From contig NZ_CP093300.1 of NCBI RefSeq assembly GCF_022812285.1, positions 4,402,001 through 4,466,000 of the forward strand: a stretch of 64,000 nt of DNA, written 5' to 3'. The notes under the pieces are model-generated. The model had not been told where the DNA came from. It worked only from the letters and a program-made list of their open reading frames with translations, and ran no database searches. Of the stretch, positions 1 through 64,000 are shown one piece after another; positions within the stretch are counted from its first letter, which is position 1, and each line of letters starts with the position of its first letter. The DNA is from Alkalihalobacillus sp. LMS39 (lineage in GTDB: Bacteria; Bacillota; Bacilli; Bacillales; Bacillaceae_F). Both the position numbers and the translations under genes were made by a program.

Positions 1-1142
1 TTCGTGAAATCATCGACATTTAACGGACTAGAAAACCGTGCTGTTCCATTTGTCGGAAGAACATGGTTTGGCCCTGCAAAATAATCACCAACCGTTTCGG
101 CGCTATACGGCCCGAGAAAAATTGCTCCAGCATGACGAATTTGTCCTAAGTATAACATCGGTTCTTCAACTAATACTTCTAAATGTTCTGGAGCTAACTT
201 GTTAACGACATCGACAGCCTCAGCCATAGACGCTGTCACATAAATCGCCCCGTAATCTTCAATCGATTTTTGTGCTATTTCTTTACGTGGAAGCTGTTGT
301 AACTGCTTTTCCACTTCAATTTTTACGTTTTCTGCAACCTCCTTTGATGGGGTAACAAGAACAGATGATGATAATGGATCATGTTCTGCTTGAGAAAGCA
401 AATCCGCAGCAATAAATGCCGGATTTACCCCGTCATCTGCTAAAACGACAATTTCACTCGGTCCTGCTATCATATCAATTGCGACTTCTCCAAACACGGC
501 ACGCTTTGCTAACGCGACATATATATTACCTGGCCCCACAATTTTATCTACTTGTGGAATCGTCTCTGTTCCGTAGGCTAAAGCCGCAACCGCTTGAGCA
601 CCACCGACTTTAAACATTTCTGTTACACCAAGTTCATGAGCCGTCACTAACACACCTGCAGACCATGAGCAATCTTGTTGGGGAGGAGATACCATAACTA
701 TCTTTTTCACCCCTGCGACTTGAGCGGGGATAACATTCATCATAATCGAAGACGGGTATGCGGCCGTTCCGCCTGGCACATACACCCCAACAGAATCAAG
801 CGGCGTAATTTGTTGACCGAGGATCGTTCCGTCTTCTTTTGTTGTCAGCCAAGATTGGCGTTTTTGCCGTTTATGGAAGTCGCGAATATTTTCAATCGCT
901 TCTCGAATCGCTTCTAACACGTTTTCATTGATTTGTTCATATGCTGCATCAATTTCAGCTTGTGTGACGACAAAGGAGGATAACGAGACACGGTCAAATG
1001 TTTCCGTCAACTGAGCAACGGCTTGATCACCATCTTGTCGCACCTGTTCGATAATGGCTTCGACCGCTTTACGTTGCTTTTCAGTTCCTGTATCAATCGT
1101 TCTTTTTAATGATACATTTTCAGTTACCTTAATGATTTTCAT
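1..1142 (-). CDS. hisD: Histidinol dehydrogenase, C-terminus cut by window edge
   Basis: HisD catalyses the last two NAD-dependent oxidations of L-histidinol to L-histidine in the cytoplasm. The reverse strand gives an uninterrupted frame of about 380 codons beginning [17 protein letters not shown]. It contains the family signature around [16 protein letters not shown] and the block VDKIVGPGN, followed by [14 protein letters not shown] and LAPEHLEV, where the catalytic Glu-His pair of the family sits. The family is about 425-430 residues, so roughly the last 45 are off the left edge. The ATG overlaps the hisG stop in an ATGA, which implies translational coupling. The gene is intact as far as it can be read. 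Confidence 0.95.
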
Positions 1143-1777
1143 TGCTCATCCTCCTCAATGACTTTCGCCAACCGTTCCACTAACTCATCAATTAATTGAT
1201 CCTTCACCCGATAACTAACCGGATTGACAATTAATCTCGATGTAATCGGAACAATCGTTTCTAATTCCACAAGACCATTTTCTTTTAACGTTCGTCCGGT
1301 TGAGACGATATCAACGATACGATCTGCTAAACCGACTAAAGGAGCAAGTTCAATAGAACCATTTAATTTAATCACTTCAACTTGCTCGCCTTGTTCTTTA
1401 AAATATTGTGTTGCAAGGTTCGGATATTTTGATGCTACTTTTGGAGCGATTCCTTTTTCCACATATCCAGGCAATCCCGCTACCGCTAAATAACATTCAC
1501 TAATTTTTAAATCTAATACTTCATATACATCACGTTCTTCTTCAATCATCGTATCTTTTCCAGCGACACCCACATCTGCAACACCATGTTCGACATAAGT
1601 TGGAACATCCATCGGTTTCGCTAAAATAAAACGCATACCCGCTTCAGGAGCATCGACGATTAATTTTCTTGAATCATCAAATTCTTGCGGTAACCCATAT
1701 CCTGCTTTCCGAAGCAATTCGGCAGCTTCTTCAAAAATTCGTCCTTTTGGCATTGCTACCGTTAATAACTCATTCAT
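1139..1777 (-). CDS. hisG: ATP phosphoribosyltransferase catalytic subunit, short form
   Basis: HisG makes phosphoribosyl-ATP from ATP and PRPP, the committed step of histidine synthesis. The protein starts [18 protein letters not shown] and has the PRPP-binding region near [17 protein letters not shown]. At 212 residues it is the short form, which lacks the C-terminal regulatory domain and needs HisZ as partner; hisZ is directly upstream. I chose the ATG at 1777 because AAGGAGG lies eight bases before it. An in-frame start at 1837 would add 20 residues without family resemblance. The start lies inside the end of hisZ, and the end overlaps hisD, so the three genes are tightly coupled. Confidence 0.95.
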
Positions 1778-2960
1778 TCCCTTGGCCTCCTTGCTTCGCT
1801 TTCCCGATAAAATAAATGACATCTTCGAATTGTTCACTTAATATATCTACATTCCTCACACCTGATAAATCTTGAAGGATAACTGCTTTTGCTTCCGCTC
1901 TTTTTTCTTGAGCTAATTGGATAGCCTCTTGTCTTCTTTCCGTACTAAAAATAATACATGTTTGTTTCTTGTTTGAGTTTGACGCTCCTATTGCTTCAAC
2001 TAGCAAATCAAGTCGGATACCGAATCCTGTTGCTTGAGCAGGACGGTCGAATTTCTCAAGTAATTCATCATAACGACCACCACTGCAAAGCGGTGTCCCT
2101 AGTCGGTCTCCATACCCTTCAAACACAACTCCTGTATAATAGCTCATATGCATCACAAGATTTAAATCGAGTTTCACATATTGTGCGACTCCGTAATGGT
2201 CAAGCACTTCCAACAATTCGACAAGTTCTTGTAATGCTTTTTGACCTTGTTCTGTTTGCACTAGCTCTTTTGCTGTCGCAAGTTTTTCTCGTCCGCCACG
2301 TAATTGCAGTAACGTCAATAGCCGATCCTTATCAATGGAAGATAAGTTCAAGCTTTTTACATGCTGACGATAGCCTACATAATTTTTTTCATATAAATAT
2401 CGACGTAATCGATTAGCACGCTCTTCATTTCCAACGACATCAAGGAGCAAAGCATTCACATATCCAATATGACCGATTGCCACTTGAAACGAATCTAATC
2501 CCGCTTTTTGTAAAGCGGCAATCATAAGCGCAATCACTTCTCCATCAGCACTTGATGTTCCATCACCAACAAGCTCTACCCCTAACTGTTCAAACTCCGC
2601 TGGTTTCCCACCTTCATGCTGCTGGGCTCGAAACAAAGTAGAATGATAGGATAATCGAAGCGGATATGCTTCATTTTTCAAACTAGATGCCGCTAGCCTT
2701 GCAATCGGTGCTGTCATATCTGGTCGTAATACGAGCGTTCGTCCTTGTTGATCTAATAATTTAAAAAGCTGTTGGTCCAATATCGCTGATTCCACCCCAA
2801 CTGTTTCGTAATATTCTAATGTTGGCGTTTGAATCGAACGGTACCCCCAGCTTGTGAACTCTTCTTTCATTTCATGCGCAATCCGCTCTTTCGTTTCAAA
2901 TAACGTCGGCAATATATCACGCATACCTAATGGCTTTTCAAACATAAACGGCTTTGTCAT
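1770..2960 (-). CDS. hisZ: ATP phosphoribosyltransferase regulatory subunit
   Basis: HisZ is a catalytically inactive paralogue of histidyl-tRNA synthetase. It forms a complex with short HisG and gives it activity and histidine feedback control. The protein (396 residues) begins [18 protein letters not shown] and keeps class II synthetase motifs, including [29 protein letters not shown] and [15 protein letters not shown] prefer the ATG at 2960 over 2975 because GGAG sits upstream at suitable distance and family members begin near this point. It is the first gene of the operon, with hisG overlapping its end. The order hisZ-hisG-hisD matches B. subtilis. Confidence 0.93.
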
Positions 2961-3013
2961 TTTTTCACGCTCCATGCTTTAGTTCGCTAATGAGATAAAG
3001 ACTAATTATTGAT

Positions 3014-3043
3014 AGTGTAACATTTGATTAAATTATCAGTCAA
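3014..3043 (-). promoter_or_regulatory. Predicted SigA promoter of the his operon
   Basis: On the minus strand TTGACT (3043-3038) is followed after 18 bases by TACACT (3019-3014), about 45 bases upstream of the hisZ start. The leader is short and has no T-box or terminator hairpin, so no histidine-responsive attenuation is visible. Confidence 0.6.
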
Positions 3044-3124
3044 TGAAAAACATGATTTCTTCTATTTTTTCCAACTCGCAAAAGAAAAACCTATATTTGA
3101 CGAGAACGGCAAGCGTAAGCCTAA

Positions 3125-3163
3125 CAAAAAAATGAAGTCCAATTCAAACATGAATTGGACTTC
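3125..3163 (-). terminator. Terminator of the hprK-lgt-yvoD-ppaX-yvoF transcript
   Basis: A perfect 13-bp stem (arms 3134-3146 and 3151-3163, loop of four) is followed on the minus strand by a run of T. It faces transcripts coming from yvoF. The IS3-family element now lies between yvoF and this terminator. Confidence 0.8.
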
Positions 3164-3170
3164 GTTCGTA

Positions 3171-3344
3171 TCGGACATCTGTTCCGTTATTTGTCATTTT
3201 TACCGTGTTTTCGCGGACTGTTCGGACATCTGTTCCGCTATTTCGTAATTTCCCTTTGTTAAGACATCGTTTTCGAGTAGGTAACGGAACTGGTGTCCGA
3301 ACAACCTCCTAAATGATACAATTTTTATAAAATAACGGATTATA
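3171..3344. repeat. 185-bp four-unit palindromic repeat, copy A (split by IS3 element)
   Basis: Two direct units near the consensus TCGGACATCTGTTCCGCTAT start at 3171 and 3222. One inverted unit ends near 3301. A second inverted unit starts at about 3331 and is broken after ATA at 3344; its remainder resumes at 4797-4809. Removing the IS restores the same two-forward, two-inverted layout and the same total length as the copies near 16990, 38062 and 56044. Confidence 0.8.
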
Positions 3345-4796
3345 TGGATCTCTGTCAAGAAAGTAGACACCTAAATACCGGATTGTTATAGCAGTCTGTT
3401 TCTTCACTTTTTAAAAGCTTAGATGATTCCGTGGTTGCGTCAAGCTAAAACCGCTTGACCCTTCCACTCCACCATCTGGGTGGTTGTTAAGTGAAGAAAA
3501 ACATACTTCTGCCTGTATTCTTTACACTGTGTGATTTTTGTAATATGCTTCTGCGTATTCGACCGGTGTTACGTACCTAATTGAACTATGAATTCTTTTT
3601 CGATTATAGAAAAACTCAATGTATCTATAGATGGCTGTTTGTGCTTGTGCTCTCGTTTTGAACCGTTTTCCTTGAATTAATTCTTTCTTCAATAAGCTGA
3701 AAAATGACTCTGCACATGCGTTGTCATAACAGTTCCCTGTGCGACTCATACTGACATCCATCTTGTAGTCTTGTAGTCGCTCCTGATAAGTATGAGAAGC
3801 ATACTGCGTTCCACGGTCTGAGTGATGAAGTAATCCTTCTTTCGGCTTCTTTGCTTCATAAGCATTGTCTAACGCGGTTAGAACAAGCTTTGTTTCCATA
3901 TGTCTATCCAGGCACCAACCGACAATTTCACGAGAATATAAATCAAGTACTGTTGCCAAATATAACTTCCCTTCTCGACATGGAATATAGGTAATATCTG
4001 TGACCCACACTTTATTTGGATCGGACACTGTAAACTGTTGGTTTAACTTATTTGGCGCAATTGGAAAAAGATGATTTGAGTCTGTAGTACTCACCTTATA
4101 TTTTTTCGATACACAGGAACGAAGTTCAAGTTCTCTCATATAGTTACTGACGGTTCGTTCTGAAATCCTATATCCATCATCTTTTTGCAATTTCTTTGTT
4201 ATTTTTGTACTCCCATATATTTTGTGATGGTCATAATAATAGAAGAGAATTTTTTCTTGAATTGCTTTTTTTCGCTCTTCTTGCTTACTTGGCTTGTGAT
4301 TTCTCCATTTCAGATAACCGCTCCGAGAAACTTCGAGTACTCTACACATCTTCTTCACTGAAAACTCGGAACGATGGTTCTCAATGAATCTAAACCTCAT
4401 GGTTTTGGTCTGCTGAAGATGTGCACCGCCTTTTTTACAATGGCCAATTCTTCTTCTTTTTCTGCTAACTTACGGTTACTGGCTTTTAATTCACGTTCCT
4501 GCTCCCGTAATTGTTGTTCTAGCTTCTGAATTCGTGCTTCAGCTGTAACAGGCTCATTCTCAAATTCACGATAAAGACTAATCCACTCATGTAATGTACT
4601 TAAAGGAACATTTAAATCCTCTGCAATTTCTGTGACGGTTTTCTTATTTTCTTGAACATATTTTACTGCTTCACGCTTAAATTTCTCATTGTACCTTTGC
4701 CGTTGTTCACCCATGGGAACCCCTCCTAATTAGTATTATCATACCCATATTTTTGATTTCCGGTAAAGGGGTGTCCACTTTTTATTCTAGCATCAA
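3345..4796 (-). mobile_element. IS3-family insertion sequence (1452 bp)
   Basis: The ends are imperfect inverted repeats beginning TG: TGGATCTCTGTCAAGAAAGT on the left, and TGATGCTAGAATAAAAAGTG on the right read inward. Both continue into a GACACC block and an ACCGGA block. A 3-bp ATA duplication (3342-3344 and 4797-4799) flanks it, typical of the family. It encodes overlapping orfA and orfB on the minus strand with a frameshift motif. The target was the fourth unit of the palindromic intergenic repeat. The element looks complete and potentially active. Confidence 0.85.
3522..4714 (-). CDS. IS3-family transposase OrfAB, made by -1 frameshift
   Basis: OrfA (4714-4397, 105 residues) has an HTH_8-type DNA-binding region (ENKKTVTEIAEDLNVPLSTL) followed by a coiled coil. 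OrfB (visible ATG at 4400, ending at 3522, 292 residues) is the integrase-fold transposase: an HTH_21 region near the start, then DDE residues in WVTDITYIP, HSDRGTQYAS and ESFFSLLKKE. The slippery heptamer A AAA AAG lies at 4436-4430 near the end of orfA. The -1 frame is open from there straight into orfB, passing its ATG, so the fused transposase is expected from slippage. No internal stop is seen. Confidence 0.9.
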
Positions 4797-4827
4797 TATG
4801 TCCGTTACAGTCTCACCATTTCTACAA

Positions 4828-5346
4828 TCACAAGATTTCTTCCCGTTTTCGTTCTAGCATTTGTTCTTTCGTATAAATGATCTTCATCGGGTTTCCTCCG
4901 ACAAACGCCCCAGGTGGAACATCTTGGTGAACAAGTGTCGCCGCTGACACAATCGCACCATCGCCAATCGTCACTCCTGGCAAAATCGTGGAATTTGCCC
5001 CAATCATCACTTCATCACCTATGATAACATCGCCTAAGCGATATTCATCGATTAAATATTCATGAGCTAAAATCGTCGTGTTGTATCCAATAATCGAATT
5101 TTTGCCAATCGATATTTTCTCCGGAAACATAATGTCCATCATCACCATTAAGGCGACAGCCGTTTGGTCCCCAACTTTCATTCGTAAAAACGTCCGATAC
5201 AACCAATTTTTTACAGGAATAAACGGAGTGTATCTAGATAGTTGAATGACGATGAAATTTTTAACGACTTTCCAAAATGGAACGGTCTTATATATTTGCC
5301 AAAGAGAGTTTGCTTCATGAACTGGATAACGGGTCGTTTTTCTCAA
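4828..5346 (-). CDS. yvoF: Hexapeptide-repeat acyltransferase YvoF
   Basis: This is a predicted cytoplasmic O-acetyltransferase of the left-handed beta-helix class; its natural acceptor is not known to me. The 172-residue protein has successive hexapeptide turns (ISIGKNSIIGYNTTILA, DVIIGDEVMIGANSTILPG, VTIGDGAIVSAATLV) and ends with the VGGNPMKII pattern seen in maltose/galactoside-type acetyltransferases. The start is TTG, overlapping the ppaX stop as TTGA, so it is coupled to ppaX. It is the last gene of the hprK operon, in the same order as B. subtilis. Confidence 0.85.
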   Translation of the reverse strand: MRKTTRYPVHEANSLWQIYKTVPFWKVVKNFIVIQLSRYTPFIPVKNWLYRTFLRMKVGDQTAVALMVMMDIMFPEKISIGKNSIIGYNTTILAHEYLIDEYRLGDVIIGDEVMIGANSTILPGVTIGDGAIVSAATLVHQDVPPGAFVGGNPMKIIYTKEQMLERKREEIL

Positions 5347-5990
5347 TCCGATTCAACTCCAACAATCTCAAGAAGCTCATTCATTGATTGCAACACATAG
5401 TCTGGCTCATAAGAACGGATAAACTCTTCTCCTTTAATCGCCCATGCCACACCCGCTGTTTTTGTGCCCGCATTTTTCCCGCCATTAATATCATGATGGT
5501 TGTCTCCCACCATAATCGTCGTGTCTGGTTTTGACCCCAATGCATCCATAGCAAGTTGCAGCGGTTGCGGGTCTGGTTTCACTCGGTCCACTTCATCTAG
5601 TGAAATGATGACGTCAAAGTATTGATCTAATCCTGTTAATTGCAGCCCCATCATCGCCGTTTTCCGAATTTTTGTCGTTACAATCGCTAGTTTAATCCCT
5701 GCTTGATGAAGTTGTTGAACTGTTTCTTTTACACCTTCATACTCTTCTACTAACTCATCATGTTTTTCATGATTAAATGTTCGATATCGTTCAATCATCT
5801 CATCTACTAAATCAGGATCAACCGTTTTAAAGCTATCTACTAACGGTGGTCCAATAAACTCAAGTATCGCTTCTCTTGTATATTCACCTGGTCGATAATG
5901 TTCTAGCGTATGTAAAAACGAAGCAATAATCAATTCATTCGTATTAATCAGTGTCCCATCTAAATCAAACAAAACCGTATCAATTTTCAT
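5343..5990 (-). CDS. ppaX: Pyrophosphatase PpaX (HAD family)
   Basis: PpaX hydrolyses the pyrophosphate released when HprK/P dephosphorylates Ser46-P of HPr, so its place in the hprK operon fits. The 215-residue protein has HAD motif I (LFDLDGTLIN, nucleophile Asp), motif II in LAIVTTKIRKTA, the motif III lysine in RVKPDPQP, and motif IV VGDNHHDINGGKNAG. The start at 5990 (MKIDTVLFD) follows AAAGGAAG. The in-frame start at 6008 adds six residues and lacks a good binding site. Its beginning overlaps the end of yvoD. Confidence 0.92.
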   Translation of the reverse strand: MKIDTVLFDLDGTLINTNELIIASFLHTLEHYRPGEYTREAILEFIGPPLVDSFKTVDPDLVDEMIERYRTFNHEKHDELVEEYEGVKETVQQLHQAGIKLAIVTTKIRKTAMMGLQLTGLDQYFDVIISLDEVDRVKPDPQPLQLAMDALGSKPDTTIMVGDNHHDINGGKNAGTKTAGVAWAIKGEEFIRSYEPDYVLQSMNELLEIVGVESD

Positions 5991-6933
5991 AGGTTGCTTC
6001 CTTTCCATCCATTCGTGCTTTTTTTTCTACTCGGTTCCAAATCGCTGCGACTAGCATTGTTAACAAAATAGCAGTGACTAATCGAACAAGCAATAATGGC
6101 CAAACAGGAATCCCGAGCGGAATAAAAATCAATGTATCCTCTATGACTGCATGACAGGCAACAAGGAAAATAAAAACTAAATACAAATCTTTCTTACTAA
6201 CCCCATCTTCTTTTGCGGCCTGAATCATCACACCAGCCCCAAAAGCTAAGCCAAACATAAGTCCTGATGCTAATGTTGTTGATGTGTTTTCTTTAATGCC
6301 TAACATTTTCGTAAAAGGGGCCATCCACTTTGAAAAAACATTTAACCATTGTAACTCTTTCATAATTTGCACAAATATCATTAACGGAATTACGATAGCC
6401 GCTAATTGCAAAATCCCTATCGTCGCACTTTGAACCCCTTGCCATGCAATAGCCCCCCAGCCTGTAATCTCCTCGTTGGACGCAGAAGGAACAAAGCCAT
6501 ACTGAGCTAGCTCTGTTCCTCCTTGCCAAAACCAATGAATCAGTAACGCTGAGAAAAAAGCAAGACCAAGACGCACAAGGAGAACGACAGACATACGAAT
6601 GCCAACCTTTGCTGCAACGGCAGATTCAACAAACAAATTATGGGAAAATGACAACATCACTGCGAGAATAAACACTTCTTTAACCGTTAAATCCATTGTC
6701 AAAATCGCACCAATGGCTGCATATAAATTCAAGACATTTCCTAAAACAAGGGGAATGGCTGCCTCACCTGGTAAACCAATCCACCCCATAACCGGAGTTA
6801 ACAAGTTAGCAACCCAACTAAGCACAGGGGTATACCCTAAAATTGTAATGATGAGCGTAATTGGGAAAATGATTTTTCCTAAGGTCCATGTCGTCTGTAG
6901 CCCTACGACTAACCCTCGTTTTAACATTCCCAT
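5980..6933 (-). CDS. yvoD: Nucleoside-recognition (Gate) domain membrane protein YvoD
   Basis: This is a polytopic membrane protein of about 317 residues with eight or so hydrophobic segments and two Gate/nucleoside-recognition modules (around VLGNVLNLYAAIGAILTMDL and LASGLMFGLAFGAGVMIQAA). The family includes the spore maturation proteins SpmA/SpmB, but the transported or sensed molecule of YvoD is unknown. The ATG at 6933 follows GAGAGGAG. It lies between lgt and ppaX with short spacing or overlap, so it is part of the hprK operon; position and family match B. subtilis yvoD. Confidence 0.82.
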   Translation of the reverse strand: MGMLKRGLVVGLQTTWTLGKIIFPITLIITILGYTPVLSWVANLLTPVMGWIGLPGEAAIPLVLGNVLNLYAAIGAILTMDLTVKEVFILAVMLSFSHNLFVESAVAAKVGIRMSVVLLVRLGLAFFSALLIHWFWQGGTELAQYGFVPSASNEEITGWGAIAWQGVQSATIGILQLAAIVIPLMIFVQIMKELQWLNVFSKWMAPFTKMLGIKENTSTTLASGLMFGLAFGAGVMIQAAKEDGVSKKDLYLVFIFLVACHAVIEDTLIFIPLGIPVWPLLLVRLVTAILLTMLVAAIWNRVEKKARMDGKEATYEN

Positions 6934-6956
6934 GATGTGACTCCTCTCCACTTGCT

Positions 6957-7829
6957 TTACCGTTTCTTTTTCTTTTTCTTCTTCGTTGCTCCTATTTGTT
7001 TTGAAGGATTAACCTGTGGCACTTCATCTAAATACCGTGGAATCGCATCCCCTTGTTTTCGACGATATATCCATAACACAATGGCACCAATCACTAGTAA
7101 AACAGAAACAATTTGAGCTGTTTTTAACCCAAACACTAATAAATTATCAAGGCGCATTTCTTCAATAATAAATCGTCCAACAGAATACCAAATTAAATAA
7201 CTGAAGAAAATTTCCCCTTGTTTTAAATTCACTCTTCTTAAATAAAGTAAAATCGCTAGCCCAAGTAAATTCCACAATGATTCATATAAGAACGTCGGGT
7301 GATAATATTGGCCATTTATATACATTTGATTGACGATAAACTCCGGTAGCATGAGCCCTTCTAAAAATTCTCTCGTTACTGGTCCACCATACACTTCTTG
7401 GTTCATAAAGTTTCCCCAACGGCCAATTGCTTGCCCGATTAACAAACTCGGAGCAGTAATATCAAGGATTTTCCACGCTGAAATATTTCGTTTGCGGCAA
7501 AAAACTATAACCGTGGCCACCCCACCAATTAAACCACCGTGAATCGCCAAACCACCTTCCCATATGTAAAACATACGAATTGGATTATCAGCAAATTGCT
7601 CCCAGCGGAAAATAACATAGTAAAGCCGCGCTGAAAGAATGGCGATCGGAAGCGCATAAAGCAATAAATCAGCAAACGTATCTTTAGGTAACCCACGTTT
7701 CACCGTTTCTCTTGTCGCTACAATATACCCGAGCAATACGCCCAACCCAATAAGTAGACCGTACCAATACACACGAATAAACCCAAATTCAAACACAAGT
7801 CGATTAAGCGGTTGAATCGTTTCCTCCAT
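6957..7829 (-). CDS. lgt: Prolipoprotein diacylglyceryl transferase
   Basis: Lgt moves diacylglycerol from phosphatidylglycerol to the lipobox cysteine of prolipoproteins at the membrane. The 290-residue protein has about seven membrane segments, the HGGLIGG motif with the essential His, and the family signature [15 protein letters not shown]. The C-terminus is a basic tail ending in a run of lysines ([10 protein letters not shown]). Three lipoproteins in this window (the sugar-binding protein, CccB and the acidic-tailed lipoprotein) are expected substrates. It follows hprK by 23 bases in the same operon. Confidence 0.96.
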
Positions 7830-7852
7830 CCTCTTTCACCTCTCCTACTAAA

Positions 7853-8785
7853 TTAAAATTCTCTATCTACATCTTCAATGACATCTGTTAAACGGTCAGA
7901 AAATTGCTGTGCCGCATTCATCCCTAAACGTTTCAATCGGAAATTCATCGCCGCTACTTCAATAATAACAGCCAAGTTCCGCCCAGGTCGAACGGGAACC
8001 GTTAATTTTGGTACATCGACATCAATAATTTTCATCGTTTCTTCTTCTAGCCCTAGTCGATCGTATGCTTTTGTTTGGTCCCATAGCTCTAAATTGATGA
8101 CAAGAACAATACGTTTAAACGGACGAATGGAACCTGCCCCAAATAAGGTCATAACATTAATGATCCCTAACCCGCGAATTTCAAGCAAATGTTGAATTAA
8201 TTCTGGTGATCGACCAATTAATGTATCTTCATGTTCTTGGCGAATCTCAACAGAATCATCTGCCACTAATCGATGACCACGACGAACTAAGTCTAACGCT
8301 GTTTCACTTTTCCCCACTCCACTTGACCCCGTAATTAATACACCAATCCCGTAAATATCAACGAGAACGCCATGAACAGCTGTCATCGGAGCAAGTTGAC
8401 TTTCCAAAAAGTTCGTCAGCTGTGAACTGAGACGTGTTGTTGATGAAGGTGATCGTAAAATCGGAACACCATTTTCTTCAGAGGCTTCCACTAATTCTTT
8501 CGGTACTTCTAACCCACGTGAAATAATAATGCCTGGTGTGTCATATGTACATAAATTTTTCATGCGGTCTAATTTTTCATGTGTGTTTAATTGTTCAAAA
8601 AACGTTAATTCTGTCCGGCCAAGTAGCTGTAGACGCTTTGCAGGGTAATACGTAAAGAAACCTGCCATTTCAATTCCTGGACGTGAGATATCGCTTGTTG
8701 TAATCGGACGGTATACTCCTTCTTCACCACTAATTAATTCTAAGTTGAACTTTTCTATTAATTCATTTGCTGTTACTTTTGCCAT
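7853..8785 (-). CDS. hprK: HPr kinase/phosphorylase
   Basis: HprK/P phosphorylates and dephosphorylates HPr on Ser46, the central signal for carbon catabolite control in Bacillaceae. The 310-residue protein has the N-terminal MurF-like domain. The catalytic domain carries the P-loop [15 protein letters not shown], the catalytic region GHRLVADD and the family signature [10 protein letters not shown]. The start at 8785 ([10 protein letters not shown]) lies eight bases after GGAGG; the in-frame ATG at 8800 overlaps that binding site and is rejected. It leads the lgt-yvoD-ppaX-yvoF operon. Confidence 0.96.
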
Positions 8786-8897
8786 TGAATAAACCTCCAT
8801 TCATTCCGTATGTTTTATTATACCTGTTTGTCCAATAAAAGAAAAAACGAATCTTTATTCGAACTCATTATAACAAATTCCTCCCATAATCAATAAT

Positions 8898-9119
8898 TAA
8901 GAAAAACGCGGAGCGTCTTTTCTTTCAAGCGAAGTGCGGAGCCCTGCCCGCTTTTAACAGTGAACCCCAAGTGCTTCTTTCCGATTTTTCACTCGTTTTG
9001 TCCAATAGAACCCTATAACACACAATTCAAACGCCCTCCGTTAAAGAAAAACGCGGGAGCGTCTTTTCTAGAAAGCTTTCAATGCTTCACTGCTATACCA
9101 TAATTTTCAAACTATCTTA
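8898..9119 (+). repeat. GC-rich hairpin repeat, partial copy plus second partial copy
   Basis: The 8785-9182 gap has no gene. From 8898 to about 8980 it carries the 5' two thirds of a repeat that starts TAAGAAAAACGCGGAGCGTC. From 9043 to 9119 a second copy has the same 5' end joined directly to the family 3' end, with the middle missing. Full copies are at 15809, 18453 and 20420, all in this orientation. Confidence 0.8.
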
Positions 9120-9130
9120 TATGTTAATAC

Positions 9131-9165
9131 AAAAACCCCACAAGTCAGCTTTCCACTTGTGGGGT
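9131..9165 (-). terminator. Terminator after yvlD
   Basis: A 10-bp perfect stem (CCCCACAAGT pairing with ACTTGTGGGG) is followed on the minus strand by five T. It sits 17 bases past the yvlD stop. Confidence 0.85.
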
Positions 9166-9181
9166 GATGTATACGTCGAGG

Positions 9182-9538
9182 TTACCGTTTCACCATCGGC
9201 TCGACTATTATTTTTTGAATGAGAGCATTTAAAATGGAAATGATAACTGCCGCTAAAATGGCCATTCCAAATCCATTGATAACAAACGAATCTCCCATTA
9301 CCCATGCCGTTAACGAAAGAGTGATTGCGTTAATCACAAATAAAAACAACCCGAGTGTTAATAACGTAACCGGCAATGTAAGGATAATAAGAAGTGGCCT
9401 CACAATGGCATTAAATATCGACAATAACACACTTGCGATAATCGCTGCCATTACACCTGATAAATAAAAATTATCAAAAAAGCCAGCCACTACAATTAAC
9501 ACGACTGTATTTACAAGTAAATGAACAAACCAACTCAT
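9182..9538 (-). CDS. yvlD: Phage-holin-superfamily membrane protein YvlD
   Basis: This is a small integral membrane protein of 118 residues with four hydrophobic helices (for example HLLVNTVVLIVVAGFF and PLLIILTLPVTLLTLGLFLF). It belongs to the family annotated as mycobacterial 4-TMS phage holin, which is widespread outside phages. Its function is unknown. In B. subtilis yvlD belongs to the yvl cluster linked to cell-envelope stress. Here it follows yvlB by 25 bases, so the two are probably co-transcribed and end at the terminator just downstream. Confidence 0.82.
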   Translation of the reverse strand: MSWFVHLLVNTVVLIVVAGFFDNFYLSGVMAAIIASVLLSIFNAIVRPLLIILTLPVTLLTLGLFLFVINAITLSLTAWVMGDSFVINGFGMAILAAVIISILNALIQKIIVEPMVKR

Positions 9539-9563
9539 ACGAAATCAACCCTTTTCGTTAAGA

Positions 9564-10670
9564 CTAACGATGTTTTACTGTAATTGAACCTGTATTCGTT
9601 TCTCCAAATAATTTCACACCGAATGGCTGATGTTTATTTGATGTAAACCCTAAGCTTTTTTGGACGAAATCTTTCTTTTCTTCGGTAATTTCAAATCCAG
9701 CTAAATCGCAAGAAAAACCACCGACGTTCGTTTTTAACTTCCCATCAATTTTCGCATCTTCCGGAAGTGTAATTGTAACCGTTCCTGTCGTCGCTTTCGC
9801 TTCAACATAACATGCTTTTTCAACCTTTTCGAGGTTATAAAACAATGCACCGTTCACCGTTTCAATATCGATATCTGTTACCGTTCCATCAATATCAATT
9901 GCTCCATTGACCGTTTTCACTTCGGCTTTATCGGCAGAGACGAATTTTATATCGATCGGACCACTGACCGTTTCCGCGAATAATCTTTCACATTTTGTAT
10001 TTGATAGTTTAATGCTTCCGTTGACCACTTTTGTTTCAACCGAAATAGCTTTTGTATCAGTTACTTTTACGTGACCGTTAAACGAGTATAACTTAAACGT
10101 TTCATATTGCTTTTTCGGTACATAGCATGTCGCTTGTAGTTTAATATTTTTTACTTTTGTATAAAATCGAAGTGTTGAGCCTTCTGGGTCAAAAACAGCT
10201 TCACGCAGCAATATCGTTCTCGCTTCTTCTGTATCTAATGCTTTATATACTTTTGCCTGACACTCAATTCGGACATCATTTTCTTCCCACGGAACAATCG
10301 TAATCGAACCATTTTCTACAGAAAAATCTAGTGAATGTGCTTGTAAATTTTTATGATGAAAAATATGGCTCACTTCGACATACGTTCCGAAATTAAAGTC
10401 TAGGTCAAAGTCTTTAATTTTTTGAATCGCACTTTCAATAAAACTCGTAAACAAACTAGTTCCTGACGATTGACGATACGATGTTTTTTGCTTTTGAAAC
10501 TCGTCACTATCCCAATCTACTCTCGTTGATAATTCTCCTTTTGTTGTTTTTGGTTCTTCTTGTTGTGGCTGTGGTTTTTCTTCTCCTAATGCCTCCAGTA
10601 ACTTGACGCCTTCTTCCGCCGTGATTTTACCGTCTTCGACCATCTTTAAAATCATTTTCTTTTCATCCAT
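9564..10670 (-). CDS. yvlB: YvlB-like DUF4097 protein with N-terminal SHOCT-like domain
   Basis: This is a protein of 368 residues. The N-terminus MDEKKMILKMVEDGKITAEE is the short helical domain shared by YvlB and LiaX-type envelope-stress proteins. A proline/lysine linker follows, then a long DUF4097 beta-helix-like repeat region with recurring VNGSIKL, VSGPIDI, VNGAIDI and VNGALFY units. No signal peptide or membrane segment is visible. The ATG at 10670 follows GGGAGAG; an upstream in-frame start would add 12 atypical residues. By family it is probably a cell-envelope stress protein, but its molecular role is not established. Confidence 0.85.
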   Translation of the reverse strand: MDEKKMILKMVEDGKITAEEGVKLLEALGEEKPQPQQEEPKTTKGELSTRVDWDSDEFQKQKTSYRQSSGTSLFTSFIESAIQKIKDFDLDFNFGTYVEVSHIFHHKNLQAHSLDFSVENGSITIVPWEENDVRIECQAKVYKALDTEEARTILLREAVFDPEGSTLRFYTKVKNIKLQATCYVPKKQYETFKLYSFNGHVKVTDTKAISVETKVVNGSIKLSNTKCERLFAETVSGPIDIKFVSADKAEVKTVNGAIDIDGTVTDIDIETVNGALFYNLEKVEKACYVEAKATTGTVTITLPEDAKIDGKLKTNVGGFSCDLAGFEITEEKKDFVQKSLGFTSNKHQPFGVKLFGETNTGSITVKHR

Positions 10671-10745
10671 GCCACTCTCTCCCTTTCGGAACATTAAATC
10701 AATCATTAATGTATACGTCGTTATACAAAGAAAGTTACAAAAAAT

Positions 10746-13619
10746 TTAGCCTTTTATCGTTTCTTTTTGTTGAATTTTTTCTTTCATCCGTTTTTGGTCG
10801 CGCTCTAATATTGGCAATAGGTATTTCCCAGTATATGAACCTTTTACTTTCGCCACTTCTTCCGGTGTTCCTTCGGCTACAATCATTCCACCTTTGTCGC
10901 CACCTTCTGGACCTAGATCAATTATGTGGTCAACAGTCTTAATGACATCCAAATTATGTTCAATAACAAGTACAGTATCTCCATTATCGACGAGACGTTG
11001 TAGCACAATTAATAAACGAGCAATATCATCGACATGGAGTCCTGTCGTTGGTTCATCTAGTATATACAATGTTTTTCCAGTTGAACGTTTATGAAGCTGT
11101 GAAGCTAACTTCACCCGTTGTGCTTCTCCACCTGATAACGTCGTTGCTGGCTGCCCTAATGTAATATACCCTAAACCAACATCAACTAACGTTTGAATTT
11201 TCCGTTGGATTTTAGGAATATTAGCGAAGAACTCTAACCCCTCTTCAACCGTCATCGCAAGAACATCAGCGATTGTTTTTCCTTTATACGCAATATCTAA
11301 TGTTTCTCGATTATATCTTTTTCCATGACAAACTTCACAAGGGACATACACATCCGGTAAAAAGTGCATTTCAATTTTTATAATGCCATCACCACGGCAC
11401 GCTTCACAACGTCCACCTTTTACATTAAAGCTAAAGCGGCCCTTTTTATATCCTCTAACTTTCGCTTCGTTTGTCATCGCAAAGACATCACGAATATCAT
11501 CAAACACACCTGTATAAGTGGCTGGATTCGAACGAGGAGTTCGCCCAATTGGGGATTGGTCAATATCGATGACTTTATCAATATGTTCAATCCCTTCCAT
11601 TTTCTTATGCGACCCTGGTTTATCTTTACTTCTGTATAATTTTTGTGCTAGTGATTTATATAAAATTTCATTAATTAATGTACTTTTACCTGACCCTGAA
11701 ACACCGGTAATCGCCACAAATACACCGAGCGGAATCGAAACAGATGTATTTTTTAAATTATTTGCCGTTGCTCCTTTAATCGTAAGAAAACGACCAGAGG
11801 AGGGGCGACGTTCGGCTGGTAGAGGAATGAACTTTTCTCCTGACAAATATTGACCTGTTAATGAATTCGGATCATTCATAATTTCCTCAGGTGTACCTTG
11901 AGCGGTAATCATACCACCGTGAACACCTGCACCTGGACCAATATCAATAATATAATCGGCTGCCATCATCGTATCTTCATCATGCTCGACCACAATTAAC
12001 GTATTGCCAATATTCCGCATATGCTTTAATGTCTCAATAAGTCTGTCATTATCACGTTGGTGAAGTCCAATCGAAGGCTCATCTAATATATATAACACCC
12101 CCATTAACGACGATCCGATTTGTGTCGCTAAACGAATCCGTTGTGCTTCTCCTCCAGACAATGTACCTGCTGCCCGGTTTAATGTTAAATAATCAAGACC
12201 AACATTTATTAAAAAGCCAAGCCGATCATTGATTTCTTTTAAAATCATCCGAGCAATCGCAGCTTCTTTTGGTGTTAGCTCTAACCCTTCAAAAAACTGT
12301 TGTGCTTCTTTAATGGAAAATGCCGTTACCTCACCTAAATGCTTTCCGGCGATAAAGACAGCCAAGCTTTCTTTTTTCAAACGATAGCCTTTACACGTCG
12401 GACACGCCTTTTGGATCATATACATTTCCATTTGTTCACGAATATAATCAGAGCTTGTTTCATGATATCGTCTTGAAACATTCGGAATGACCCCTTCAAA
12501 CTGAACAAGATTTTCCCGAACTTGTCCAAACTCATTTTCATAACGGAAATAAATGCGATCTGTGCCACTACCAAACAATACTTTTTCAAGTAAATGATCG
12601 GGTAGCTGTTCGACAGGGACATCCATATCAATACTATAATGTTCACATACTGCTTCTAAAAGCTGTGGGTAATATTGAGAACTTGTTGGTTCCCACGGGG
12701 CGATAGCATTTTCTCGCAATGTTTTTGTTCGGTCAGGCAAAACAAGGTCAATGTCGACTTCTAATTTTGATCCAAGTCCATCACAAGTTGGACATGCTCC
12801 AAATGGGCTATTAAATGAAAACATGCGTGGTTCAAGCTCTGGAATTGAAAATCCACATTGTGGACATGCATGATGTTGGCTAAACAATAACTCTTCTTCG
12901 CCAATCACATCGACAATGACACGGCCATCCGATAAAGAGAGAGCTGTTTCTAAAGAATCCGTAATGCGTGTTTGAACTCCTTCTTTGATGACAACACGGT
13001 CAACGACAACTTCAATATTATGCTTTTTATTTTTATCAAGAGAAATTTCTTCGGCAACTTCTCGAATGTCACCATCGACACGAATTCGAACAAACCCTTG
13101 CTTCTTTAAATCTTCTAGAACCTTCACATGTTCACCTTTACGTCCCGATATAACAGGAGCTAAAATTTGCATTTTTGTACGTTCTGGATAGTCTAGTATG
13201 CGGTCCACCATTTGTTGAACCGTTTGCGATGATATTTCAATCCCGTGTTTTGGACAGACGGGCCGTCCGATCCGAGCATATAACAAGCGAAGATAATCAT
13301 AAATTTCCGTCACTGTTCCGACTGTGGAACGCGGATTACGACTCGTTGTTTTTTGGTCAATTGAAATCGCAGGTGACAACCCTTCAATTGCATCAACATC
13401 TGGCTTGTCCATTTGTCCTAAAAACTGTCGCGCATATGCAGACAACGACTCTACATATCGTCGTTGTCCTTCAGCATAAATCGTATCAAACGCAAGGGAT
13501 GATTTACCTGACCCCGATAACCCTGTTAATACAACAAGCTTATCTCGTGGGATTTTCACATCAATGTTTTTTAAATTATGGGACCTCGCTCCCTTAACGA
13601 CAATGTTTTCTATCGCCAT
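10746..13619 (-). CDS. uvrA: Excinuclease ABC subunit A
   Basis: UvrA is the damage-recognition ATPase of nucleotide excision repair. It loads UvrB on lesions. The 957-residue protein has two ABC ATPase halves with Walker A motifs [14 protein letters not shown] and [13 protein letters not shown] and two LSGGEAQR signatures. It has the usual zinc modules, including CPQC...CPTC in the first half and CEAC...CEVC in the second. It is full length. It follows uvrB by six bases, so uvrB-uvrA form an operon as in B. subtilis. No LexA box was identified with confidence. Confidence 0.97.
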
Positions 13620-13625
13620 CTATTA

Positions 13626-15596
13626 TCATCCTTCCGCTTTTAACTCTAAAACTAAATCACGAAGTTCAGCGGCCCGTTCAAAATTCAACTCGCGGGCGGC
13701 GTCTTTCATTTCTTTTTCAAGCCTTTCTATTAAGGCAACACGCTCTTTTTTGCTTAACTTCGTTTGAGTTGGTGCTTTGTATTCCTCTTCTGCTTCCGCC
13801 GCATATGTCGCTTGAACAACATCTGGAATTCGCTTTTGAATCGTTTTTGGTACAATTCCGTGTTTTTCATTATATTGTTTTTGTGTCGTACGGCGACGTT
13901 CTGTCTCATCCATCGCGATTTGCATCGATTTTGTTATTTTATCACCATACATAATGACATGGCCTTTTTCATTTCTCGCCGCTCGACCAATCGTTTGAAT
14001 TAAGGATCGTTCTGAACGTAAAAATCCTTCTTTATCGGCATCTAAAATCGCGACAAGCGAAACTTCAGGAATATCCAATCCTTCTCGTAACAGGTTAATC
14101 CCAATAAGGACATCAAACGTGCCTAAACGCAGCTGACGAATAATGTCTAGCCGTTCTAACGTTTTTATTTCTGAATGCATATAGCGAACTTTAATCCCAA
14201 TTTCCTTTAAATAATCCGTTAAGTCTTCCGACATTTTTTTCGTTAATGTCGTCACTAATACTCGTTCATTTTTCTTCGTACGCTCATTAATTTCGGCAAT
14301 TAAATCATCTATTTGTCCTTCACTTGGTCGTACATCAATTGTAGGGTCAATTAATCCTGTTGGGCGAATAATTTGCTCAACGACTTCAGGTGTTTGCTCT
14401 AATTCAAGCGGACCTGGAGTTGCTGATACATACACAATTTGATTAATTTTATCTTCAAACTCTTCATACTTTAGTGGACGATTGTCTAAAGCAGAAGGTA
14501 AGCGAAACCCATGATCGACAAGCACTTGCTTTCTCGCTCTATCCCCATTGTACATCCCACGGATTTGTGGCAATGTCACATGAGACTCATCAACGACAAT
14601 TAAGAAGTCATCAGGAAAAAAGTCGACTAACGTATATGGTGTTGCCCCTTCTTCCCGCAATGTTAAATGGCGTGAATAGTTTTCAATACCTGAACAAAAT
14701 CCCATTTCACGCATCATTTCTAAATCATATTTTGTTCGTTGCTCTAATCGCTGTGCTTCAAGTAGTTTTCCTTTTTCATTTAGTATTTTTAATTGTTCTT
14801 CTAATTCTTTTTCAATCGCTTCAATCGCTTTTCGAAGTTTTTCTTCACGCGTAACGAAGTGGGAAGCTGGGAAAATCGCGACATGGTTTCGTTCGCCCTT
14901 TATTTCTCCTGTTAGAGCATCCACTTCTGTGATTCGGTCAATTTCATCACCAAAAAACTCCACTCGAATACATTGCTCGTCCCGTGAAACTGGGAAAATC
15001 TCAACGACATCGCCACGGACTCGAAATGTTCCGCGTGTAAAATTAATATCATTGCGATCATATTGAATATCGACTAAGTTTCGAAGAAGTTCATTGCGCT
15101 CTTTTTCCATTCCTGTTCGAAGTGAAACGACGAGTTCACCGTATTCTTCCGGCGAACCTAAACCGTAAATACAAGAAACACTAGCAACAATAATGACATC
15201 TTTTCGTTCAAATAAAGAACTAGTCGCAGAGTGACGTAGTTTATCGATTTCATCATTTATACTTGCATCTTTTTCTATATACGTATCTGTATGAGGAACA
15301 TATGCTTCTGGCTGATAATAATCATAATAACTAACAAAATATTCAACGGCATTGTCTGGAAAAAACTCTTTGAATTCACTATACAGCTGTCCCGCTAATG
15401 TTTTGTTATGAGCGATAATAAGCGTCGGTTTTTTCACTTCTTTAATTAAGTTTGAAATCGTGAATGTTTTCCCAGTCCCTGTCGCCCCTAGTAACGTTTG
15501 GTATTTCTTATTCTCTTTAATTCCTTGAACCAACTTTGAAATCGCAGCAGGCTGATCTCCTTGTGGTTCATAAGAAGAAACGAGGTTAAAGTCCAA
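13626..15596 (-). CDS. uvrB: Excinuclease ABC subunit B
   Basis: UvrB is the helicase-like subunit that verifies DNA damage and recruits UvrC. The 656-residue protein has Walker [12 protein letters not shown] and the beta-hairpin [12 protein letters not shown] that clamps one DNA strand. It also has the DESH box in VVDESHVTL and helicase motif VI in QTIGRAARN. The C-terminal UVR domain ([19 protein letters not shown]) contacts UvrC. It is full length, starts [16 protein letters not shown], and is immediately followed by uvrA. Confidence 0.97.
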
Positions 15597-15808
15597 ATTC
15601 CATCACTCCTCGAAAAAGATTGAATCGTCATATTCTTCCATAATCAGTATTCTCATTATACCACAGGAACTATGAATTCCAAACATTTTTACGAACGTAT
15701 ATTCTCTTTTCGGTAGTTGATTTCCGTAATTTGGTTATTTGTTGTAGTGCAGTTCCCGGTGTTACTGATGAGAAGAAAAGTGATGCGAAAAAGGAGGGAG
15801 AAGAAGAT

Positions 15809-15950
15809 TAAGAAAAACGCGGAGTGTCTTTTCGTTTCAAGCGAAGTGCGGAGCCCTGCCCGCTTTTGACAGTGAACCACAATTGCTCTTCTTGGGGTGA
15901 AACGCGCAGGTGCGCAGCCTTCGCTGCTTGACCAAAAATTTTCTTATCTT
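15809..15950 (+). repeat. GC-rich hairpin repeat, full copy
   Basis: This copy fills most of the uvrB-csbA gap (15597-15990), which otherwise holds no gene. It begins TAAGAAAAACGCGGAGTGTC and contains the internal hairpin and the ACGCGCAGGTGCGCAGCC block. It ends around ACCAAAAATTTTCTTATC, as in the copies at 18453 and 20420. Confidence 0.85.
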
Positions 15951-15954
15951 TAAA

Positions 15955-15982
15955 TAAAAAAACACTTGAATCCAAGCGTTTC
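15955..15982 (-). terminator. Terminator after csbA
   Basis: The stem AAACGCTTG / CAAGTGTTT with a four-base loop is followed on the minus strand by a T run. It lies just past the csbA stop. Confidence 0.75.
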
Positions 15983-15990
15983 CTTTATGG

Positions 15991-16215
15991 TTACATTCCA
16001 GGTTTTTTTCTCAATAATTTTTTTGCAGCCATCCAGCCGAAAAAAAGAGACAAACAGGCTAGCGCAATAACAAAAAACGTTTGTTCATGAATACGAACTG
16101 CCACAAACATAATCATAAAGGTGACAATGAACGCCCCTATCAAACTAAAGGCTACTCTCGTAACTAAAACCATTATAATAAACGGAAGTACTAGTGCTAC
16201 TATTACATCCACCAT
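15991..16215 (-). CDS. csbA: Small membrane protein CsbA
   Basis: This is a 74-residue, almost wholly hydrophobic protein with two to three membrane helices (VALVLPFIIMVLVTRVAFSL, then FFVIALACLSLFFGWMAAKK) and a basic C-terminus. Length, sequence style and position upstream of uvrB-uvrA match B. subtilis CsbA, a SigB-controlled membrane protein of unknown function. The ATG at 16215 follows GGAAGGAGAAC. Upstream a GTTT-N13-GGGATT pair resembles a SigB promoter. Confidence 0.85.
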   Translation of the reverse strand: MVDVIVALVLPFIIMVLVTRVAFSLIGAFIVTFMIMFVAVRIHEQTFFVIALACLSLFFGWMAAKKLLRKKPGM

Positions 16216-16281
16216 ATTTTCACGTTCTCCTTCCGTTTTTTCCTAATAAAATTGATAAATCGAAAATTATTATAACAAATA

Positions 16282-16304
16282 AATCCCGTTTTCTAAAGGA
16301 AAAC
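16282..16304 (-). promoter_or_regulatory. Possible SigB-type promoter of csbA
   Basis: On the minus strand GTTT (16304-16301) and GGGATT (16287-16282) are separated by 13 bases, close to the SigB consensus GTTT..-GGGTAT. A TATAAT lies a little further downstream. csbA is a known SigB target in B. subtilis. The -35 to -10 spacing is slightly short, so the call is tentative. Confidence 0.4.
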
Positions 16305-16376
16305 ACGTTTTTCCTTTTCCAATTTTTACGGTATACTGCAAATAATCGTTCACTTCACTAAAAAGTAGGGAGATAC

Positions 16377-16979
16377 ATGCAATATTCAACTATAGATCGG
16401 ATTAACCCAAGAAACGAAACAGAGGTTAGTGGCCTATTATTAGAGCATTTTGCTCGTTATTATTTTTCAACACCTTATATTCACGGAGGTCGAGTACTAG
16501 ATTTCGGCTGCGGAAGTGGGTATGGTAGTCAAATGATTGCCAAAATATTAAAAAAGGAAATCGAAGAAATTGTCGCCGTTGATATTAACTTGCCTTCAAT
16601 TACAGAAGCGAAAGCCTATTATTATCATCCTCTCGTGAGGTTTTTGCATGCTAATTGTGTAAACAAGCAGCTCCCAACAATAATCGGGAAATTTAAAACA
16701 ATTTTGTCGTTTCAAACGATCGAATATATTCAAGATCAAACAACATTTATGGAAAATGTTGATGCGTTGTTAGAACCAGGGGGGACCTTTGTTTTATCGA
16801 CTTCTCTCCAAACAAAGCAATCGGAATCCTCTCTTGTCAGACCTCTAGCAAAACAACGATTTACAGAGCTGTTTACTGCTTTTTCTCAAGTTGAATTTTA
16901 TTATCAACGCGGGGTTACGATCGAAAAACAACGAGACAATACGCATTACCCAATTGGAATTGCTGTTTGTAGAAAATGA
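16377..16979 (+). CDS. Class I SAM-dependent methyltransferase, substrate unknown
   Basis: This is a 200-residue cytoplasmic protein with a Rossmann-type methyltransferase fold: motif I GRVLDFGCGSGYGSQM at about residue 40, the acidic motif II residue in IVAVDINLPS, and a later motif near LEPGGTFVLSTSL. The fold resembles Methyltransf_11/25 enzymes that act on small molecules or lipids, but nothing here identifies the acceptor. The ATG at 16377 follows AGGGAG. It is a lone plus-strand gene between csbA and minJ and converges on minJ across a palindromic repeat. Confidence 0.8.
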   Translation: MQYSTIDRINPRNETEVSGLLLEHFARYYFSTPYIHGGRVLDFGCGSGYGSQMIAKILKKEIEEIVAVDINLPSITEAKAYYYHPLVRFLHANCVNKQLPTIIGKFKTILSFQTIEYIQDQTTFMENVDALLEPGGTFVLSTSLQTKQSESSLVRPLAKQRFTELFTAFSQVEFYYQRGVTIEKQRDNTHYPIGIAVCRK

Positions 16980-16989
16980 GCTCACTAAT

Positions 16990-17176
16990 GTTACGGACAT
17001 TTATTCCGCTATATCTATAAAAAATAAGGTTTTTGAAGTGCTATCGGACATCTGTTCCGTTATCCCCACTTCATGCTGCCACTTTGTTTTAAAAAAGGCA
17101 AACTAGCGGAACAAATGTCCGTTACGACTCTACAAAAGCGAATAAATCCTCTAATAGCGGATCATATGTCCATTAG
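16990..17176. repeat. 185-bp four-unit palindromic repeat, copy B
   Basis: Forward units lie at about 16992 and 17043, inverted units at about 17103 and 17152. All resemble TCGGACATCTGTTCCGCTAT or its reverse complement. It lies between the convergent methyltransferase and minJ genes. Unit spacing (about 51, 60 and 50 bases) matches copies C and D. Confidence 0.85.
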
Positions 17177-17206
17177 CCCCCACTCCCACTCTCCGACACT
17201 AGCAAA

Positions 17207-17233
17207 AAGAACCATAGAGTGTCTATGGTTCTT
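17207..17233 (-). terminator. Terminator after minJ
   Basis: A perfect 12-bp stem (AAGAACCATAGA pairing with TCTATGGTTCTT, loop of three) is followed on the minus strand by TTTTTGC. It begins a few bases after the minJ stop. Confidence 0.85.
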
Positions 17234-17236
17234 CAT

Positions 17237-18418
17237 TTATACGATAGAATCTTGAATGGCTTTTTCCTCTTTTACGAACATCACACCGATTTGATAATGT
17301 TCGCCATCGTAAATCGCTGTATTTGCAAAACGAACTTCTCCGTTTTCATCTTTCACTTCTAATTTACAATACGCTGGGTTTCTTTGTAATCCTTCATAAA
17401 ACTCAGAAGGGCTGTTTACAGGGACACCGTTAACTTTTACAATCGTCTCCCCAATTTTTAAGCCCATTTTTTCTGCCGATGTGCCAGGAATTACACCTAC
17501 GATGATAACGCCTCTTTCACGAAGGGTAAAAAAGCTAACCGCATGTTCTTCTTTTTGTTTTAAAAGTTGATAAAGAACTTCTCGGCCTACAATAGCGATA
17601 ATCGTCGCAACTATAACGAGCGGCGTGTAAAAATAGCTAGCAATCGACACAGCTAACACGATCAAACTTAATCCTATTACACGTGAACCATACATTTTCA
17701 CTTTATGATACGGAATACCTGAGCGGATAAGGGCTGAAAATCCGATAAAAAACGGAAGAACCATGACCCCATATCCTCCACCTTCAACAGGAGAAAGTAT
17801 CGGCCAATAGAGAAAATCAGGGAGCGCTCCATTTGGCACGAGTACAACAAGGGGCACAAACCATAATCGTCGATTTAAATGGGTTCCTATCCATTTCCCA
17901 CGTTGTCCAATTTCGATCCGTGGAGAAGAATGTTGATAACCACGGTAACGAATAAGCAAGCCTTCTGCTAGCAATAGCAAGGCAAACAAAATTGTAACAT
18001 TAACAAACCACGTCGATGCCTTATCCTCACTTACATAGGGCAAAGACCATCCAAACGTTTCAAACAGTAGTAAAACTAAGATAGTGCCAGCTAGTACATA
18101 CGCTGGTGATAGAAAACGAACCATTGTCGTCGTCATAATGAAAACATAAACAAGTCCAAGAATAACAATCGTTTGAACCGATAATGTCACACCTAGCCCA
18201 ATTAAAAGAAAAGATACACAAATACCAGCTACGATACCAGAAACGAGTGGTTTACGTAAATCATCGATAAAATCATAGATTCGGGTATGAAAGTCACGTC
18301 GTTCTCGCTTCACTCGGTGAATTCCCATGAGAATAGCAAAAAGAAGACCGAGGTAAAACAACGGATGTATAAAAAAAACACCAAGCGCTTTTAGTGCTAT
18401 AAGTATGGTTTCGTTCAT
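17237..18418 (-). CDS. minJ: Cell-division topological determinant MinJ
   Basis: MinJ is a polar/septal membrane adaptor that links DivIVA to MinD in Bacillus. In B. subtilis it also affects swarming. The 393-residue protein has about six to eight membrane helices in the first 270 residues. A C-terminal PDZ domain follows (GVIIVGVIPGTSAEKMGL through VNGVPVNSPSEFYEGLQ). Length and architecture match B. subtilis MinJ (SwrAB), and position next to ctpB matches as well. It is transcribed alone and ends at the hairpin at 17207. Confidence 0.87.
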   Translation of the reverse strand: MNETILIALKALGVFFIHPLFYLGLLFAILMGIHRVKRERRDFHTRIYDFIDDLRKPLVSGIVAGICVSFLLIGLGVTLSVQTIVILGLVYVFIMTTTMVRFLSPAYVLAGTILVLLLFETFGWSLPYVSEDKASTWFVNVTILFALLLLAEGLLIRYRGYQHSSPRIEIGQRGKWIGTHLNRRLWFVPLVVLVPNGALPDFLYWPILSPVEGGGYGVMVLPFFIGFSALIRSGIPYHKVKMYGSRVIGLSLIVLAVSIASYFYTPLVIVATIIAIVGREVLYQLLKQKEEHAVSFFTLRERGVIIVGVIPGTSAEKMGLKIGETIVKVNGVPVNSPSEFYEGLQRNPAYCKLEVKDENGEVRFANTAIYDGEHYQIGVMFVKEEKAIQDSIV

Positions 18419-18452
18419 GACTCTCTCTTCCCTCCATCTAATCTACATTTGT

Positions 18453-18628
18453 ATAAGAAAAACGCGGAGCGTCTTTTCTTTCAAGCGAAGTGCGGAGCCC
18501 TGCCCGCTTTTGAAAGTGAACCCCAAGTGCTCTTCCTGGGGGGAAACGCGCAGGTGCTCACCCTTCGCTCTTCTTGAAATAGCTTTCAAAACTTCACTAC
18601 TAGACCCAAATTTTTATGCTTTCTTATA
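18453..18628 (+). repeat. GC-rich hairpin repeat, full copy
   Basis: This copy occupies the minJ-ctpB gap. It begins TAAGAAAAACGCGGAGCGTC and includes the complementary CCCCAAG / CTTGGGG-like arms and an extra GAAATAGCTTTCAAAACTTC segment. That segment is related to one in the 9043 copy. It has the same orientation as the others. Confidence 0.85.
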
Positions 18629-18629
18629 A

Positions 18630-18676
18630 GTAAAAAAAGAAGTACATGAATAGTATATCACTATCCGATGTACTTC
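18630..18676 (-). terminator. Terminator after ctpB
   Basis: A stem of nine perfect pairs (GAAGTACAT / ATGTACTTC) with a further partly paired loop is followed on the minus strand by a TTTTTTT run. Confidence 0.75.
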
Positions 18677-18706
18677 GACACGGTGAAGTTGTAATCCTGC
18701 TCTTTT

Positions 18707-20176
18707 TTACTCTCCATTTACGATTAATTCAAGTGCCGTTTGCAGCTGCACATCATTTTTCTCGTCGCGAATGAGTTCAATGACTTGTTCTTGAATTGCA
18801 GAGGCAGTGCCTTCATCAATGATACCTGTTGACGGTAACTCATGACGTTCTTGAAAGGCCTGAACCGCATTTGATGTTTGTTCTCCGAAATAACCATCTG
18901 TTCGACCTGGTTCAAATCCTAAGCCTTTTAACATCATTTGTGCATTTCGAATTTGCTCGTTTAACATGTCATATTCCAAATCTTCTTCAACCGTTATCGG
19001 TGGTAAATAGAAGTAGTCTGGCTGCCTAACTTCTACTGTAGGGTCAATTCCAACTTCATTAATAAAATTACCGTCCGATGTTAACCATTTGTATAAGGAC
19101 AGTTTTATTTCACTACCATCCCCTAGTTTAATCGCAGACTGTACTGTTCCTTTTCCGAACGTCGTTTCCCCAACAAGATCATAGTTTCCAGCTTCTTTTA
19201 ATGCGCCCGCTAAAATTTCTGAAGCTGATGCACTTCCCCCATCAATCAATCCAACAATTGGGTAATCTTTTCGTTCTTGTAAAGATGATAAATAACGGAC
19301 ACGTTCACCTTCGCGATTTTCTATTTGCACGATCGGTAATTGTTCAGGAATGATAAGTTTTCCGATTTCTTCAACAACATCCAAGTAGCCACCTGGATTT
19401 CCACGTACATCGATGACAAGTCCATCAATACCTTGTTCTTCAAATGCTTTTAATTCTTTTTCAAAATGCTCCGCTGTGTCTTTGGAAAAAGAGGTGATTT
19501 CTAAAACACCAATCGTTTGACCTTTATGTTCAATAGTATTCGGTCTCACTGTTTCAATTGGAATTTCATCTCGTTCAATTTCAAGTGTAATCATTTGCGT
19601 CACACCTGGTCTTTCAATTGTTAACTTTACAATCGTACCTTTTTCTCCTCGGATTTTTAATACCGCATCATACAACGATAATCCTTCGATTGACTCACCG
19701 TCAATTTCAATAATTCTGTCATTTGGTTGAAGGCCTGATCGCTCTGCTGGAGAATCTCGGAATGGTGCTACAATAGTAACATTGCCATTATTCATACTCA
19801 CTTCTGCACCAATACCGGAAAAATGGGAATCAAGTGATTCTTCAAATTGTGCTGCTGTTTCAGGGTCCATATAAACGGAATACGGATCCTCTAACGTTCC
19901 TAACATCCCTTCAATCGCACCTTCTAAAAGGGTTTGATTATCGACACCTTCCACATATTGTTCACTAATGAGCTCAAACGCCTTTTTGAATTTTTCAGAT
20001 GCTTGTTCATCTAGTTCAGCGGGCAGTTCGATTGGGAAAGTTCCGGCATTATCTGCTACAGCATTATTTGGAATGGACTCTTCCCCATTTACAAATGACA
20101 TGCCAATATACATGCCACTGGCGCCAATAAGAAATGAAAGAATTGTAGCGAATAAAGTTGTTTTTACTTTTTTCAT
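18707..20176 (-). CDS. ctpB: Carboxy-terminal processing protease CtpB (S41)
   Basis: This is a secreted or membrane-anchored PDZ protease. In B. subtilis CtpB cleaves SpoIVFA during sporulation signalling. The 489-residue protein starts MKKVKTTLFATILSFLIGAS (signal anchor). It has a PDZ domain (HFSGIGAEVSMNNGNVTI to GLQPNDRIIEIDGESI) and the S41 Ser-Lys dyad in DGGSASASEILAGAL and GETTFGKGTVQS. A C-terminal peptidoglycan-binding domain follows (GYFGEQTSNAVQAFQERH). I chose the ATG at 20176, preceded by AGAGGTGGG. An upstream in-frame start at 20338 would put 54 unrelated residues before the signal peptide. Confidence 0.92.
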   Translation of the reverse strand: MKKVKTTLFATILSFLIGASGMYIGMSFVNGEESIPNNAVADNAGTFPIELPAELDEQASEKFKKAFELISEQYVEGVDNQTLLEGAIEGMLGTLEDPYSVYMDPETAAQFEESLDSHFSGIGAEVSMNNGNVTIVAPFRDSPAERSGLQPNDRIIEIDGESIEGLSLYDAVLKIRGEKGTIVKLTIERPGVTQMITLEIERDEIPIETVRPNTIEHKGQTIGVLEITSFSKDTAEHFEKELKAFEEQGIDGLVIDVRGNPGGYLDVVEEIGKLIIPEQLPIVQIENREGERVRYLSSLQERKDYPIVGLIDGGSASASEILAGALKEAGNYDLVGETTFGKGTVQSAIKLGDGSEIKLSLYKWLTSDGNFINEVGIDPTVEVRQPDYFYLPPITVEEDLEYDMLNEQIRNAQMMLKGLGFEPGRTDGYFGEQTSNAVQAFQERHELPSTGIIDEGTASAIQEQVIELIRDEKNDVQLQTALELIVNGE

Positions 20177-20419
20177 GAATACCCACCTCTTCTTTGCAGG
20201 AAGAGGCACTACATCAACGATGCAATGCCTCCTACAACCATGTATTGTAGTATATGAGGAGCCTGTACTGAATATGATATTTCTTTCACAATCAGGCTTT
20301 CTTTCATTTTCGTATATCTTTAATCTACTATAAAACATGGCTATAATTCAAGCGGGAACTGTTACCGATTTGAACTTTTCCTATCATCCAAGTAAGATTT
20401 CTTCGACTTAGTCTCACAC

Positions 20420-20590
20420 TAAGAAAAACGCGGGAGCGTCTTTTCGTTTCAAGAGAAGTGCGGAGTGCTGCCCGCTTTTGACAGTGAACCCTAAGTGCTC
20501 TTCTTGGGGTGAAACGCGCAGGTGCGCAGCCTTCTTTCTTCTAGAAGAAGCCTCCAAAGTTTCGCTGCTAGACCAAAATTTTAAAATCTC
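20420..20590 (+). repeat. GC-rich hairpin repeat, full copy
   Basis: It begins TAAGAAAAACGCGGGAGCGT, includes the GTGAAACGCGCAGGTGCGCA block, and ends GACCAAAATTTTAAAATC. It runs directly into the two-stem element that starts at 20590-20597. A 30-base remnant of the same family lies at 20948-20977. Confidence 0.85.
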
Positions 20591-20596
20591 ATTTTT

Positions 20597-20777
20597 GCGG
20601 TCAGAGCAGCCGTTATTTGTGAACATGATACGGGTTTCCGTTTTTTAGCGGCCACAGGAGCGCTTATTCACACAAAAGTAACTCTATTATTAGCGATATA
20701 TTATGATTAAGTGTTCCTGTGTCCGCCAACGTTCCAAAACACTAGCAATGTTCACAGATAACGGTTTTCATGGCCGC
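20597..20777. repeat. Two-stem inverted-repeat element, copy 1
   Basis: The outer arms 20597-20626 and 20748-20777 are near-perfect complements over about 30 bases (GTTATTTGTGAACAT against ATGTTCACAGATAAC). Inner arms around GCGGCCACAGGAGCGCTTA (20657 on) and CACTTAAT-side GTGTTCCTGTGTCCGCC (20711 on) form a second stem. A close copy is at 61030-61210 in the same orientation. Similarity continues past the right arm to about 20915, covering the small ORF on the minus strand. Confidence 0.85.
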
Positions 20778-20866
20778 TTACTTATCATAAACAACAAAAT
20801 TGCTAACGCGATAAACCCGACCCAAGTGTTGAATAATTCACTTAAGTTTTTTCTTGCTTGTCTCAT
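20768..20866 (-). CDS. Possible 32-residue single-span membrane protein
   Basis: The minus strand encodes MRQARKNLSELFNTWV followed by GFIALAILLFMISKRP. It has a basic amphipathic start, one membrane helix and a basic end. GGAG lies five bases before the ATG. The final codons and stop lie in the right arm of the two-stem element. The copy at 61 kb keeps the last codons (AILLFMVSKRP) but has lost the ATG and the middle, so that one is a remnant. I do not recognise the protein. It may be a real small protein or a chance frame. Confidence 0.45.
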   Translation of the reverse strand: MRQARKNLSELFNTWVGFIALAILLFMISKRP

Positions 20867-20996
20867 AGTACTCCAAGTCCCTCATTCATTCTAAGAATTT
20901 ATTAAAGCAATGTTAAAACAAGTCGACTATTTTATAATTTCCTAACATTAGAAAAACGCGAGAGCGTCTTTTCGTACCAAAACGTTTCTTTCTTAT

Positions 20997-21031
20997 AAAA
21001 AAAATAAACCTCCACTTAGGTTAGAGGTTTA
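20997..21031 (-). terminator. Terminator overlapping the end of nagB
   Basis: Stem TAAACCTC / GAGGTTTA with an 11-base loop, then eight T on the minus strand. The upstream arm includes the last nagB codons. Confidence 0.8.
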
Positions 21032-21762
21032 GCTTTCGTTACAAATTGTAACGCCTGTTCATCGGCGACAATCGTAACATTCGCATGCTTTCTTAATACA
21101 GAAGCAGGAAAGCTTTCTTGAATATCGCCTTTCATTAACTGTTCAAACGCCTTAGCCTTTTCGTTGCCTGAGATTAAAAGGACAACCTTGTCGCTTTGCA
21201 TAATCGTCTCAATTCCTGCCGTAATCGCTTGAGTAGGAACATCATCTACATGTGGAAAATATCTTGCATTTGCTTTTCTCGTTGACTCTGCTAAGTCCAC
21301 AACATGTGTACGGGAGTGAAACGATGTACCTGGTTCATTAAAGCCGATATGACCGTTTTTTCCAATTCCTAATATTTGCAAATCAATTCCGCCTGAAGAT
21401 TCGATCAACTGTTCATATCGATTACATTCTGCTTGTAAATCCATCGCCACACCATTTGGAATATGACAATGGTCTAGTTCGATATCGATATTTGAGAAAA
21501 ATAATTTATTCATATAATAATGGTAACTATTTTCGTTTGAAGATGCCAAACCAACATATTCATCTAAATTAAATGTAGTCGCTTGAGCAAAAGAAACGAT
21601 TCCTTTTTGATACGCTTGAATAAGTTTGTCATACGTCCCTTTTGGTGTCCCACCTGTTGCTAATCCTAATACACTATTTGGCTTTCTCTTGAGCTGGTCA
21701 ATCACAATATGAGCAACAGCTTCACTCATCGCTACATAATCTTTCGTTTCTACAATGTTCAT
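21016..21762 (-). CDS. nagB: Glucosamine-6-phosphate deaminase
   Basis: NagB converts glucosamine-6-phosphate to fructose-6-phosphate and ammonia, feeding amino sugars into glycolysis. The 248-residue protein has the substrate loop LGLATGGTPKGTYDKLI, the DEY block FNLDEYVGL and the active-site block LGIGKNGHIGFNEPG, with a catalytic His in SFHSRTHVV. The ATG overlaps the nagA stop (ATGA), so expression is coupled to NagA, which makes its substrate. Cytoplasmic and full length. Confidence 0.95.
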   Translation of the reverse strand: MNIVETKDYVAMSEAVAHIVIDQLKRKPNSVLGLATGGTPKGTYDKLIQAYQKGIVSFAQATTFNLDEYVGLASSNENSYHYYMNKLFFSNIDIELDHCHIPNGVAMDLQAECNRYEQLIESSGGIDLQILGIGKNGHIGFNEPGTSFHSRTHVVDLAESTRKANARYFPHVDDVPTQAITAGIETIMQSDKVVLLISGNEKAKAFEQLMKGDIQESFPASVLRKHANVTIVADEQALQFVTKAKPLT

Positions 21763-22952
21763 TGTACCGTCTCCTTTTCATAAGCAAGCTGACCACGGCA
21801 GTATGTGAACATCACATTGAAGTCATCATCAACCACAACAAAATCAGCATCTTTCCCAATGGCTAAACTTCCTTTACGGTCAAAAATATTCAATTCTTTT
21901 GCCGGATTAACAGAAGTCACTTGAATCACCTCTTCAATCGAGCAGCCTGTATATTGTTGGAATTGACGAGCTCCTTCATTTAACTTTAATATACTTCCTG
22001 CTAACGTATTGTCCGATAACGTTGCTCGGTCATGTAACACAGTCACTTGCTGGCCACCTAAGTCATATTGTCCATTTTGTAAACATTTCGCTCGAATCGA
22101 GTCAGTAATTAAAACAATGCGGTCAGCTCCTTTTTGTCGATAAGCTAATTCAATCATTTCCGGACAAATATGAATTCCATCCGCAATAATTTCAACATGC
22201 AACTCATCCCGAAGCAATGCACCCCCTACAACACCTGGTTCACGATGATGCATACCCGTCATTCCATTAAACAAATGAGTGACATGTGTAGCGCCTTTTT
22301 TAACCGCGGCTACAACATCTTTATAGGTTCCGTTTGAATGACCAATCGAGACAACAATATCATGAGCGACTAAATAGTCAATCAACTCGTCAGCTCCATT
22401 GACTTCAGGAGCTAGTGTCACAAGCTTAATCTGGTTCCCTGACGCCTCATTCCATTTTTGAAACAATGCAATATCTGGTTCTATGATATACTCAGATGGT
22501 TGCGCCCCTGCTTTATGAACATTTAAAAATGGCCCTTCTAAATGAACACCTATCACTTCAGCATAATTAGAATCTATTGATGATTGGTACTCCTTAACAG
22601 CTGTTAATGCGGTTGTAATATTTTTAGTCGATTGAGTCATCGTTGTTGCTAAAAATGACGTCGTCCCTTCTTGAGGCAATCTTTTTGCAATGGTTTTAAT
22701 CGCTTCTACTGTTCCGTCCATCGTATCAGCACCTGCAGCTCCATGAATATGAACATCAATCATGCCAGGAATAATATGAAAAGCTTTTGGCACTTGAATT
22801 TGTTCTATACTTTGCTCAGCTTCGTTAAGAGTTTGAACCATACCGATTTCTATTATTTTCCCACTCGCTACTTTCAAATAGCCTTCTTCTATTGTTTTGT
22901 CTTCACCATGAATAGTACAACCTTTTATGATAAACGGTTTTTGTTGCATCAT
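21759..22952 (-). CDS. nagA: N-acetylglucosamine-6-phosphate deacetylase
   Basis: NagA removes acetate from GlcNAc-6-phosphate before NagB acts. The 397-residue amidohydrolase has the metal motif DVHIHGAAGADTMDG, the metal-ligand block VHLEGPFLN, the later histidines in SIGHSNGTYKD and THLFNGMTGMHH, and a catalytic Asp in VLITDSIRAK. I chose the start at 22952 (MMQQKPFIIKG), eight bases after GGAGG; a start at 22967 would place the codon on the binding site. A predicted NagR operator lies about 40 bases upstream. Confidence 0.94.
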   Translation of the reverse strand: MMQQKPFIIKGCTIHGEDKTIEEGYLKVASGKIIEIGMVQTLNEAEQSIEQIQVPKAFHIIPGMIDVHIHGAAGADTMDGTVEAIKTIAKRLPQEGTTSFLATTMTQSTKNITTALTAVKEYQSSIDSNYAEVIGVHLEGPFLNVHKAGAQPSEYIIEPDIALFQKWNEASGNQIKLVTLAPEVNGADELIDYLVAHDIVVSIGHSNGTYKDVVAAVKKGATHVTHLFNGMTGMHHREPGVVGGALLRDELHVEIIADGIHICPEMIELAYRQKGADRIVLITDSIRAKCLQNGQYDLGGQQVTVLHDRATLSDNTLAGSILKLNEGARQFQQYTGCSIEEVIQVTSVNPAKELNIFDRKGSLAIGKDADFVVVDDDFNVMFTYCRGQLAYEKETVQ

Positions 22953-22987
22953 ACATGATTCCTCCATTCCCTTTCCACTTAAATAAC

Positions 22988-23003
22988 TAGCTGTCTATAC
23001 CTA
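22988..23003. promoter_or_regulatory. Predicted NagR operator upstream of nagA
   Basis: AGCTGTCTATACCTAT matches the other two sites of the module (23833 and 27907) over the core TGTCTATAC, related to the dre-type half sites of NagR/DasR regulators. Confidence 0.55.
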
Positions 23004-23035
23004 TCTAGTTTTCTTTTAGCCTTGCTTTTTATTAG

Positions 23036-23773
23036 TTATCCATTCTTTGTTAATAACGGTATTCTCTCTCTATACTTCAGAATTAATGTATCATTATGGT
23101 TATTTTCATCATCAACATTTCCACTCATAAACACAGGAGGTACTTTACCCGCTTCTCCTAACAAATCGATCACGTCCGTTAAAATAGTATTGACTATAAA
23201 CGAGGAGAATATGGTTGATACTGGCGCGTAAGGCACAGCTACATTCTGATGGCTCATGACCGCATCCCCAATTGGTACATGATTGTCTAATACAAGATCA
23301 ACATGTTCACTTAAATGCTTTTTACTTTTATGTCTCGATGGTAATGAGCGATAGGCGGTTGACGTTAAACCAATGACAAAACAGCCTTTCTCTTTTGCTG
23401 TCATCGCAGCATCAATAGGGACTGCATTGCGACCTGAGTTCGAAACAACGAGCATAATATCTTGGTCATTGATTTGTTCTTCATTTACGATTTTGCTTCC
23501 TAATCCTTCTTGTTTTTCTAACATAGAAGAACGAACTGCTCCTTCATGAAGCATTAGCTTTTCCACTAAAATCGGATTTATCGTTGCTAACCCACCGGCA
23601 CGGTAAAACATTTCTTCTGCGATCATATGCGAGTGTCCACATCCAAACACATGAAGAACACCGCCATTTTCAATGGATTCAGTTATTTTCAAAGCCGCTT
23701 GTTTCATCGGTAACGCTTCTTGTTTATTGATTTGCTCCATGCCATCCATTACTTTTTGAAAATAATTTTGCAT
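23036..23773 (-). CDS. SIS-domain phosphosugar-binding protein (UPF0309 type)
   Basis: This 245-residue protein starts MQNYFQKVMDGMEQINKQEA. It has an SIS fold with the sugar-phosphate loop HVFGCGHSHMIAEEMFYRAGG and the second loop VVSNSGRNAVPIDAAM. It resembles the UPF0309 family, proposed as sugar isomerases or phosphosugar-binding proteins; the reaction is unproven. It is placed directly upstream of nagA and divergent from nagR, so it is likely part of GlcNAc or MurNAc use. The start at 23773 has AGAGGTG upstream; an in-frame start at 23815 adds 14 atypical residues. Confidence 0.8.
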   Translation of the reverse strand: MQNYFQKVMDGMEQINKQEALPMKQAALKITESIENGGVLHVFGCGHSHMIAEEMFYRAGGLATINPILVEKLMLHEGAVRSSMLEKQEGLGSKIVNEEQINDQDIMLVVSNSGRNAVPIDAAMTAKEKGCFVIGLTSTAYRSLPSRHKSKKHLSEHVDLVLDNHVPIGDAVMSHQNVAVPYAPVSTIFSSFIVNTILTDVIDLLGEAGKVPPVFMSGNVDDENNHNDTLILKYRERIPLLTKNG

Positions 23774-23832
23774 GTCTATGTCACACCTCTCTAGTCTTTT
23801 CACATGACGTATCATTCAAGAAAAATAAATAT

Positions 23833-23846
23833 AGTTGTCTATACTT
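23833..23846. promoter_or_regulatory. Predicted NagR operator between nagR and the SIS gene
   Basis: AGTTGTCTATACTT lies in the divergent gap. It shares TGTCTATAC with the sites at 22988 and 27907 and could serve both nagR autoregulation and the SIS-nagA-nagB transcript. Confidence 0.6.
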
Positions 23847-23910
23847 TACTCTATAAAATCTGAAGTAATAATGGTACGATAGAAATAGCCAGTTTAGTGA
23901 AAGGAGTATT

Positions 23911-24654
23911 ATGATGATTGATAAAAATTCACCATTACCTATATATTATCAGTTAGAAAACAAAATTCGTGAAATGATTGATTCCAAAGAATTAAAGCCA
24001 GGAGACACGCTCCCTTCTGAAAGAGACCTTTCAGAAAAATACGATATTAGTCGGATGACCGTTCGCCACGCCATTAACAATCTTGTTCATGAAGGTTATT
24101 TGTACCGCCAAAAAGGAAAAGGAACTTTTGTTTCCCAAAAGAAATTCGAACAAAACCTTCACGGCCTTACAAGTTTTACAGAAGACATGAAATTACGTGG
24201 CTTAAAGCCGGGAAATAAACTGCTGAACTTTAATACGATTGCTGCAAGTGAACATGTTGCAAAAAAGCTCTCGATTTCAGCAGGTGACCTTGTTTATAAA
24301 ATCCAACGTGTGCGACTTGCCGATGATAACCCCATCGCCATAGAAACAAATTATATTTCCACTGCATTGCTCCCTGATTTAACAACGGAAACAATGGCAA
24401 CAATTTTAAGTGGTTCATTGTATGATTACGCAGAATCAAAATTAAATTTAAAAATTGAAAATGCCCAACAAATTATAGAAGCTTCCGTCGCTAACGATTT
24501 TGAAATAGAGCATCTGCATCTCGCGGACGGAGATCCGATATTGTTAATTGAACGGAATTCGCAACTATCCGATGGTACACCATTTGAATTTGTAAAATCC
24601 GCCTATCGTGCAGATCAATATAAATTTATCATTAATATTAAACGAAATAAATAG
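23911..24654 (+). CDS. nagR: GntR-family repressor of GlcNAc genes (NagR/YvoA type)
   Basis: NagR (YvoA) represses amino-sugar genes and is released by glucosamine- or GlcNAc-6-phosphate. The 247-residue protein has an N-terminal GntR winged helix (PSERDLSEKYDISRMTVRHA and YRQKGKGTFV). A UTRA effector domain follows (QNLHGLTSFTEDMKLRG to PFEFVKSAYRADQYKF). AAGGAG precedes tandem ATG codons at 23911 and 23914; either could be used. It is divergent from the SIS-nagA-nagB genes and convergent with the ABC importer, which fits a local regulator. Confidence 0.92.
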   Translation: MMIDKNSPLPIYYQLENKIREMIDSKELKPGDTLPSERDLSEKYDISRMTVRHAINNLVHEGYLYRQKGKGTFVSQKKFEQNLHGLTSFTEDMKLRGLKPGNKLLNFNTIAASEHVAKKLSISAGDLVYKIQRVRLADDNPIAIETNYISTALLPDLTTETMATILSGSLYDYAESKLNLKIENAQQIIEASVANDFEIEHLHLADGDPILLIERNSQLSDGTPFEFVKSAYRADQYKFIINIKRNK

Positions 24655-24664
24655 AACCACCTTA

Positions 24665-24693
24665 GGAAGCAACGCCACCGTAGCTTCCTTTTT
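24665..24693 (+). terminator. Terminator after nagR
   Basis: The stem GGAAGC / GCTTCC is followed by TTTTTA on the plus strand, between the converging ends of nagR and the ABC permease gene. Confidence 0.75.
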
Positions 24694-24694
24694 A

Positions 24695-25579
24695 TTATCC
24701 TTTTACCGCTCCGGCTGTTGCGCCTTTTTCAAATGTACTTTGCGCAAATAAGTAGGCAATGATAACTGGAATGACGGTAATTGCAATAGAAGCTGTCATT
24801 AATCCATAATCAGTACCATATTGAGAACTGATGTGAGCTAACAACACTACGATTGGTCGAACATTCGAATGTTCCACTAATACGAGCGAAGCAAACAAAT
24901 CATTATACGACCATAAGAAAACAAAAATCCCACATGTCGCAAACACTGGTCTTGAAATCGGAACGAAAATTTTGCTAAACATTTTCCAACGAGAACATCC
25001 ATCCATCACAGCAGCTTCTTCTAATTCTTTCGGAATTGTCGCCATATACCCAGCCACAACTAAAATCGTAAACGGTAAAAATCCAGCCGTATGAGGAATA
25101 ATAAGACCCCAATACGTATTGACTAAGTCAAGTTTGATAATCATGCGATAAACAGGAACAATCGTAGCAAACGCTGGTATTAATAAGCTCATCACAAGAA
25201 CGGTTTGAATTAGACCACGGAAGCGAAATTTCATTCTCGCGATAATAAACGCAGCCATTCCACCAAATAATAAAACAAAAAATACAACAGAACCAGACAT
25301 GATAAAGCTGTTCATATAGCTTCGGCCAATATCAATCGTATTAAAGGCATTGACGTAATTTTCTAACGTTGGGTCGGTCGGAAGTGAAAATGAAGAATTC
25401 ACAATGTCTCGTGATGGCTTTAACGAGTTCAACAAAACCCACACTAAAGGAAAAATCGTCGTGATTGACCATAACGATAAACAAATATAAACAAAGAGCC
25501 GTCCAAATTTTGATTGCGTAAAATATTGGTGTTGAAGTTTTTCCCATAAGGTTAATTGATTTGTTTTAATTTCTGCCAC
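24695..25579 (-). CDS. Carbohydrate ABC transporter permease, MalG type
   Basis: This is an inner-membrane permease of 294 residues with six membrane segments. The family loop that contacts the ATPase is EEAAVMDGCSRWKMFSKIFV (EAA motif). It pairs with the permease gene immediately upstream. GTG at 25579 follows GAGGTGA at proper spacing; another GTG at 25588 sits in the binding site and is less likely. With the neighbouring nag genes, an amino-sugar or chito-oligosaccharide substrate is inferred. No ATPase gene is present, so a shared MsmX-type ATPase encoded elsewhere is expected. Confidence 0.9.
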   Translation of the reverse strand: MAEIKTNQLTLWEKLQHQYFTQSKFGRLFVYICLSLWSITTIFPLVWVLLNSLKPSRDIVNSSFSLPTDPTLENYVNAFNTIDIGRSYMNSFIMSGSVVFFVLLFGGMAAFIIARMKFRFRGLIQTVLVMSLLIPAFATIVPVYRMIIKLDLVNTYWGLIIPHTAGFLPFTILVVAGYMATIPKELEEAAVMDGCSRWKMFSKIFVPISRPVFATCGIFVFLWSYNDLFASLVLVEHSNVRPIVVLLAHISSQYGTDYGLMTASIAITVIPVIIAYLFAQSTFEKGATAGAVKG

Positions 25580-25596
25580 GATACTCACCTCTTTCC

Positions 25597-26460
25597 TTAA
25601 TACGTAACTTCATCTTTCTTCAACAACTTATTTGTTAAAAAAGCTAGGAGTAACCCAAGCATAACAATAAGGACTGCCAATGTAGCCCCATATCCAATTG
25701 CTGAGTCTGTAAATGCTTTTTGATACATATATGTTCCTAACACCTCAGACGAACGAGCAGGTCCACCTTTTGTAATAATATACACTAACTCAAACACTTT
25801 AAGCGCGCCTGTAATCGCCAAAATCATACATGTTTTAATATCGCCCCAAATAAGGGGAATCGTGATTTTTAACGTCCGCTGAATTCCTGTAATTCCTTCA
25901 AGTTTAGCTGCTTCATAAAAATCATCTGGTATTTTTGCGATCGCCGTAAGTAAAATAACAAAATAAAATCCAACATATTGCCAAACCGTCGGAATCGCCA
26001 CCATAATAAGAGATGATTGTTCTGTTAGCCATAACACACGCTCAAAACCTAAACTCGTTAACATCGCGTTTAATAATCCATTGTTGTAATTATAAATTAA
26101 AGTAAAAAGCAATCCGATAGCCGCACCTGAAATCACAACAGGAAAGAAAAAACTAGTCCGGTAAAAACGACTACCAAAGCGAATCGAATCAACCATCACG
26201 GCTAAAATTAATCCAAGCCCCACTTGAAAAACTACCGCATACAACATAATTTCTAATGTATTCAACGTCGCCATTCGAACAACTTCATCATTGTACATCC
26301 GAATATAATTATCGATTCCAATAAAAGTAGAATTAAAAAATCCATCTGTTTTATAAAAACTTTGTCTTATATTTTCAAAGAAAGGATAATACAAAAAAAC
26401 GGAGGTTATAAGGAGAGCTGGAAATAAAAACAATGGAATGATGAGTTTATCACTTTTCAT
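25597..26460 (-). CDS. Carbohydrate ABC transporter permease, MalF type
   Basis: This is the partner permease of 287 residues with six membrane segments and the EAA-type loop FYEAAKLEGITGIQRTLKIT. The ATG at 26460 follows AAAGGAGC; the in-frame start at 26481 is farther from any binding site. It lies between the solute-binding lipoprotein gene and the MalG-type gene, in the usual order for this importer class. A strong hairpin at 26500-26526 separates it from the upstream gene and may lower its expression relative to the binding protein. Confidence 0.9.
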   Translation of the reverse strand: MKSDKLIIPLFLFPALLITSVFLYYPFFENIRQSFYKTDGFFNSTFIGIDNYIRMYNDEVVRMATLNTLEIMLYAVVFQVGLGLILAVMVDSIRFGSRFYRTSFFFPVVISGAAIGLLFTLIYNYNNGLLNAMLTSLGFERVLWLTEQSSLIMVAIPTVWQYVGFYFVILLTAIAKIPDDFYEAAKLEGITGIQRTLKITIPLIWGDIKTCMILAITGALKVFELVYIITKGGPARSSEVLGTYMYQKAFTDSAIGYGATLAVLIVMLGLLLAFLTNKLLKKDEVTY

Positions 26461-26499
26461 AGTAAGCTCCTTTCCCTTCATATTTAATAAACAAAAGGG

Positions 26500-26526
26500 G
26501 CTTTGCCGCTAAAAGTGCGGCAAAGC
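26500..26526 (-). promoter_or_regulatory. Intra-operon hairpin between binding protein and permease genes
   Basis: A perfect 10-bp stem (GCTTTGCCGC pairing with GCGGCAAAGC, loop of seven) is followed on the minus strand by CCCTTTTG. It is probably a partial terminator or a 3' stabilising stem for the binding-protein message. Confidence 0.6.
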
Positions 26527-26553
26527 GACCGTATTGTCTTGCTCATTTTCACT

Positions 26554-27864
26554 TTAGTCTAGCGCTGCAGCTTCTTCCACTACTTTTTCACCGGTTTTAT
26601 TTCCATTCACAATTTGAGCCACATTCGTTCTCATATGTGTAAATGCTTCTGGTGTAATACGAGAATCAATTGGCATTGTTAAAGACGTAGCGTTTGCTAC
26701 TAACTGATGTCCCGCTAATAGTTTCGGGTGAATATCACTTACCGTTCCTGCTGCTGGTACTCCACCATTCGCTTCCGCAACTTCAATAACCGATTGTTCA
26801 GACGTTAAGTGCTTTAATAGCGCAATTGCTGTTTCTGACTTCGCTGTATCTTCAATGGCACTTGTACTTAAATAATATCCAGAAGAGAAGCCTCCTACTA
26901 AATCACCGTATGTTGCGTCGTCCCCAAATACAGGGAATGGAAGAACAGTTACATTTTCACGAACATCTTCTTCAATTCCACCCCAAGCCCAAGAACCTTC
27001 AACCATCATTGCTGCTTGTTCTTGTTGGAATAAATTTTGAGCCATTGGTAAATCAATTGTTCCTGCATCTACAGGGAATGCTCCCATTTCAGCATGTTTA
27101 CCAATCATGTCTAACCCTTCTGCCCAAGATGGATCATTATCAACTAACACTTTTGAATATCCTGGCTCACCACCAGCAGCTAAAATATAATGTTCTACTA
27201 AGTAATAAGACTCTTCATACGAACCTGCAAGAGGGACAATGTCCGTGTCTGCAAAACCTTGAATAGCAGCTTCAAAATGATCCCAGGTTGTTGGTAATTC
27301 TAACCCTTGTTCTTCAAATAGTTTTTCATTAACAAACAATGCTTCATAAAAACCTGTTAAAGGAATCGCATAAATATTTCCGTCTCCAGTTTTCATTTGT
27401 TCTAAAGCCGCTTCACTAAACGAACCTCTCCAAGCTGAATCTTCTTCTAGCAAACTATTAAGTGGTGCAACTAATCCTGCATCAATAATGGGTTGAGCGT
27501 CAACACCAGTGAAATAAAAAGTGATGTCTGGAGCATTGTTCGATGTAAAGTCTGTATTTACTTTCGTACGGAATTCATCCCCAGCTGTCATCGATTCATT
27601 TACAATTGTGACATGTGGATTTTCTGCTTCAAACGCATCCAACTGAGCTTGTAGTACATCAGTAGCTGGGTCTGTTCCTCCAAACATTGTAACGATGCGA
27701 AGCTGTACTGGATCATTTGTTGCTTCTTTTTGCTCTTCCATTTTTTCTGAATCATTTGGTGTCTCTTCATCGCTATTTGTTGACTCTCCTCCACAAGCAG
27801 CTAAAAACAGAAGCAATGCCATTGACATAAGCAACAATACTACCTTTAAGCCTTTTTTCTTCAT
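26554..27864 (-). CDS. Sugar-binding lipoprotein of the ABC importer
   Basis: This 436-residue family 1 extracellular solute-binding protein begins with a lipoprotein signal (MKKKGLKVVLLLMSMALL, lipobox LAAC). The mature part starts GGESTNSDEETPND. The bacterial SBP_1 fold is indicated by blocks such as DITFYFTGVDAQPIIDAG, AIPLTGFYEALFVNEKLFEE and FQQEQAAMMVEGSWAWGG. It would capture the sugar outside the membrane for the two downstream permeases. Being first in the operon, it sits behind a SigA-type promoter overlapped by a predicted NagR operator. Confidence 0.92.
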   Translation of the reverse strand: MKKKGLKVVLLLMSMALLLFLAACGGESTNSDEETPNDSEKMEEQKEATNDPVQLRIVTMFGGTDPATDVLQAQLDAFEAENPHVTIVNESMTAGDEFRTKVNTDFTSNNAPDITFYFTGVDAQPIIDAGLVAPLNSLLEEDSAWRGSFSEAALEQMKTGDGNIYAIPLTGFYEALFVNEKLFEEQGLELPTTWDHFEAAIQGFADTDIVPLAGSYEESYYLVEHYILAAGGEPGYSKVLVDNDPSWAEGLDMIGKHAEMGAFPVDAGTIDLPMAQNLFQQEQAAMMVEGSWAWGGIEEDVRENVTVLPFPVFGDDATYGDLVGGFSSGYYLSTSAIEDTAKSETAIALLKHLTSEQSVIEVAEANGGVPAAGTVSDIHPKLLAGHQLVANATSLTMPIDSRITPEAFTHMRTNVAQIVNGNKTGEKVVEEAAALD

Positions 27865-27906
27865 AATTATCCCCCTTATAATGTCTTACCCAATATGAAC
27901 TTGTCA

Positions 27907-27949
27907 TGTTGTCTATACCAATTCTATAATAGATAAATATCTTCGTCAA
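27907..27949 (-). promoter_or_regulatory. Promoter of the sugar importer with NagR operator
   Basis: On the minus strand TTGACG (27949-27944), 17 bases, then TAGAAT (27926-27921). The putative operator TGTTGTCTATACCA (27907-27920) begins directly after the -10 box and covers the start point, a classic repressor position. Confidence 0.65.
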
Positions 27950-28100
27950 TATGTTTTTCGGAAAAATTATCCTTAGTAACAAAAAGTATGTAAGTTGATT
28001 TAACAATGTTTGAAAACGCTTCACTTTTTTTGATATGAAAGAGTCTTACTCTATTGGCAAGTGGTATGGACATATAGAGTAAGTGTTGTGTGTGAAAGTA

Positions 28101-28136
28101 AAAACACCCTAAGTCGTATATGACTTAGGGTGTTTT
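28101..28136 (-). terminator. Terminator after the M23 peptidase gene
   Basis: A 15-bp perfect stem (AAAACACCCTAAGTC and its complement) with a six-base loop, U-rich on both strands. It may also stop plus-strand transcripts. Confidence 0.85.
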
Positions 28137-28144
28137 GATAAGGG

Positions 28145-29431
28145 TTAGTTTAAATAGTTGGCTGGATTAACCGCACTTCCCGCACCACTATATCCACCTG
28201 GATGAACTTCAAAATGTAAATGAGGTCCTGTTGCTGTTCCTGTTGCACCCATTGTTCCAATTTGTTGGCCACGGCTAACAGAATTACCAGCAGACACTTG
28301 GATACTATTTAAATGAGCATATAACGTCGTAACTGATTTCCCATCTACAACGTGAGAGATCATGACAGTATTCCCAAAGCTTCTACGATATTCAGCTACA
28401 ATGACCGTACCTGCTTCTGCTGCTACAATCGGCGTACCTGTACTATTCGCAATATCCATTCCCGCATGCAAACGTTGGCCACCATACACTGGATGAGTTC
28501 TCATACCAAATGGCGAAGATACTCGTCCACTTGCAGGACGTTGAAATGTTCCACTCGTTGCTGCTGGCGTTTCTCCAGTAGAAGGAGAACCACCACCACT
28601 GCGACTTGGCAAATCTTTTTGTTGACGTTGGCGTTCTAGTTCGGCTTGGCGCTCACGCTCTTGCCAAGCAGCTAACTCTTTTTTCGCCGCTTGTTCTTGT
28701 AAACGAAGAATTTCATCCATGCCTTCAAGTTCACCAAGATCAGCATGTAAATCTTCTCCAAGAACAATCAATTGATTCATTTTCTTATCTTTTTCTTTTT
28801 TCTGTGCTTCTAGCTTCTCCATTAACTCTTCAAGTTGGATAAGCTTTTCTTCTAGTTTAGCAAGTTGTTCTTCTACTAATGCTTTTGTTTCTTCTAATTG
28901 TAACTGGTCAGCAATATGAGCATCTAGAATGTTACGGTCTTGTTGAGCAATCATGGATAATGCACTAACGCGATCTAAGAAGTCTCCGAAACTTTTTGAG
29001 CCTAAAATTACTTCGAGATAACTAATAGACCCTCCATTTTGGTACATCGAACGAGCACGCTCTTTTAATAGCTCGTCCCGCTCTGCAATCCGCTCTTCTA
29101 GTATTTTAATTTCTTCTTCTAATTGTTTAATATGTTCTGAAACTTCTTCAATTTCTTCATTTTTTTCTTCAATTTTTTCGTTTGTATCCGCTACTTCATG
29201 ATCGAGTTTTTCAATTTCTGCTCGTACTTGTTGTTGTTCTTCTTCCACTTTTGCTAGTTCGGCTTCTTTCTTGGCAGCTTCTTTTTTCGTTTCTTCTCGT
29301 TCACTTTGAATATCTTGAATTTGCTTTTGAATTTCACTATTGGCAAATGCGATTTGATATCCTGATGTCGGTAAAATCGTTCCAACTGCTACAGCTCCAG
29401 CTACAACAACAAGTGACAGTTTGCGCCTCAT
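28145..29431 (-). CDS. Coiled-coil M23 peptidoglycan endopeptidase downstream of ftsEX
   Basis: This is a secreted cell-wall hydrolase of 428 residues. It has a signal peptide (about residues 1-30), a very long charged coiled coil (about 33-270), a Ser/Gly/Thr linker and a C-terminal M23 LytM domain. Zinc ligands are visible in RLHAGMDIA (HxxxD) and TGPHLHFEVH (HxH), with another His in YAHLNS. The architecture matches EnvC/CwlO-type proteins controlled by FtsEX. The gene directly follows ftsX by 18 bases, so FtsEX is the likely activator. The hydrolase domain looks active. Confidence 0.88.
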   Translation of the reverse strand: MRRKLSLVVVAGAVAVGTILPTSGYQIAFANSEIQKQIQDIQSEREETKKEAAKKEAELAKVEEEQQQVRAEIEKLDHEVADTNEKIEEKNEEIEEVSEHIKQLEEEIKILEERIAERDELLKERARSMYQNGGSISYLEVILGSKSFGDFLDRVSALSMIAQQDRNILDAHIADQLQLEETKALVEEQLAKLEEKLIQLEELMEKLEAQKKEKDKKMNQLIVLGEDLHADLGELEGMDEILRLQEQAAKKELAAWQERERQAELERQRQQKDLPSRSGGGSPSTGETPAATSGTFQRPASGRVSSPFGMRTHPVYGGQRLHAGMDIANSTGTPIVAAEAGTVIVAEYRRSFGNTVMISHVVDGKSVTTLYAHLNSIQVSAGNSVSRGQQIGTMGATGTATGPHLHFEVHPGGYSGAGSAVNPANYLN

Positions 29432-29449
29432 TTAAAAATCCTCCTCTTG

Positions 29450-30343
29450 TTACACCCTTAAAAATTTTCTTACACTCATCAAACTTCCCCAAACACCTAT
29501 AAATGCACCAATGACTAGTAATAGTATCCCGACTTGATAAACATATGGAAAAACTGGTACTAGTTCAAAAAACATAAATTCTATTCTTTCACTAAAGTTT
29601 TCAAAAAGATAAGAATACCCTATTACTATTACAACAATCGGAATCATTGCTCCAATTGTTCCTAGCAATAATCCTTCTATAAAAAACGGCCATCTTATAA
29701 AACCGTTTGTTGCCCCAACTAGTTTCATAATTTGAATTTCTCGTTTTCTAGCAACAATCGTTAGCTTTATCGTGTTCGCAATTAAAAACATCGCAGTAAA
29801 CATCATTGCTATCACAAGAATTAAACCAATATTTCGAACTAAATCTGTTACTGCAAATAAACGGTCGACAACGTCTTTTCCGTAATTAATCGATTCAACA
29901 TGAGGTAATTCAGTAATTTGGTTCGCAACATTTTCCGTTAACTGAGGTGTTGTTGCACGTACGACAAAAGCGTCATTAAAAGGATTTTCGCCTCGTAGCC
30001 CTTCAAATACTTCTCCCATGTCATCCATACTTTCAATAAACAGTTCGAGACCTTCTTCTCGAGGTACATACTCAACACTTTCAACATGTTCGACTTGCTC
30101 TAGTAAGCTTTGTAACTCTTCTTGCTGTTCTTCACTTGCCGTTAAATCAACATGAACCCGGATTTCTACATCGTCTTCTACTAGAGAAGCGATGTGATTC
30201 ATGTTTAAAATTAATAAGAGAAAAACCCCTACAATTAGCAGCAAAATTGATACTGCACTTATGGAAGCAAACGTCATCCATCCATTTCGGATTAAATTCT
30301 TTGCTCCTTCTTTCCCATGCCGCTTGAGGGTTCTAAATTTCAT
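29450..30343 (-). CDS. ftsX: Cell-division ABC transporter permease FtsX
   Basis: FtsX is the membrane half of the FtsEX complex, which transmits ATPase action to peptidoglycan hydrolases outside the cell. The 297-residue protein has a basic cytoplasmic start (MKFRTLKRHGKEGAKNLIRN) and a first helix (ASISAVSILLLIVGVFLL). A large extracellular domain of about 130 residues follows, then three more helices in the FtsX fold (MMFTAMFLIANTIKLTIVAR region). Its start overlaps the ftsE end by 11 bases. Gene order ftsE-ftsX is canonical. Confidence 0.95.
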   Translation of the reverse strand: MKFRTLKRHGKEGAKNLIRNGWMTFASISAVSILLLIVGVFLLLILNMNHIASLVEDDVEIRVHVDLTASEEQQEELQSLLEQVEHVESVEYVPREEGLELFIESMDDMGEVFEGLRGENPFNDAFVVRATTPQLTENVANQITELPHVESINYGKDVVDRLFAVTDLVRNIGLILVIAMMFTAMFLIANTIKLTIVARKREIQIMKLVGATNGFIRWPFFIEGLLLGTIGAMIPIVVIVIGYSYLFENFSERIEFMFFELVPVFPYVYQVGILLLVIGAFIGVWGSLMSVRKFLRV

Positions 30344-31019
30344 AACCGTAGTTCCCCCTTACTTCATCACGAACAACTCGACCATCTTCAATCGCAATTA
30401 CTCGTCTACGAATGGTGTTTACAATTTCTTTGTTGTGTGTCGCCATTAATACCGTTGTTCCCCGATCATTAATATCTTCTAAGGTGTCCATAATTTCCCA
30501 AGATGTATCCGGGTCAAGGTTTCCTGTAGGCTCGTCCGCAATTAGCACAGCTGGATTGTTTACGATTGCTCGAGCAATAGCTACACGCTGTTGCTCTCCT
30601 CCTGATAGTTCACCAGGTAAAAATCGAGCTTTATTTTTTAATTTAACAATATCTAAGACTGACATTACTCTTTTCTTAATAACATCTGGACTTTCTTCTA
30701 TTACTTCTAATGCAAATGCTACATTTTCAAACACGGTTAATTGGTTTAACAATTTAAAGTCCTGGAAGACGACTCCAATTTGTCTTCGTAAATATGGGAT
30801 TTGCTTTTCTTTTAACGTGGTTAAGTCTGTTCCATTTATATGAATTTTCCCTTTAGTGGGTTTTTCTTCACGATACATCATTTTTATAAAAGTCGATTTC
30901 CCTGCTCCACTGGGACCGACTACATAAACAAACTCACCTTTTCCAATCGATATGTCAATTCCATTTATCGCCTTCATACCGTTTGGATATGTTTTCCAAA
31001 CATCTTTCATGTCTATCAC
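30333..31019 (-). CDS. ftsE: Cell-division ATP-binding protein FtsE
   Basis: FtsE is the ATPase partner of FtsX at the membrane. The 228-residue protein has Walker A GPSGAGKSTFIKMMY, the signature LSGGEQQRVAIARA and Walker B VLIADEPTGNLDP. I prefer the GTG at 31019, giving MIDMKDVWKTYPNG as in other Bacillaceae, preceded by AGGAAGTGAT. The frame stays open to an ATG at 31070, but the extra 17 residues (with two cysteines) are not family-like. The 377-base gap upstream has one candidate extended -10 promoter. Confidence 0.95.
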   Translation of the reverse strand: MIDMKDVWKTYPNGMKAINGIDISIGKGEFVYVVGPSGAGKSTFIKMMYREEKPTKGKIHINGTDLTTLKEKQIPYLRRQIGVVFQDFKLLNQLTVFENVAFALEVIEESPDVIKKRVMSVLDIVKLKNKARFLPGELSGGEQQRVAIARAIVNNPAVLIADEPTGNLDPDTSWEIMDTLEDINDRGTTVLMATHNKEIVNTIRRRVIAIEDGRVVRDEVRGNYGYEI

Positions 31020-31196
31020 AGTATCACTTCCTATTTCCAGACATTTGCAAACAACACAATGTTTACTCATTTTATTATCGGGTATATGACCTATATAGTT
31101 AAGATTAATTTAACAATGCGAATGCAAATGTTGAGGATTCTTTTGATGAACCGACAAAAATGGCTAACGAAGTTTGTCGTACCTTGCACTTTTTTT

Positions 31197-31205
31197 ATTA
31201 TAACA
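31197..31205 (-). promoter_or_regulatory. Candidate extended -10 promoter of ftsEX
   Basis: The minus strand has TGTTATAAT about 180 bases upstream of ftsE, a TGn-extended perfect -10 box; no convincing -35 box is seen. The rest of the 31019-31346 gap is AT-rich and shows no gene. Confidence 0.35.
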
Positions 31206-31346
31206 TCATTAAATTTACAATGGCGTTGAATTTTATTACAATTTCATTTCATTTTCTGCAAATGGTGCGTTCTTTTTTCACAATTCATTGCATATACATG
31301 TCGAAAGAGCTATTCCTATCGGGATTCTCCCTTTTTAAATACATCA

Positions 31347-31375
31347 AAAAACCTACAGGAAATTCCCTGTAGGTT
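31347..31375 (-). terminator. Terminator after cccB
   Basis: The stem AACCTACAGG / CCTGTAGGTT with a seven-base loop is followed on the minus strand by TTTTTTG. Confidence 0.85.
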
Positions 31376-31395
31376 TCTTGTTCAGGTAAAAAATA

Positions 31396-31758
31396 CTATT
31401 GGTCAGCAATCCAAGCCGCTAAATTTTCCGCTTCTGGACCAGAGATTAACCCTTTTGGCATTGTACCTTGTCCGTGTTCAATAATATAAAGAATTTCTTC
31501 AGCCGTGTATTTTCCTCCTGTTAATCCCGGAGTGGATCCTTGTCCTTCGAGGTTCCCTCCATGACAATTAATACAGCCAGTAGTACGGTAATCTTCTTCT
31601 GCTTGTGCAGCATCATATGTAAGATCACCTGTTGTTTCGTCAGCTGGCGCTTCTGTTTCTGCTGGTGTTTCTTCAGCTGGAGCTGCATCATTTCCAGCAC
31701 CACAGCCAGCTAACATTAAAAATGAAACTCCAATGACAGCTAGAATTCTTTTTCGCAT
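31396..31758 (-). CDS. cccB: Membrane-anchored cytochrome c-551
   Basis: This is a small lipoprotein cytochrome c carrying electrons near the outer face of the membrane. The 120-residue protein starts MRKRILAVIGVSFLMLAGCG (lipobox LAGC), then has an Ala/Glu/Pro-rich linker. The haem domain has the CINCH binding motif (CXXCH) and a likely axial Met in GTMPKGL. Upstream in-frame codons to 31866 are not plausible; AAAAGGGGA precedes the ATG at 31758. The order cccB then ftsE-ftsX is the same as in B. subtilis. Confidence 0.92.
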   Translation of the reverse strand: MRKRILAVIGVSFLMLAGCGAGNDAAPAEETPAETEAPADETTGDLTYDAAQAEEDYRTTGCINCHGGNLEGQGSTPGLTGGKYTAEEILYIIEHGQGTMPKGLISGPEAENLAAWIADQ

Positions 31759-31810
31759 CGTACTATCCCCTTTTCGCTTGGAATAATTTTCTTTTGCTAT
31801 TATACAATAG

Positions 31811-32686
31811 CTACTGAATTTTGAAACCCTCACCAAGTACCTCTGTGGCATTCGCAACAATGACAAACGCCTTTGGATCAGCTGTTTTCACTACTTGTTT
31901 CAATTTTGTGACTTCCCGTTGGTGAACAACACACATGAGCACAGGGCGTTCTTCATCAGTGTAGCCACCATAGGCTGACAACTTTGTCACACCGCGGTCA
32001 ATGTCAGTTAAAATCGAACGCTTTACAGTGTCTTGTTGATCTGAGATGATGAGAGCTATCTTTGAATAGCCTACCCCCATTTGAACTAAATCAATCGTTT
32101 TTCCGGTAACAAAAAGAGCAATTAATGCATATAGCGCCAATTCAATGGAAAAAACAAACGCAGACGTTAAAACGATCATTCCATCAATAATAAATACACA
32201 AGCGCCTAACGAAATCCCAGTATATTTATGAACAATTTGCGCGGCTAAATCTGTACCACCTGTACTTCCGTTCGCTCGAAATGCTAGCCCCAACCCGATA
32301 CCCACTCCAATTCCACCAAATAAAGCTCCAAGTAACGGGTCTGCTGTTGCTGGTTCAATATGACGTGTTAGAAAAACGACAAATGGAATAAACGCCGTCC
32401 CTACAAGTGTTTTCATTCCATATTTCATACCACCAAGTAATAGCATACCTAAAATAAACAACGGAATATTAAATGCCCACTGTGTAAAGGCCGGTTCAAT
32501 TCCAAACACATCATACACAATCGTACTTATCCCACTAACCCCACCTGAAGCAATCCGATTCGGGAGTAAAAATAAATTAAACGCAATCGCCACAAACGAA
32601 GAACCAATTAAAATATATAAATAATCCATCACAGTTTGTAGCCATGGCTGAACCGGCTTCGCTTTTCTCTTCGATGTCATCATCAT
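31811..32686 (-). CDS. yvjA: YitT-family membrane protein (YvjA type)
   Basis: This 291-residue membrane protein has five or six helices in the first 190 residues (for example YILIGSSFVAIAFNLFLLP) with the DUF161 repeats. A C-terminal cytoplasmic DUF2179 domain follows (LSAYGGYTDEERPVLMCVVH and the end FVIVANATEVLGEGF). The function of the family is not established. Starts among three tandem ATG codons near 32686 are all possible. Its location upstream of cccB matches yvjA in B. subtilis. Confidence 0.82.
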   Translation of the reverse strand: MMMTSKRKAKPVQPWLQTVMDYLYILIGSSFVAIAFNLFLLPNRIASGGVSGISTIVYDVFGIEPAFTQWAFNIPLFILGMLLLGGMKYGMKTLVGTAFIPFVVFLTRHIEPATADPLLGALFGGIGVGIGLGLAFRANGSTGGTDLAAQIVHKYTGISLGACVFIIDGMIVLTSAFVFSIELALYALIALFVTGKTIDLVQMGVGYSKIALIISDQQDTVKRSILTDIDRGVTKLSAYGGYTDEERPVLMCVVHQREVTKLKQVVKTADPKAFVIVANATEVLGEGFKIQ

Positions 32687-32715
32687 TACACACACACTCT
32701 TTTCATTTCATTTTC

Positions 32716-32742
32716 TTTTTGGGGTGTCTGACACCCCAAAAA
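32716..32742. repeat. Dispersed palindrome built on GGTGTCTGACACC
   Basis: GGGGTGTCTGACACCCC flanked by T5 and A5 forms a nearly loopless palindrome. Related copies lie at 34765-34787 (GGGGTGTCTGACACC followed by AAAAAGACA again) and 57979-57996 (GGGTGTCAGACACCCCC). All are intergenic. Confidence 0.7.
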
Positions 32743-32939
32743 GACATTTTCCGTCAATTGTCCACTCCACGCGGACGCTTTTCTACTTTATCATAAATAA
32801 CCTAAAAGTTTCCCTTTTAGGTTACATAAATTTAAATATAATATTACAAATTCACAAAAACCAAATCACACTTTCAGTGTGTGCAATCGGTTGTTTTAGT
32901 AAATAAATTTTTAATAACAAAGTTTCAGGGGAAGCAAGT

Positions 32940-33161
32940 TCATTCATAGATGTTTAATTCATTTAGTAAACGGTCTAGCTCCGTGCTAACTTTTAATGTT
33001 TTTGGGTGTGTGAATCCTAATTCCATCCCACAAATAATCATTTCTTTTCTTTTTTCTTCTATTATAATAAGAAGGTTTTCTTCCTCTTTAAAGTCATCCA
33101 TGATGTACTTACCATTATACTCAACACTTTTAATAATTAGGTCTACATAACTAACTGACAT
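32940..33161 (-). CDS. Spo0E-like aspartyl-phosphate phosphatase
   Basis: This is a 73-residue helical-hairpin protein. It has the family pattern IEEKRKEMIICGMELGFTHP followed by TLKVSTELDRLLNEL, corresponding to the SQELD motif of Spo0E phosphatases (STELD here). Such proteins remove phosphate from Spo0A-P and delay sporulation. The Ser-to-Thr type variation within the motif is conservative. The ATG at 33161 follows GGTGGAG. It is divergent from an XRE-TPR regulator, with a long inverted repeat between them that may control both. Confidence 0.82.
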   Translation of the reverse strand: MSVSYVDLIIKSVEYNGKYIMDDFKEEENLLIIIEEKRKEMIICGMELGFTHPKTLKVSTELDRLLNELNIYE

Positions 33162-33295
33162 ATCTCCACCCCTATTTTGCAATAATGGAACAAGGTGAAT
33201 TCTTTTAAAAATGCTCCTGATCCAAAACTTTATATCTATTACTTTTATAGCTAATTTTCCATATTTATTTAATTATAGGTAAATTATATCAATGA

Positions 33296-33347
33296 AAATG
33301 AAAATTTCAACTAATATCTAAAAATGTTCACAATGAAATTTTCATTT
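33296..33347. promoter_or_regulatory. 14-bp perfect inverted repeat, probable operator
   Basis: AAATGAAAATTTCA (33296-33309) and TGAAATTTTCATTT (33334-33347) are exact complements with centres 38 bases apart. The right arm touches the -35 box of the regulator promoter. It is a good candidate for binding by the adjacent XRE regulator. Confidence 0.6.
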
Positions 33348-33348
33348 A

Positions 33349-33377
33349 TTGCTTATTATGTACTATCTGCTTATATT
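33349..33377 (+). promoter_or_regulatory. Predicted SigA promoter of the XRE-TPR regulator
   Basis: TTGCTT (33349-33354), 17 bases, TATATT (33372-33377), about 48 bases upstream of the ATG at 33425. Confidence 0.6.
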
Positions 33378-33424
33378 ATAGTATTATATACCCATACATA
33401 ATGTTTTCATATAGGGAGAATGAC

Positions 33425-34765
33425 ATGGATAAACAAGTGGGTATCGGCAGAAAAATTCGAAGATTAAGAAAACAAAAAAGACTTACCTTAGGTGAATTAG
33501 CTGAAGGAATTTGTTCCATCGGTAAAATGAGTAATATTGAAAATGAACTATCCACTGTAAGTGATGAGGATTTAAATAAAATTTGTGAGAAACTAAGCTT
33601 ACCTTTTGGATATTTTCATGATCCGAATATTAGTGAAAAAGTCGCAGAACTTGATTATTTACAATGTAGATTATTAAATTTGTTACAGCTAAATCAAAAT
33701 AATGATTGTAAAGAAGAGTTACAAACTTTCTTACTAAAAATCGAGGAGTATGGAGTGAAAAGTAAGCTTATTGAGTATGATTATCTATGTGGGCTATTTC
33801 ATATAAAGCAGAAAAAATGGGGACAAGCAAAAGAAAAATTCATCACAATAACTCAAAAATACGAATTAAATGAGATGACTGTACAAACAAAACTTAAATC
33901 ATGTAATGCTCTTGCTTTTATTTACTTTAAAGAAAAGGATATGGCTCAGTGCGTAAAAATTTTAGAAAAAGGAATATCCATATCGGAGAGCTTCAAAAAC
34001 TCCGTTACAAGTGAACGTGAAATACTCTCTTATAACTTGGCTATCGTTTATTTATACATTGGGATTAATCATCGCTCACTACAATCTTTACATAAAATTA
34101 AATCAAGCTACATTTCAGACCAAGAAAAAACATATTTAAAATTGCTTGCTCGTTTTATGGGAGCCGATGAAAATAACTCCATCCAACGTGAATTACTTCA
34201 ATTACAAACTGTCACCTCAAACAATAGTCCCCAAGCTTTACTAAAAACATGGGCTCTGATGATATACAGTGTAATGAAAGTAACTCCCACGCCTCAATTT
34301 GAAGAATTGATTACAGACAGCTTCAAAAGGGATATAGCATTTTTGAGTGAAATGCATGACCATGCAAAAGAAGTATTAGCCTTATTTCATTTTGCATTAT
34401 ATATCTCCATTGATTCGAAACAAGATGCACCGTTACAAGAGCTCTTGTTACAGCAATCTATGGATATGCTAAGGTATGTAAAAGATGATAACATCATTCA
34501 AGCTCGTAACTTATATTTAAAAAGTTTAGTTGAATTACGTCAACATAATAATAAAACGAAGGCACTATCTTTATTGTATGATGCATTACAACTCGTTCAA
34601 CATACCGATGAAGTCTTAGTTGCTGAAATTATATATGAAATCACAAAATTAAATGGAACTAACAGCCTAGAAGCAACTGCCCTTGCTAAGTACCATCAAC
34701 ACCTCAAACCACAATTGAAGTTTTTGCACTTTTATGACTTACTTCTGCCACCGTTGAAGTATTAG
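33425..34765 (+). CDS. XRE helix-turn-helix regulator with TPR-like C-terminus (RRNPP type)
   Basis: This 446-residue cytoplasmic protein starts MDKQVGIGRKIRRLRKQKR. Residues about 8-65 form an XRE HTH (LTLGELAEGICSIGKMSNIE). The remaining 380 residues are helical with TPR-like units (YDYLCGLFHIKQKKWGQAKE, ALAFIYFKEKDMAQCVKILE). This is the layout of PlcR/NprR-type regulators, which bind exported signalling peptides. No peptide gene follows: the stop is followed by a palindrome and a terminator. So a peptide ligand is only inferred. AGGGAG precedes the ATG. It lies next to a Spo0E-like gene, suggesting control of sporulation timing. Confidence 0.8.
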   Translation: MDKQVGIGRKIRRLRKQKRLTLGELAEGICSIGKMSNIENELSTVSDEDLNKICEKLSLPFGYFHDPNISEKVAELDYLQCRLLNLLQLNQNNDCKEELQTFLLKIEEYGVKSKLIEYDYLCGLFHIKQKKWGQAKEKFITITQKYELNEMTVQTKLKSCNALAFIYFKEKDMAQCVKILEKGISISESFKNSVTSEREILSYNLAIVYLYIGINHRSLQSLHKIKSSYISDQEKTYLKLLARFMGADENNSIQRELLQLQTVTSNNSPQALLKTWALMIYSVMKVTPTPQFEELITDSFKRDIAFLSEMHDHAKEVLALFHFALYISIDSKQDAPLQELLLQQSMDMLRYVKDDNIIQARNLYLKSLVELRQHNNKTKALSLLYDALQLVQHTDEVLVAEIIYEITKLNGTNSLEATALAKYHQHLKPQLKFLHFYDLLLPPLKY

Positions 34766-34820
34766 GGGTGTCTGACACCACAAAAAGACACTGTCCACCC
34801 CAAACGGACAAACCAACAAT

Positions 34821-34850
34821 AAAAAAAGCCCCCTCGAGGGCTTTTTTATT
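34821..34850. terminator. Bidirectional terminator
   Basis: AAAAAAGCCC / GGGCTTTTTT with a short CCTCGA loop. It serves the XRE regulator (plus) and the TPR membrane protein gene (minus), whose stop overlaps it. Confidence 0.9.
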
Positions 34851-37071
34851 ATTCGATTATTTGGCGGAGGAATGCTTTATTGTGTTTAGATGTAATCGTC
34901 GGTAATAATTCTTCTGCTTGCTCCCATCCTTGACCAAAGTAAACTTCAATGAAATGTTTCATGTCAGCATCATAAGTAATCGATTCAAGAAGAGATTCCC
35001 AGTCTTTATGCTCACCATAGTTTTCTTTATATGTTTTCGCTATTTCCATAACATTTTGTTTATCTATACCATTATACAGTTCAAAAGCTAGAACATCACC
35101 AACATAATAATGGCTCAAAGTATCTTTATCTAGATAATGAAACCATTTTCTCGCCTCGTCCATATCTCCCAAGCAGAATAATATTTTTGCATATCGGTTC
35201 GCTTCATACATATCGACACTTTGATTTTTCTTCGTTAGGAGTTCCTCATATAAATGAAACCATTCTTTATAACCGTCCAAGTCTTCTTGTCTTCGTAAAT
35301 AATCAAGAACATTCATGTATGTGTGAGGTTCTTTTGTCGTAAGCGCCAACTCTTTTAATGCTGCCCCATACATTTCACTCCCCACATTTCCGTCAACAAC
35401 ATGCGGTGTGAGCATTGTTTGCATTGCCAACGCGTACACATTATTATTGTCAGCTGCATAATCAGCCTTATACAGCTCATAAGCTCCTTTTAATTTCCCT
35501 TTCAAAAACAGTTCATCTGCTTTTGTTTTTTCTAGTTCAAATGAAAACGTCGGTAAATTCCCTATCGTTTCTTTTGATAACCGATAACCATGACTACTCG
35601 AAAGATGGCTACCGTCATCTTGGTATGCTGACACTGACCAAGAAAACTCGACATCCCCACTAATGAGTTTCTTATAATAATCCAAATCGGGGTAATAGGT
35701 ATCATCCTCTACCGTTATCGAGGTAATAAGCCTTTCCTTCCATTCTTCTTTTCCGATAACTACATTATTTGTTTTCACATCATCATAAAAAAAATTCATT
35801 ACTACCCCATCATGTTTTACACCTAAATAAATATGATAATAGTCCGCGCCACCAACTTGCTCCCATTGAAAATTCATTTCCTCTTTATCAATAGCCTCAC
35901 CGTTAACGGGGTGAAATAAATCAATTATTTTTGTGAATTCAATAGTGACGTCGGCTTCTTGGTCTGGATTAACAAAAACGACTTGTCTTTGGTCATATGA
36001 CAAATTGTAGCCATCAATATGGTATAATTCTAATCCTAAACCGATTTGATACGAACCAGTATTGATGTTTTCAAACACAAACTCTCCTTTGTCATCAGTA
36101 ATCGCATGGTTATCTGTTTCCGGCACTGGTATATGTTTTGTTTGACTTGATGCATCATGCAAATACACATACACGCCTTGCATTGGTGTCCCATCTTCTC
36201 TTTTGATAAGTCCTGTAAGAACTCCTTTTTCATTACCATTTCCTACAGAGGCTTGAGATATAATACTTTTCCATTCCATCACAGTATGATCAATCCACTC
36301 AACAAATTCCATTTCATTTTCACCAAAATACTCTATCCGTTGTTCTCTTTCATCTTTTACCCAGTGATCAATAAGGTCATACGCCTCATCTAGCTCCCCT
36401 TCCTTTGCTAATATTCGAAGCATATAAGTCATCCATTGCCAAGAAGGGTTATATTTAAAGTCTTTTTCCTTCACCCTCCGTTTTTCATATTCATGAATAG
36501 CTACCAATTCTTCCTTCGCTTTATGAAAATCACCTTGTTTTAAATATAATTCCGGTAGTTTTAAAGTCCATGGCTCACTATAAACATCATACCCATTTGG
36601 ATATAGCTCTTCATTTTTTTGTTTAACAAATGCAATAGCCTCATCAATTCCTTTTTCTTCACTTATTATTGATGCATATTGATCTAAAGCCTCAATATAT
36701 CTCCAATTATTATTTGGAGAACTATGTGTAAAATAATAAATCATTATATTTTCACGCTGTTTGCTATCAAATTCAATCCAAGGGCTATCAATTCTCGATG
36801 TTAAATTTGGGCCTATATAAACGGCATGTTCTGAACGAGACATCGACGACAACACAAAATCCTCAATTAACCTTATCTTTCGTGAAGTTGTATTCGCACT
36901 ATCGATCAACTCTATAATTGCTTGACCAGCATTCGGGTCGCCATTGGCTATCATTCGTTCAACTTTATATTCCTTTAATGCTGGAACAACTAAGACTACA
37001 ACCATTATACTTATGATAAAAAAACTAATGATGCCATATAAAAGATGTTTCCGTTTCATTCGGACTTTCAT
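34849..37071 (-). CDS. Membrane-anchored TPR protein with carboxypeptidase-regulatory-like domain
   Basis: This 740-residue protein has one N-terminal membrane helix (about residues 11-33, YGIISFFIISIMVVVLVVP) and a large, presumably extracellular, part. Helical repeats occupy about 50-270. A beta-sandwich of the carboxypeptidase regulatory-like type follows (TGLIKREDGTPMQGVYVYLH to GEFVFENINTGSYQIGL). Then come a fibronectin-like region (FQWEQVGGADYYHIYLG) and C-terminal TPR-like helices. I do not recognise a named protein. It is third in an apparent operon after an ECF sigma factor and a probable anti-sigma protein, so it may be an envelope sensor or a target of that sigma factor. Confidence 0.75.
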   Translation of the reverse strand: MKVRMKRKHLLYGIISFFIISIMVVVLVVPALKEYKVERMIANGDPNAGQAIIELIDSANTTSRKIRLIEDFVLSSMSRSEHAVYIGPNLTSRIDSPWIEFDSKQRENIMIYYFTHSSPNNNWRYIEALDQYASIISEEKGIDEAIAFVKQKNEELYPNGYDVYSEPWTLKLPELYLKQGDFHKAKEELVAIHEYEKRRVKEKDFKYNPSWQWMTYMLRILAKEGELDEAYDLIDHWVKDEREQRIEYFGENEMEFVEWIDHTVMEWKSIISQASVGNGNEKGVLTGLIKREDGTPMQGVYVYLHDASSQTKHIPVPETDNHAITDDKGEFVFENINTGSYQIGLGLELYHIDGYNLSYDQRQVVFVNPDQEADVTIEFTKIIDLFHPVNGEAIDKEEMNFQWEQVGGADYYHIYLGVKHDGVVMNFFYDDVKTNNVVIGKEEWKERLITSITVEDDTYYPDLDYYKKLISGDVEFSWSVSAYQDDGSHLSSSHGYRLSKETIGNLPTFSFELEKTKADELFLKGKLKGAYELYKADYAADNNNVYALAMQTMLTPHVVDGNVGSEMYGAALKELALTTKEPHTYMNVLDYLRRQEDLDGYKEWFHLYEELLTKKNQSVDMYEANRYAKILFCLGDMDEARKWFHYLDKDTLSHYYVGDVLAFELYNGIDKQNVMEIAKTYKENYGEHKDWESLLESITYDADMKHFIEVYFGQGWEQAEELLPTITSKHNKAFLRQIIE

Positions 37072-37127
37072 TCCTTTTCCCCCTCACCCAGAACATACAT
37101 TCATGTACCTTTTGTCCCAGGAAATAT

Positions 37128-37448
37128 TTATTCAGAATTATTTGATTTCTTTTGTTTTTCCTTTAACATTTCACTCCAGTATGTACTTTCATACTGTTCG
37201 ACTAACTGGCCTTTTTCCTCATATGTGAATAGATTAGCAAGTGGAAACACGAGTAACACACATGCCATAGATACAGCAACTGTTAATGGGACAAGGGGAA
37301 TCGTGATTTCTTTTTCTAGCCAATTCTTGTATTTATCAATTTTTGTTTTTGGGTGGGTTGATTGAATGACTTGTTCGGCTTTTGAAAACTCAAATCGTTT
37401 TAGTTCATCGTCTAACCTTTTTTTTACGTCTTTTTGCTCATTGTTCAT
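37128..37448 (-). CDS. Probable anti-sigma factor (single membrane span)
   Basis: This 106-residue protein has a charged cytoplasmic N-terminal half (about 1-45, MNNEQKDVKKRLDDELKRFE), one membrane helix (about 50-70, PLVPLTVAVSMACVLLVFPL) and a short charged outer tail. It overlaps the end of the ECF sigma gene by 11 bases, the usual arrangement for sigma/anti-sigma pairs. It lacks a recognisable zinc HXXXCXXC motif. Function is inferred from topology and position, not from sequence family. Confidence 0.65.
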   Translation of the reverse strand: MNNEQKDVKKRLDDELKRFEFSKAEQVIQSTHPKTKIDKYKNWLEKEITIPLVPLTVAVSMACVLLVFPLANLFTYEEKGQLVEQYESTYWSEMLKEKQKKSNNSE

Positions 37449-37983
37449 CTCGCATCCCCTCCAATCGTTCTTTTAGAAGCTTTCTTCCACGGGCTAAATG
37501 ACTTTTTACAGTATTTTCGTTGGCTTGCAACAAAGAACTAATTTCTTTAATGCTATACTCAGCAAAATAATACAAACTAATCACTTCACGATACCGATAA
37601 TCTAACGCTAAAATATGGCGTGCTAACTCTTCATTTGCTTCTACCGATAATACAACTGTTTCGACATCCTCACTCGCAGCCCATTGCACTTCATCCTCAG
37701 CTTTTGATTTCAAAAAGATATGGCGGAAACTCCAACGGTTTTGACGCTTGCGACACAAATTCATCGTAATTGATATTAACCAGTTTTTTAGCTTTTGGGC
37801 GTCTTGTAAGCTATCTATTTTTGTATACGCGGTTATAAATAAATCTTGGATTACGTCATCTGCCTCATATCGATCTTTTAAAAGCATATAAGCAAGTCGA
37901 TAACATTCATTGCTATAGATGGCCATCAACTCTCGCAATGCCGCTTCTTCTTTCTGTATTAAGCGCTGAACCAATTCCTCCAT
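37438..37983 (-). CDS. ECF-type RNA polymerase sigma factor
   Basis: This is a 181-residue group 4 sigma factor. Region 2 includes RLAYMLLKDRYEADDVIQDLF and the following ITAYTKIDSL. Region 4 includes YREVISLYYFAEYSIKEISS and NENTVKSHLARGRKLL. I place the start at the ATG 37983 (MEELVQRLIQ), preceded by GGGAG, as in typical family members. The frame is open to 38070, but the extra 29 residues would reach into the intergenic repeat region. The next two genes are a probable anti-sigma protein and a large membrane TPR protein. It is not clearly SigW, SigX or SigM by sequence. Confidence 0.87.
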   Translation of the reverse strand: MEELVQRLIQKEEAALRELMAIYSNECYRLAYMLLKDRYEADDVIQDLFITAYTKIDSLQDAQKLKNWLISITMNLCRKRQNRWSFRHIFLKSKAEDEVQWAASEDVETVVLSVEANEELARHILALDYRYREVISLYYFAEYSIKEISSLLQANENTVKSHLARGRKLLKERLEGMRDEQ

Positions 37984-38061
37984 ACTCACACTCCCATCTT
38001 GTGCCCTATATAAGAGACCTTGCTCACCTAAGATAGGTTGCAAAGTATTTAAAAAAAATGT

Positions 38062-38246
38062 ATCGGACATCTATTCCGCTATTTTCAAAAAATGTCCACT
38101 TTTCTGGATCCGTTCGGACATCTATTCCGCTATTTGACGATTTTCTCAGTATATACCTCTTATTTTACAAGAATAGCGGAACAGATGTCCGCAACAAATC
38201 CAAACCCTCGAAAAATCAACACATTAACGGAACCCATGTCCAATAG
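38062..38246. repeat. 185-bp four-unit palindromic repeat, copy C
   Basis: Forward units at about 38062 and 38113, inverted units at about 38172 and 38222. It lies between the ECF sigma gene start and the prfB end; the spacing equals that of copies B and D. Confidence 0.85.
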
Positions 38247-38273
38247 CACGCCAAACCACGCCACACAACATAC

Positions 38274-38317
38274 AAAAAAGAAGCGACATCCTCTACTAAA
38301 GAATGTCGCTTCTTTTT
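38274..38317 (-). terminator. Terminator after prfB
   Basis: AAAAAGAAGCGACAT pairs perfectly with ATGTCGCTTCTTTTT around a 13-base loop. The stem reaches into the prfB stop codon region. Confidence 0.85.
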
Positions 38318-39417
38318 ATTTCATCATCGAACGAAGATACGCATCAATGAACGGGTCTAAATCGCCATCCATAACGCCGTTTGTGTTTCCAATTTCATAG
38401 TTAGTTCGGTGGTCTTTCACCATACTATACGGATGGAACACATAAGAACGAATTTGGCTTCCCCAGCCAATTTCTTTTTGTTCGCCGCGAATTTCAGCTA
38501 GTTCAGCTTGTTGTGCTTCAATTCGTTGCTGATATAACTTTGCCATTAACATTTTCATTGCTTGTTCGCGGTTTTTAATTTGGGAACGTTCACTTTGACA
38601 TGTAACAACTGTATTTGTTGGAACATGGGTAATACGCACCGCTGAATCAGTCGTATTAATATGCTGACCACCCGCTCCACTTGCACGATACGTATCAATT
38701 TTTAATTCATCTGGTGTAACATCGATTTCCACATCGTCATCGAGCTCTGGCATCACTTCACAAGAGACAAACGATGTATGTCGCCGACCTGAAGAGTCGA
38801 ACGGAGAAATGCGCACTAACCGATGCACGCCTTTTTCCGCTTTTAAATAACCATAGGCATTATGCCCTTTAATGAGCAATGTCACACTTTTAACCCCAGC
38901 TTCATCGCCAGGTAAATAATCGAGTGTTTCCACTTTATACCCTTTTTGCTCTGCCCACCGTGTATACATGCGCAACAACATCGATGCCCAGTCTTGTGAC
39001 TCTGTTCCACCTGCACCTGGGTGTAATTCTAATATCGCATTATTTTTATCATAAGGTTCACTTAACAACATTTGTAATTCATATTCGTTTAACTCTTTTC
39101 CAAGCTGTTTTACACCTGCTTCAAGTTCAGCGAATAAACTTTCATCGTCTTCTTCTTTGACGAGTTCATATGTCACTTCGATATCGTCATATGTTTCTTG
39201 CATCTCTTTATACGTATTGACCATCTCTTTTAGTCCGTTTGTTTCATTGATGACTTTTTGCGCTTCATCTTGGTCATTCCAAAAATCGGGGTCACTCATT
39301 TTTTCTTCAAGCTCAGCAATTCGTTCCTCTTTGTTTTCTAAGTCAAAGAGACCCCCTAAAGTCCGCTAATCGCTTAGCCATCATTGTTAACTCTTGCTTA
39401 ATTACTACTAAATCCAT
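38316..39417 (-). CDS. prfB: Peptide chain release factor 2, with programmed +1 frameshift
   Basis: RF2 releases peptides at UGA and UAA. Translation starts at ATG 39417 ([20 protein letters not shown]). It reaches CTT TGA C at 39348-39342, with the internal Shine-Dalgarno AGGGGG just before it, the classic autoregulatory RF2 frameshift. Skipping T39345 continues as [20 protein letters not shown] to 38316, giving 366 residues, the family length. The release domain has [20 protein letters not shown] (GGQ loop); the SPFDSSGRR block supports type 2. It follows secA by about 85 bases as in B. subtilis. Confidence 0.97.
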
Positions 39418-39461
39418 ATTGTCACCTCAACGTTTATTTCCACACAGTATTTAGCGGATAA

Positions 39462-39490
39462 ACAGGCAGACGGTATCCCCATCTGCCTTT
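39462..39490 (-). terminator. Weak hairpin after secA
   Basis: The GGCAGA / TCTGCC stem with further pairing inside lies just past the secA stop. The T tract is poor (TGTTTAT on the minus strand), so readthrough into prfB is likely. Confidence 0.5.
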
Positions 39491-39502
39491 GTTCATTTAT
39501 CC

Positions 39503-42019
39503 TTATTGTCCACAACATTGCTTATATTTCTTCCCGCTTCCACAAGGACAAGGGTCGTTACGTCCCGCTGTTGCTTGAACGCGAATTGGTTGACGTTTCT
39601 TTTTCGGTTGACCTGCAGATGGACTTTGATGAACTGCTTTGCCTTCTGCTACCTCTTTACGCTCTAGGTTTTGCTCGACTTGAGCTTTCATAATGTACAT
39701 CGACACTTCATCTTCAATTGATTCAATCATCGATTCAAACATTTCAAAGCCTTCAAACTTATATTCACGTAACGGGTCATTTTGTCCATACGCACGTAAA
39801 TGAATTCCTTGACGCAATTGGTCCATTTGGTCAATATGATTCATCCACTTACGGTCAACGGTACGAAGCATAATAACTTTTTCAAACTCACGCATATGCT
39901 CAGGCGTAAATTGCTCTTCTTTGTTATTATAGTGCTCTTGTACTTTTTCAAAAATAACGTCAATCATTTCTTCTGGGTCAAGACCTTTTAATTCTTTCTC
40001 CGTTAACTCATCTTCATTTAACAATGTTGATTTTAAATGAGTCACTAATCCTGCAATATCCCAATCCTCAGGCACTTCTGCTTGTGGTGTATGCAAATGA
40101 ACATGACGAGTGATAGACGATTTAATCATTGCTTCAACAATCGTGCGTAAGTTTTCAGATGCAAGTACTTCCTCACGTTGTTTATAAATGATTTCACGTT
40201 GCTCTCTCATGACATCATCATATTGAAGGATTTGCTTACGTGCATCAAAGTTGTTTCCTTCCACACGTTTTTGCGCAGTTTCAACCGCACGCGACACTAG
40301 CTTACTTTCAATGGGTTGGTCTTCTTCCATGCCAAGTCGTTCCATCATCGCTCTCATATTATCCGAACCGAAACGACGCATTAATTCATCTTCCATCGAT
40401 AAATAAAATTGCGATGAACCTGGGTCCCCTTGACGACCAGAACGACCACGTAACTGATTATCAATACGACGACTTTCATGACGCTCTGTACCTAGGACAT
40501 GTAACCCACCAAGCTCAATGACACCTTCACCTAGTTTAATATCGGTACCACGACCAGCCATATTTGTTGCAATCGTTACAGAACCACGATAACCGGCTTT
40601 TTCAATAATTTCGGCTTCACGCTCATGGTTTTTCGCATTTAAGACATGGTGAGGTACTTTGCGTTTTTTCAACAACTCAGAAACAAGTTCAGACGTTTCT
40701 ACACTCACTGTACCGACTAAAACTGGTTGACCTTTTTTATACAACTCTTCAATTTCATTGACAACCGCATTAAACTTCGCCTTCATCGTTTTAAAAATTA
40801 AATCGGGACGGTCATCACGAGCAATCGGTTTATTTGTCGGAACCGACATAACATCCATTCCATAAATGTTGCGGAATTCTTCTTCCTCTGTTTTCGCTGT
40901 CCCTGTCATCCCCGCAATTTTTTGGTACATACGGAAATAGTTTTGGAACGTAATCGAAGCAAGTGTCATGCTTTCACGTTGAATTTGCATTCCTTCCTTC
41001 GCTTCAATTGCTTGGTGGAGGCCATCACTATAGCGACGACCTTTCATTAAACGCCCTGTAAACTGGTCGACGATAACAATTTCACCGTCTTCCACAACAT
41101 AATCCGCATCACGATGCATGGCTACATGAGCTTTTAGGGCTTGAGAAATATGGTGATTTAATGACACATATTTTTGGTCATATAAATTATCAATATTAAA
41201 ACCACGTTCCGCTTTATTAACCCCTTCTTCGGTTAATTGAACGTTCTTTGTTTTCTCATCGTACGTGTAATCTTCTTCTTTTTTCAACATACGAACAAAC
41301 GCATTTGCCTGTTGGTATAATTGTGTCGAACGTTCTACAGAACCAGAGATAATTAATGGTGTTCTCGCTTCATCAATTAAAATCGAGTCAACCTCATCAA
41401 TAACAGCGAAATGCAATGAACGTTGTACCATTTGATGCTTGTACAACACCATGTTGTCACGCAAATAGTCAAATCCGAACTCATTATTTGTTCCGTACGT
41501 AATATCCGCACTATATGCTTCTTTCTTTTCTTCTTTAGAAAGCTCATTTAAGTTCAAACCAACCGTTAACCCAAGAAACTTATAAAGCTCCCCCATAATT
41601 TCGCAGTCACGGCGAGCAAGATATTCATTGACTGTAACGACGTGAACGCCTTTTCCTGTTAATGCGTTTAAATACACAGGCATTGTCGCAACGAGGGTTT
41701 TCCCTTCCCCTGTTTTCATCTCGGCGATATTTCCATGATGCAGAACAATCGCTCCAAGAATTTGCACAGGGTATGGTGTCATTTTTAACACACGAGTAGA
41801 GCCTTCACGAACAACCGCAAATGCTTCTGGTAATATTTTATCGAGTTTTTCACCATTGGCGATACGCTCTTTAAACTCCGCTGTTTTTTGACGAAGTCCA
41901 TCATCCGATAGCTTCTTCATGTCATCAGCGTATGACTCAACTTGTTCAACTATTTTTTGATATTTCTTTAATTGCTTTTGACTCGGATCCCCAATTACTT
42001 TTTTTAATAATCCAATCAT
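39503..42019 (-). CDS. secA: Preprotein translocase ATPase SecA
   Basis: SecA drives export of preproteins through SecYEG. The 838-residue protein has nucleotide-binding domain 1 with Walker [12 protein letters not shown] and DEAD-type [14 protein letters not shown], and a preprotein cross-linking domain. The second ATPase domain contains [17 protein letters not shown] and [11 protein letters not shown]. The C-terminal SEC-C zinc motif is [13 protein letters not shown]. It is full length. In most Bacillaceae hpf lies directly upstream of secA; here the 10-kb receptor island intervenes. Confidence 0.97.
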
Positions 42020-42304
42020 GCAGCCCTCGTCCTCTCTATTTTTACATTCATCGAAAACTTAGCTTAACCTTTCAACCGGTTTACATTGAACGCACCATAG
42101 TTCCCGTCAGAAACTTTACCCCTAATTTTAACAGTTTGAGCGCTCTGTTACAAGAAGCGGAATTCATAGTCCATAATAATTGAAAATCAAACAAACTTTC
42201 TCACAATTCAGGTATTTTTTAGGAGAATATATCCTCCTTTTTTCGATAGTTTATGATAAAATAAAGCCAATTCATTCATTATCCTACAAAAGGAGTTGAG
42301 TTTT

Positions 42305-43456
42305 GTGTCAAATATACGTAGTTTATTGTCACAAGAGCTTCAAACCGATCCATCCTTACTATTAAAAATTTCGGAAATTTCAGGTTTTAAAGAAGAAGAA
42401 ATCAATTCCTTCCTAACGAATGAAACTGTCTTTTTAGACTTTGGAAAACTATTAGACGTCATAGATTCGTTCTTCCCAGAACAAGCAAACGACCTCATTG
42501 AACATTACATAAAATCATTAAATATAAATCACCCCACAGCCCAACAAGTTTTGGAATATGTTTTTATTAACCGATTAGATTATAGTTTCCCATTTCTGTA
42601 TCGAATGATGGGTGCTAGTAATGAGGAAAATCAAAACTTTGCCTCTATTTACAAATTCCATTATGAAAATTACGCAAAACCATTTAAATATGATTTTCGT
42701 GAAACAAAAAGCTCTCCGACGTTGCATGCATTTAAAACAATTATGGAGGCCTATACGTTATACAAACAAGTTGATGTTCCTACACTTATTCGAAAAAAAG
42801 AATATGTAGAATATACAATTAACAATTTTGTAAAAGATGAATTCATTCGAAATTATTATCTTCTCCACCATTACCGCGTGTTAATGGGCATTATGCTTGA
42901 CCAAAACGAAATTGAAGAATGCCGTAGAATGGCCAATGAAATTCTCCAGTTACGAAAAAGAGTCAGTTTGAATTTCGCAAATAATGCTTATCACTGCCTT
43001 GGAATTTCATATTTATTCGAGGATTATGACAAAGGCATTTATTATTTAAAGAAAACAAGAGATTTATATCGAAAGATGCCACAATTCCCAGATAGTGATA
43101 TTCATAGTTCGATTAACCTTCATCAAATGTTATGGAACCGTGAACCAGAAGAATTACGGCCAAATAGTAACGTAATTGGAGATAAGCACGATATTGTCTT
43201 TTATTTTGTTCACAAACATGATTTCGAATCAGCAAAAGAGATTTTATTTAACATAGATGAATCAAAAATATCGCAACGGGATAGCGCTTTTCACTTTTAT
43301 CTTAAAGGTATACTAGAAGATGATTCTGACCATCTCTACAAATCAATTATGTTATTTAAACAAATCGGTAATAAATTTTATATTCAATTACCGATTAATG
43401 AATTAAAGAAAAAAGGGATGAACCCGATTTTACTAGACACTCTTTTAATTAATTAG
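42305..43456 (+). CDS. AimR-like peptide receptor/regulator, array copy 1
   Basis: This 383-residue, all-helical cytoplasmic protein has an N-terminal HTH-like region (LLLKISEISGFKEEEINSFL). TPR-like repeats follow, with ECRRMANEILQL, SSINLHQMLWNREPEELRP, and the C-terminal pattern KSIMLFKQIGNKFYIQLPIN. Length, helix order and this C-terminus correspond to phage AimR arbitrium receptors as I recall them. AimR binds DNA and is released by a short exported peptide. The GTG at 42305 is nine bases after AAGGAG; the in-frame TTG at 42296 overlaps that site. First of five intact tandem copies. Confidence 0.78.
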   Translation: MSNIRSLLSQELQTDPSLLLKISEISGFKEEEINSFLTNETVFLDFGKLLDVIDSFFPEQANDLIEHYIKSLNINHPTAQQVLEYVFINRLDYSFPFLYRMMGASNEENQNFASIYKFHYENYAKPFKYDFRETKSSPTLHAFKTIMEAYTLYKQVDVPTLIRKKEYVEYTINNFVKDEFIRNYYLLHHYRVLMGIMLDQNEIEECRRMANEILQLRKRVSLNFANNAYHCLGISYLFEDYDKGIYYLKKTRDLYRKMPQFPDSDIHSSINLHQMLWNREPEELRPNSNVIGDKHDIVFYFVHKHDFESAKEILFNIDESKISQRDSAFHFYLKGILEDDSDHLYKSIMLFKQIGNKFYIQLPINELKKKGMNPILLDTLLIN

Positions 43457-43492
43457 TATTGTCTTATTTCACATAATAAGGAGTTGAGTAAT

Positions 43493-44647
43493 GTGCCAAA
43501 TATACGTGATTTGTTGTCCAAACAGCTTCAAGCAAATCCTTCTTTGCATTTGAAAATATCGGAAATATCCGGACTCACGAAAGAAGAACTAGATAACTTT
43601 ACGATGGATAAAACTATATTTTTAGACTTTGGAAAAATACTTGCCATTGTTAATTATGTTTGTCCTGAAGTTTCGTCTGAAGTTATTAAACAATATATCG
43701 AAACCTTAGACGTGAATCATCCCACTGCTCAACAAGTACTGGAGTATGTGTTCATTAATCGGTTCGATTATAGTTATTCATTTTTAAAGCGCATGATAAG
43801 AGCTTTAAATGAAGAGAACAAGTATTTTGCAACTGTGTACGAACAACACTATAAAGATTTAGGGCAACTGTTTCAATATGACATAAAGGAGGTTGCTAAC
43901 TCACCAACACTTCACGCATTTAAGACGATTATGGAATTATATTCTTTGTTTCGACATGACCAAATCCCAACAATTATTAGAAAAAAAGATTATGTAGAAT
44001 ATACGATTAATCATTTTGTCCAAGATGAATTCATCCGAAACTACTATTTATTACATCACTATCGAATTCTAATGGCCATTCTACTTGATCAAAATGAAAT
44101 AAATGAATGTAGAAGAATGGCAAATGAAATATTACATTTAAAAGACCGAGTCGGCCCAAACTTTTCAATAAATGCAAATCATGTATTAGGCATTTCATTC
44201 TTATTTGAGGACTATGATAAAGGTCTAGAGTACTTATATGAAACAAAAGAATTATATAGAAAGCGACCATCTAATGGTCACGATGGTGATATCCACAGTT
44301 CGATTAACCTACATCAAATAATGTGGAATCGTGAACCAGAAGACTTACGTCCGTCTAGTAAAAAACCATCAGATATACATGATATCGCACATTACTATAT
44401 ATCAAAAAACGAATTTGTTTTAGCTAATGAGATCCTGTCTAACATAAAAGAATCGGAATTATCGCAACGCGATAGTGCCTTTCACTTTTATTATAAAGGT
44501 ATACTAGAAGATGATTCTGACCATCTCTACAAATCGATAATGTTATTTAAACAAATCGGAAATAAGTTTTATATTCAATTACCGATTAATGAATTAAAGA
44601 AAAAAGGGATGAACCCGATTTTACTAGACACTCTTTTAATTAATTAG
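43493..44647 (+). CDS. AimR-like peptide receptor/regulator, array copy 2
   Basis: This 384-residue paralogue of copy 1 has the same blocks: LDVNHPTAQQVLEYVFINRF, YVEYTINHFVQDEFIRNYYL, ECRRMANEILHL and HQIMWNREPEDLRPSS. Its last 49 residues are identical in amino acids to copy 1. The start is GTG, 36 bases after the copy 1 stop, behind AAGGAG. The intergenic spacer is too short for a peptide gene. The near-identical 3' end and spacer shared with copy 1 indicate recent duplication or gene conversion. A peptide-receptor function is inferred from family. Confidence 0.78.
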   Translation: MPNIRDLLSKQLQANPSLHLKISEISGLTKEELDNFTMDKTIFLDFGKILAIVNYVCPEVSSEVIKQYIETLDVNHPTAQQVLEYVFINRFDYSYSFLKRMIRALNEENKYFATVYEQHYKDLGQLFQYDIKEVANSPTLHAFKTIMELYSLFRHDQIPTIIRKKDYVEYTINHFVQDEFIRNYYLLHHYRILMAILLDQNEINECRRMANEILHLKDRVGPNFSINANHVLGISFLFEDYDKGLEYLYETKELYRKRPSNGHDGDIHSSINLHQIMWNREPEDLRPSSKKPSDIHDIAHYYISKNEFVLANEILSNIKESELSQRDSAFHFYYKGILEDDSDHLYKSIMLFKQIGNKFYIQLPINELKKKGMNPILLDTLLIN

Positions 44648-44683
44648 TATTGTCTTATTTCACATAATAAGGAGTTGAGTAAT

Positions 44684-45838
44684 GTGGCAAATATTCGTAA
44701 ACTGTTGTCCGAGCAGCTTCAAGCAAATTCTTTTTTGTATTTAAAAATATCGGAAGTATCCGGTCTCAGCAAAGAAAGACTTGACGCCTTTCTTTTCGAT
44801 AAAACTATATTTTTAGACTTCGGGAAATTACTAGATATTGTGAACGCTGTTTGTCCTGAAAATTCGGCTGATATCATCAAGCACTATATTGAAACATTAG
44901 ATGTGAACCACCCGACTGCTCAACAAGCCTTAGAATACTTGTTTATTAATCGATTCGATTATCGTTATACATTTTTAAATCGTATGGTTCAAGCTAAGAA
45001 TGAAGAAAACAAATATTTTGCGACTGTATACAAGCAACACTATGATAATCCAAGTCAACTATTTCAATATGATTTACAGGAGATTGCTAACTCTCCTACA
45101 CTTCATGCCTTTAAATCCATTATGGAATTATATGCCTTGTATAGAAACGAAGAACTCACACCGATAATTCGAAAAAAAGAATATGTTGAATACACAATAA
45201 AAAACTTTGTAGAAGATGAATTTATACGAAAATATTATTTACTGCATTTTAATCGATTATTTATGGTGATTTCTTTATATAAATATGAAATTAGTGACTG
45301 TCGAGGAATGGCAAATGAAATATTACATTTAAATAATCAAGTTGACGGACTTATATTAGTAAGTACATATCATACTTTAGGGATGTCCTATTTGTTTGAG
45401 GATTATGATAAAGGCCTACTATATTTATATAAAGCAAAAGAAATGTATAGAAGAAGACAAGAAAACGGTCGAGACGGAGATATTCATAGTTCCATTAACC
45501 TCCACCAAATTATATGGAATAAAGAACCAGAAGATTTACGGTTTAACAGTAAGAAAAATGCGGATATTCATGATATTGTTCACTACTATATTATGAAAAA
45601 TGATTATGTAAAAGCTCGCCAAGTATTGTTAACCGTAAATGAAGCTGAGATCAGTCCAAGAGATAATGCTTTCCATTTTTTTTATAAAGGAATTCTTGAA
45701 GATAACACCGATCATTTCTACAAATCAATCATGCTTTTTAAACAAGTTGGCAACAAACTTCACCTTCAATTACCATTAAATGAACTCAGAAAAAGGGGAT
45801 TGAATCCACTATTACTTGATACGCTTTTAATAAATTGA
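44684..45838 (+). CDS. AimR-like peptide receptor/regulator, array copy 3
   Basis: This 384-residue paralogue has HTH-like LYLKISEVSGLSKERLDAFL and TPR-like body blocks YVEYTIKNFVEDEFIRKYYL and HQIIWNKEPEDLRFNS. In the usual ECRRMA block it reads DCRGMANEILHL, losing the second Arg that every other copy keeps, so ligand or DNA contacts could differ. The C-terminal block KSIMLFKQVGNKLHLQLPLN is closer to copy 4 than to copies 1-2. GTG start at 44684 behind AAGGAG. The upstream spacer is identical to that between copies 1 and 2. Confidence 0.77.
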   Translation: MANIRKLLSEQLQANSFLYLKISEVSGLSKERLDAFLFDKTIFLDFGKLLDIVNAVCPENSADIIKHYIETLDVNHPTAQQALEYLFINRFDYRYTFLNRMVQAKNEENKYFATVYKQHYDNPSQLFQYDLQEIANSPTLHAFKSIMELYALYRNEELTPIIRKKEYVEYTIKNFVEDEFIRKYYLLHFNRLFMVISLYKYEISDCRGMANEILHLNNQVDGLILVSTYHTLGMSYLFEDYDKGLLYLYKAKEMYRRRQENGRDGDIHSSINLHQIIWNKEPEDLRFNSKKNADIHDIVHYYIMKNDYVKARQVLLTVNEAEISPRDNAFHFFYKGILEDNTDHFYKSIMLFKQVGNKLHLQLPLNELRKRGLNPLLLDTLLIN

Positions 45839-45874
45839 ACGTTTTTCATTATTTACTGTAGGGAGTTGAATAAT

Positions 45875-47026
45875 TTGTCTAATTTACGTAACCTATTGTC
45901 CGAACAGCTTCAAGAAAACCCTTCTTTATATTTAAAAATATCGGAAATATCCAATCACACCAAAGAAGAACTAAACGACTTTATTTACGATAAAACTATA
46001 TTTTTAGACTTTGGGAAATTACTAGACATTATTAATGTTATTTCCCCTGAAAATTCAGCTGAAATTATTAAGCAATATATCGAAACAATAGATGTAAACC
46101 ACCCCACTGCTCAACAAGTACTGGAGTATGTTTTTATTAATCGGTTCGATTATTGTTATTCATTTTTAAATCGTATGCTTGAAGCTATGAATGAAGAAAA
46201 TAGGTATTTTGCGACTGTTTACAAGCTCCACTATAAAAATCTAAGCCAATGGTTTCAATATGATTTAAACGAAATTGCTAGTTCACCAACACTTCATGCT
46301 TTTAAAACGATTATTGAGTTGTATTCATTATATACACATGACCATATCCCAACAGCCCTTAGAAAAAAAGATTATGTTGAATATACGATTAACAACTTTG
46401 TTCAAGATGAATTTATTCGAAAGTATTATCTAGTTCATTATTATCGAGTACTCATGATTATATTATTAAACCAAGATGAAATTAGCGAATGTCGGAGAAT
46501 GGCGAATGAAATATTGCGTTTAAAAGACCGAGTCGGTTACAACTTCTTAAAAAATGCATATCATGTACTAGGCATGTCCTACTTATTTGAGGACTATGAT
46601 AAAGGGATTCACTATTTATATAAAACAAGAGAATTGTATAAAATTCATCCATTTTCTTATGATGGAGATCTCCATAGCTCGATTAACCTTCATCAGATAT
46701 TATGGGGAGAAGAACCTGAAGATTTACGATTTAATAGTGAAAAAAATTTAGATATCCACGATATCGTACACTACTATATTATGAAAAATGATTATGCAAA
46801 AGCCCGACAAACACTGTTAAAAGTTAATGAAGATGAAATTAAGGAAAGAGATAATGCTTTCCACTTTTTATATAAAGGAATTCTTGAAGATAACACAGAC
46901 CATTTCTATAAATCTATCATGCTTTTTAAACAAATTGGTGATAAACTGCACTGTCAATTGCCAATTAACGAACTTAAGAAAAGAGGATTGAACCCTCTAT
47001 TAATTGATACACTTTTAATAAATTAA
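45875..47026 (+). CDS. AimR-like peptide receptor/regulator, array copy 4
   Basis: This 383-residue paralogue has the N-terminal region LYLKISEISNHTKEELNDFI, the body blocks IDVNHPTAQQVLEYVFINRF and ECRRMANEILRL, and HQILWGEEPEDLRFNS. It ends LLIDTLLIN like copies 1-3. The start is a TTG at 45875 placed as in the other copies, eight or nine bases after AGGGAG. Most similar to copy 3 in its C-terminal half. It is co-directional with the other copies and separated from copy 5 by 47 bases, so a polycistronic transcript is likely. Confidence 0.77.
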   Translation: MSNLRNLLSEQLQENPSLYLKISEISNHTKEELNDFIYDKTIFLDFGKLLDIINVISPENSAEIIKQYIETIDVNHPTAQQVLEYVFINRFDYCYSFLNRMLEAMNEENRYFATVYKLHYKNLSQWFQYDLNEIASSPTLHAFKTIIELYSLYTHDHIPTALRKKDYVEYTINNFVQDEFIRKYYLVHYYRVLMIILLNQDEISECRRMANEILRLKDRVGYNFLKNAYHVLGMSYLFEDYDKGIHYLYKTRELYKIHPFSYDGDLHSSINLHQILWGEEPEDLRFNSEKNLDIHDIVHYYIMKNDYAKARQTLLKVNEDEIKERDNAFHFLYKGILEDNTDHFYKSIMLFKQIGDKLHCQLPINELKKRGLNPLLIDTLLIN

Positions 47027-47073
47027 AACAACTGTTCATTTTACTATGCGCACCATTATATGGAGGGATTTTA

Positions 47074-48231
47074 ATGTCAAAACTTCGAATGCTATTGTTC
47101 CAACTTGTCCAAGACAATGAATCCATTTATGAAAGAATAATGAAAACTACAAGTCTTCCTAAAAGTGTAATTAACACCTTTATAGTAGACCATTCGGTTT
47201 ATCTAGATTTCGGAAAGATTCTAATGATTATTGATGACCTATTTCACGAAAATGCTGACTCATTACTTGAAGATTACATTATAAATTTAGATGTAAATCA
47301 CCAAACTGCCCAGCAAGTATTAGAATTTTGTTTTATGAATTTCACACCCTGTCGGTATGACTTTTTATATAACATGTGTGAAGCTACTAACAATGACAAT
47401 AAGGCGTTTGCTCAAATTTATCAAAATCACTATGATAACCTTGATAAAAAAATTAATCCCTTTAACATAACAAATGGCAATTATAATACACCTACACTCC
47501 ATGCTTTTAAAATACTGATGGAAGCCTATTCACAATATAACATGGATATGATCCCTACACTGATTACAAAAAAAGACTTCTTGGAATATACAATTAACGA
47601 GTTTGTCTCGGATCCGTTTATACGAGATTATTATTTAGTACGATTTTATCGCATCCTTATGTTAATTATGCTTGATCAAAACGAGGTAAAAGAGTGTCGA
47701 AGAATGGCCAATCAAATCTTAAATCTATCATTAACACTCAGTGCAGCTTTTAAAATCCAAGCCATACATGCCATAGGAATGTCGTATTTATTCGAAAACT
47801 ATGAATTAGGATTAGACTATTTATATAAGGCAAAAAAGCTTTATAAAAGTTCATCCATTAGCACAGATGGAGATATTCACAGTTCCATTAATCTTCATCA
47901 GATATATTGGGGAAAAGAGCCAGAAGACTTAAAATTCTATAGTCAAAAAACCTCAGATGTTCTTGATGTTGCTTTCTATCGTATGATGAAAAAAGATGTT
48001 TACGAAGCTAAAAAAACAATGAAACAGGTGAATGAAAATACACTATCTCAAAGGGATTCTGCATTTTATTTCTATATAAAAGGGATATTAGACGATGATA
48101 CGAATTATCTTTATAAGTCGATTATGCAATTCAAACAAATAGGAGATAAATTTTACGTCCAATTACCTATAAAAGTTCTCGAAAAAAAAGGATTTAATCC
48201 TCTATTAATCGAAACTATTTTAATAAGCTAA
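47074..48231 (+). CDS. AimR-like peptide receptor/regulator, array copy 5 (divergent)
   Basis: This 385-residue protein is the most diverged intact copy. The start MSKLRMLLFQLVQDNESIYE follows GGAGG with an ATG. It keeps LDVNHQTAQQVLEFCFMNFT, YTINEFVSDPFIRDYYLVRF, ECRRMANQILNL and HQIYWGKEPEDLKFYS. The C-terminus KSIMQFKQIGDKFYVQLPIK ends in LLIETILIS rather than DTLLIN. It groups with the interrupted copy 6, sharing MANQ and the HQIxWGKEPEDLKF pattern. A 222-base gap with its own promoter follows before copy 6. Confidence 0.77.
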   Translation: MSKLRMLLFQLVQDNESIYERIMKTTSLPKSVINTFIVDHSVYLDFGKILMIIDDLFHENADSLLEDYIINLDVNHQTAQQVLEFCFMNFTPCRYDFLYNMCEATNNDNKAFAQIYQNHYDNLDKKINPFNITNGNYNTPTLHAFKILMEAYSQYNMDMIPTLITKKDFLEYTINEFVSDPFIRDYYLVRFYRILMLIMLDQNEVKECRRMANQILNLSLTLSAAFKIQAIHAIGMSYLFENYELGLDYLYKAKKLYKSSSISTDGDIHSSINLHQIYWGKEPEDLKFYSQKTSDVLDVAFYRMMKKDVYEAKKTMKQVNENTLSQRDSAFYFYIKGILDDDTNYLYKSIMQFKQIGDKFYVQLPIKVLEKKGFNPLLIETILIS

Positions 48232-48337
48232 AATCATTACCTTCCAACCACATTTTTTGAGTCATACCGACAAAATTGATGTAAACACCATTGTAGAATT
48301 TTGTATAAAAATGCAGAAAAAAATCGAAAAATAATCT

Positions 48338-48366
48338 TTCACGTAAGACAAATCTTTCGTTATAAT
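48338..48366 (+). promoter_or_regulatory. Predicted SigA promoter of copy 6 and the peptide gene
   Basis: TTCACG (48338-48343), 17 bases, TATAAT (48361-48366), 87 bases before the copy 6 ATG. The gap between copies 5 and 6 (48232-48453) holds no other gene. The separate promoter suggests copy 6 and the peptide precursor once formed their own transcription unit. Confidence 0.6.
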
Positions 48367-49013
48367 AAACTTAACGAGATAAACAAAAAAGATGTCTTTT
48401 TCATTGGAAGATTGTCGTTTTTCTACTTTACAGTATAAGGAGTTGACAATTGAATGCTAGACCTAAAGACAATGATAAAACAAGAAATAAATAAAGACCC
48501 TTCTTTATTTACAGAACTTGTAAATGTAGCAGAGGTTTCTAGCAGTGAATTAGACACTTTTATTAACAAACACAATTCATCCTTACTCTTCGGAGAACTT
48601 GTAAATATTATTGAGTATCTTTTCCCTGAAAAAGATATTGAAATTCTTGAAGAGTATAGCAAAAGGATCGATGTTAATAAATACGATGCTCGGCAAGCAC
48701 TTGAGTATTTATTTATTAATATGTTACCTTCCAGAAATGAGTATCTTAATAAATTGAAAACATCTTCAAATGAAGAAAATAGAGAGTTTGCTAAAATATA
48801 TGAATTACACTATGAAAATAAAAATTCACTATTAAAGTATATTCATTTAAATGATTTACATTTTAAATCACAGACACTACATTCTTTCAAATGTATTAGT
48901 GAAATGTATCAACACTATTTTGAAGACAAGATTGAAATGTTGTTAAGTATGAAAGAGTACGTTGAGTTCACTATAAATGAATACGTTACCGATAAATTTT
49001 TAAAAAAATACTA

Positions 49014-49020
49014 TTTTCTT
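49014..49020. repeat. 7-bp target-site duplication of the IS21 element
   Basis: TTTTCTT at 49014-49020 is repeated at 51489-51495, immediately outside the two element ends. Confidence 0.85.
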
Positions 49021-49098
49021 TGTATTTGGCAAGAGAAAAATGTATAAAACGGCAAACCTTTTTGTAAGGCCACTTACCAACATAACTTTGTTAAACTA

Positions 49099-49827
49099 TT
49101 ACAACTCTCTTAATGCTAGTGACTCCTTCATTCGGTTACTATCACCCCCAAATAATACTAAGTGGGAGTGATGGATTAAGCGGTCTACTACCGCTTCGGT
49201 TAGGATAGGATCGCCAAATACATGATTCCACTGTCCAAATTGAAGGTTTGTGGTGATAATAATACTTCTTTTCTCATAACACAGTGAGATTACTTGGAAA
49301 AGCAGCTCAGCTCCCTGCTTATGTAAAGGTATATATCCGAGTTCATCGAGTATCAATAAGTCTAGCTTCTCAATCCTCTTAAACAATTTAGTTAGTGTCC
49401 CTTTTTCATTGGCATCCAGTAGTTCATTTGCAAGTGAGGCAATGGTATAGAACTTCACTCGCTTGCCATACTTATGTATGGCATTGATTCCAATGAGTGT
49501 GGATAGATATGTTTTCCCGGCACCAACGCCACCGTAAAAAACCATATTCTCCTTTGTATCAATAAACTCGCCATCTAAAAGGTACTGTTGGCTCAACCCT
49601 TGTCCTAACTGGATATCTTGCCAATTGAAAGGTTTGCCAGATGCGTTTGGCAACGTTGCCGCCTTTAGTAAAAGATTAATCTTCCTTTCCTCACGTTGTT
49701 CTATTTCTTTCTCAAATAGAGTTAATAAATAGTCTTGAGGATCCTTCGGATCTAGTTTGTGAAAATTTTCTCGTATCCAACTGAGCTTTAAACGTTTGGC
49801 ATATTCCTGAATCTTTTCTTGCATCAT
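49099..49827 (-). CDS. istB: IS21-family helper ATPase IstB
   Basis: IstB is an AAA+ ATPase, related to DnaC, that assists target selection by IstA. The 242-residue protein has Walker A YGGVGAGKTYLSTLIG, Walker B LLILDELGYIPLHKQGAELL and sensor ITTNLQFGQWNHVFGD, ending in RLIHHSHLVLFGGDSNR. Its ATG overlaps the istA stop by four bases, the usual translational coupling. It is full length for the family. Confidence 0.94.
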   Translation of the reverse strand: MMQEKIQEYAKRLKLSWIRENFHKLDPKDPQDYLLTLFEKEIEQREERKINLLLKAATLPNASGKPFNWQDIQLGQGLSQQYLLDGEFIDTKENMVFYGGVGAGKTYLSTLIGINAIHKYGKRVKFYTIASLANELLDANEKGTLTKLFKRIEKLDLLILDELGYIPLHKQGAELLFQVISLCYEKRSIIITTNLQFGQWNHVFGDPILTEAVVDRLIHHSHLVLFGGDSNRMKESLALREL

Positions 49828-51338
49828 CCCTGCCTCCTTTTCAAGGTAAAGAAGGCATCATATTGGTTCATTCCGCGTTCCGCTAATGGCATTGCCGGAA
49901 CACTACTTTTCAGCTTAAGAGTTGGTCTATGACCACGGCCATGAACCAGTTGATGAAAGACTTGCTTGATAGTTTCTGAAGATGGGTGACAACTCTCAGA
50001 AGCGATCTCTAAAGCCTCTGTAGCTATTTCTAAACGGTTACTTTTTAATATTGTCGATAATAAAAGTAATGCTTTTTTCTTTTCTTCAACCGTACATTCA
50101 TCCAAATATTTTTGCCATGCTTCTGGAAGCTGACTATAAAATGTCGTGTACTTTAAAGCTGTTGGTCTCTTGGCCATGAGAGATAGATAAGGTTGCCAAA
50201 TCATTGATTTAGTTTCTTCTCCATATAGCCGTTCATGACTTACGATTACTTCATAATTATCCGCAAGGATATCAATGCGGTTGTAGGTAACACCCACTAA
50301 TACTCGTTGATTTGCATAACGCGGGGAAGTGGAATACCTTTTCGAATCTACAAGTACATAACCATACTTATCCGCCTTCAAAGTCTCAATACGCATTCCT
50401 GAGTATTCTTTAGCTGGTAGGTAGAGTAATGCTTCCCTATCTTCCTCAAACAATCTAGCAATCTCATTCTTCTTTTCGTAGTGTGAACGAAATCTATCAT
50501 TCTCTACTTCAAGCCATAATTCTTTGTTTAACTTTTCAATTTGATAAACAGGTCGTTCTGGTAAAAAGAAGTTATTTCGTACATACTTAACCATTGCCTC
50601 TACATGACCTTTTTCATTTCCAGCGCCAGGATTACAAAACTCGTACTGAAAACCGTAATGTAAGGCGAACCTTTCAAAGCCTTCTGTTAGTTCTCGCTTA
50701 CCTTGAGGAAGGATTTTTTTAACTGCTGGAGATAAGTTATCAAAACGTATTCTCTTTGGTACACCTTCTAAGTGGGTAAAGAATCGTTTTAGTCCTTCTA
50801 GGAAACAATCCTGATTTTGAGATTCAAAAACTTGAACTAAGAATGCATTACTGTACGGAAAGGAAAGAACGAGATACGGAAGGTCAATCACCTTACCATT
50901 CCTTTTAAACGGCGCCTCCCCAAAGTCTACTTGAGCATCACCAGGTCTTGCCTCTAACGGAATCGCAGCACCTTCGCTTTCGTCTAATAATTCCTTTTTA
51001 CGTTTAGACACATACGCCCTTACAGTTCGGTCGGAGCCTTTAAAATTTATGTCTACATCGTCTACAAGCATTTGCCATATACGTTTGGCAGTCCTTCGGT
51101 ATTTCTTTTTCTTCTTCATATCTTCTTTCAACCATTGATCGATGATATCCTTAACGGGGTCCATTACTGGTGCCGGTTGTGGCTTTACCCTCTTCGTTTC
51201 CGGTTGAAATTCCTCTAGGTCGGCATACTTCTTAACTGTTCTAACATCCTTATTCGTTCTTCTAGCAACATCCGAATAGGAATAACCTTTCGTGTTTACT
51301 TCTTGTCTGATATAATTAATTTCGGTCACTTCTAACAT
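49824..51338 (-). CDS. istA: IS21-family transposase IstA
   Basis: This 504-residue DDE transposase has an N-terminal HTH (TKGYSYSDVARRTNKDVRTV) and an rve catalytic core. It contains the first Asp in DAQVDFGEAPF, the second near RIRFDNLSPAVKK and the Glu in PGAGNEKGHVEAMVKYVRNN. A C-terminal region follows with GYVLVDSKRYSTSPRYANQR. It is intact. It works with IstB, encoded directly downstream. The start at 51338 overlaps no other gene. Confidence 0.94.
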   Translation of the reverse strand: MLEVTEINYIRQEVNTKGYSYSDVARRTNKDVRTVKKYADLEEFQPETKRVKPQPAPVMDPVKDIIDQWLKEDMKKKKKYRRTAKRIWQMLVDDVDINFKGSDRTVRAYVSKRKKELLDESEGAAIPLEARPGDAQVDFGEAPFKRNGKVIDLPYLVLSFPYSNAFLVQVFESQNQDCFLEGLKRFFTHLEGVPKRIRFDNLSPAVKKILPQGKRELTEGFERFALHYGFQYEFCNPGAGNEKGHVEAMVKYVRNNFFLPERPVYQIEKLNKELWLEVENDRFRSHYEKKNEIARLFEEDREALLYLPAKEYSGMRIETLKADKYGYVLVDSKRYSTSPRYANQRVLVGVTYNRIDILADNYEVIVSHERLYGEETKSMIWQPYLSLMAKRPTALKYTTFYSQLPEAWQKYLDECTVEEKKKALLLLSTILKSNRLEIATEALEIASESCHPSSETIKQVFHQLVHGRGHRPTLKLKSSVPAMPLAERGMNQYDAFFTLKRRQG

Positions 51339-51415
51339 CTCCTAAAACTACCTCCTGCCAGTATTGGGTCCAACAGGAAGTGTATTGAATTTTTGAGATG
51401 TTAGCAAGTGGCTTT

Positions 51416-51450
51416 TTTTGTGTAGGTGCCCTTCGGGCACCTACACAAAA
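51416..51450. repeat. Perfect 16-bp hairpin near the IS21 end
   Basis: The arms TTTTGTGTAGGTGCCC (51416-51431) and GGGCACCTACACAAAA (51435-51450) are exact complements with a three-base loop. It lies between the element end and istA and could block transcription entering from outside. Confidence 0.75.
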
Positions 51451-52105
51451 GGGCTGCCATACCCTACATATTTATAATGCCATAAACATTTTCTTCGTTT
51501 TTATAATGCTCTAGCGCTTATTATGCTTTACCAAAACAATGTAACTGAATGTCGAAGAATGGCTAACCAAGTAATCGATATAAAAGTTAGGAAAAGTTTA
51601 AAACATAAAGCTACAATGCTCCAAACGATAGGTATGTCTTATCTTTTTGAAGATTACGAACAAGGAATATCTCACTTATATAAAGCTAAAAAGTTATACG
51701 ACGAAATTGCTGATGGAAAGAACGGCGAAATTCATAGTTCGATAAATTTACACCAAATTCATTGGGGAAAAGAGCCAGAAGATTTGAAGTTTGATAGTGA
51801 AGAGCCTTATGATAAACATGATATTATTTATTATTTAGTCAAAAATAAAAAAGTTAATGAAGCTAAACAACTAATCGAGAGCATTGATGAAACGAGACTT
51901 TCAGACCGTGATCTTGCCTTCCATTTTTTTAGTAAAGGTTTAGTCGACCGAAATCTTGATTTTATGTACAAATCTATTCTCCAGTTTAAAAAAATCGGTA
52001 ATTTGTTTTATATACGTCTTCCATTGGATGAATTAAGAAAACAAGGAGTAAATGATTTATTACTCAAAACTATTTTAACTTAATTCCTTGAAGGGAGGTG
52101 AAAAA

Positions 52106-52324
52106 ATGAAAAAAGTAAGATTGGCTTTAATTGCATTTGTTGCACTAACTTTTTCTGTGGTAGCCTCACCTGCGCTTGCTAGTGACGTTGAGCCTTTAAA
52201 AGGTGGTAAAATTATTATCGAAGTAAGAGATGATGTACAACCACTAGGGAAAGGTGGTGGAATCATCATTGAAACAACAGGAACTGTTAATCCAATGGGT
52301 GGTGGCCGACCAGATATTCAGTAG
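52106..52324 (+). CDS. Exported repeat-containing peptide precursor, candidate receptor ligand
   Basis: This 72-residue protein starts at ATG 52106 behind GGGAGGTG, 22 bases after the copy 6 stop. MKKVRLALIAFVALTFSVVA is a Sec signal with a likely cut after SPALA. The remaining 47 residues hold three imperfect repeats: DVEPLKGGKIIIEV, DVQPLGKGGGIIIET and TVNPMGGGRPDIQ. Each has the core V-x-P-(L/M)-..-GG. A short secreted precursor just downstream of a receptor gene is the layout of aimR-aimP and rap-phr pairs. That any part is processed and re-imported is inference; it could also be a small secreted protein with another role. Confidence 0.7.
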   Translation: MKKVRLALIAFVALTFSVVASPALASDVEPLKGGKIIIEVRDDVQPLGKGGGIIIETTGTVNPMGGGRPDIQ

Positions 52325-52415
52325 TTGTGATTTTTAAATTTATTTACTTGAATTCGTGAAACCGATTTAAAACCATGTCGCTTTTACTAATTCACCATAG
52401 AAAATACATAATAAA

Positions 52416-52444
52416 AAGAGAGTGTAGCCAAGCTACACTCTCTT
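52416..52444 (-). terminator. Terminator after hpf (also faces the peptide gene)
   Basis: AAGAGAGTGTAG / CTACACTCTCTT with a five-base loop, followed by TTTTTA on the minus strand. It lies between the convergent peptide precursor and hpf genes. Confidence 0.85.
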
Positions 52445-52453
52445 CCCTTGGTA

Positions 52454-52996
52454 TCACTCCGGCTCAATTAGCCCGTAACGTCCATCTTTTCGTTTGTACA
52501 CGACATTTGTTTCACCGTTTATCGCATTTGAGAATACGAAGAAATTATGGCCTAACATGTCCATTTGAAGAACCGCTTCTTCTGTATCCATTGGCTTTAA
52601 TGTGAAGCGCTTTGTCCGCACGATTTCAATATCATCGTCGTCTTCCTGTGGTTCTTGTGGAAAGTCATTCCGGAACATATATTTAACGCCGCCTGATTGA
52701 CGGAACTTTCGATTAACCTTTGTTTTGTGCTTACGGATTTGTCGTTCTAGTTTTTCAACCACTAAATCAATCGCAGCATACATATCTGTATGCGTTTCCT
52801 CTGCACGTAATAGCAATTGTGACATCGGAATAGTAATCTCAATAATTTGTTGGTTGTTAAAGACTTGCATGCTTACATGAACATCTGAAATGGTACCTGC
52901 TTCAAAATACTTTTCTAACTTGGCTACCTTCTTTTCCACATAGCTGCGCAATGCAGGAGTTACTTCTAAGTTTTCACCACGAATGTTAAAGTTCAT
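52454..52996 (-). CDS. hpf: Long-form ribosome hibernation promoting factor
   Basis: Long HPF dimerises 70S ribosomes into inactive 100S particles in stationary phase. The 180-residue protein has the N-terminal S30AE domain (MNFNIRGENLEVTPALRSYV) and, after an acidic linker, the C-terminal dimerisation domain (FFVFSNAINGETNVVYKRKD). AAAGGAG precedes the ATG. It is the homologue of B. subtilis YvyD, normally next to secA. A clear SigH-type promoter lies upstream. Confidence 0.95.
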   Translation of the reverse strand: MNFNIRGENLEVTPALRSYVEKKVAKLEKYFEAGTISDVHVSMQVFNNQQIIEITIPMSQLLLRAEETHTDMYAAIDLVVEKLERQIRKHKTKVNRKFRQSGGVKYMFRNDFPQEPQEDDDDIEIVRTKRFTLKPMDTEEAVLQMDMLGHNFFVFSNAINGETNVVYKRKDGRYGLIEPE

Positions 52997-53028
52997 AGTA
53001 AAACAGCTCCTTTCCGTATGTATATAGT

Positions 53029-53056
53029 ATTCGATATTCGTTAGCCCAATTCCTTT
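53029..53056 (-). promoter_or_regulatory. SigH-type promoter of hpf
   Basis: On the minus strand AAAGGAATT (53056-53048), 12 bases, ATCGAAT (53035-53029) fits the SigH consensus RNAGGAWWW-N11-12-RNNGAAT at every defined position. The rest of the 52997-53379 gap is AT-rich and holds no gene that I can see. Confidence 0.7.
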
Positions 53057-53379
53057 TTTCTACACCTTCTTTTTCGTCAAACCTATGACAAAGTTGTGAA
53101 ATATGTCGAATTGTCGGGCAATTTCCACGTATTATCTTCTCTCATTAAAATATATTTCATTCACTCGAAGATAATAATATTATTTTACCCTTCTGAACCG
53201 CTTTTCAATCATCTGGATTTCTTCATTCTATCTATTAAACTATTTATTTAACATTTTTTTGTATTTTTATATTTACATAGTACTATTGTTCTATTATTAT
53301 TTAAATTATGTAAAACTCTATGAAAACCTAAAAAATCTAACAAGACAGTCAGTAGAGTGTCGTTAAAGGAGAAACGAGT

Positions 53380-55989
53380 ATGAAACGTATTGTAGCTTTG
53401 TTCCTTTCTATTGCATTAGTTTACCCGCATTCTATACTTGCGCAAAACTTGGAACAACAAAGTGAAGCAGTTGAAGCCCTTCCTGAAGAAATAGTGGAAG
53501 ACATCATCGAAGAAGAAGAAGAGCTTATAACAGAGGAAATTCCTACAGAAGAACCTGCTCCAGTTGCTCCATCTCAAGCAGAAGTACCACCTGCTGAAGT
53601 GGAAGAAGTTCTTTCCATTGAAGAATGGTTAGCTTTTGCGGCAGCACAAACAACGGCCACGAAACGACTTTTAGAATTTAGCAAAGGTTATCTTCATTAT
53701 GCAGATGGTCGATTTGTTACTGGGATTAATGAAAATGCCCGAACTCTATTAAACTCTGCTAGAAGTCAACATAATAAAGGGAATTTTGATGTTGCAATTG
53801 GGCGTTATCAAACAATTCTTGATTCACCTGCTTTAGATGAAAACATAAGTAAAGAAGCTACGATTCGATTAAAATATGCAAATCAACAAATCATTCCGAC
53901 AGCGAAGAATGTTAATGATTATGCTGCAAAGCAAAACACATCATTAAAACGTTTGACTCATTTCCAAGAAGGATTGTTTTTATATCCAAAAGACAAACGA
54001 TTTGAAACAGGTATAAACAAAAGTGCAAAAGCATTACTTTCTACTGCTAGAAAACAGCATATTGATGGAAAGTATACTACTGCTGTCAGTCGATTTGAGA
54101 CAATTTTACTAAGTGAATCTGTCTTACATCCTCATGTTTTATTTGAAGCACAATATCGTTTACAGTTTGCAAAAAATAAAAAGCAAATTCCAACGGCCAA
54201 TAAACTCGTTGAGGATGCGAAAAAACAGAGTTCATCATCAAAACGATTAGAGCACTATTCTAACGGCCATATTCTTTATCCGAAAGATAAACGATTTAGA
54301 ACTGGGATTAATGAAAGTGCCCGTTCATTATTATCGTGGGCAGCCAAACAACATCAACAAGGCAAATATAAAACAGCACGCGATCGCTATGAAAAAATCT
54401 TAAGTTCACCTGTGTTAGCGAAACGAATTCAGCAAGAAACAGAAGCTCGCTTAAGCTATGCTAGTAAAAATCGAAAAGTGCCATCGGCCAATTCTTTAAA
54501 TAATACAGCAAAGAAACAAACAAACTCGACGAAAAGATTAGAGCATTATCAAATTGCTTATCTTTTATATCCGAAAGACGAGCGTTTTAAAACAGGCATT
54601 AATAAAAATGCTCAAACATTATTAACATGGGCAAGCAAACAACATCAGCAAGGGAAATATAAAACGGCTAATAACCGTTATGAGCTAATTCTAGATTCAC
54701 CTGTACTAAGCGCAAAAATCAAACGAGAAACAGAGGCGCGCCTTGTTTACGCAAAAGCGAAAAAGAAAGTGCCTACAGCGAATGCATTAAACAATGCGGC
54801 GAAAAAGCTGTCATCAAATTCAGCAAAACTAGATAAATTCGTGGAAGCTCATATTTTATATCCAAATGATAAACGTTTCAAAGATGGCATTGAAAAAAGT
54901 GCGCGTAGTTTATTAAATTGGTCCATCGCTAGGCATAAAGCTGGTGAGTTTGACCGCGCCATTAAACAATACGATAAAATCATTAATACTCTTTTTGTTC
55001 CAAAATCAATTAAAGACCAAGCTCGCACAAATAAAGCATTAGCAGAAAAAGGAACTCGAATTGCTGATGTGAAAAAAATTGTTAATGCCAAAGTCCAAAA
55101 TTACACGTACACTCAAATGGAAAAAGATATGAAACAACTAGAATCGATGTATCCTGAAATTATTCAAACTAAAATCATCGGGACGTCTGTTGATGGTCGT
55201 AATATTTATGCGATTAAGTTAGGACGCGGGAAAACAGAAGTATTAATTAACGGTTCCAACCATGCTCGTGAACATATGACAACCAATGTCATAATGAAAC
55301 AAATTGATGAATACGCCTTTGCCTATACAAAGGGAAATCAATTTGGTGGATTTAATGTAAAACAAGTGCTAGACCGTACGAGCATCTGGTATGTGCCAAT
55401 GGTGAACCCTGATGGCGTCACATTAGTTCAACAAGGACCGAATGCTCTTAGAAGCAATAAGCTAGCCCAACAAGCTATCCAAATTAACAAAGGAAGCCGA
55501 AACTTTGCTCCTTGGAAAGCGAATGTACGTGGCGTTGATTTAAACCGTCAATTCCCGCATTACTGGACAACAATTACGAATAATCCTGGAAAGCCTAGTC
55601 CAAGTATGTACAAAGGAACAAAACCATTGACTGAGCCAGAAGCGATTACGATGCGTGATTTTGTTGAAAACAATAAACATTTAAAAACCGTCATCGATTA
55701 CCATTCTTCTGGAGAAGTGATTTTCGTGCGAAATCCTACCCAGTTAACAACTACGCTTTCGCGTAAAACAGGGTATTCGATTATCGATGTTACAAAGAGT
55801 ACAAGTGGTGGTGGATTTGCAAGCTGGTTTAATGTTTATCACAAAAAGCCAGGGATTACACTTGAAATCTCTCCGTATGTTGGAGACCGACCAGTTCCTG
55901 TTGGAAACTGGGACCGTGTGTGGAGACAAAATGATTCTGTCGGATTAATTGTCGCCAACGAAGCCTACCAAAATCGGAATAAACGATAA
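53380..55989 (+). CDS. Secreted M14 zinc carboxypeptidase with five N-terminal repeats
   Basis: This 869-residue secreted protein begins with a signal peptide (MKRIVALFLSIALVYPHSIL), then an acidic Pro/Glu segment to about residue 75. Five helical repeats of about 91-97 residues follow (about 78-560), each with a KRLxHFxxxxLLYPKDxRF-like start and a GKYxTAxxRYExIL-like end. The C-terminal M14 domain has zinc ligands His628 and Glu631 (NHAREH) and His775 (IDYHSSGE), and catalytic Glu829 (TLEISPY). It probably cleaves peptides or cell-wall stems outside the cell; the repeats may bind the wall. AAAGGAG precedes the ATG. It is an addition to the usual fliT-hpf neighbourhood. Confidence 0.87.
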   Translation: MKRIVALFLSIALVYPHSILAQNLEQQSEAVEALPEEIVEDIIEEEEELITEEIPTEEPAPVAPSQAEVPPAEVEEVLSIEEWLAFAAAQTTATKRLLEFSKGYLHYADGRFVTGINENARTLLNSARSQHNKGNFDVAIGRYQTILDSPALDENISKEATIRLKYANQQIIPTAKNVNDYAAKQNTSLKRLTHFQEGLFLYPKDKRFETGINKSAKALLSTARKQHIDGKYTTAVSRFETILLSESVLHPHVLFEAQYRLQFAKNKKQIPTANKLVEDAKKQSSSSKRLEHYSNGHILYPKDKRFRTGINESARSLLSWAAKQHQQGKYKTARDRYEKILSSPVLAKRIQQETEARLSYASKNRKVPSANSLNNTAKKQTNSTKRLEHYQIAYLLYPKDERFKTGINKNAQTLLTWASKQHQQGKYKTANNRYELILDSPVLSAKIKRETEARLVYAKAKKKVPTANALNNAAKKLSSNSAKLDKFVEAHILYPNDKRFKDGIEKSARSLLNWSIARHKAGEFDRAIKQYDKIINTLFVPKSIKDQARTNKALAEKGTRIADVKKIVNAKVQNYTYTQMEKDMKQLESMYPEIIQTKIIGTSVDGRNIYAIKLGRGKTEVLINGSNHAREHMTTNVIMKQIDEYAFAYTKGNQFGGFNVKQVLDRTSIWYVPMVNPDGVTLVQQGPNALRSNKLAQQAIQINKGSRNFAPWKANVRGVDLNRQFPHYWTTITNNPGKPSPSMYKGTKPLTEPEAITMRDFVENNKHLKTVIDYHSSGEVIFVRNPTQLTTTLSRKTGYSIIDVTKSTSGGGFASWFNVYHKKPGITLEISPYVGDRPVPVGNWDRVWRQNDSVGLIVANEAYQNRNKR

Positions 55990-55991
55990 GG

Positions 55992-56033
55992 AAAAAGCCT
56001 CTCCTTCTCATTAATGAGAGCGAGGGGCTTTTC
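55992..56033 (+). terminator. Terminator after the M14 carboxypeptidase gene
   Basis: The AAAAGCCTC / GAGGGGCTTTT stem with extra CTCAT / ATGAG pairing is followed by TTTTC, immediately after the stop. Confidence 0.8.
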
Positions 56034-56043
56034 TTGCTAAAAC

Positions 56044-56230
56044 GTAACGGACATTCATTCCGCTATTTTAGCAAATTCACCACTTTGTTCAAAGTTATCG
56101 GACATTGGTTCCGCTATTTGACGAAAAGACGCCTACAAACATGCTTCTTTTCTAAAGTAACGGAACCAATGTCCGATAGCAGTTGAGAAAGGCTATTTTT
56201 ATTAAATTAGCGGAACAGATGTCCGTTAAG
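56044..56230. repeat. 185-bp four-unit palindromic repeat, copy D
   Basis: Forward units at about 56045 and 56097, inverted units at about 56157 and 56206. It lies between two convergent genes (M14 peptidase and cold-shock gene), each with its own terminator. Confidence 0.85.
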
Positions 56231-56266
56231 ACCCCAAACATCACAACACATCTACGTATCAATATT

Positions 56267-56294
56267 AAAACCCACCCTAGCACACTAGGATGGG
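56267..56294 (-). terminator. Terminator after the cold-shock gene
   Basis: CCCATCCTAG pairs with CTAGGGTGGG (one mismatch) and is followed by TTTTAAT on the minus strand. Confidence 0.7.
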
Positions 56295-56361
56295 TATCTA
56301 TTTTTTGTTTTTTTATCGTTGGATTGAAGCTTGATTCATTTCCGCGCTGTAGGGATGCGAA

Positions 56362-56559
56362 TTAAAGCTTAGTCACGTTCGCAGCTTGAGGGCCACGTGC
56401 ACCTTCAACGATTTCGAACTCTACAACTTGTCCTTCGTCAAGTGTTTTGAATCCTTCAGATTCGATTGCAGAGTAATGTACGAATACATCGTCACCGTCT
56501 TCACGTTCGATGAATCCGAAACCTTTTTCAGCGTTAAACCATTTAACTTTTCCTTGCAT
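56362..56559 (-). CDS. Cold-shock protein (CspA family)
   Basis: This 65-residue single OB-fold RNA/DNA-binding protein has RNP1 KGFGFIER and RNP2 DVFVHYSAI. It starts [20 protein letters not shown] and ends in AANVTKL. It acts as an RNA chaperone. I cannot tell which Csp paralogue it is. The leader contains the perfect palindrome GTGGAGCTCCAC ahead of the AAGGGAA binding site, and a good SigA promoter. Confidence 0.94.
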
Positions 56560-56608
56560 GCTTTCACATTCCCTTCATTTTTAAATCCTTGTGGAGCTCC
56601 ACAATTAA

Positions 56609-56637
56609 AATATATCAGTTCTAATTATGCTAGTCAA
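56609..56637 (-). promoter_or_regulatory. SigA promoter of the cold-shock gene
   Basis: On the minus strand TTGACT (56637-56632), 17 bases, TATATT (56614-56609). The remainder of the 56560-56931 gap has no gene; the lipoprotein promoter was not identified with confidence. Confidence 0.7.
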
Positions 56638-56931
56638 TTTATTTCATAACCCTTATCTCGACAAGGTTTGCAAGTCTTTTTGACATTTTTTTATCCGCTT
56701 ACAAACCTTTAAAATGAAACCCTTTTCTTGCATTTTGACTAGCAGATAGAATGATACATGTAGTACTATACCCACTTTTGTAAAATTTATTTCCCTTTTC
56801 GAACAAAAAAATGCAACCCATTTATTTCTTTTATTTTTTTGGAAATCTCATACATTTATGAGCCTTTTCTCCCTGTTCGTTCTAGCTATTCTGTGTTAAA
56901 GTGGGGACTTGAGAAAAGTCTAGGAGGGACA

Positions 56932-57909
56932 ATGTTGAAAAAACTAAAATTACTTTTCGCAAGCCTTGCTATCGTTGCATTAGCAGCTTGTAACCAGACA
57001 CCTGCAGATAGTGAAGTGGAAGACAATAACGCCGATGTTACTGAAGGTGTTGAAGAAAATGCAGACACTGACAAAGCCGAAGAAACATCAGAAGGTAGCT
57101 TAAATGCGGATGAAATATTAACAAAGTCATTAGAAGCAATGAATGACGTTGAAAGCTTCTCAATGGTCATGGATAGTGTTCAAGAAATGAATATTCCTGG
57201 TGAAGGTACAATGGAAACAAAAATGAAGATGGAAAGTGACATCGGACATGATCCAACAAGACTATTCCAAAAGCTTTCTATGGAAGTGCCTGGTGAATCA
57301 TTCGGCGCGATGGAAACAGAAACATATTTCACTGAACAAGGTATGTATATTAAAGATGCTACAGTTGACCAGTGGATTAAATATCCTGACACATACACAG
57401 AAGACATGCTAAGCTTTGCACAACTTCAATCTGACAATACACAACAGCTTGAAATGTTAAAACAATTTTCAGAAGACATTACAGTATCTGAAGATGACAC
57501 ACATTATGTTTTAAAGATTAAAGGTGAAGGCGATAGCCTTAAAGAAATGGCAGTTGAAATGCTAGCGATGCTTGGCGATGGTATGACAGGTGACATGACT
57601 GAAATCTTTGACTTAATGGAGATTAGTGTGTTTGATTATGAACTTTTCATTGATAAAGAAACGTATTATCAAACTAGGTTTACATCCACGGTTGAAATGA
57701 GCTTAACGTTTGAAGGCGAAACAATGGTAACTAAACAAACTATGGACAGCACAATTTCTAACTTTAACAATGTTGGAGAAATTACAATTCCAGAAGAAGT
57801 TATCAACACAGCAGAAGAATTCGACCTTGGTGACTTTGGTAATCTAGAAGACTTCGATTTAGAAGACCTTGAAGACCTTGAAGACCTTGAAATCGAAGAA
57901 GACGAGTAA
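56932..57909 (+). CDS. Lipoprotein of the DUF6612 type with acidic repeat tail
   Basis: This 325-residue lipoprotein starts MLKKLKLLFASLAIVALAAC (lipobox LAAC). An acidic linker follows, then a body with a Met-rich LolA/LppX-like pattern (SFSMVMDSVQEMNIPGEGTM, KMKMESDIG) typical of DUF6612 proteins. The C-terminus is extremely acidic with tandem DLEDLEDLEDLE units ending IEEDE. The start at 56932 follows AGGAGGG; an upstream frame to 56839 would precede the signal peptide. The role is unknown, possibly lipid or envelope binding. Confidence 0.82.
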   Translation: MLKKLKLLFASLAIVALAACNQTPADSEVEDNNADVTEGVEENADTDKAEETSEGSLNADEILTKSLEAMNDVESFSMVMDSVQEMNIPGEGTMETKMKMESDIGHDPTRLFQKLSMEVPGESFGAMETETYFTEQGMYIKDATVDQWIKYPDTYTEDMLSFAQLQSDNTQQLEMLKQFSEDITVSEDDTHYVLKIKGEGDSLKEMAVEMLAMLGDGMTGDMTEIFDLMEISVFDYELFIDKETYYQTRFTSTVEMSLTFEGETMVTKQTMDSTISNFNNVGEITIPEEVINTAEEFDLGDFGNLEDFDLEDLEDLEDLEIEEDE

Positions 57910-57930
57910 TCATCTATATAGTACAAATGA

Positions 57931-57962
57931 AATGAGCCTTCTCTAGTGAGAAGGCTCATTTT
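57931..57962. terminator. Terminator after the lipoprotein gene
   Basis: A perfect 14-bp stem AAATGAGCCTTCTC with its complement, loop TAGT. It also faces the end of fliT from the other side. Confidence 0.85.
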
Positions 57963-58000
57963 AGTTCGGCTGCCGAAAAGGGTGTCAGACACCCCCTGAC

Positions 58001-58369
58001 TTAAATCCCCCGCTTATCGAAGAAAACTCCGTCAACGGTAGGGCCATCGTATGGGTTGTCGTATTTTTTTCCTTGTTGTTGTTTTTGTTTTAATTTTGAA
58101 ATATCTAATCCAATGATTTCTTTTTTCTCTTGCATCAATTCTTGGATTTTAGCATTTACCTTTACAATTTCACTAGCAAGTTTTTTTTCCTCAACAGTCA
58201 ATTCATCTGGAGACTTAGAGTAATTCGCAATGACCACGTCTCTTTTCTCTATCATTTCATTAACCGTTTGAATGAATTGGTCACGCTTTTCTTCATCTTC
58301 TGGCATCTCGCTTGTCAAATGATCAAAAAGTTGTTTGCTCGTAAGATAAAGTTCTTTAACCGTAGACAC
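58001..58369 (-). CDS. fliT: Flagellar protein FliT
   Basis: FliT is a small helical export chaperone, known to bind the cap protein FliD. The 122-residue protein begins at GTG 58369 (MSTVKELYLTSKQLFDHL) behind GGAGG. It overlaps the last base of the fliS stop. It is mostly helical, with charged heptads (DELTVEEKKLASEIVKVNAK), and ends with a short polar tail. The frame is open farther upstream inside fliS, but that start is not credible. It is the last gene of flaG-fliD-fliS-fliT. Confidence 0.8.
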   Translation of the reverse strand: MSTVKELYLTSKQLFDHLTSEMPEDEEKRDQFIQTVNEMIEKRDVVIANYSKSPDELTVEEKKLASEIVKVNAKIQELMQEKKEIIGLDISKLKQKQQQGKKYDNPYDGPTVDGVFFDKRGI

Positions 58370-58773
58370 TATGCTTGTCCTCCAGCTCCGTGACGCTTTT
58401 GACGATCTAATTGGACAACTTGTTTCCACGTATCACGAAAATCAGTAACAAACTGTTCTGCATCATCAAGAGCTTTCATATCATTCTTAATATTGGCATC
58501 AACTAGACGGCTTAAAATAAAGTCGTACATTCTCATCATATTTTTGCCAAGGTCTGTTGTTGTTTCAAGCGTAACCATAAGCTCACGAATGATATCTTGT
58601 GCTTTATTGATGTTGACATTTCTCATTTCAATATCATTTTTTTCCATCGCTGTTTTGCTTAATTTAATAAATTTCAAACAACCGTTATATAACATTAACG
58701 TAAGTTCACCTGGAGAAGCTGTATTTAATGTGTTTTGTTTGTATGCTGCTGCTTGAAGATTTGAAATCGCCAA
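58369..58773 (-). CDS. fliS: Flagellin export chaperone FliS
   Basis: FliS binds the C-terminal disordered region of flagellin and keeps it unpolymerised before export. The 134-residue helical protein starts MAISNLQAAAYKQNTLNTAS, with the family blocks SPGELTLMLYNGCLKFIKLS and MMRMYDFILSRLVDANIKND. It follows fliD by 29 bases and is coupled to fliT by a one-base overlap. Full length. Confidence 0.94.
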   Translation of the reverse strand: MAISNLQAAAYKQNTLNTASPGELTLMLYNGCLKFIKLSKTAMEKNDIEMRNVNINKAQDIIRELMVTLETTTDLGKNMMRMYDFILSRLVDANIKNDMKALDDAEQFVTDFRDTWKQVVQLDRQKRHGAGGQA

Positions 58774-58802
58774 TTTATAACATCCTTTCTATGCTTTGTG
58801 CA

Positions 58803-60869
58803 TTATCCTTGGTTACTAAATAATTGTGCAAACATCGTTTCTGCCTGTTGATTCGCTCTCATCATAGCCGATTCCATTGCACTAAACTGTTTCCAATACC
58901 GGTCTTCAATTTGTTTCATTCTTCTTTCCATATTATCAATACGACTATCTAAACTATTAATATTTCTTCCTAATGTAAACTGATGGCTTTGGTTAAAACC
59001 TCGACTACCACCTGCTCGTTGAGCTATCGTTGTCATTGCATGGTCAAGACTATCTCTCATGCGTCGTACAATACCTTGTGATTCAGACCCTTCTCCGTCA
59101 GCTGTAAAAAGATTAGCGACACCATCTGGGTCACGTTCAATTGCTTGTCTTAAACGGTCTTCATTGATTTCAAGTTTTCCACCTGACATATAATCGCGTG
59201 ATGTTGTTATTCCGATTTGCGCCAACTGATTGAAAGGCCCAGACGTAGTAACAGGTGAAAATACATCTGAACGTAAGCGAGTCAAAGCATTAGATATTAA
59301 TGGGTCATTGCGCAGTAAACCACTTTTCGCTTTTTCTTCCCACTGTTCAATTTCCTTTTCTGACATTGCTTCTTTTTGCTCATCGGTTAATGGTTGGAAG
59401 CTACGTTGACGGTTTTCACTCATTAAACCATTCGCCATTTCAATTAACTCATTATAACGGTTAACAAAATCTTTAATCGTATCCATAATTTTGTCTGTGT
59501 TTGTATTAACCGAAATATTTATTGGAGCTGCATTTTCAGTAGCTAGAAACGTTTCTTTTAATGTAAAGGTAACTCCACTTAATGTGAAAGTATTTGAGTT
59601 TCTTTCTGTTTCTAACCCATTAATAATGAAAGTAGCATTTTGAGCTCCTTGACTTCCACGACTATCGAGTTTCAAAGCTTGTGTAAAAAAACTTCCTTCA
59701 AAACTCATTTCCGTTTGGTCACCTGTTTTATTATACAAACCTTGCACTTTTCGCGTTGCTGCAATGCTGTCTGTATGAGGATCGTAAAACATACTTATTC
59801 CAACAGGAGAGTTGTTCATCGTATTCATCATCTGGTTTAATGTTGTTCTGCCTTCAAATACAAACTTATCTTGCACTGGCCCTGTTGCATTATGTGTCGT
59901 TACACCAGCCGTCGCAAACATTTGCTTATAGTTCGCTTGCACAGATTGTGTCTGAGCACTATGGAATGTAATAGCACCTGTATCTACGTTAACAAACACA
60001 CTATTTTCATTTAACTCATTTATATTTGTTACGATTTTATATTGATCGCCATTTGCTGTAAATTCTTTATCGCCAACAGTTAGCGTTAATGATTGTAAAT
60101 CGATTGAACCATTTGCTAGTTGGAAGTTTTGTCTTGGAGCACTTACGCTCGCTGGTAGTGTTTGTGTATTATCTTCTCTAAAATAAGTTACACTCACATC
60201 CGCATTCGAAGTCATCCCTTGCGCGAAACGAAGGGTTCCCGTTGAATAATCGATTCCGACTTGGTCTGGTCCTAAACCGTCTGACCCTTGTCCAGTAATA
60301 TCCACAACATTAAACACTTTACCGTTCACTTTAACAACCATATCATTTGTATAATCAGTCTTTATATTCGCAGCTTTTTGAGGATCAAGTTGAAAACTCA
60401 TTTGTCCAGCTACAGCTTTAAATGATTGGCGTTCTACGATGCCTTCTTTCCATTCTATACCGTTTGCAAAACTATCACGCTGCGACATTATACTTTTTGT
60501 AGTGTCAAGTTTTGAACCTGTTGTAATTGCAGAACTACTAAAAGTCGATGCAGCTGTCGCTAATTTTGATACTTCAGTAATTCTGTATGAAACATTACCA
60601 GCACTTGCTGAAGCCGTTGCAGAAACTCTTGCATCATTTGAACTCACAGCTGTCTTTGCTCTTAAATTAGCACTCGTTAAAAGCATATTATCCACAATAT
60701 TGTTACGAAATTCACCGAACTTTCGATTAACGTCTCGATACGAATCCATTTGCCATTGAAACACTTGTTTTTGTTGCATCATTCTATCAACTGGGATTCG
60801 ACGGACTCTCATTAAGTCTCTTACTATCGACTCTGTATCCATTCCCGAAGCTAAACCTGAAAATCTCAT
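58803..60869 (-). CDS. fliD: Flagellar hook-associated protein 2 (filament cap)
   Basis: FliD caps the flagellar filament and guides flagellin assembly. At 688 residues it is longer than B. subtilis FliD (about 500). The N-terminal domain starts MRFSGLASGMDTESIVRDLM, and the C-terminal domain has KSGLLRNDPLISNALTRLRS through GRNINSLDSRIDNMERRMKQ. The extra length lies in the exposed central domain (about residues 130-420). The start is the ATG at 60869. It is preceded by a 484-base gap containing the two-stem repeat, which separates it from flaG. Confidence 0.95.
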   Translation of the reverse strand: MRFSGLASGMDTESIVRDLMRVRRIPVDRMMQQKQVFQWQMDSYRDVNRKFGEFRNNIVDNMLLTSANLRAKTAVSSNDARVSATASASAGNVSYRITEVSKLATAASTFSSSAITTGSKLDTTKSIMSQRDSFANGIEWKEGIVERQSFKAVAGQMSFQLDPQKAANIKTDYTNDMVVKVNGKVFNVVDITGQGSDGLGPDQVGIDYSTGTLRFAQGMTSNADVSVTYFREDNTQTLPASVSAPRQNFQLANGSIDLQSLTLTVGDKEFTANGDQYKIVTNINELNENSVFVNVDTGAITFHSAQTQSVQANYKQMFATAGVTTHNATGPVQDKFVFEGRTTLNQMMNTMNNSPVGISMFYDPHTDSIAATRKVQGLYNKTGDQTEMSFEGSFFTQALKLDSRGSQGAQNATFIINGLETERNSNTFTLSGVTFTLKETFLATENAAPINISVNTNTDKIMDTIKDFVNRYNELIEMANGLMSENRQRSFQPLTDEQKEAMSEKEIEQWEEKAKSGLLRNDPLISNALTRLRSDVFSPVTTSGPFNQLAQIGITTSRDYMSGGKLEINEDRLRQAIERDPDGVANLFTADGEGSESQGIVRRMRDSLDHAMTTIAQRAGGSRGFNQSHQFTLGRNINSLDSRIDNMERRMKQIEDRYWKQFSAMESAMMRANQQAETMFAQLFSNQG

Positions 60870-61029
60870 TTGGTCACCTCATATTCTTTCATTCAAAAAA
60901 TTTCTCTATCTTTTATATCGACACCACTTTATTAATTTTAATAGCAAAAGAACAATTCAAGGGTTGGACTTGCGAATAAATACTTTGTACAAACTATTAA
61001 GTTCTATTGATGCCACATCTCTCATTTTA

Positions 61030-61210
61030 GCGGTCAGAGCAGCCGCTATTTGTGAACATGATACGGGTTTCCGTTTTTTAGCGGCCACAGGAGCCCTTAT
61101 TAACGCAAAAGCAACTCTATTCCTAGCGATATATTATGATTAACTACTCCTGTGTCCATCAACTTTCCAAAACGCTAGCAATGTTCACAGATAACGGTTT
61201 TCATGGCCGC
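61030..61210. repeat. Two-stem inverted-repeat element, copy 2, inside the flagellar operon
   Basis: Outer arms 61030-61059 and 61181-61210, with an inner stem around GCGGCCACAGGAGC and CTCCTGTGTCC. It matches copy 1 at 20597-20777 along its length in the same orientation. Similarity extends to about 61290, but the small-protein frame present at copy 1 is truncated here. It fills most of the gap between flaG and fliD (60870-61352). Confidence 0.85.
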
Positions 61211-61317
61211 TTACTTACCATAAACAACAAAATTGCTTTTCTTATAGTACCTCTAATCGCTAATTCAATCTAAGAATTTATAAGCGCAATGTTATTTTAT
61301 TTTATAGTTTCTAAACA

Positions 61318-61350
61318 TGAAAAAAGAGCGGATGAACTCCACTCTTCTTT
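61318..61350 (-). terminator. Terminator after flaG
   Basis: The stem AAGAGTGGA / TCCGCTCTT with a GTTCA loop is followed by TTTTTTC on the minus strand. It may limit transcription from flaG into fliD. Confidence 0.75.
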
Positions 61351-61352
61351 CC

Positions 61353-61718
61353 TCATACTTTTTTATCTACAATAAGTCCAGCATGTTCTAACATTGAAGA
61401 TATCATATCTAGAAACTTTTCTGGAGGTATTTCTCTAATGACGTCATCCGTTTTTCGATCAACGACTTGTACATATAAACGGTCTAGCTTTTCATGAACA
61501 TTAAATTTGAGCCCAACCTCGTGTGGCTGTAACATGTTATTTAACCCTTCCACTTGGGCTTCTATTTCTTTCTTATCTTCTTTTTTAGTACCATGTATTG
61601 AAGATTGAACCGGTTTCAACACAGCTTGTGACGGCATTTCTTGATGTCCACTTTGTTTTACTTCACTACGTTGCTTCATTTCTACTGTATGACCACCAGA
61701 CAACTTTTGAATGTCCAT
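61353..61718 (-). CDS. flaG: Flagellar protein FlaG
   Basis: FlaG-family protein of 121 residues (YvyC in B. subtilis); loss of FlaG is linked to altered filament length in some bacteria. A variable N-terminal half with Lys/Gln/Glu is followed by the conserved domain VGLKFNVHEKLDRLYVQVVD, then VIREIPPEKFLDMISSMLEH. The ATG is preceded by AAGGAGA. It is the first gene behind a SigD-type promoter, upstream of fliD-fliS-fliT. Confidence 0.9.
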   Translation of the reverse strand: MDIQKLSGGHTVEMKQRSEVKQSGHQEMPSQAVLKPVQSSIHGTKKEDKKEIEAQVEGLNNMLQPHEVGLKFNVHEKLDRLYVQVVDRKTDDVIREIPPEKFLDMISSMLEHAGLIVDKKV

Positions 61719-61756
61719 CGTAATGTCTCCTTCAGACGATATTTTATTTTTCCTTT

Positions 61757-61784
61757 ATATCGGCATATTTCCTGTATTTTTTTA
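61757..61784 (-). promoter_or_regulatory. SigD-type promoter of flaG-fliD-fliS-fliT
   Basis: On the minus strand TAAA (61784-61781), 16 bases, GCCGATAT (61764-61757), close to the flagellar SigD consensus TAAA-N14-16-GCCGATAA, about 40 bases before the flaG start. Confidence 0.8.
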
Positions 61785-61872
61785 TACATTCCATAAAAAA
61801 ACAGTAAAAAAACTATTTCGAGTACCGATATAATAGTAAGGCATGTTCTACAACTGTTAAATTAAATATAAC

Positions 61873-61904
61873 GAAAAGACGTTCTGATTTCAGAACGTCT
61901 TTTC
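61873..61904. terminator. Terminator after the protease-flagellin gene
   Basis: GAAAAGACGTTCTGA and its complement form a near-perfect 14-bp stem. It is U-rich on both strands, so it could act in both directions. Confidence 0.85.
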
Positions 61905-61905
61905 A

Positions 61906-63639
61906 TTACCCTAATAATTGTAATATCATTTGTGGTCTTTGATTAGCTTGTGCCATCATAGCTTGTGCCGCTTGTTGGATAATACTATTTTTCGTAAACT
62001 CCATCATCTCTTTAGCAATATCAACATCGCGAATACGCGACTCTGAGGCAACTAAATTTTCATGGGCATTATTTAAGTTTGAAATTGTATGCTCTAAACG
62101 GTTTTGTAATGCCCCGAATGTACTACGGTAGCCAGACACTCTCGCAATCGCTGCATCAAATTGTTCAATTGCTCTGTCTGCGTCTTGTCTAGTTGAGAGG
62201 TTCGTTGATGATAAGTTTAATCCATTTGTCGATATATCGACAGTCCCCATCATTAATGATTGACCACTATTAGCTCCTATTTGAAGAAAGATACCATTGC
62301 CTGAACTATCGGCATCTGTAAATATAAGGTTAAAAACCCCTGGATTATCAATCGTTTGATTATTTACGATAACCTCGCTCCAGTTTGAAACATTTCTAAT
62401 TTCCCCTCGGCCAGAAGCAATGGTCCCGATAGGATTTTCAAATATAGCCCCTTCATTTAGAAAACTATTCACTTGTGAACTTGAGTTAAACCAACTAATA
62501 AAATCAGCTGTATTCGAAAAGTCCGGGACTTCATCCCAGGTAAAACCAGGGCCAGCATTATTTTGAGTTGTATTGGCTAACGCTTGATTTAATGTATCTC
62601 CTGCTTCAAGTCGGTCGATAATGGAATTCAACCCACCATCGGTAATTTCATGAAGGACCATTGTTGCTGCATAAGCAGACCCATAATCGCCATTAAAACT
62701 ACCCGCAAGACTACAGCCACATTGACCAGCTGCATGATTATGAACAGAACCCGTTCCACCACCAGCATCAGTCACAATCAGAGCATCACTTCTCGGCGAA
62801 ATCTGATTTAAAAATGGCATACCCCCTTGAACAGCCGTTGCCATTCCTTCCAGAAACCATGTATCAATTTCTCCAGTAAGAGACTTAGGCATTTGCGTAA
62901 ACTGAAAAGCATGAACAATCTCATGAGCAATTAATGCATCAATTTGACCCCAACCATAATCATTTAATTCCGCGACTTGGGAAATCTTCGCCATATTCAA
63001 CCGTAAAATTAGCGACTCGGCACCATCATTCGTTCCCATCGTTGCTGCTGGTGCAGAAGTAGAGGAATCTTCAAAAAACTCAACTCTCATATCTTTCGGT
63101 CCACCAGCAAACGTCGTATTCATACTCGTATTTGCCGCAATTGCTGAAATTGAGTCATCAATCCAATGCTCTAGTCGTTCTCTAACAGTAGAAACCAAAC
63201 TAGCATTTGTCGCTGAAAACGACCCCTTATTTAATAGTTTAATTGTGTTAAACTCTGTAGTATTGGCTACTGTATCGATTTGTTTTTTTATTTGCTTTAC
63301 TTCATCATTGAGGGCAGCTCTGTCCGAGTCTGTTAACGTTCCGTTTGCAGCTTGAACTGCTAATTCACGTCCCCGTTGCAACATCGCATGAACTGAAGCC
63401 GATGCTCCTTCTGCCGTTTGAATCATCGATATTCCATCTTGTGCATTTCTTGCGGCTTGTGCTAAACCACGAATTTGCCCTCTCATTTTTTCTGAGATGG
63501 CCAAGCCAGCTGCATCATCACCAGCACGATTAATACGAAGTCCTGAAGATAGTTTCTCCATATTATTTTGTGCTTGCTTTGAAAAAAGATTCATTAATCG
63601 ATGAGTATTCATACTTGCTAAATTATGGTTAATTCGCAA
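61906..63639 (-). CDS. Flagellin with inserted metalloprotease domain (flagellinolysin type)
   Basis: This 577-residue protein has a canonical flagellin N-terminus (about 1-140, [20 protein letters not shown]) and C-terminus (about 485-577, [20 protein letters not shown]). The variable region holds a zinc protease: HEIVH at residues 239-243 (62925-62911), then [13 protein letters not shown] with the likely third ligand Glu264, a gluzincin pattern. This is the layout of published flagellinolysins, whose filaments carry thousands of active proteases. The TTG at 63639 gives the standard MRINHN start behind AAGAGGAG. It follows hag by 81 bases. Confidence 0.92.
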
Positions 63640-63675
63640 GTGTACCCACTCCTCTTTCATCTATGATGGTTCATT

Positions 63676-63708
63676 TAAAAAGAAGCCCTAGTAAACTAGA
63701 GCTTCTTG
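63676..63708 (-). terminator. Terminator between hag and the protease-flagellin gene
   Basis: The AAGAAGCTCTAGT / ACTAGGGCTTCTT stem is followed by TTTTTAAA on the minus strand, 13 bases after the hag stop. Confidence 0.8.
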
Positions 63709-63720
63709 CTAAACAATTAA

Positions 63721-64000
63721 TTATCCAAGTAATTGAAGAACTGATTGTGGTTTTTGGTTAGCTTGAGCAAGCATAGCTTGAGAAGCTTGGCCAAGGATAT
63801 TAGCACGAGTCATTTCCATTACTTCTTTCGCCATGTCTACGTCACGGATACGAGACTCTGCAGCTTGAAGGTTTTCAGCTGAGTTGTCTAAGTTAGAAAT
63901 AGTGTGCTCTAAACGGTTTTGGAATGCTCCAAGTTGAGAACGTTGAGCAGAAACAGTCTCGATAGCGTTGTTGATAGTTGTGATAGCAGCAGTTGCTTTT
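63721..64000 (-). CDS. hag: Flagellin, C-terminal part (gene continues past window)
   Basis: The reverse strand encodes the flagellin D1-D0 C-terminus: [40 protein letters not shown], then AMLAQANQKPQSVLQLLG and TAA at 63723-63721. About 92 codons are visible; the start is beyond the right edge. Codon use is strongly biased toward common codons, as expected for a very abundant protein. It is the main filament subunit and the probable partner of the protease-flagellin encoded downstream. Confidence 0.95.
   Translation of the reverse strand, partial: KATAAITTINNAIETVSAQRSQLGAFQNRLEHTISNLDNSAENLQAAESRIRDVDMAKEVMEMTRANILGQASQAMLAQANQKPQSVLQLLG

Follow-up and report, generated by a model that had tools for sequence, protein, structure and literature searches.

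Why should a bacterial chromosome carry a row of six receptors of the kind that phages use? Arbitrium receptors (AimR) are used by some phages to choose between killing and dormancy, and have been studied as phage genes; those on host chromosomes have earlier been read as possible spying on phages. Our analysis of a window of 64,000 nucleotides of Alkalihalobacillus sp. LMS39 suggests that the array in it is a bacterial peptide-sensing system and not a phage remnant. With moderate confidence, we read it as a host-owned chromosomal RRNPPA peptide quorum-sensing locus, whose AimR-type receptors would read different peptides.

The array is located between secA and raiA, with prfB and secA on one side and raiA/HPF on the other (Table 1). 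The sequence-only reading had described five intact co-directional aimR-like genes of 383-385 codons and an interrupted sixth; these coordinates are confirmed, and the sixth gene is split by an IS21-type element (Pfam IstB_IS21, 1.4e-57; Mu-transpos_C_2, 5.4e-12). The spacers between receptors 1-5 are 36, 36, 36 and 47 bp. Both parts of receptor 6 give gap-free alignments with the unbroken copy in Alkalihalobacillus bogoriensis, and the insertion looks recent. The end of the array had earlier been set at 52324, a position at which a propeptide gene, then left unnamed, stops.

Table 1. Features of the receptor array and its surroundings in Alkalihalobacillus sp. LMS39 (positions in the window).
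Feature	Position	Strand	Remarks
Near-palindrome AGGAGAATATATCCTCCT, 18 bp	42221..42238	.	upstream of receptor 1; possible operator or weak terminator
aimR-like receptor 1	42305..43456	+	383 aa, GTG start
aimR-like receptor 2	43493..44647	+	384 aa, GTG start; copy used for the fold model
aimR-like receptor 3	44684..45838	+	384 aa, GTG start
aimR-like receptor 4	45875..47026	+	383 aa, TTG start
aimR-like receptor 5	47074..48231	+	385 aa, ATG start; branch older than 1-4
Conserved 80-bp block	48291..48370	+	candidate separate promoter/operator for receptor 6 and propeptide
aimR-like receptor 6, first part	48454..about 49027	+	insertion-broken
IS21-type insertion	49028..51487	-	istB 49099-49827 and istA 49824-51338, both minus; outer limits approximate
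aimR-like receptor 6, last part	about 51488..52083	+	C part of broken gene
Putative signal propeptide	52106..52324	+	72 aa
Terminator-like hairpin	52413..52447	-	between propeptide and convergent raiA

Matches to NCBIfam NF038310 lysogeny_AimR (150-166 bits; cut-off 70), Pfam PF22871 (158-179 bits; cut-off 26.7) and PHROG 1728 are shared by all five intact proteins. Both parts of receptor 6 exceed the PF22871 cut-off (48.7 and 137.2 bits); with NF038310 the C part passes (101.6) and the N part stays below (58). The predicted structure of receptor 2 (mean pLDDT 88.9) has the AimR fold, with an N-terminal HTH and a TPR-like superhelix. At E <= 0.001 it has 16 PDB matches, every one of them an AimR (TM 0.63-0.80, normalised by query length; alignments of 337-397 columns), and the next match has an E of 4e-3. 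The agreement of three profile libraries with the fold of receptor 2 bears out the proposed membership of the AimR family. At the positions of L380, L383, L384 and L386 in the hydrophobic C-terminal dimer helix of SPbeta AimR, receptor 2 has L, T, L and I in an alignment read by eye.

The array lies between two housekeeping genes of the host chromosome. In A. bogoriensis, seven intact receptor copies occupy the same site and the propeptide is conserved, and in a third species the secA-raiA interval is only 229 bp long and almost empty, so the block has been gained or lost there. No phage-like gene was found among 17 flanking proteins of the window tested against Pfam, and the mobile genes found come down to two: the IS21 element that interrupts copy 6 and, at a distance of 38 kb, a transposase of the IS3 type. 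The earlier statement that no prophage surrounds the array is upheld by the flanking proteins, the sister-species locus and the short third-species interval. The secA/raiA flanks, the orthologous locus and that near-empty interval speak against carriage of the array by a phage, phage-plasmid or prophage. AimR matches outside the array are absent from both array genomes (E <= 0.001).

A scan of the genome collection matched one locus, that of A. bogoriensis. Viral scans recovered two relatives with the array alignment (the same two in the repeat scan) and 15 loci with SPbeta AimR; the collection and viral scans recover only sequences that keep short conserved words. With A. bogoriensis receptor 6 as the query, matches occur in 25 phage and 5 plasmid records at about 21-30% identity. 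The array is known from two genomes only, and receptor counts per genome refer to at most five scored candidates among the matches listed, so that there may be longer arrays elsewhere. Some other AimR relatives (L059, L060, L067, L069, L070, L073, L075, L076, L115, L119 and L134) lie at sites that look host-like by eye from the translations.

The receptors are under purifying selection. Simple counting yields dN/dS values of 0.10-0.19 for the five ortholog pairs between LMS39 and A. bogoriensis, and for receptor 6, whose parts were each compared separately, dN is 0.040 and 0.057 against dS of 0.61 and 0.87. The duplications are old, with paralog dS from 0.9 to saturated and ortholog dS of about 0.5. 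In the tree, the 12 intact array proteins form one clade (SH-aLRT 100), from which receptor 6 branches first, then 5, then 1-4. These values bear on two rival readings. That a prophage or another mobile element has vanished except for its receptor genes is very improbable: the functionally known relatives are indeed phage genes, and gain or loss of the block in the third species would suit such a relic, but the old duplications, the purifying selection, the 0 of 17 phage-like flanking proteins, the two mobile elements alone and the host-like sites (by eye) of other AimR relatives all argue against it. We give just as little credence to a neutral, functionless tandem duplication heading to decay. 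The IS insertion in copy 6, the copy number of 6 versus 7 and the loss or absence in the third species are compatible with decay. Against it stands the low dN/dS of the five intact copies, to which the values for the two fragments of receptor 6 are similar.

The peptide pockets were compared at 27 contact positions mapped from a phage receptor of about 25% identity, so that single contact residues may be misaligned. LMS39 paralogs 1-4 differ at 34.6% of these positions and at 32.6% of 291 other sites (0.41 of random sets as high). The paralog pockets are therefore no more divergent than the rest and give no sign of accelerated divergence, and it is by inference that we assign them distinct ligands. 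Across four ortholog pairs, the contact positions differ at 2.8%, versus 13.1% elsewhere; 0.0008 of 5000 random position sets are as low. The phage anchors N202 and R228 occur in none of the 12 intact array receptors, T236 occurs in three, and position 360 is D in five and N in seven. N239 is absent from receptors 1-5 and their A. bogoriensis counterparts, among which T236 is retained in copy 3 only. The contact residues Y159, L205 and L242 are kept in receptors 1-5, suggesting that these probably bind some peptide. Phage position 228 is a lysine in receptor 6 of A. bogoriensis, in place of which receptors 1-5 carry an arginine at 198.

The dimerisation segment shows the highest identity between paralogs of six regions (81-82%), and the pocket core 64-67%. 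Judged from their sequences, copies 1 and 2 look homogenised at their 3' ends, which encode the dimer helices: over the final 150 nt, the two receptors agree with each other at 146 of 150 positions, and with their own orthologs at 138 and 140. The corresponding value for copies 1 and 2 of A. bogoriensis is 141/150, barely above the orthologs. Between species, conservation is lowest in the HTH region (mean 81%, other regions 82-97%; regional dN/dS 0.16-0.41), and LMS39 copies 2-4 are only 66-74% identical there, which weakens the notion of one output. The recognition helices of receptors 1, 5 and 6 differ from those of 2-4.

Behind receptor 6 lies a 72-codon gene that is likely the signal gene of the locus, encoding a putative propeptide. 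It has a signal-like N-terminus, called as a Sec signal by a simple hydrophobicity rule, followed by three imperfect repeats (D/T)V(E/Q/N)P(L/M)..GG, which fail an exact-repeat rule; repeat-bearing propeptides are also found downstream of other AimR relatives. The gap to receptor 6 is 22 bp in LMS39 and 23 bp in A. bogoriensis. The C-terminal end reads GGGRPDIQ in the former and GGGHPDIQ in the latter, an RGA-type hexapeptide is absent there in both array genomes, and the last 18 codons change fast. The match to the AimP model is weak (E 0.14, first 20 residues). No second copy was found in the genome, where the next match (E 0.15) contains a stop, and no own propeptide beside receptors 1-5 was found by the neighbour-propeptide rule. 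A gene in the aimX position is absent, the 129 bp between propeptide and raiA holding the terminator-like hairpin; a target gene may lie elsewhere. Each array genome has eight matches to the oligopeptide-binding-type PF00496.

Two stretches of non-coding DNA may carry regulatory sites. The near-palindrome upstream of receptor 1 is a perfect palindrome in A. bogoriensis, and is listed as terminator-like in the terminator search. No other copies with 0-1 mismatches occur in three genomes; two mismatches give three further sites in two genomes (control: one), and the two of them that were inspected lie in coding sequence. The conserved block upstream of receptor 6 is identical to that of A. bogoriensis at 80/80 positions, the remaining spacer at 114/144. 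Within it, a promoter-like TTCACG-N17-TATAAT (48338-48366) overlaps the inverted repeat CGAAAAAT-N19-ATCTTTCG (48325-48359); promoter-like sites in the region number 54, versus 50.7 by chance. A regulon search with CGAAANAT-N19-ATNTTTCG returned the array site alone in each array genome and nothing in the third. The looser CGAAA-N25-TTTCG has 9, 3 and 11 sites in G000, G001 and G002, no more than its reversed control (11, 12 and 16), and these are therefore attributed to chance. One AT-rich site of this form, near-identical in both array genomes, lies inside a 594-codon ORF in G000.

If all copies answered the same peptide or peptides of the one propeptide, amplification would only raise the amount of receptor. 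The single propeptide gene, the adjacency of the copies (36 bp apart in 1-4), their traces of gene conversion, and a pocket divergence no faster than that of the rest of the protein are in line with this. We nevertheless consider it unlikely, since the pockets of copies 1-4 differ at about one third of the contact positions, each staying near-unchanged between species, and since lysine at 228 in A. bogoriensis receptor 6 stands against arginine at 198 in receptors 1-5. A shade less probable still is an eavesdropper or decoy array, in which host receptors sense or soak up arbitrium phage peptides. It gains from receptors 1-5 having no propeptide of their own, but in these receptors N202, R228 and N239 are gone and T236 is left in copy 3 only, neither array genome has a further AimR match, and the conserved propeptide is part of the locus. 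The same three points speak against the decoys for phage arbitrium peptides put forward in the sequence-only reading, whose suggestion of host communication stands as the best reading.

In the host quorum-sensing locus that we prefer, the founding pair of signal and receptor would be the propeptide and, in front of it, receptor 6, and this pair has its own candidate promoter. After export by Sec, the propeptide would be cleaved outside into short peptides, which an oligopeptide permease would bring back in; we infer the identity of these peptides and their binding. Tandem duplication would have produced receptors 1-5, which probably share one transcript that starts upstream of receptor 1. Their output parts may have stayed compatible, above all the dimerisation end, shared by copies 1 and 2 via gene conversion, the DNA-reading heads of copies 2-4 being similar but not identical, and the peptide pockets would have diverged among copies and then been held. 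The locus would most likely work as a receiver with many channels: several peptides, released from its own propeptide and perhaps also by relatives or neighbours, would gate the same or overlapping operators, the presumed DNA targets, through AimR dimers. Since receptor 6 is broken by the IS element in LMS39, listening in this strain may now go on with the founding receptor out of action. Speculative, and in our view rather doubtful, is a combinatorial form in which mixed dimers of receptors with shared ends and different pockets (copies 2-4 having similar heads) would let one operator set integrate several peptides, including unlike ones from one repeat-bearing propeptide.

The array shares with SPbeta/phi3T arbitrium (AimR-AimP-AimX) the receptor family, fold and HTH-TPR architecture, and the receptor-propeptide order and spacing (22 bp here for receptor 6, 13 bp in SPbeta, 30 bp in phi3T). 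It differs in being a chromosomal core locus of six or seven receptors at about 25-30% identity, with a triple-repeat propeptide and without the RGA hexapeptide, most RGA anchors (receptors 1-5) and an aimX-position gene. Chromosomal AimR 'eavesdroppers' outside prophages have already been described (PMC9765709); as far as that description goes, they resemble the array in their location and in the lack of an own propeptide seen in receptors 1-5, whereas the array is tandem, has one linked repeat-bearing propeptide and occupies the same site in two species. RRNPPA subfamily 21, reported as chromosomal systems of Alkalihalobacilli branching within AimR in a sequence tree (PMC12700828), is alike in being chromosomal, in its related hosts and in its AimR branch, a likeness by description and not by comparison of members. 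AloR-AloP of Paenibacillus also presents many RRNPP paralogs per host, some of them peptide-less, with cross-regulation, but belongs to another receptor subfamily and is described in terms of pairs of peptide and receptor; neither 'tandem' nor 'array' occurs in the main text of that paper (PMC7425212). In another family of the same order, the HTH-less AimR-like neighbours L067-L070 are likewise AimR-type proteins, with 3-4 per row, and L067, L069 and L070 have host-like flanks (by eye, three loci). These proteins are of 339-366 aa and on the other side of the tree, no propeptide was found beside L067-L070, and L069 has an unrelated gene between two AimR-like genes.

Chromosomal AimR is thus already known, and what is new here is the tandem array form. 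Conserved, selected, located in the host, equipped with its own propeptide and with pockets that each stay nearly the same from one species to the other, the array is a concrete case in which an arbitrium-type receptor has the look of a bacterial organ for signalling. With it and the other relatives that look chromosomal, the direction in which phages and hosts exchanged these genes becomes testable. Its six or seven natural receptors also lend themselves to the study of how peptide specificity shifts with the output parts kept.

The five intact proteins of the array score 150-166 bits against NF038310 of NCBIfam (cut-off 70) and 158-179 bits against PF22871 of Pfam (cut-off 26.7), and match PHROG 1728 over ~370 residues. 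When PDB sequences were searched with receptor 5 and with receptor 2, each query returned 10 distinct chains, all of them named AimR, arbitrium receptor or YopK, with best E values of 2.6e-26 and 9.4e-26, respectively. Receptor 2 was also modelled with AlphaFold2 from 17 sequences (mean pLDDT 88.9, pTM 0.85), and 16 PDB chains, all AimR, matched the model with E <= 0.001. Profiles and fold thus bear out the family assignment made in the sequence-only reading, and its count of five intact genes and an interrupted one also stands. The source genome is one contig of 4.85 Mb, of which the window covers 4402001-4466000.

Features of the array and its surroundings, in window coordinates
Feature	Position	Strand	Remark
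Transposase with rve domains (Pfam), which we take to be IS3-type	3525-4400
454-codon gene	33401-34765	+	7.5 kb before the array
Receptors 1-5, five intact co-directional genes	42305-48231
Receptor 6, split by an IS21-type element	48454-52083		222-bp spacer after receptor 5
Propeptide, 72 codons	52106-52324		22 bases 3' of receptor 6

The array lies between prfB-secA on one side and raiA/HPF on the other. Comparison of 17 flanking window proteins (eight plus nine) with Pfam identified SecA, a release factor, S30AE, UvrA, FtsX, a CtpB-like protein, FliD, flagellin and the transposase of the table among others, and no phage-like protein among the 17, in agreement with the earlier claim of a location outside any prophage. 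Alkalihalobacillus bogoriensis carries seven intact receptors and a propeptide at the identical place. In a third species of the genus the secA-raiA gap is 229 bp, and that genome has no PF22871 match above the cut-off, with one weak match elsewhere (20.7 bits). A quick tree built from 130 receptors places the 12 intact array proteins in a single clade (SH-aLRT 100), in which receptor 6 branches first, receptor 5 next and receptors 1-4 last; the adjoining clade (24 rows) includes SPbeta/phi3T AimR together with several receptors whose sites, judged by eye, look chromosomal. By the Nei-Gojobori method, dN/dS is 0.10-0.19 between window and A. bogoriensis orthologs of receptors 1-5. Since dS ranges from 0.9 to saturated among window paralogs 1-4 and is ~0.5 between orthologs, most duplications predate the separation of the two species; no window gene corresponds to A. 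bogoriensis copy 5. Both parts of receptor 6 align without gaps to the intact A. bogoriensis copy, and ~8 bp at the break are present on each side, in our reading a probable duplication as left by transposon insertion. The two parts show dN of 0.040 and 0.057 against dS of 0.61 and 0.87, which implies constraint on the gene up to the insertion. The array is real, host-located and under selection, and hence in all likelihood functional. A phage relic is a poor explanation of it.

The array had also been proposed to act as decoys for phage arbitrium peptides. The peptide-contacting residues and dimer interface of SPbeta AimR are listed in PMC6458997. In phage AimR, N202 and R228 hold the peptide backbone and carboxylate. 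None of the 12 array receptors has either residue, and a decoy for known arbitrium peptides is not a good explanation of the array. Y159, L205 and L242 are retained, and E300 is replaced by D throughout. Arginine at 198 in receptors 1-5, and lysine at 228 with threonine at 236 in A. bogoriensis receptor 6 (where the window C part does not differ), may take over the role of the phage anchors in another way. At the 27 contact positions transferred by alignment from SPbeta AimR, 34.6% of comparisons differ among window receptors 1-4, against 32.6% at 291 other positions (0.41 of 5000 random sets reach 34.6%). Across four ortholog pairs, only 2.8% differ versus 13.1% for the others (0.0008 of 5000 random sets are as low). 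The pockets have thus diverged between paralogs no faster than the rest, yet each is held nearly fixed across species.

The dimer segment is 81-82% identical between paralogs, the highest of six regions; the pocket core reaches 64-67%. Over their last 150 bases, receptors 1 and 2 agree with each other at 146 positions and with their own orthologs at fewer, 138 and 140; this pattern looks as after gene conversion, and A. bogoriensis copies 1 and 2 share 141/150. Across species, conservation is lowest in the HTH (mean 81%, others 82-97%). Its protein identity is 66-74% among window copies 2-4 and 77-89% in four pairings among A. bogoriensis copies 2-5; its dS is 0.38-0.47 among copies 2-4 and 0.22-0.58 for their orthologs. 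Given the identity among copies and the low conservation across species, a common operator would be a guess.

In the spacer upstream of receptor 6, an 80-base stretch is identical in the two species (remainder 114/144). It contains a promoter-like pair, TTCACG-N17-TATAAT, scoring 10 of 12, one of seven top-scoring sites in the region and the sole one on the + strand; promoter-like sites occur there at chance number (54 vs 50.7). An inverted repeat overlapping the pair has no other copy in three genomes, where a looser form occurs at chance level. Because phage AimR uses inverted boxes that stand far apart, 25 bp of spacer between them (PMC6458997), this repeat may be an operator. No target of the array was found. 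The 454-codon gene before the array has an N-terminal HTH just below the Pfam cut-off (HTH_31, 24.4 vs 27 bits) and matched no other Pfam family; its length and architecture would be compatible with a further regulator of the peptide-sensing kind.

The propeptide fell within the coordinates of the sequence-only reading yet was unnamed in its text. It runs from lysines through a hydrophobic stretch and ALA-S to SDVEPLKGG, DVQPLGKGG and TVNPMGGGRPDIQ. The signal and first two repeats are almost unchanged across species, and the last 18 codons carry 9/13 nonsynonymous changes. Nine loci of the surveyed set were treated as phage, plasmid or viral; of the 121 receptors outside them, 38 have a candidate propeptide by our own rule rather than SignalP (a signal-bearing candidate within 120 bases of the receptor). 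An exact internal repeat at least five residues long occurs in 12 of the 38. The array propeptide, in its A. bogoriensis version, has no such repeat, its repeats being imperfect. In the propeptide of a relative, L076, DVQPL is repeated just ahead of the presumed mature peptide, which by analogy suggests that DV.PL marks the cleavage point and that the peptides follow after it. At L061 (10835 onward), a propeptide containing six near-identical TPSTSPRIQS units lies immediately 3' of an AimR-like gene. A small secreted-looking protein (L119:13258-13776) repeats AELPPIY(Q/K)PN ~5 kb from an AimR-like gene without adjacent propeptide by our rule. In the phage-like viral contigs L078 and L079, the small gene 3' of an AimR relative repeats DPGGGPIGG or DPGDGPIGG, an arbitrium type without RGA. 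Matches to PF00496 (oligopeptide-binding type) number eight in each of the two array genomes and three in the array-less one.

Across the order, 85 genomes out of 397 have PF22871 matches, 79 above the cut-off, and 99 stretches (19 + 80) around a subset of these matches were taken. Groups of at least three receptors in these stretches were the array (five intact, and seven in A. bogoriensis) and, from a different family, sets of 4, 4, 3 and 3 genes lacking the HTH, one set in each of four species. Loci L067, L069 and L070 (at ~7-12 kb of each), and similarly L068, hold three or four neighbouring AimR-like proteins of 339-366 aa without HTH, and no propeptide was found beside these groups; in the first three, the groups sit between genes that by eye resemble argS and speB. 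One side of the tree, with 82 rows, is a second large AimR-like group, in which 71 are at most 366 aa and seemingly HTH-less; they may act by protein contact, not as transcription factors. Loci L075 and L134, from two genera of one family, share an AimR-like gene at one site, flanked by what we take to be murG-like and 2-oxoglutarate dehydrogenase-like genes, with differing propeptides behind. Plasmid CP045534.1 carries an AimR-like gene that is spread over two open frames and is possibly broken.

As far as the available parts of these sources go, AimR outside prophages is mostly without propeptide and proposed to eavesdrop, and propeptides with several peptide copies are already known (PMC9765709); chromosomal subfamily 21 of Alkalihalobacilli is a branch inside AimR (PMC12700828); Paenibacillus has many Alo pairs (PMC7425212); and RRNPP systems have been surveyed (PMC10075063). 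A tandem AimR array is named in no title or abstract opening among the matches listed, and a supplementary listing is possible. The array is best read as a novel form of RRNPPA signalling.
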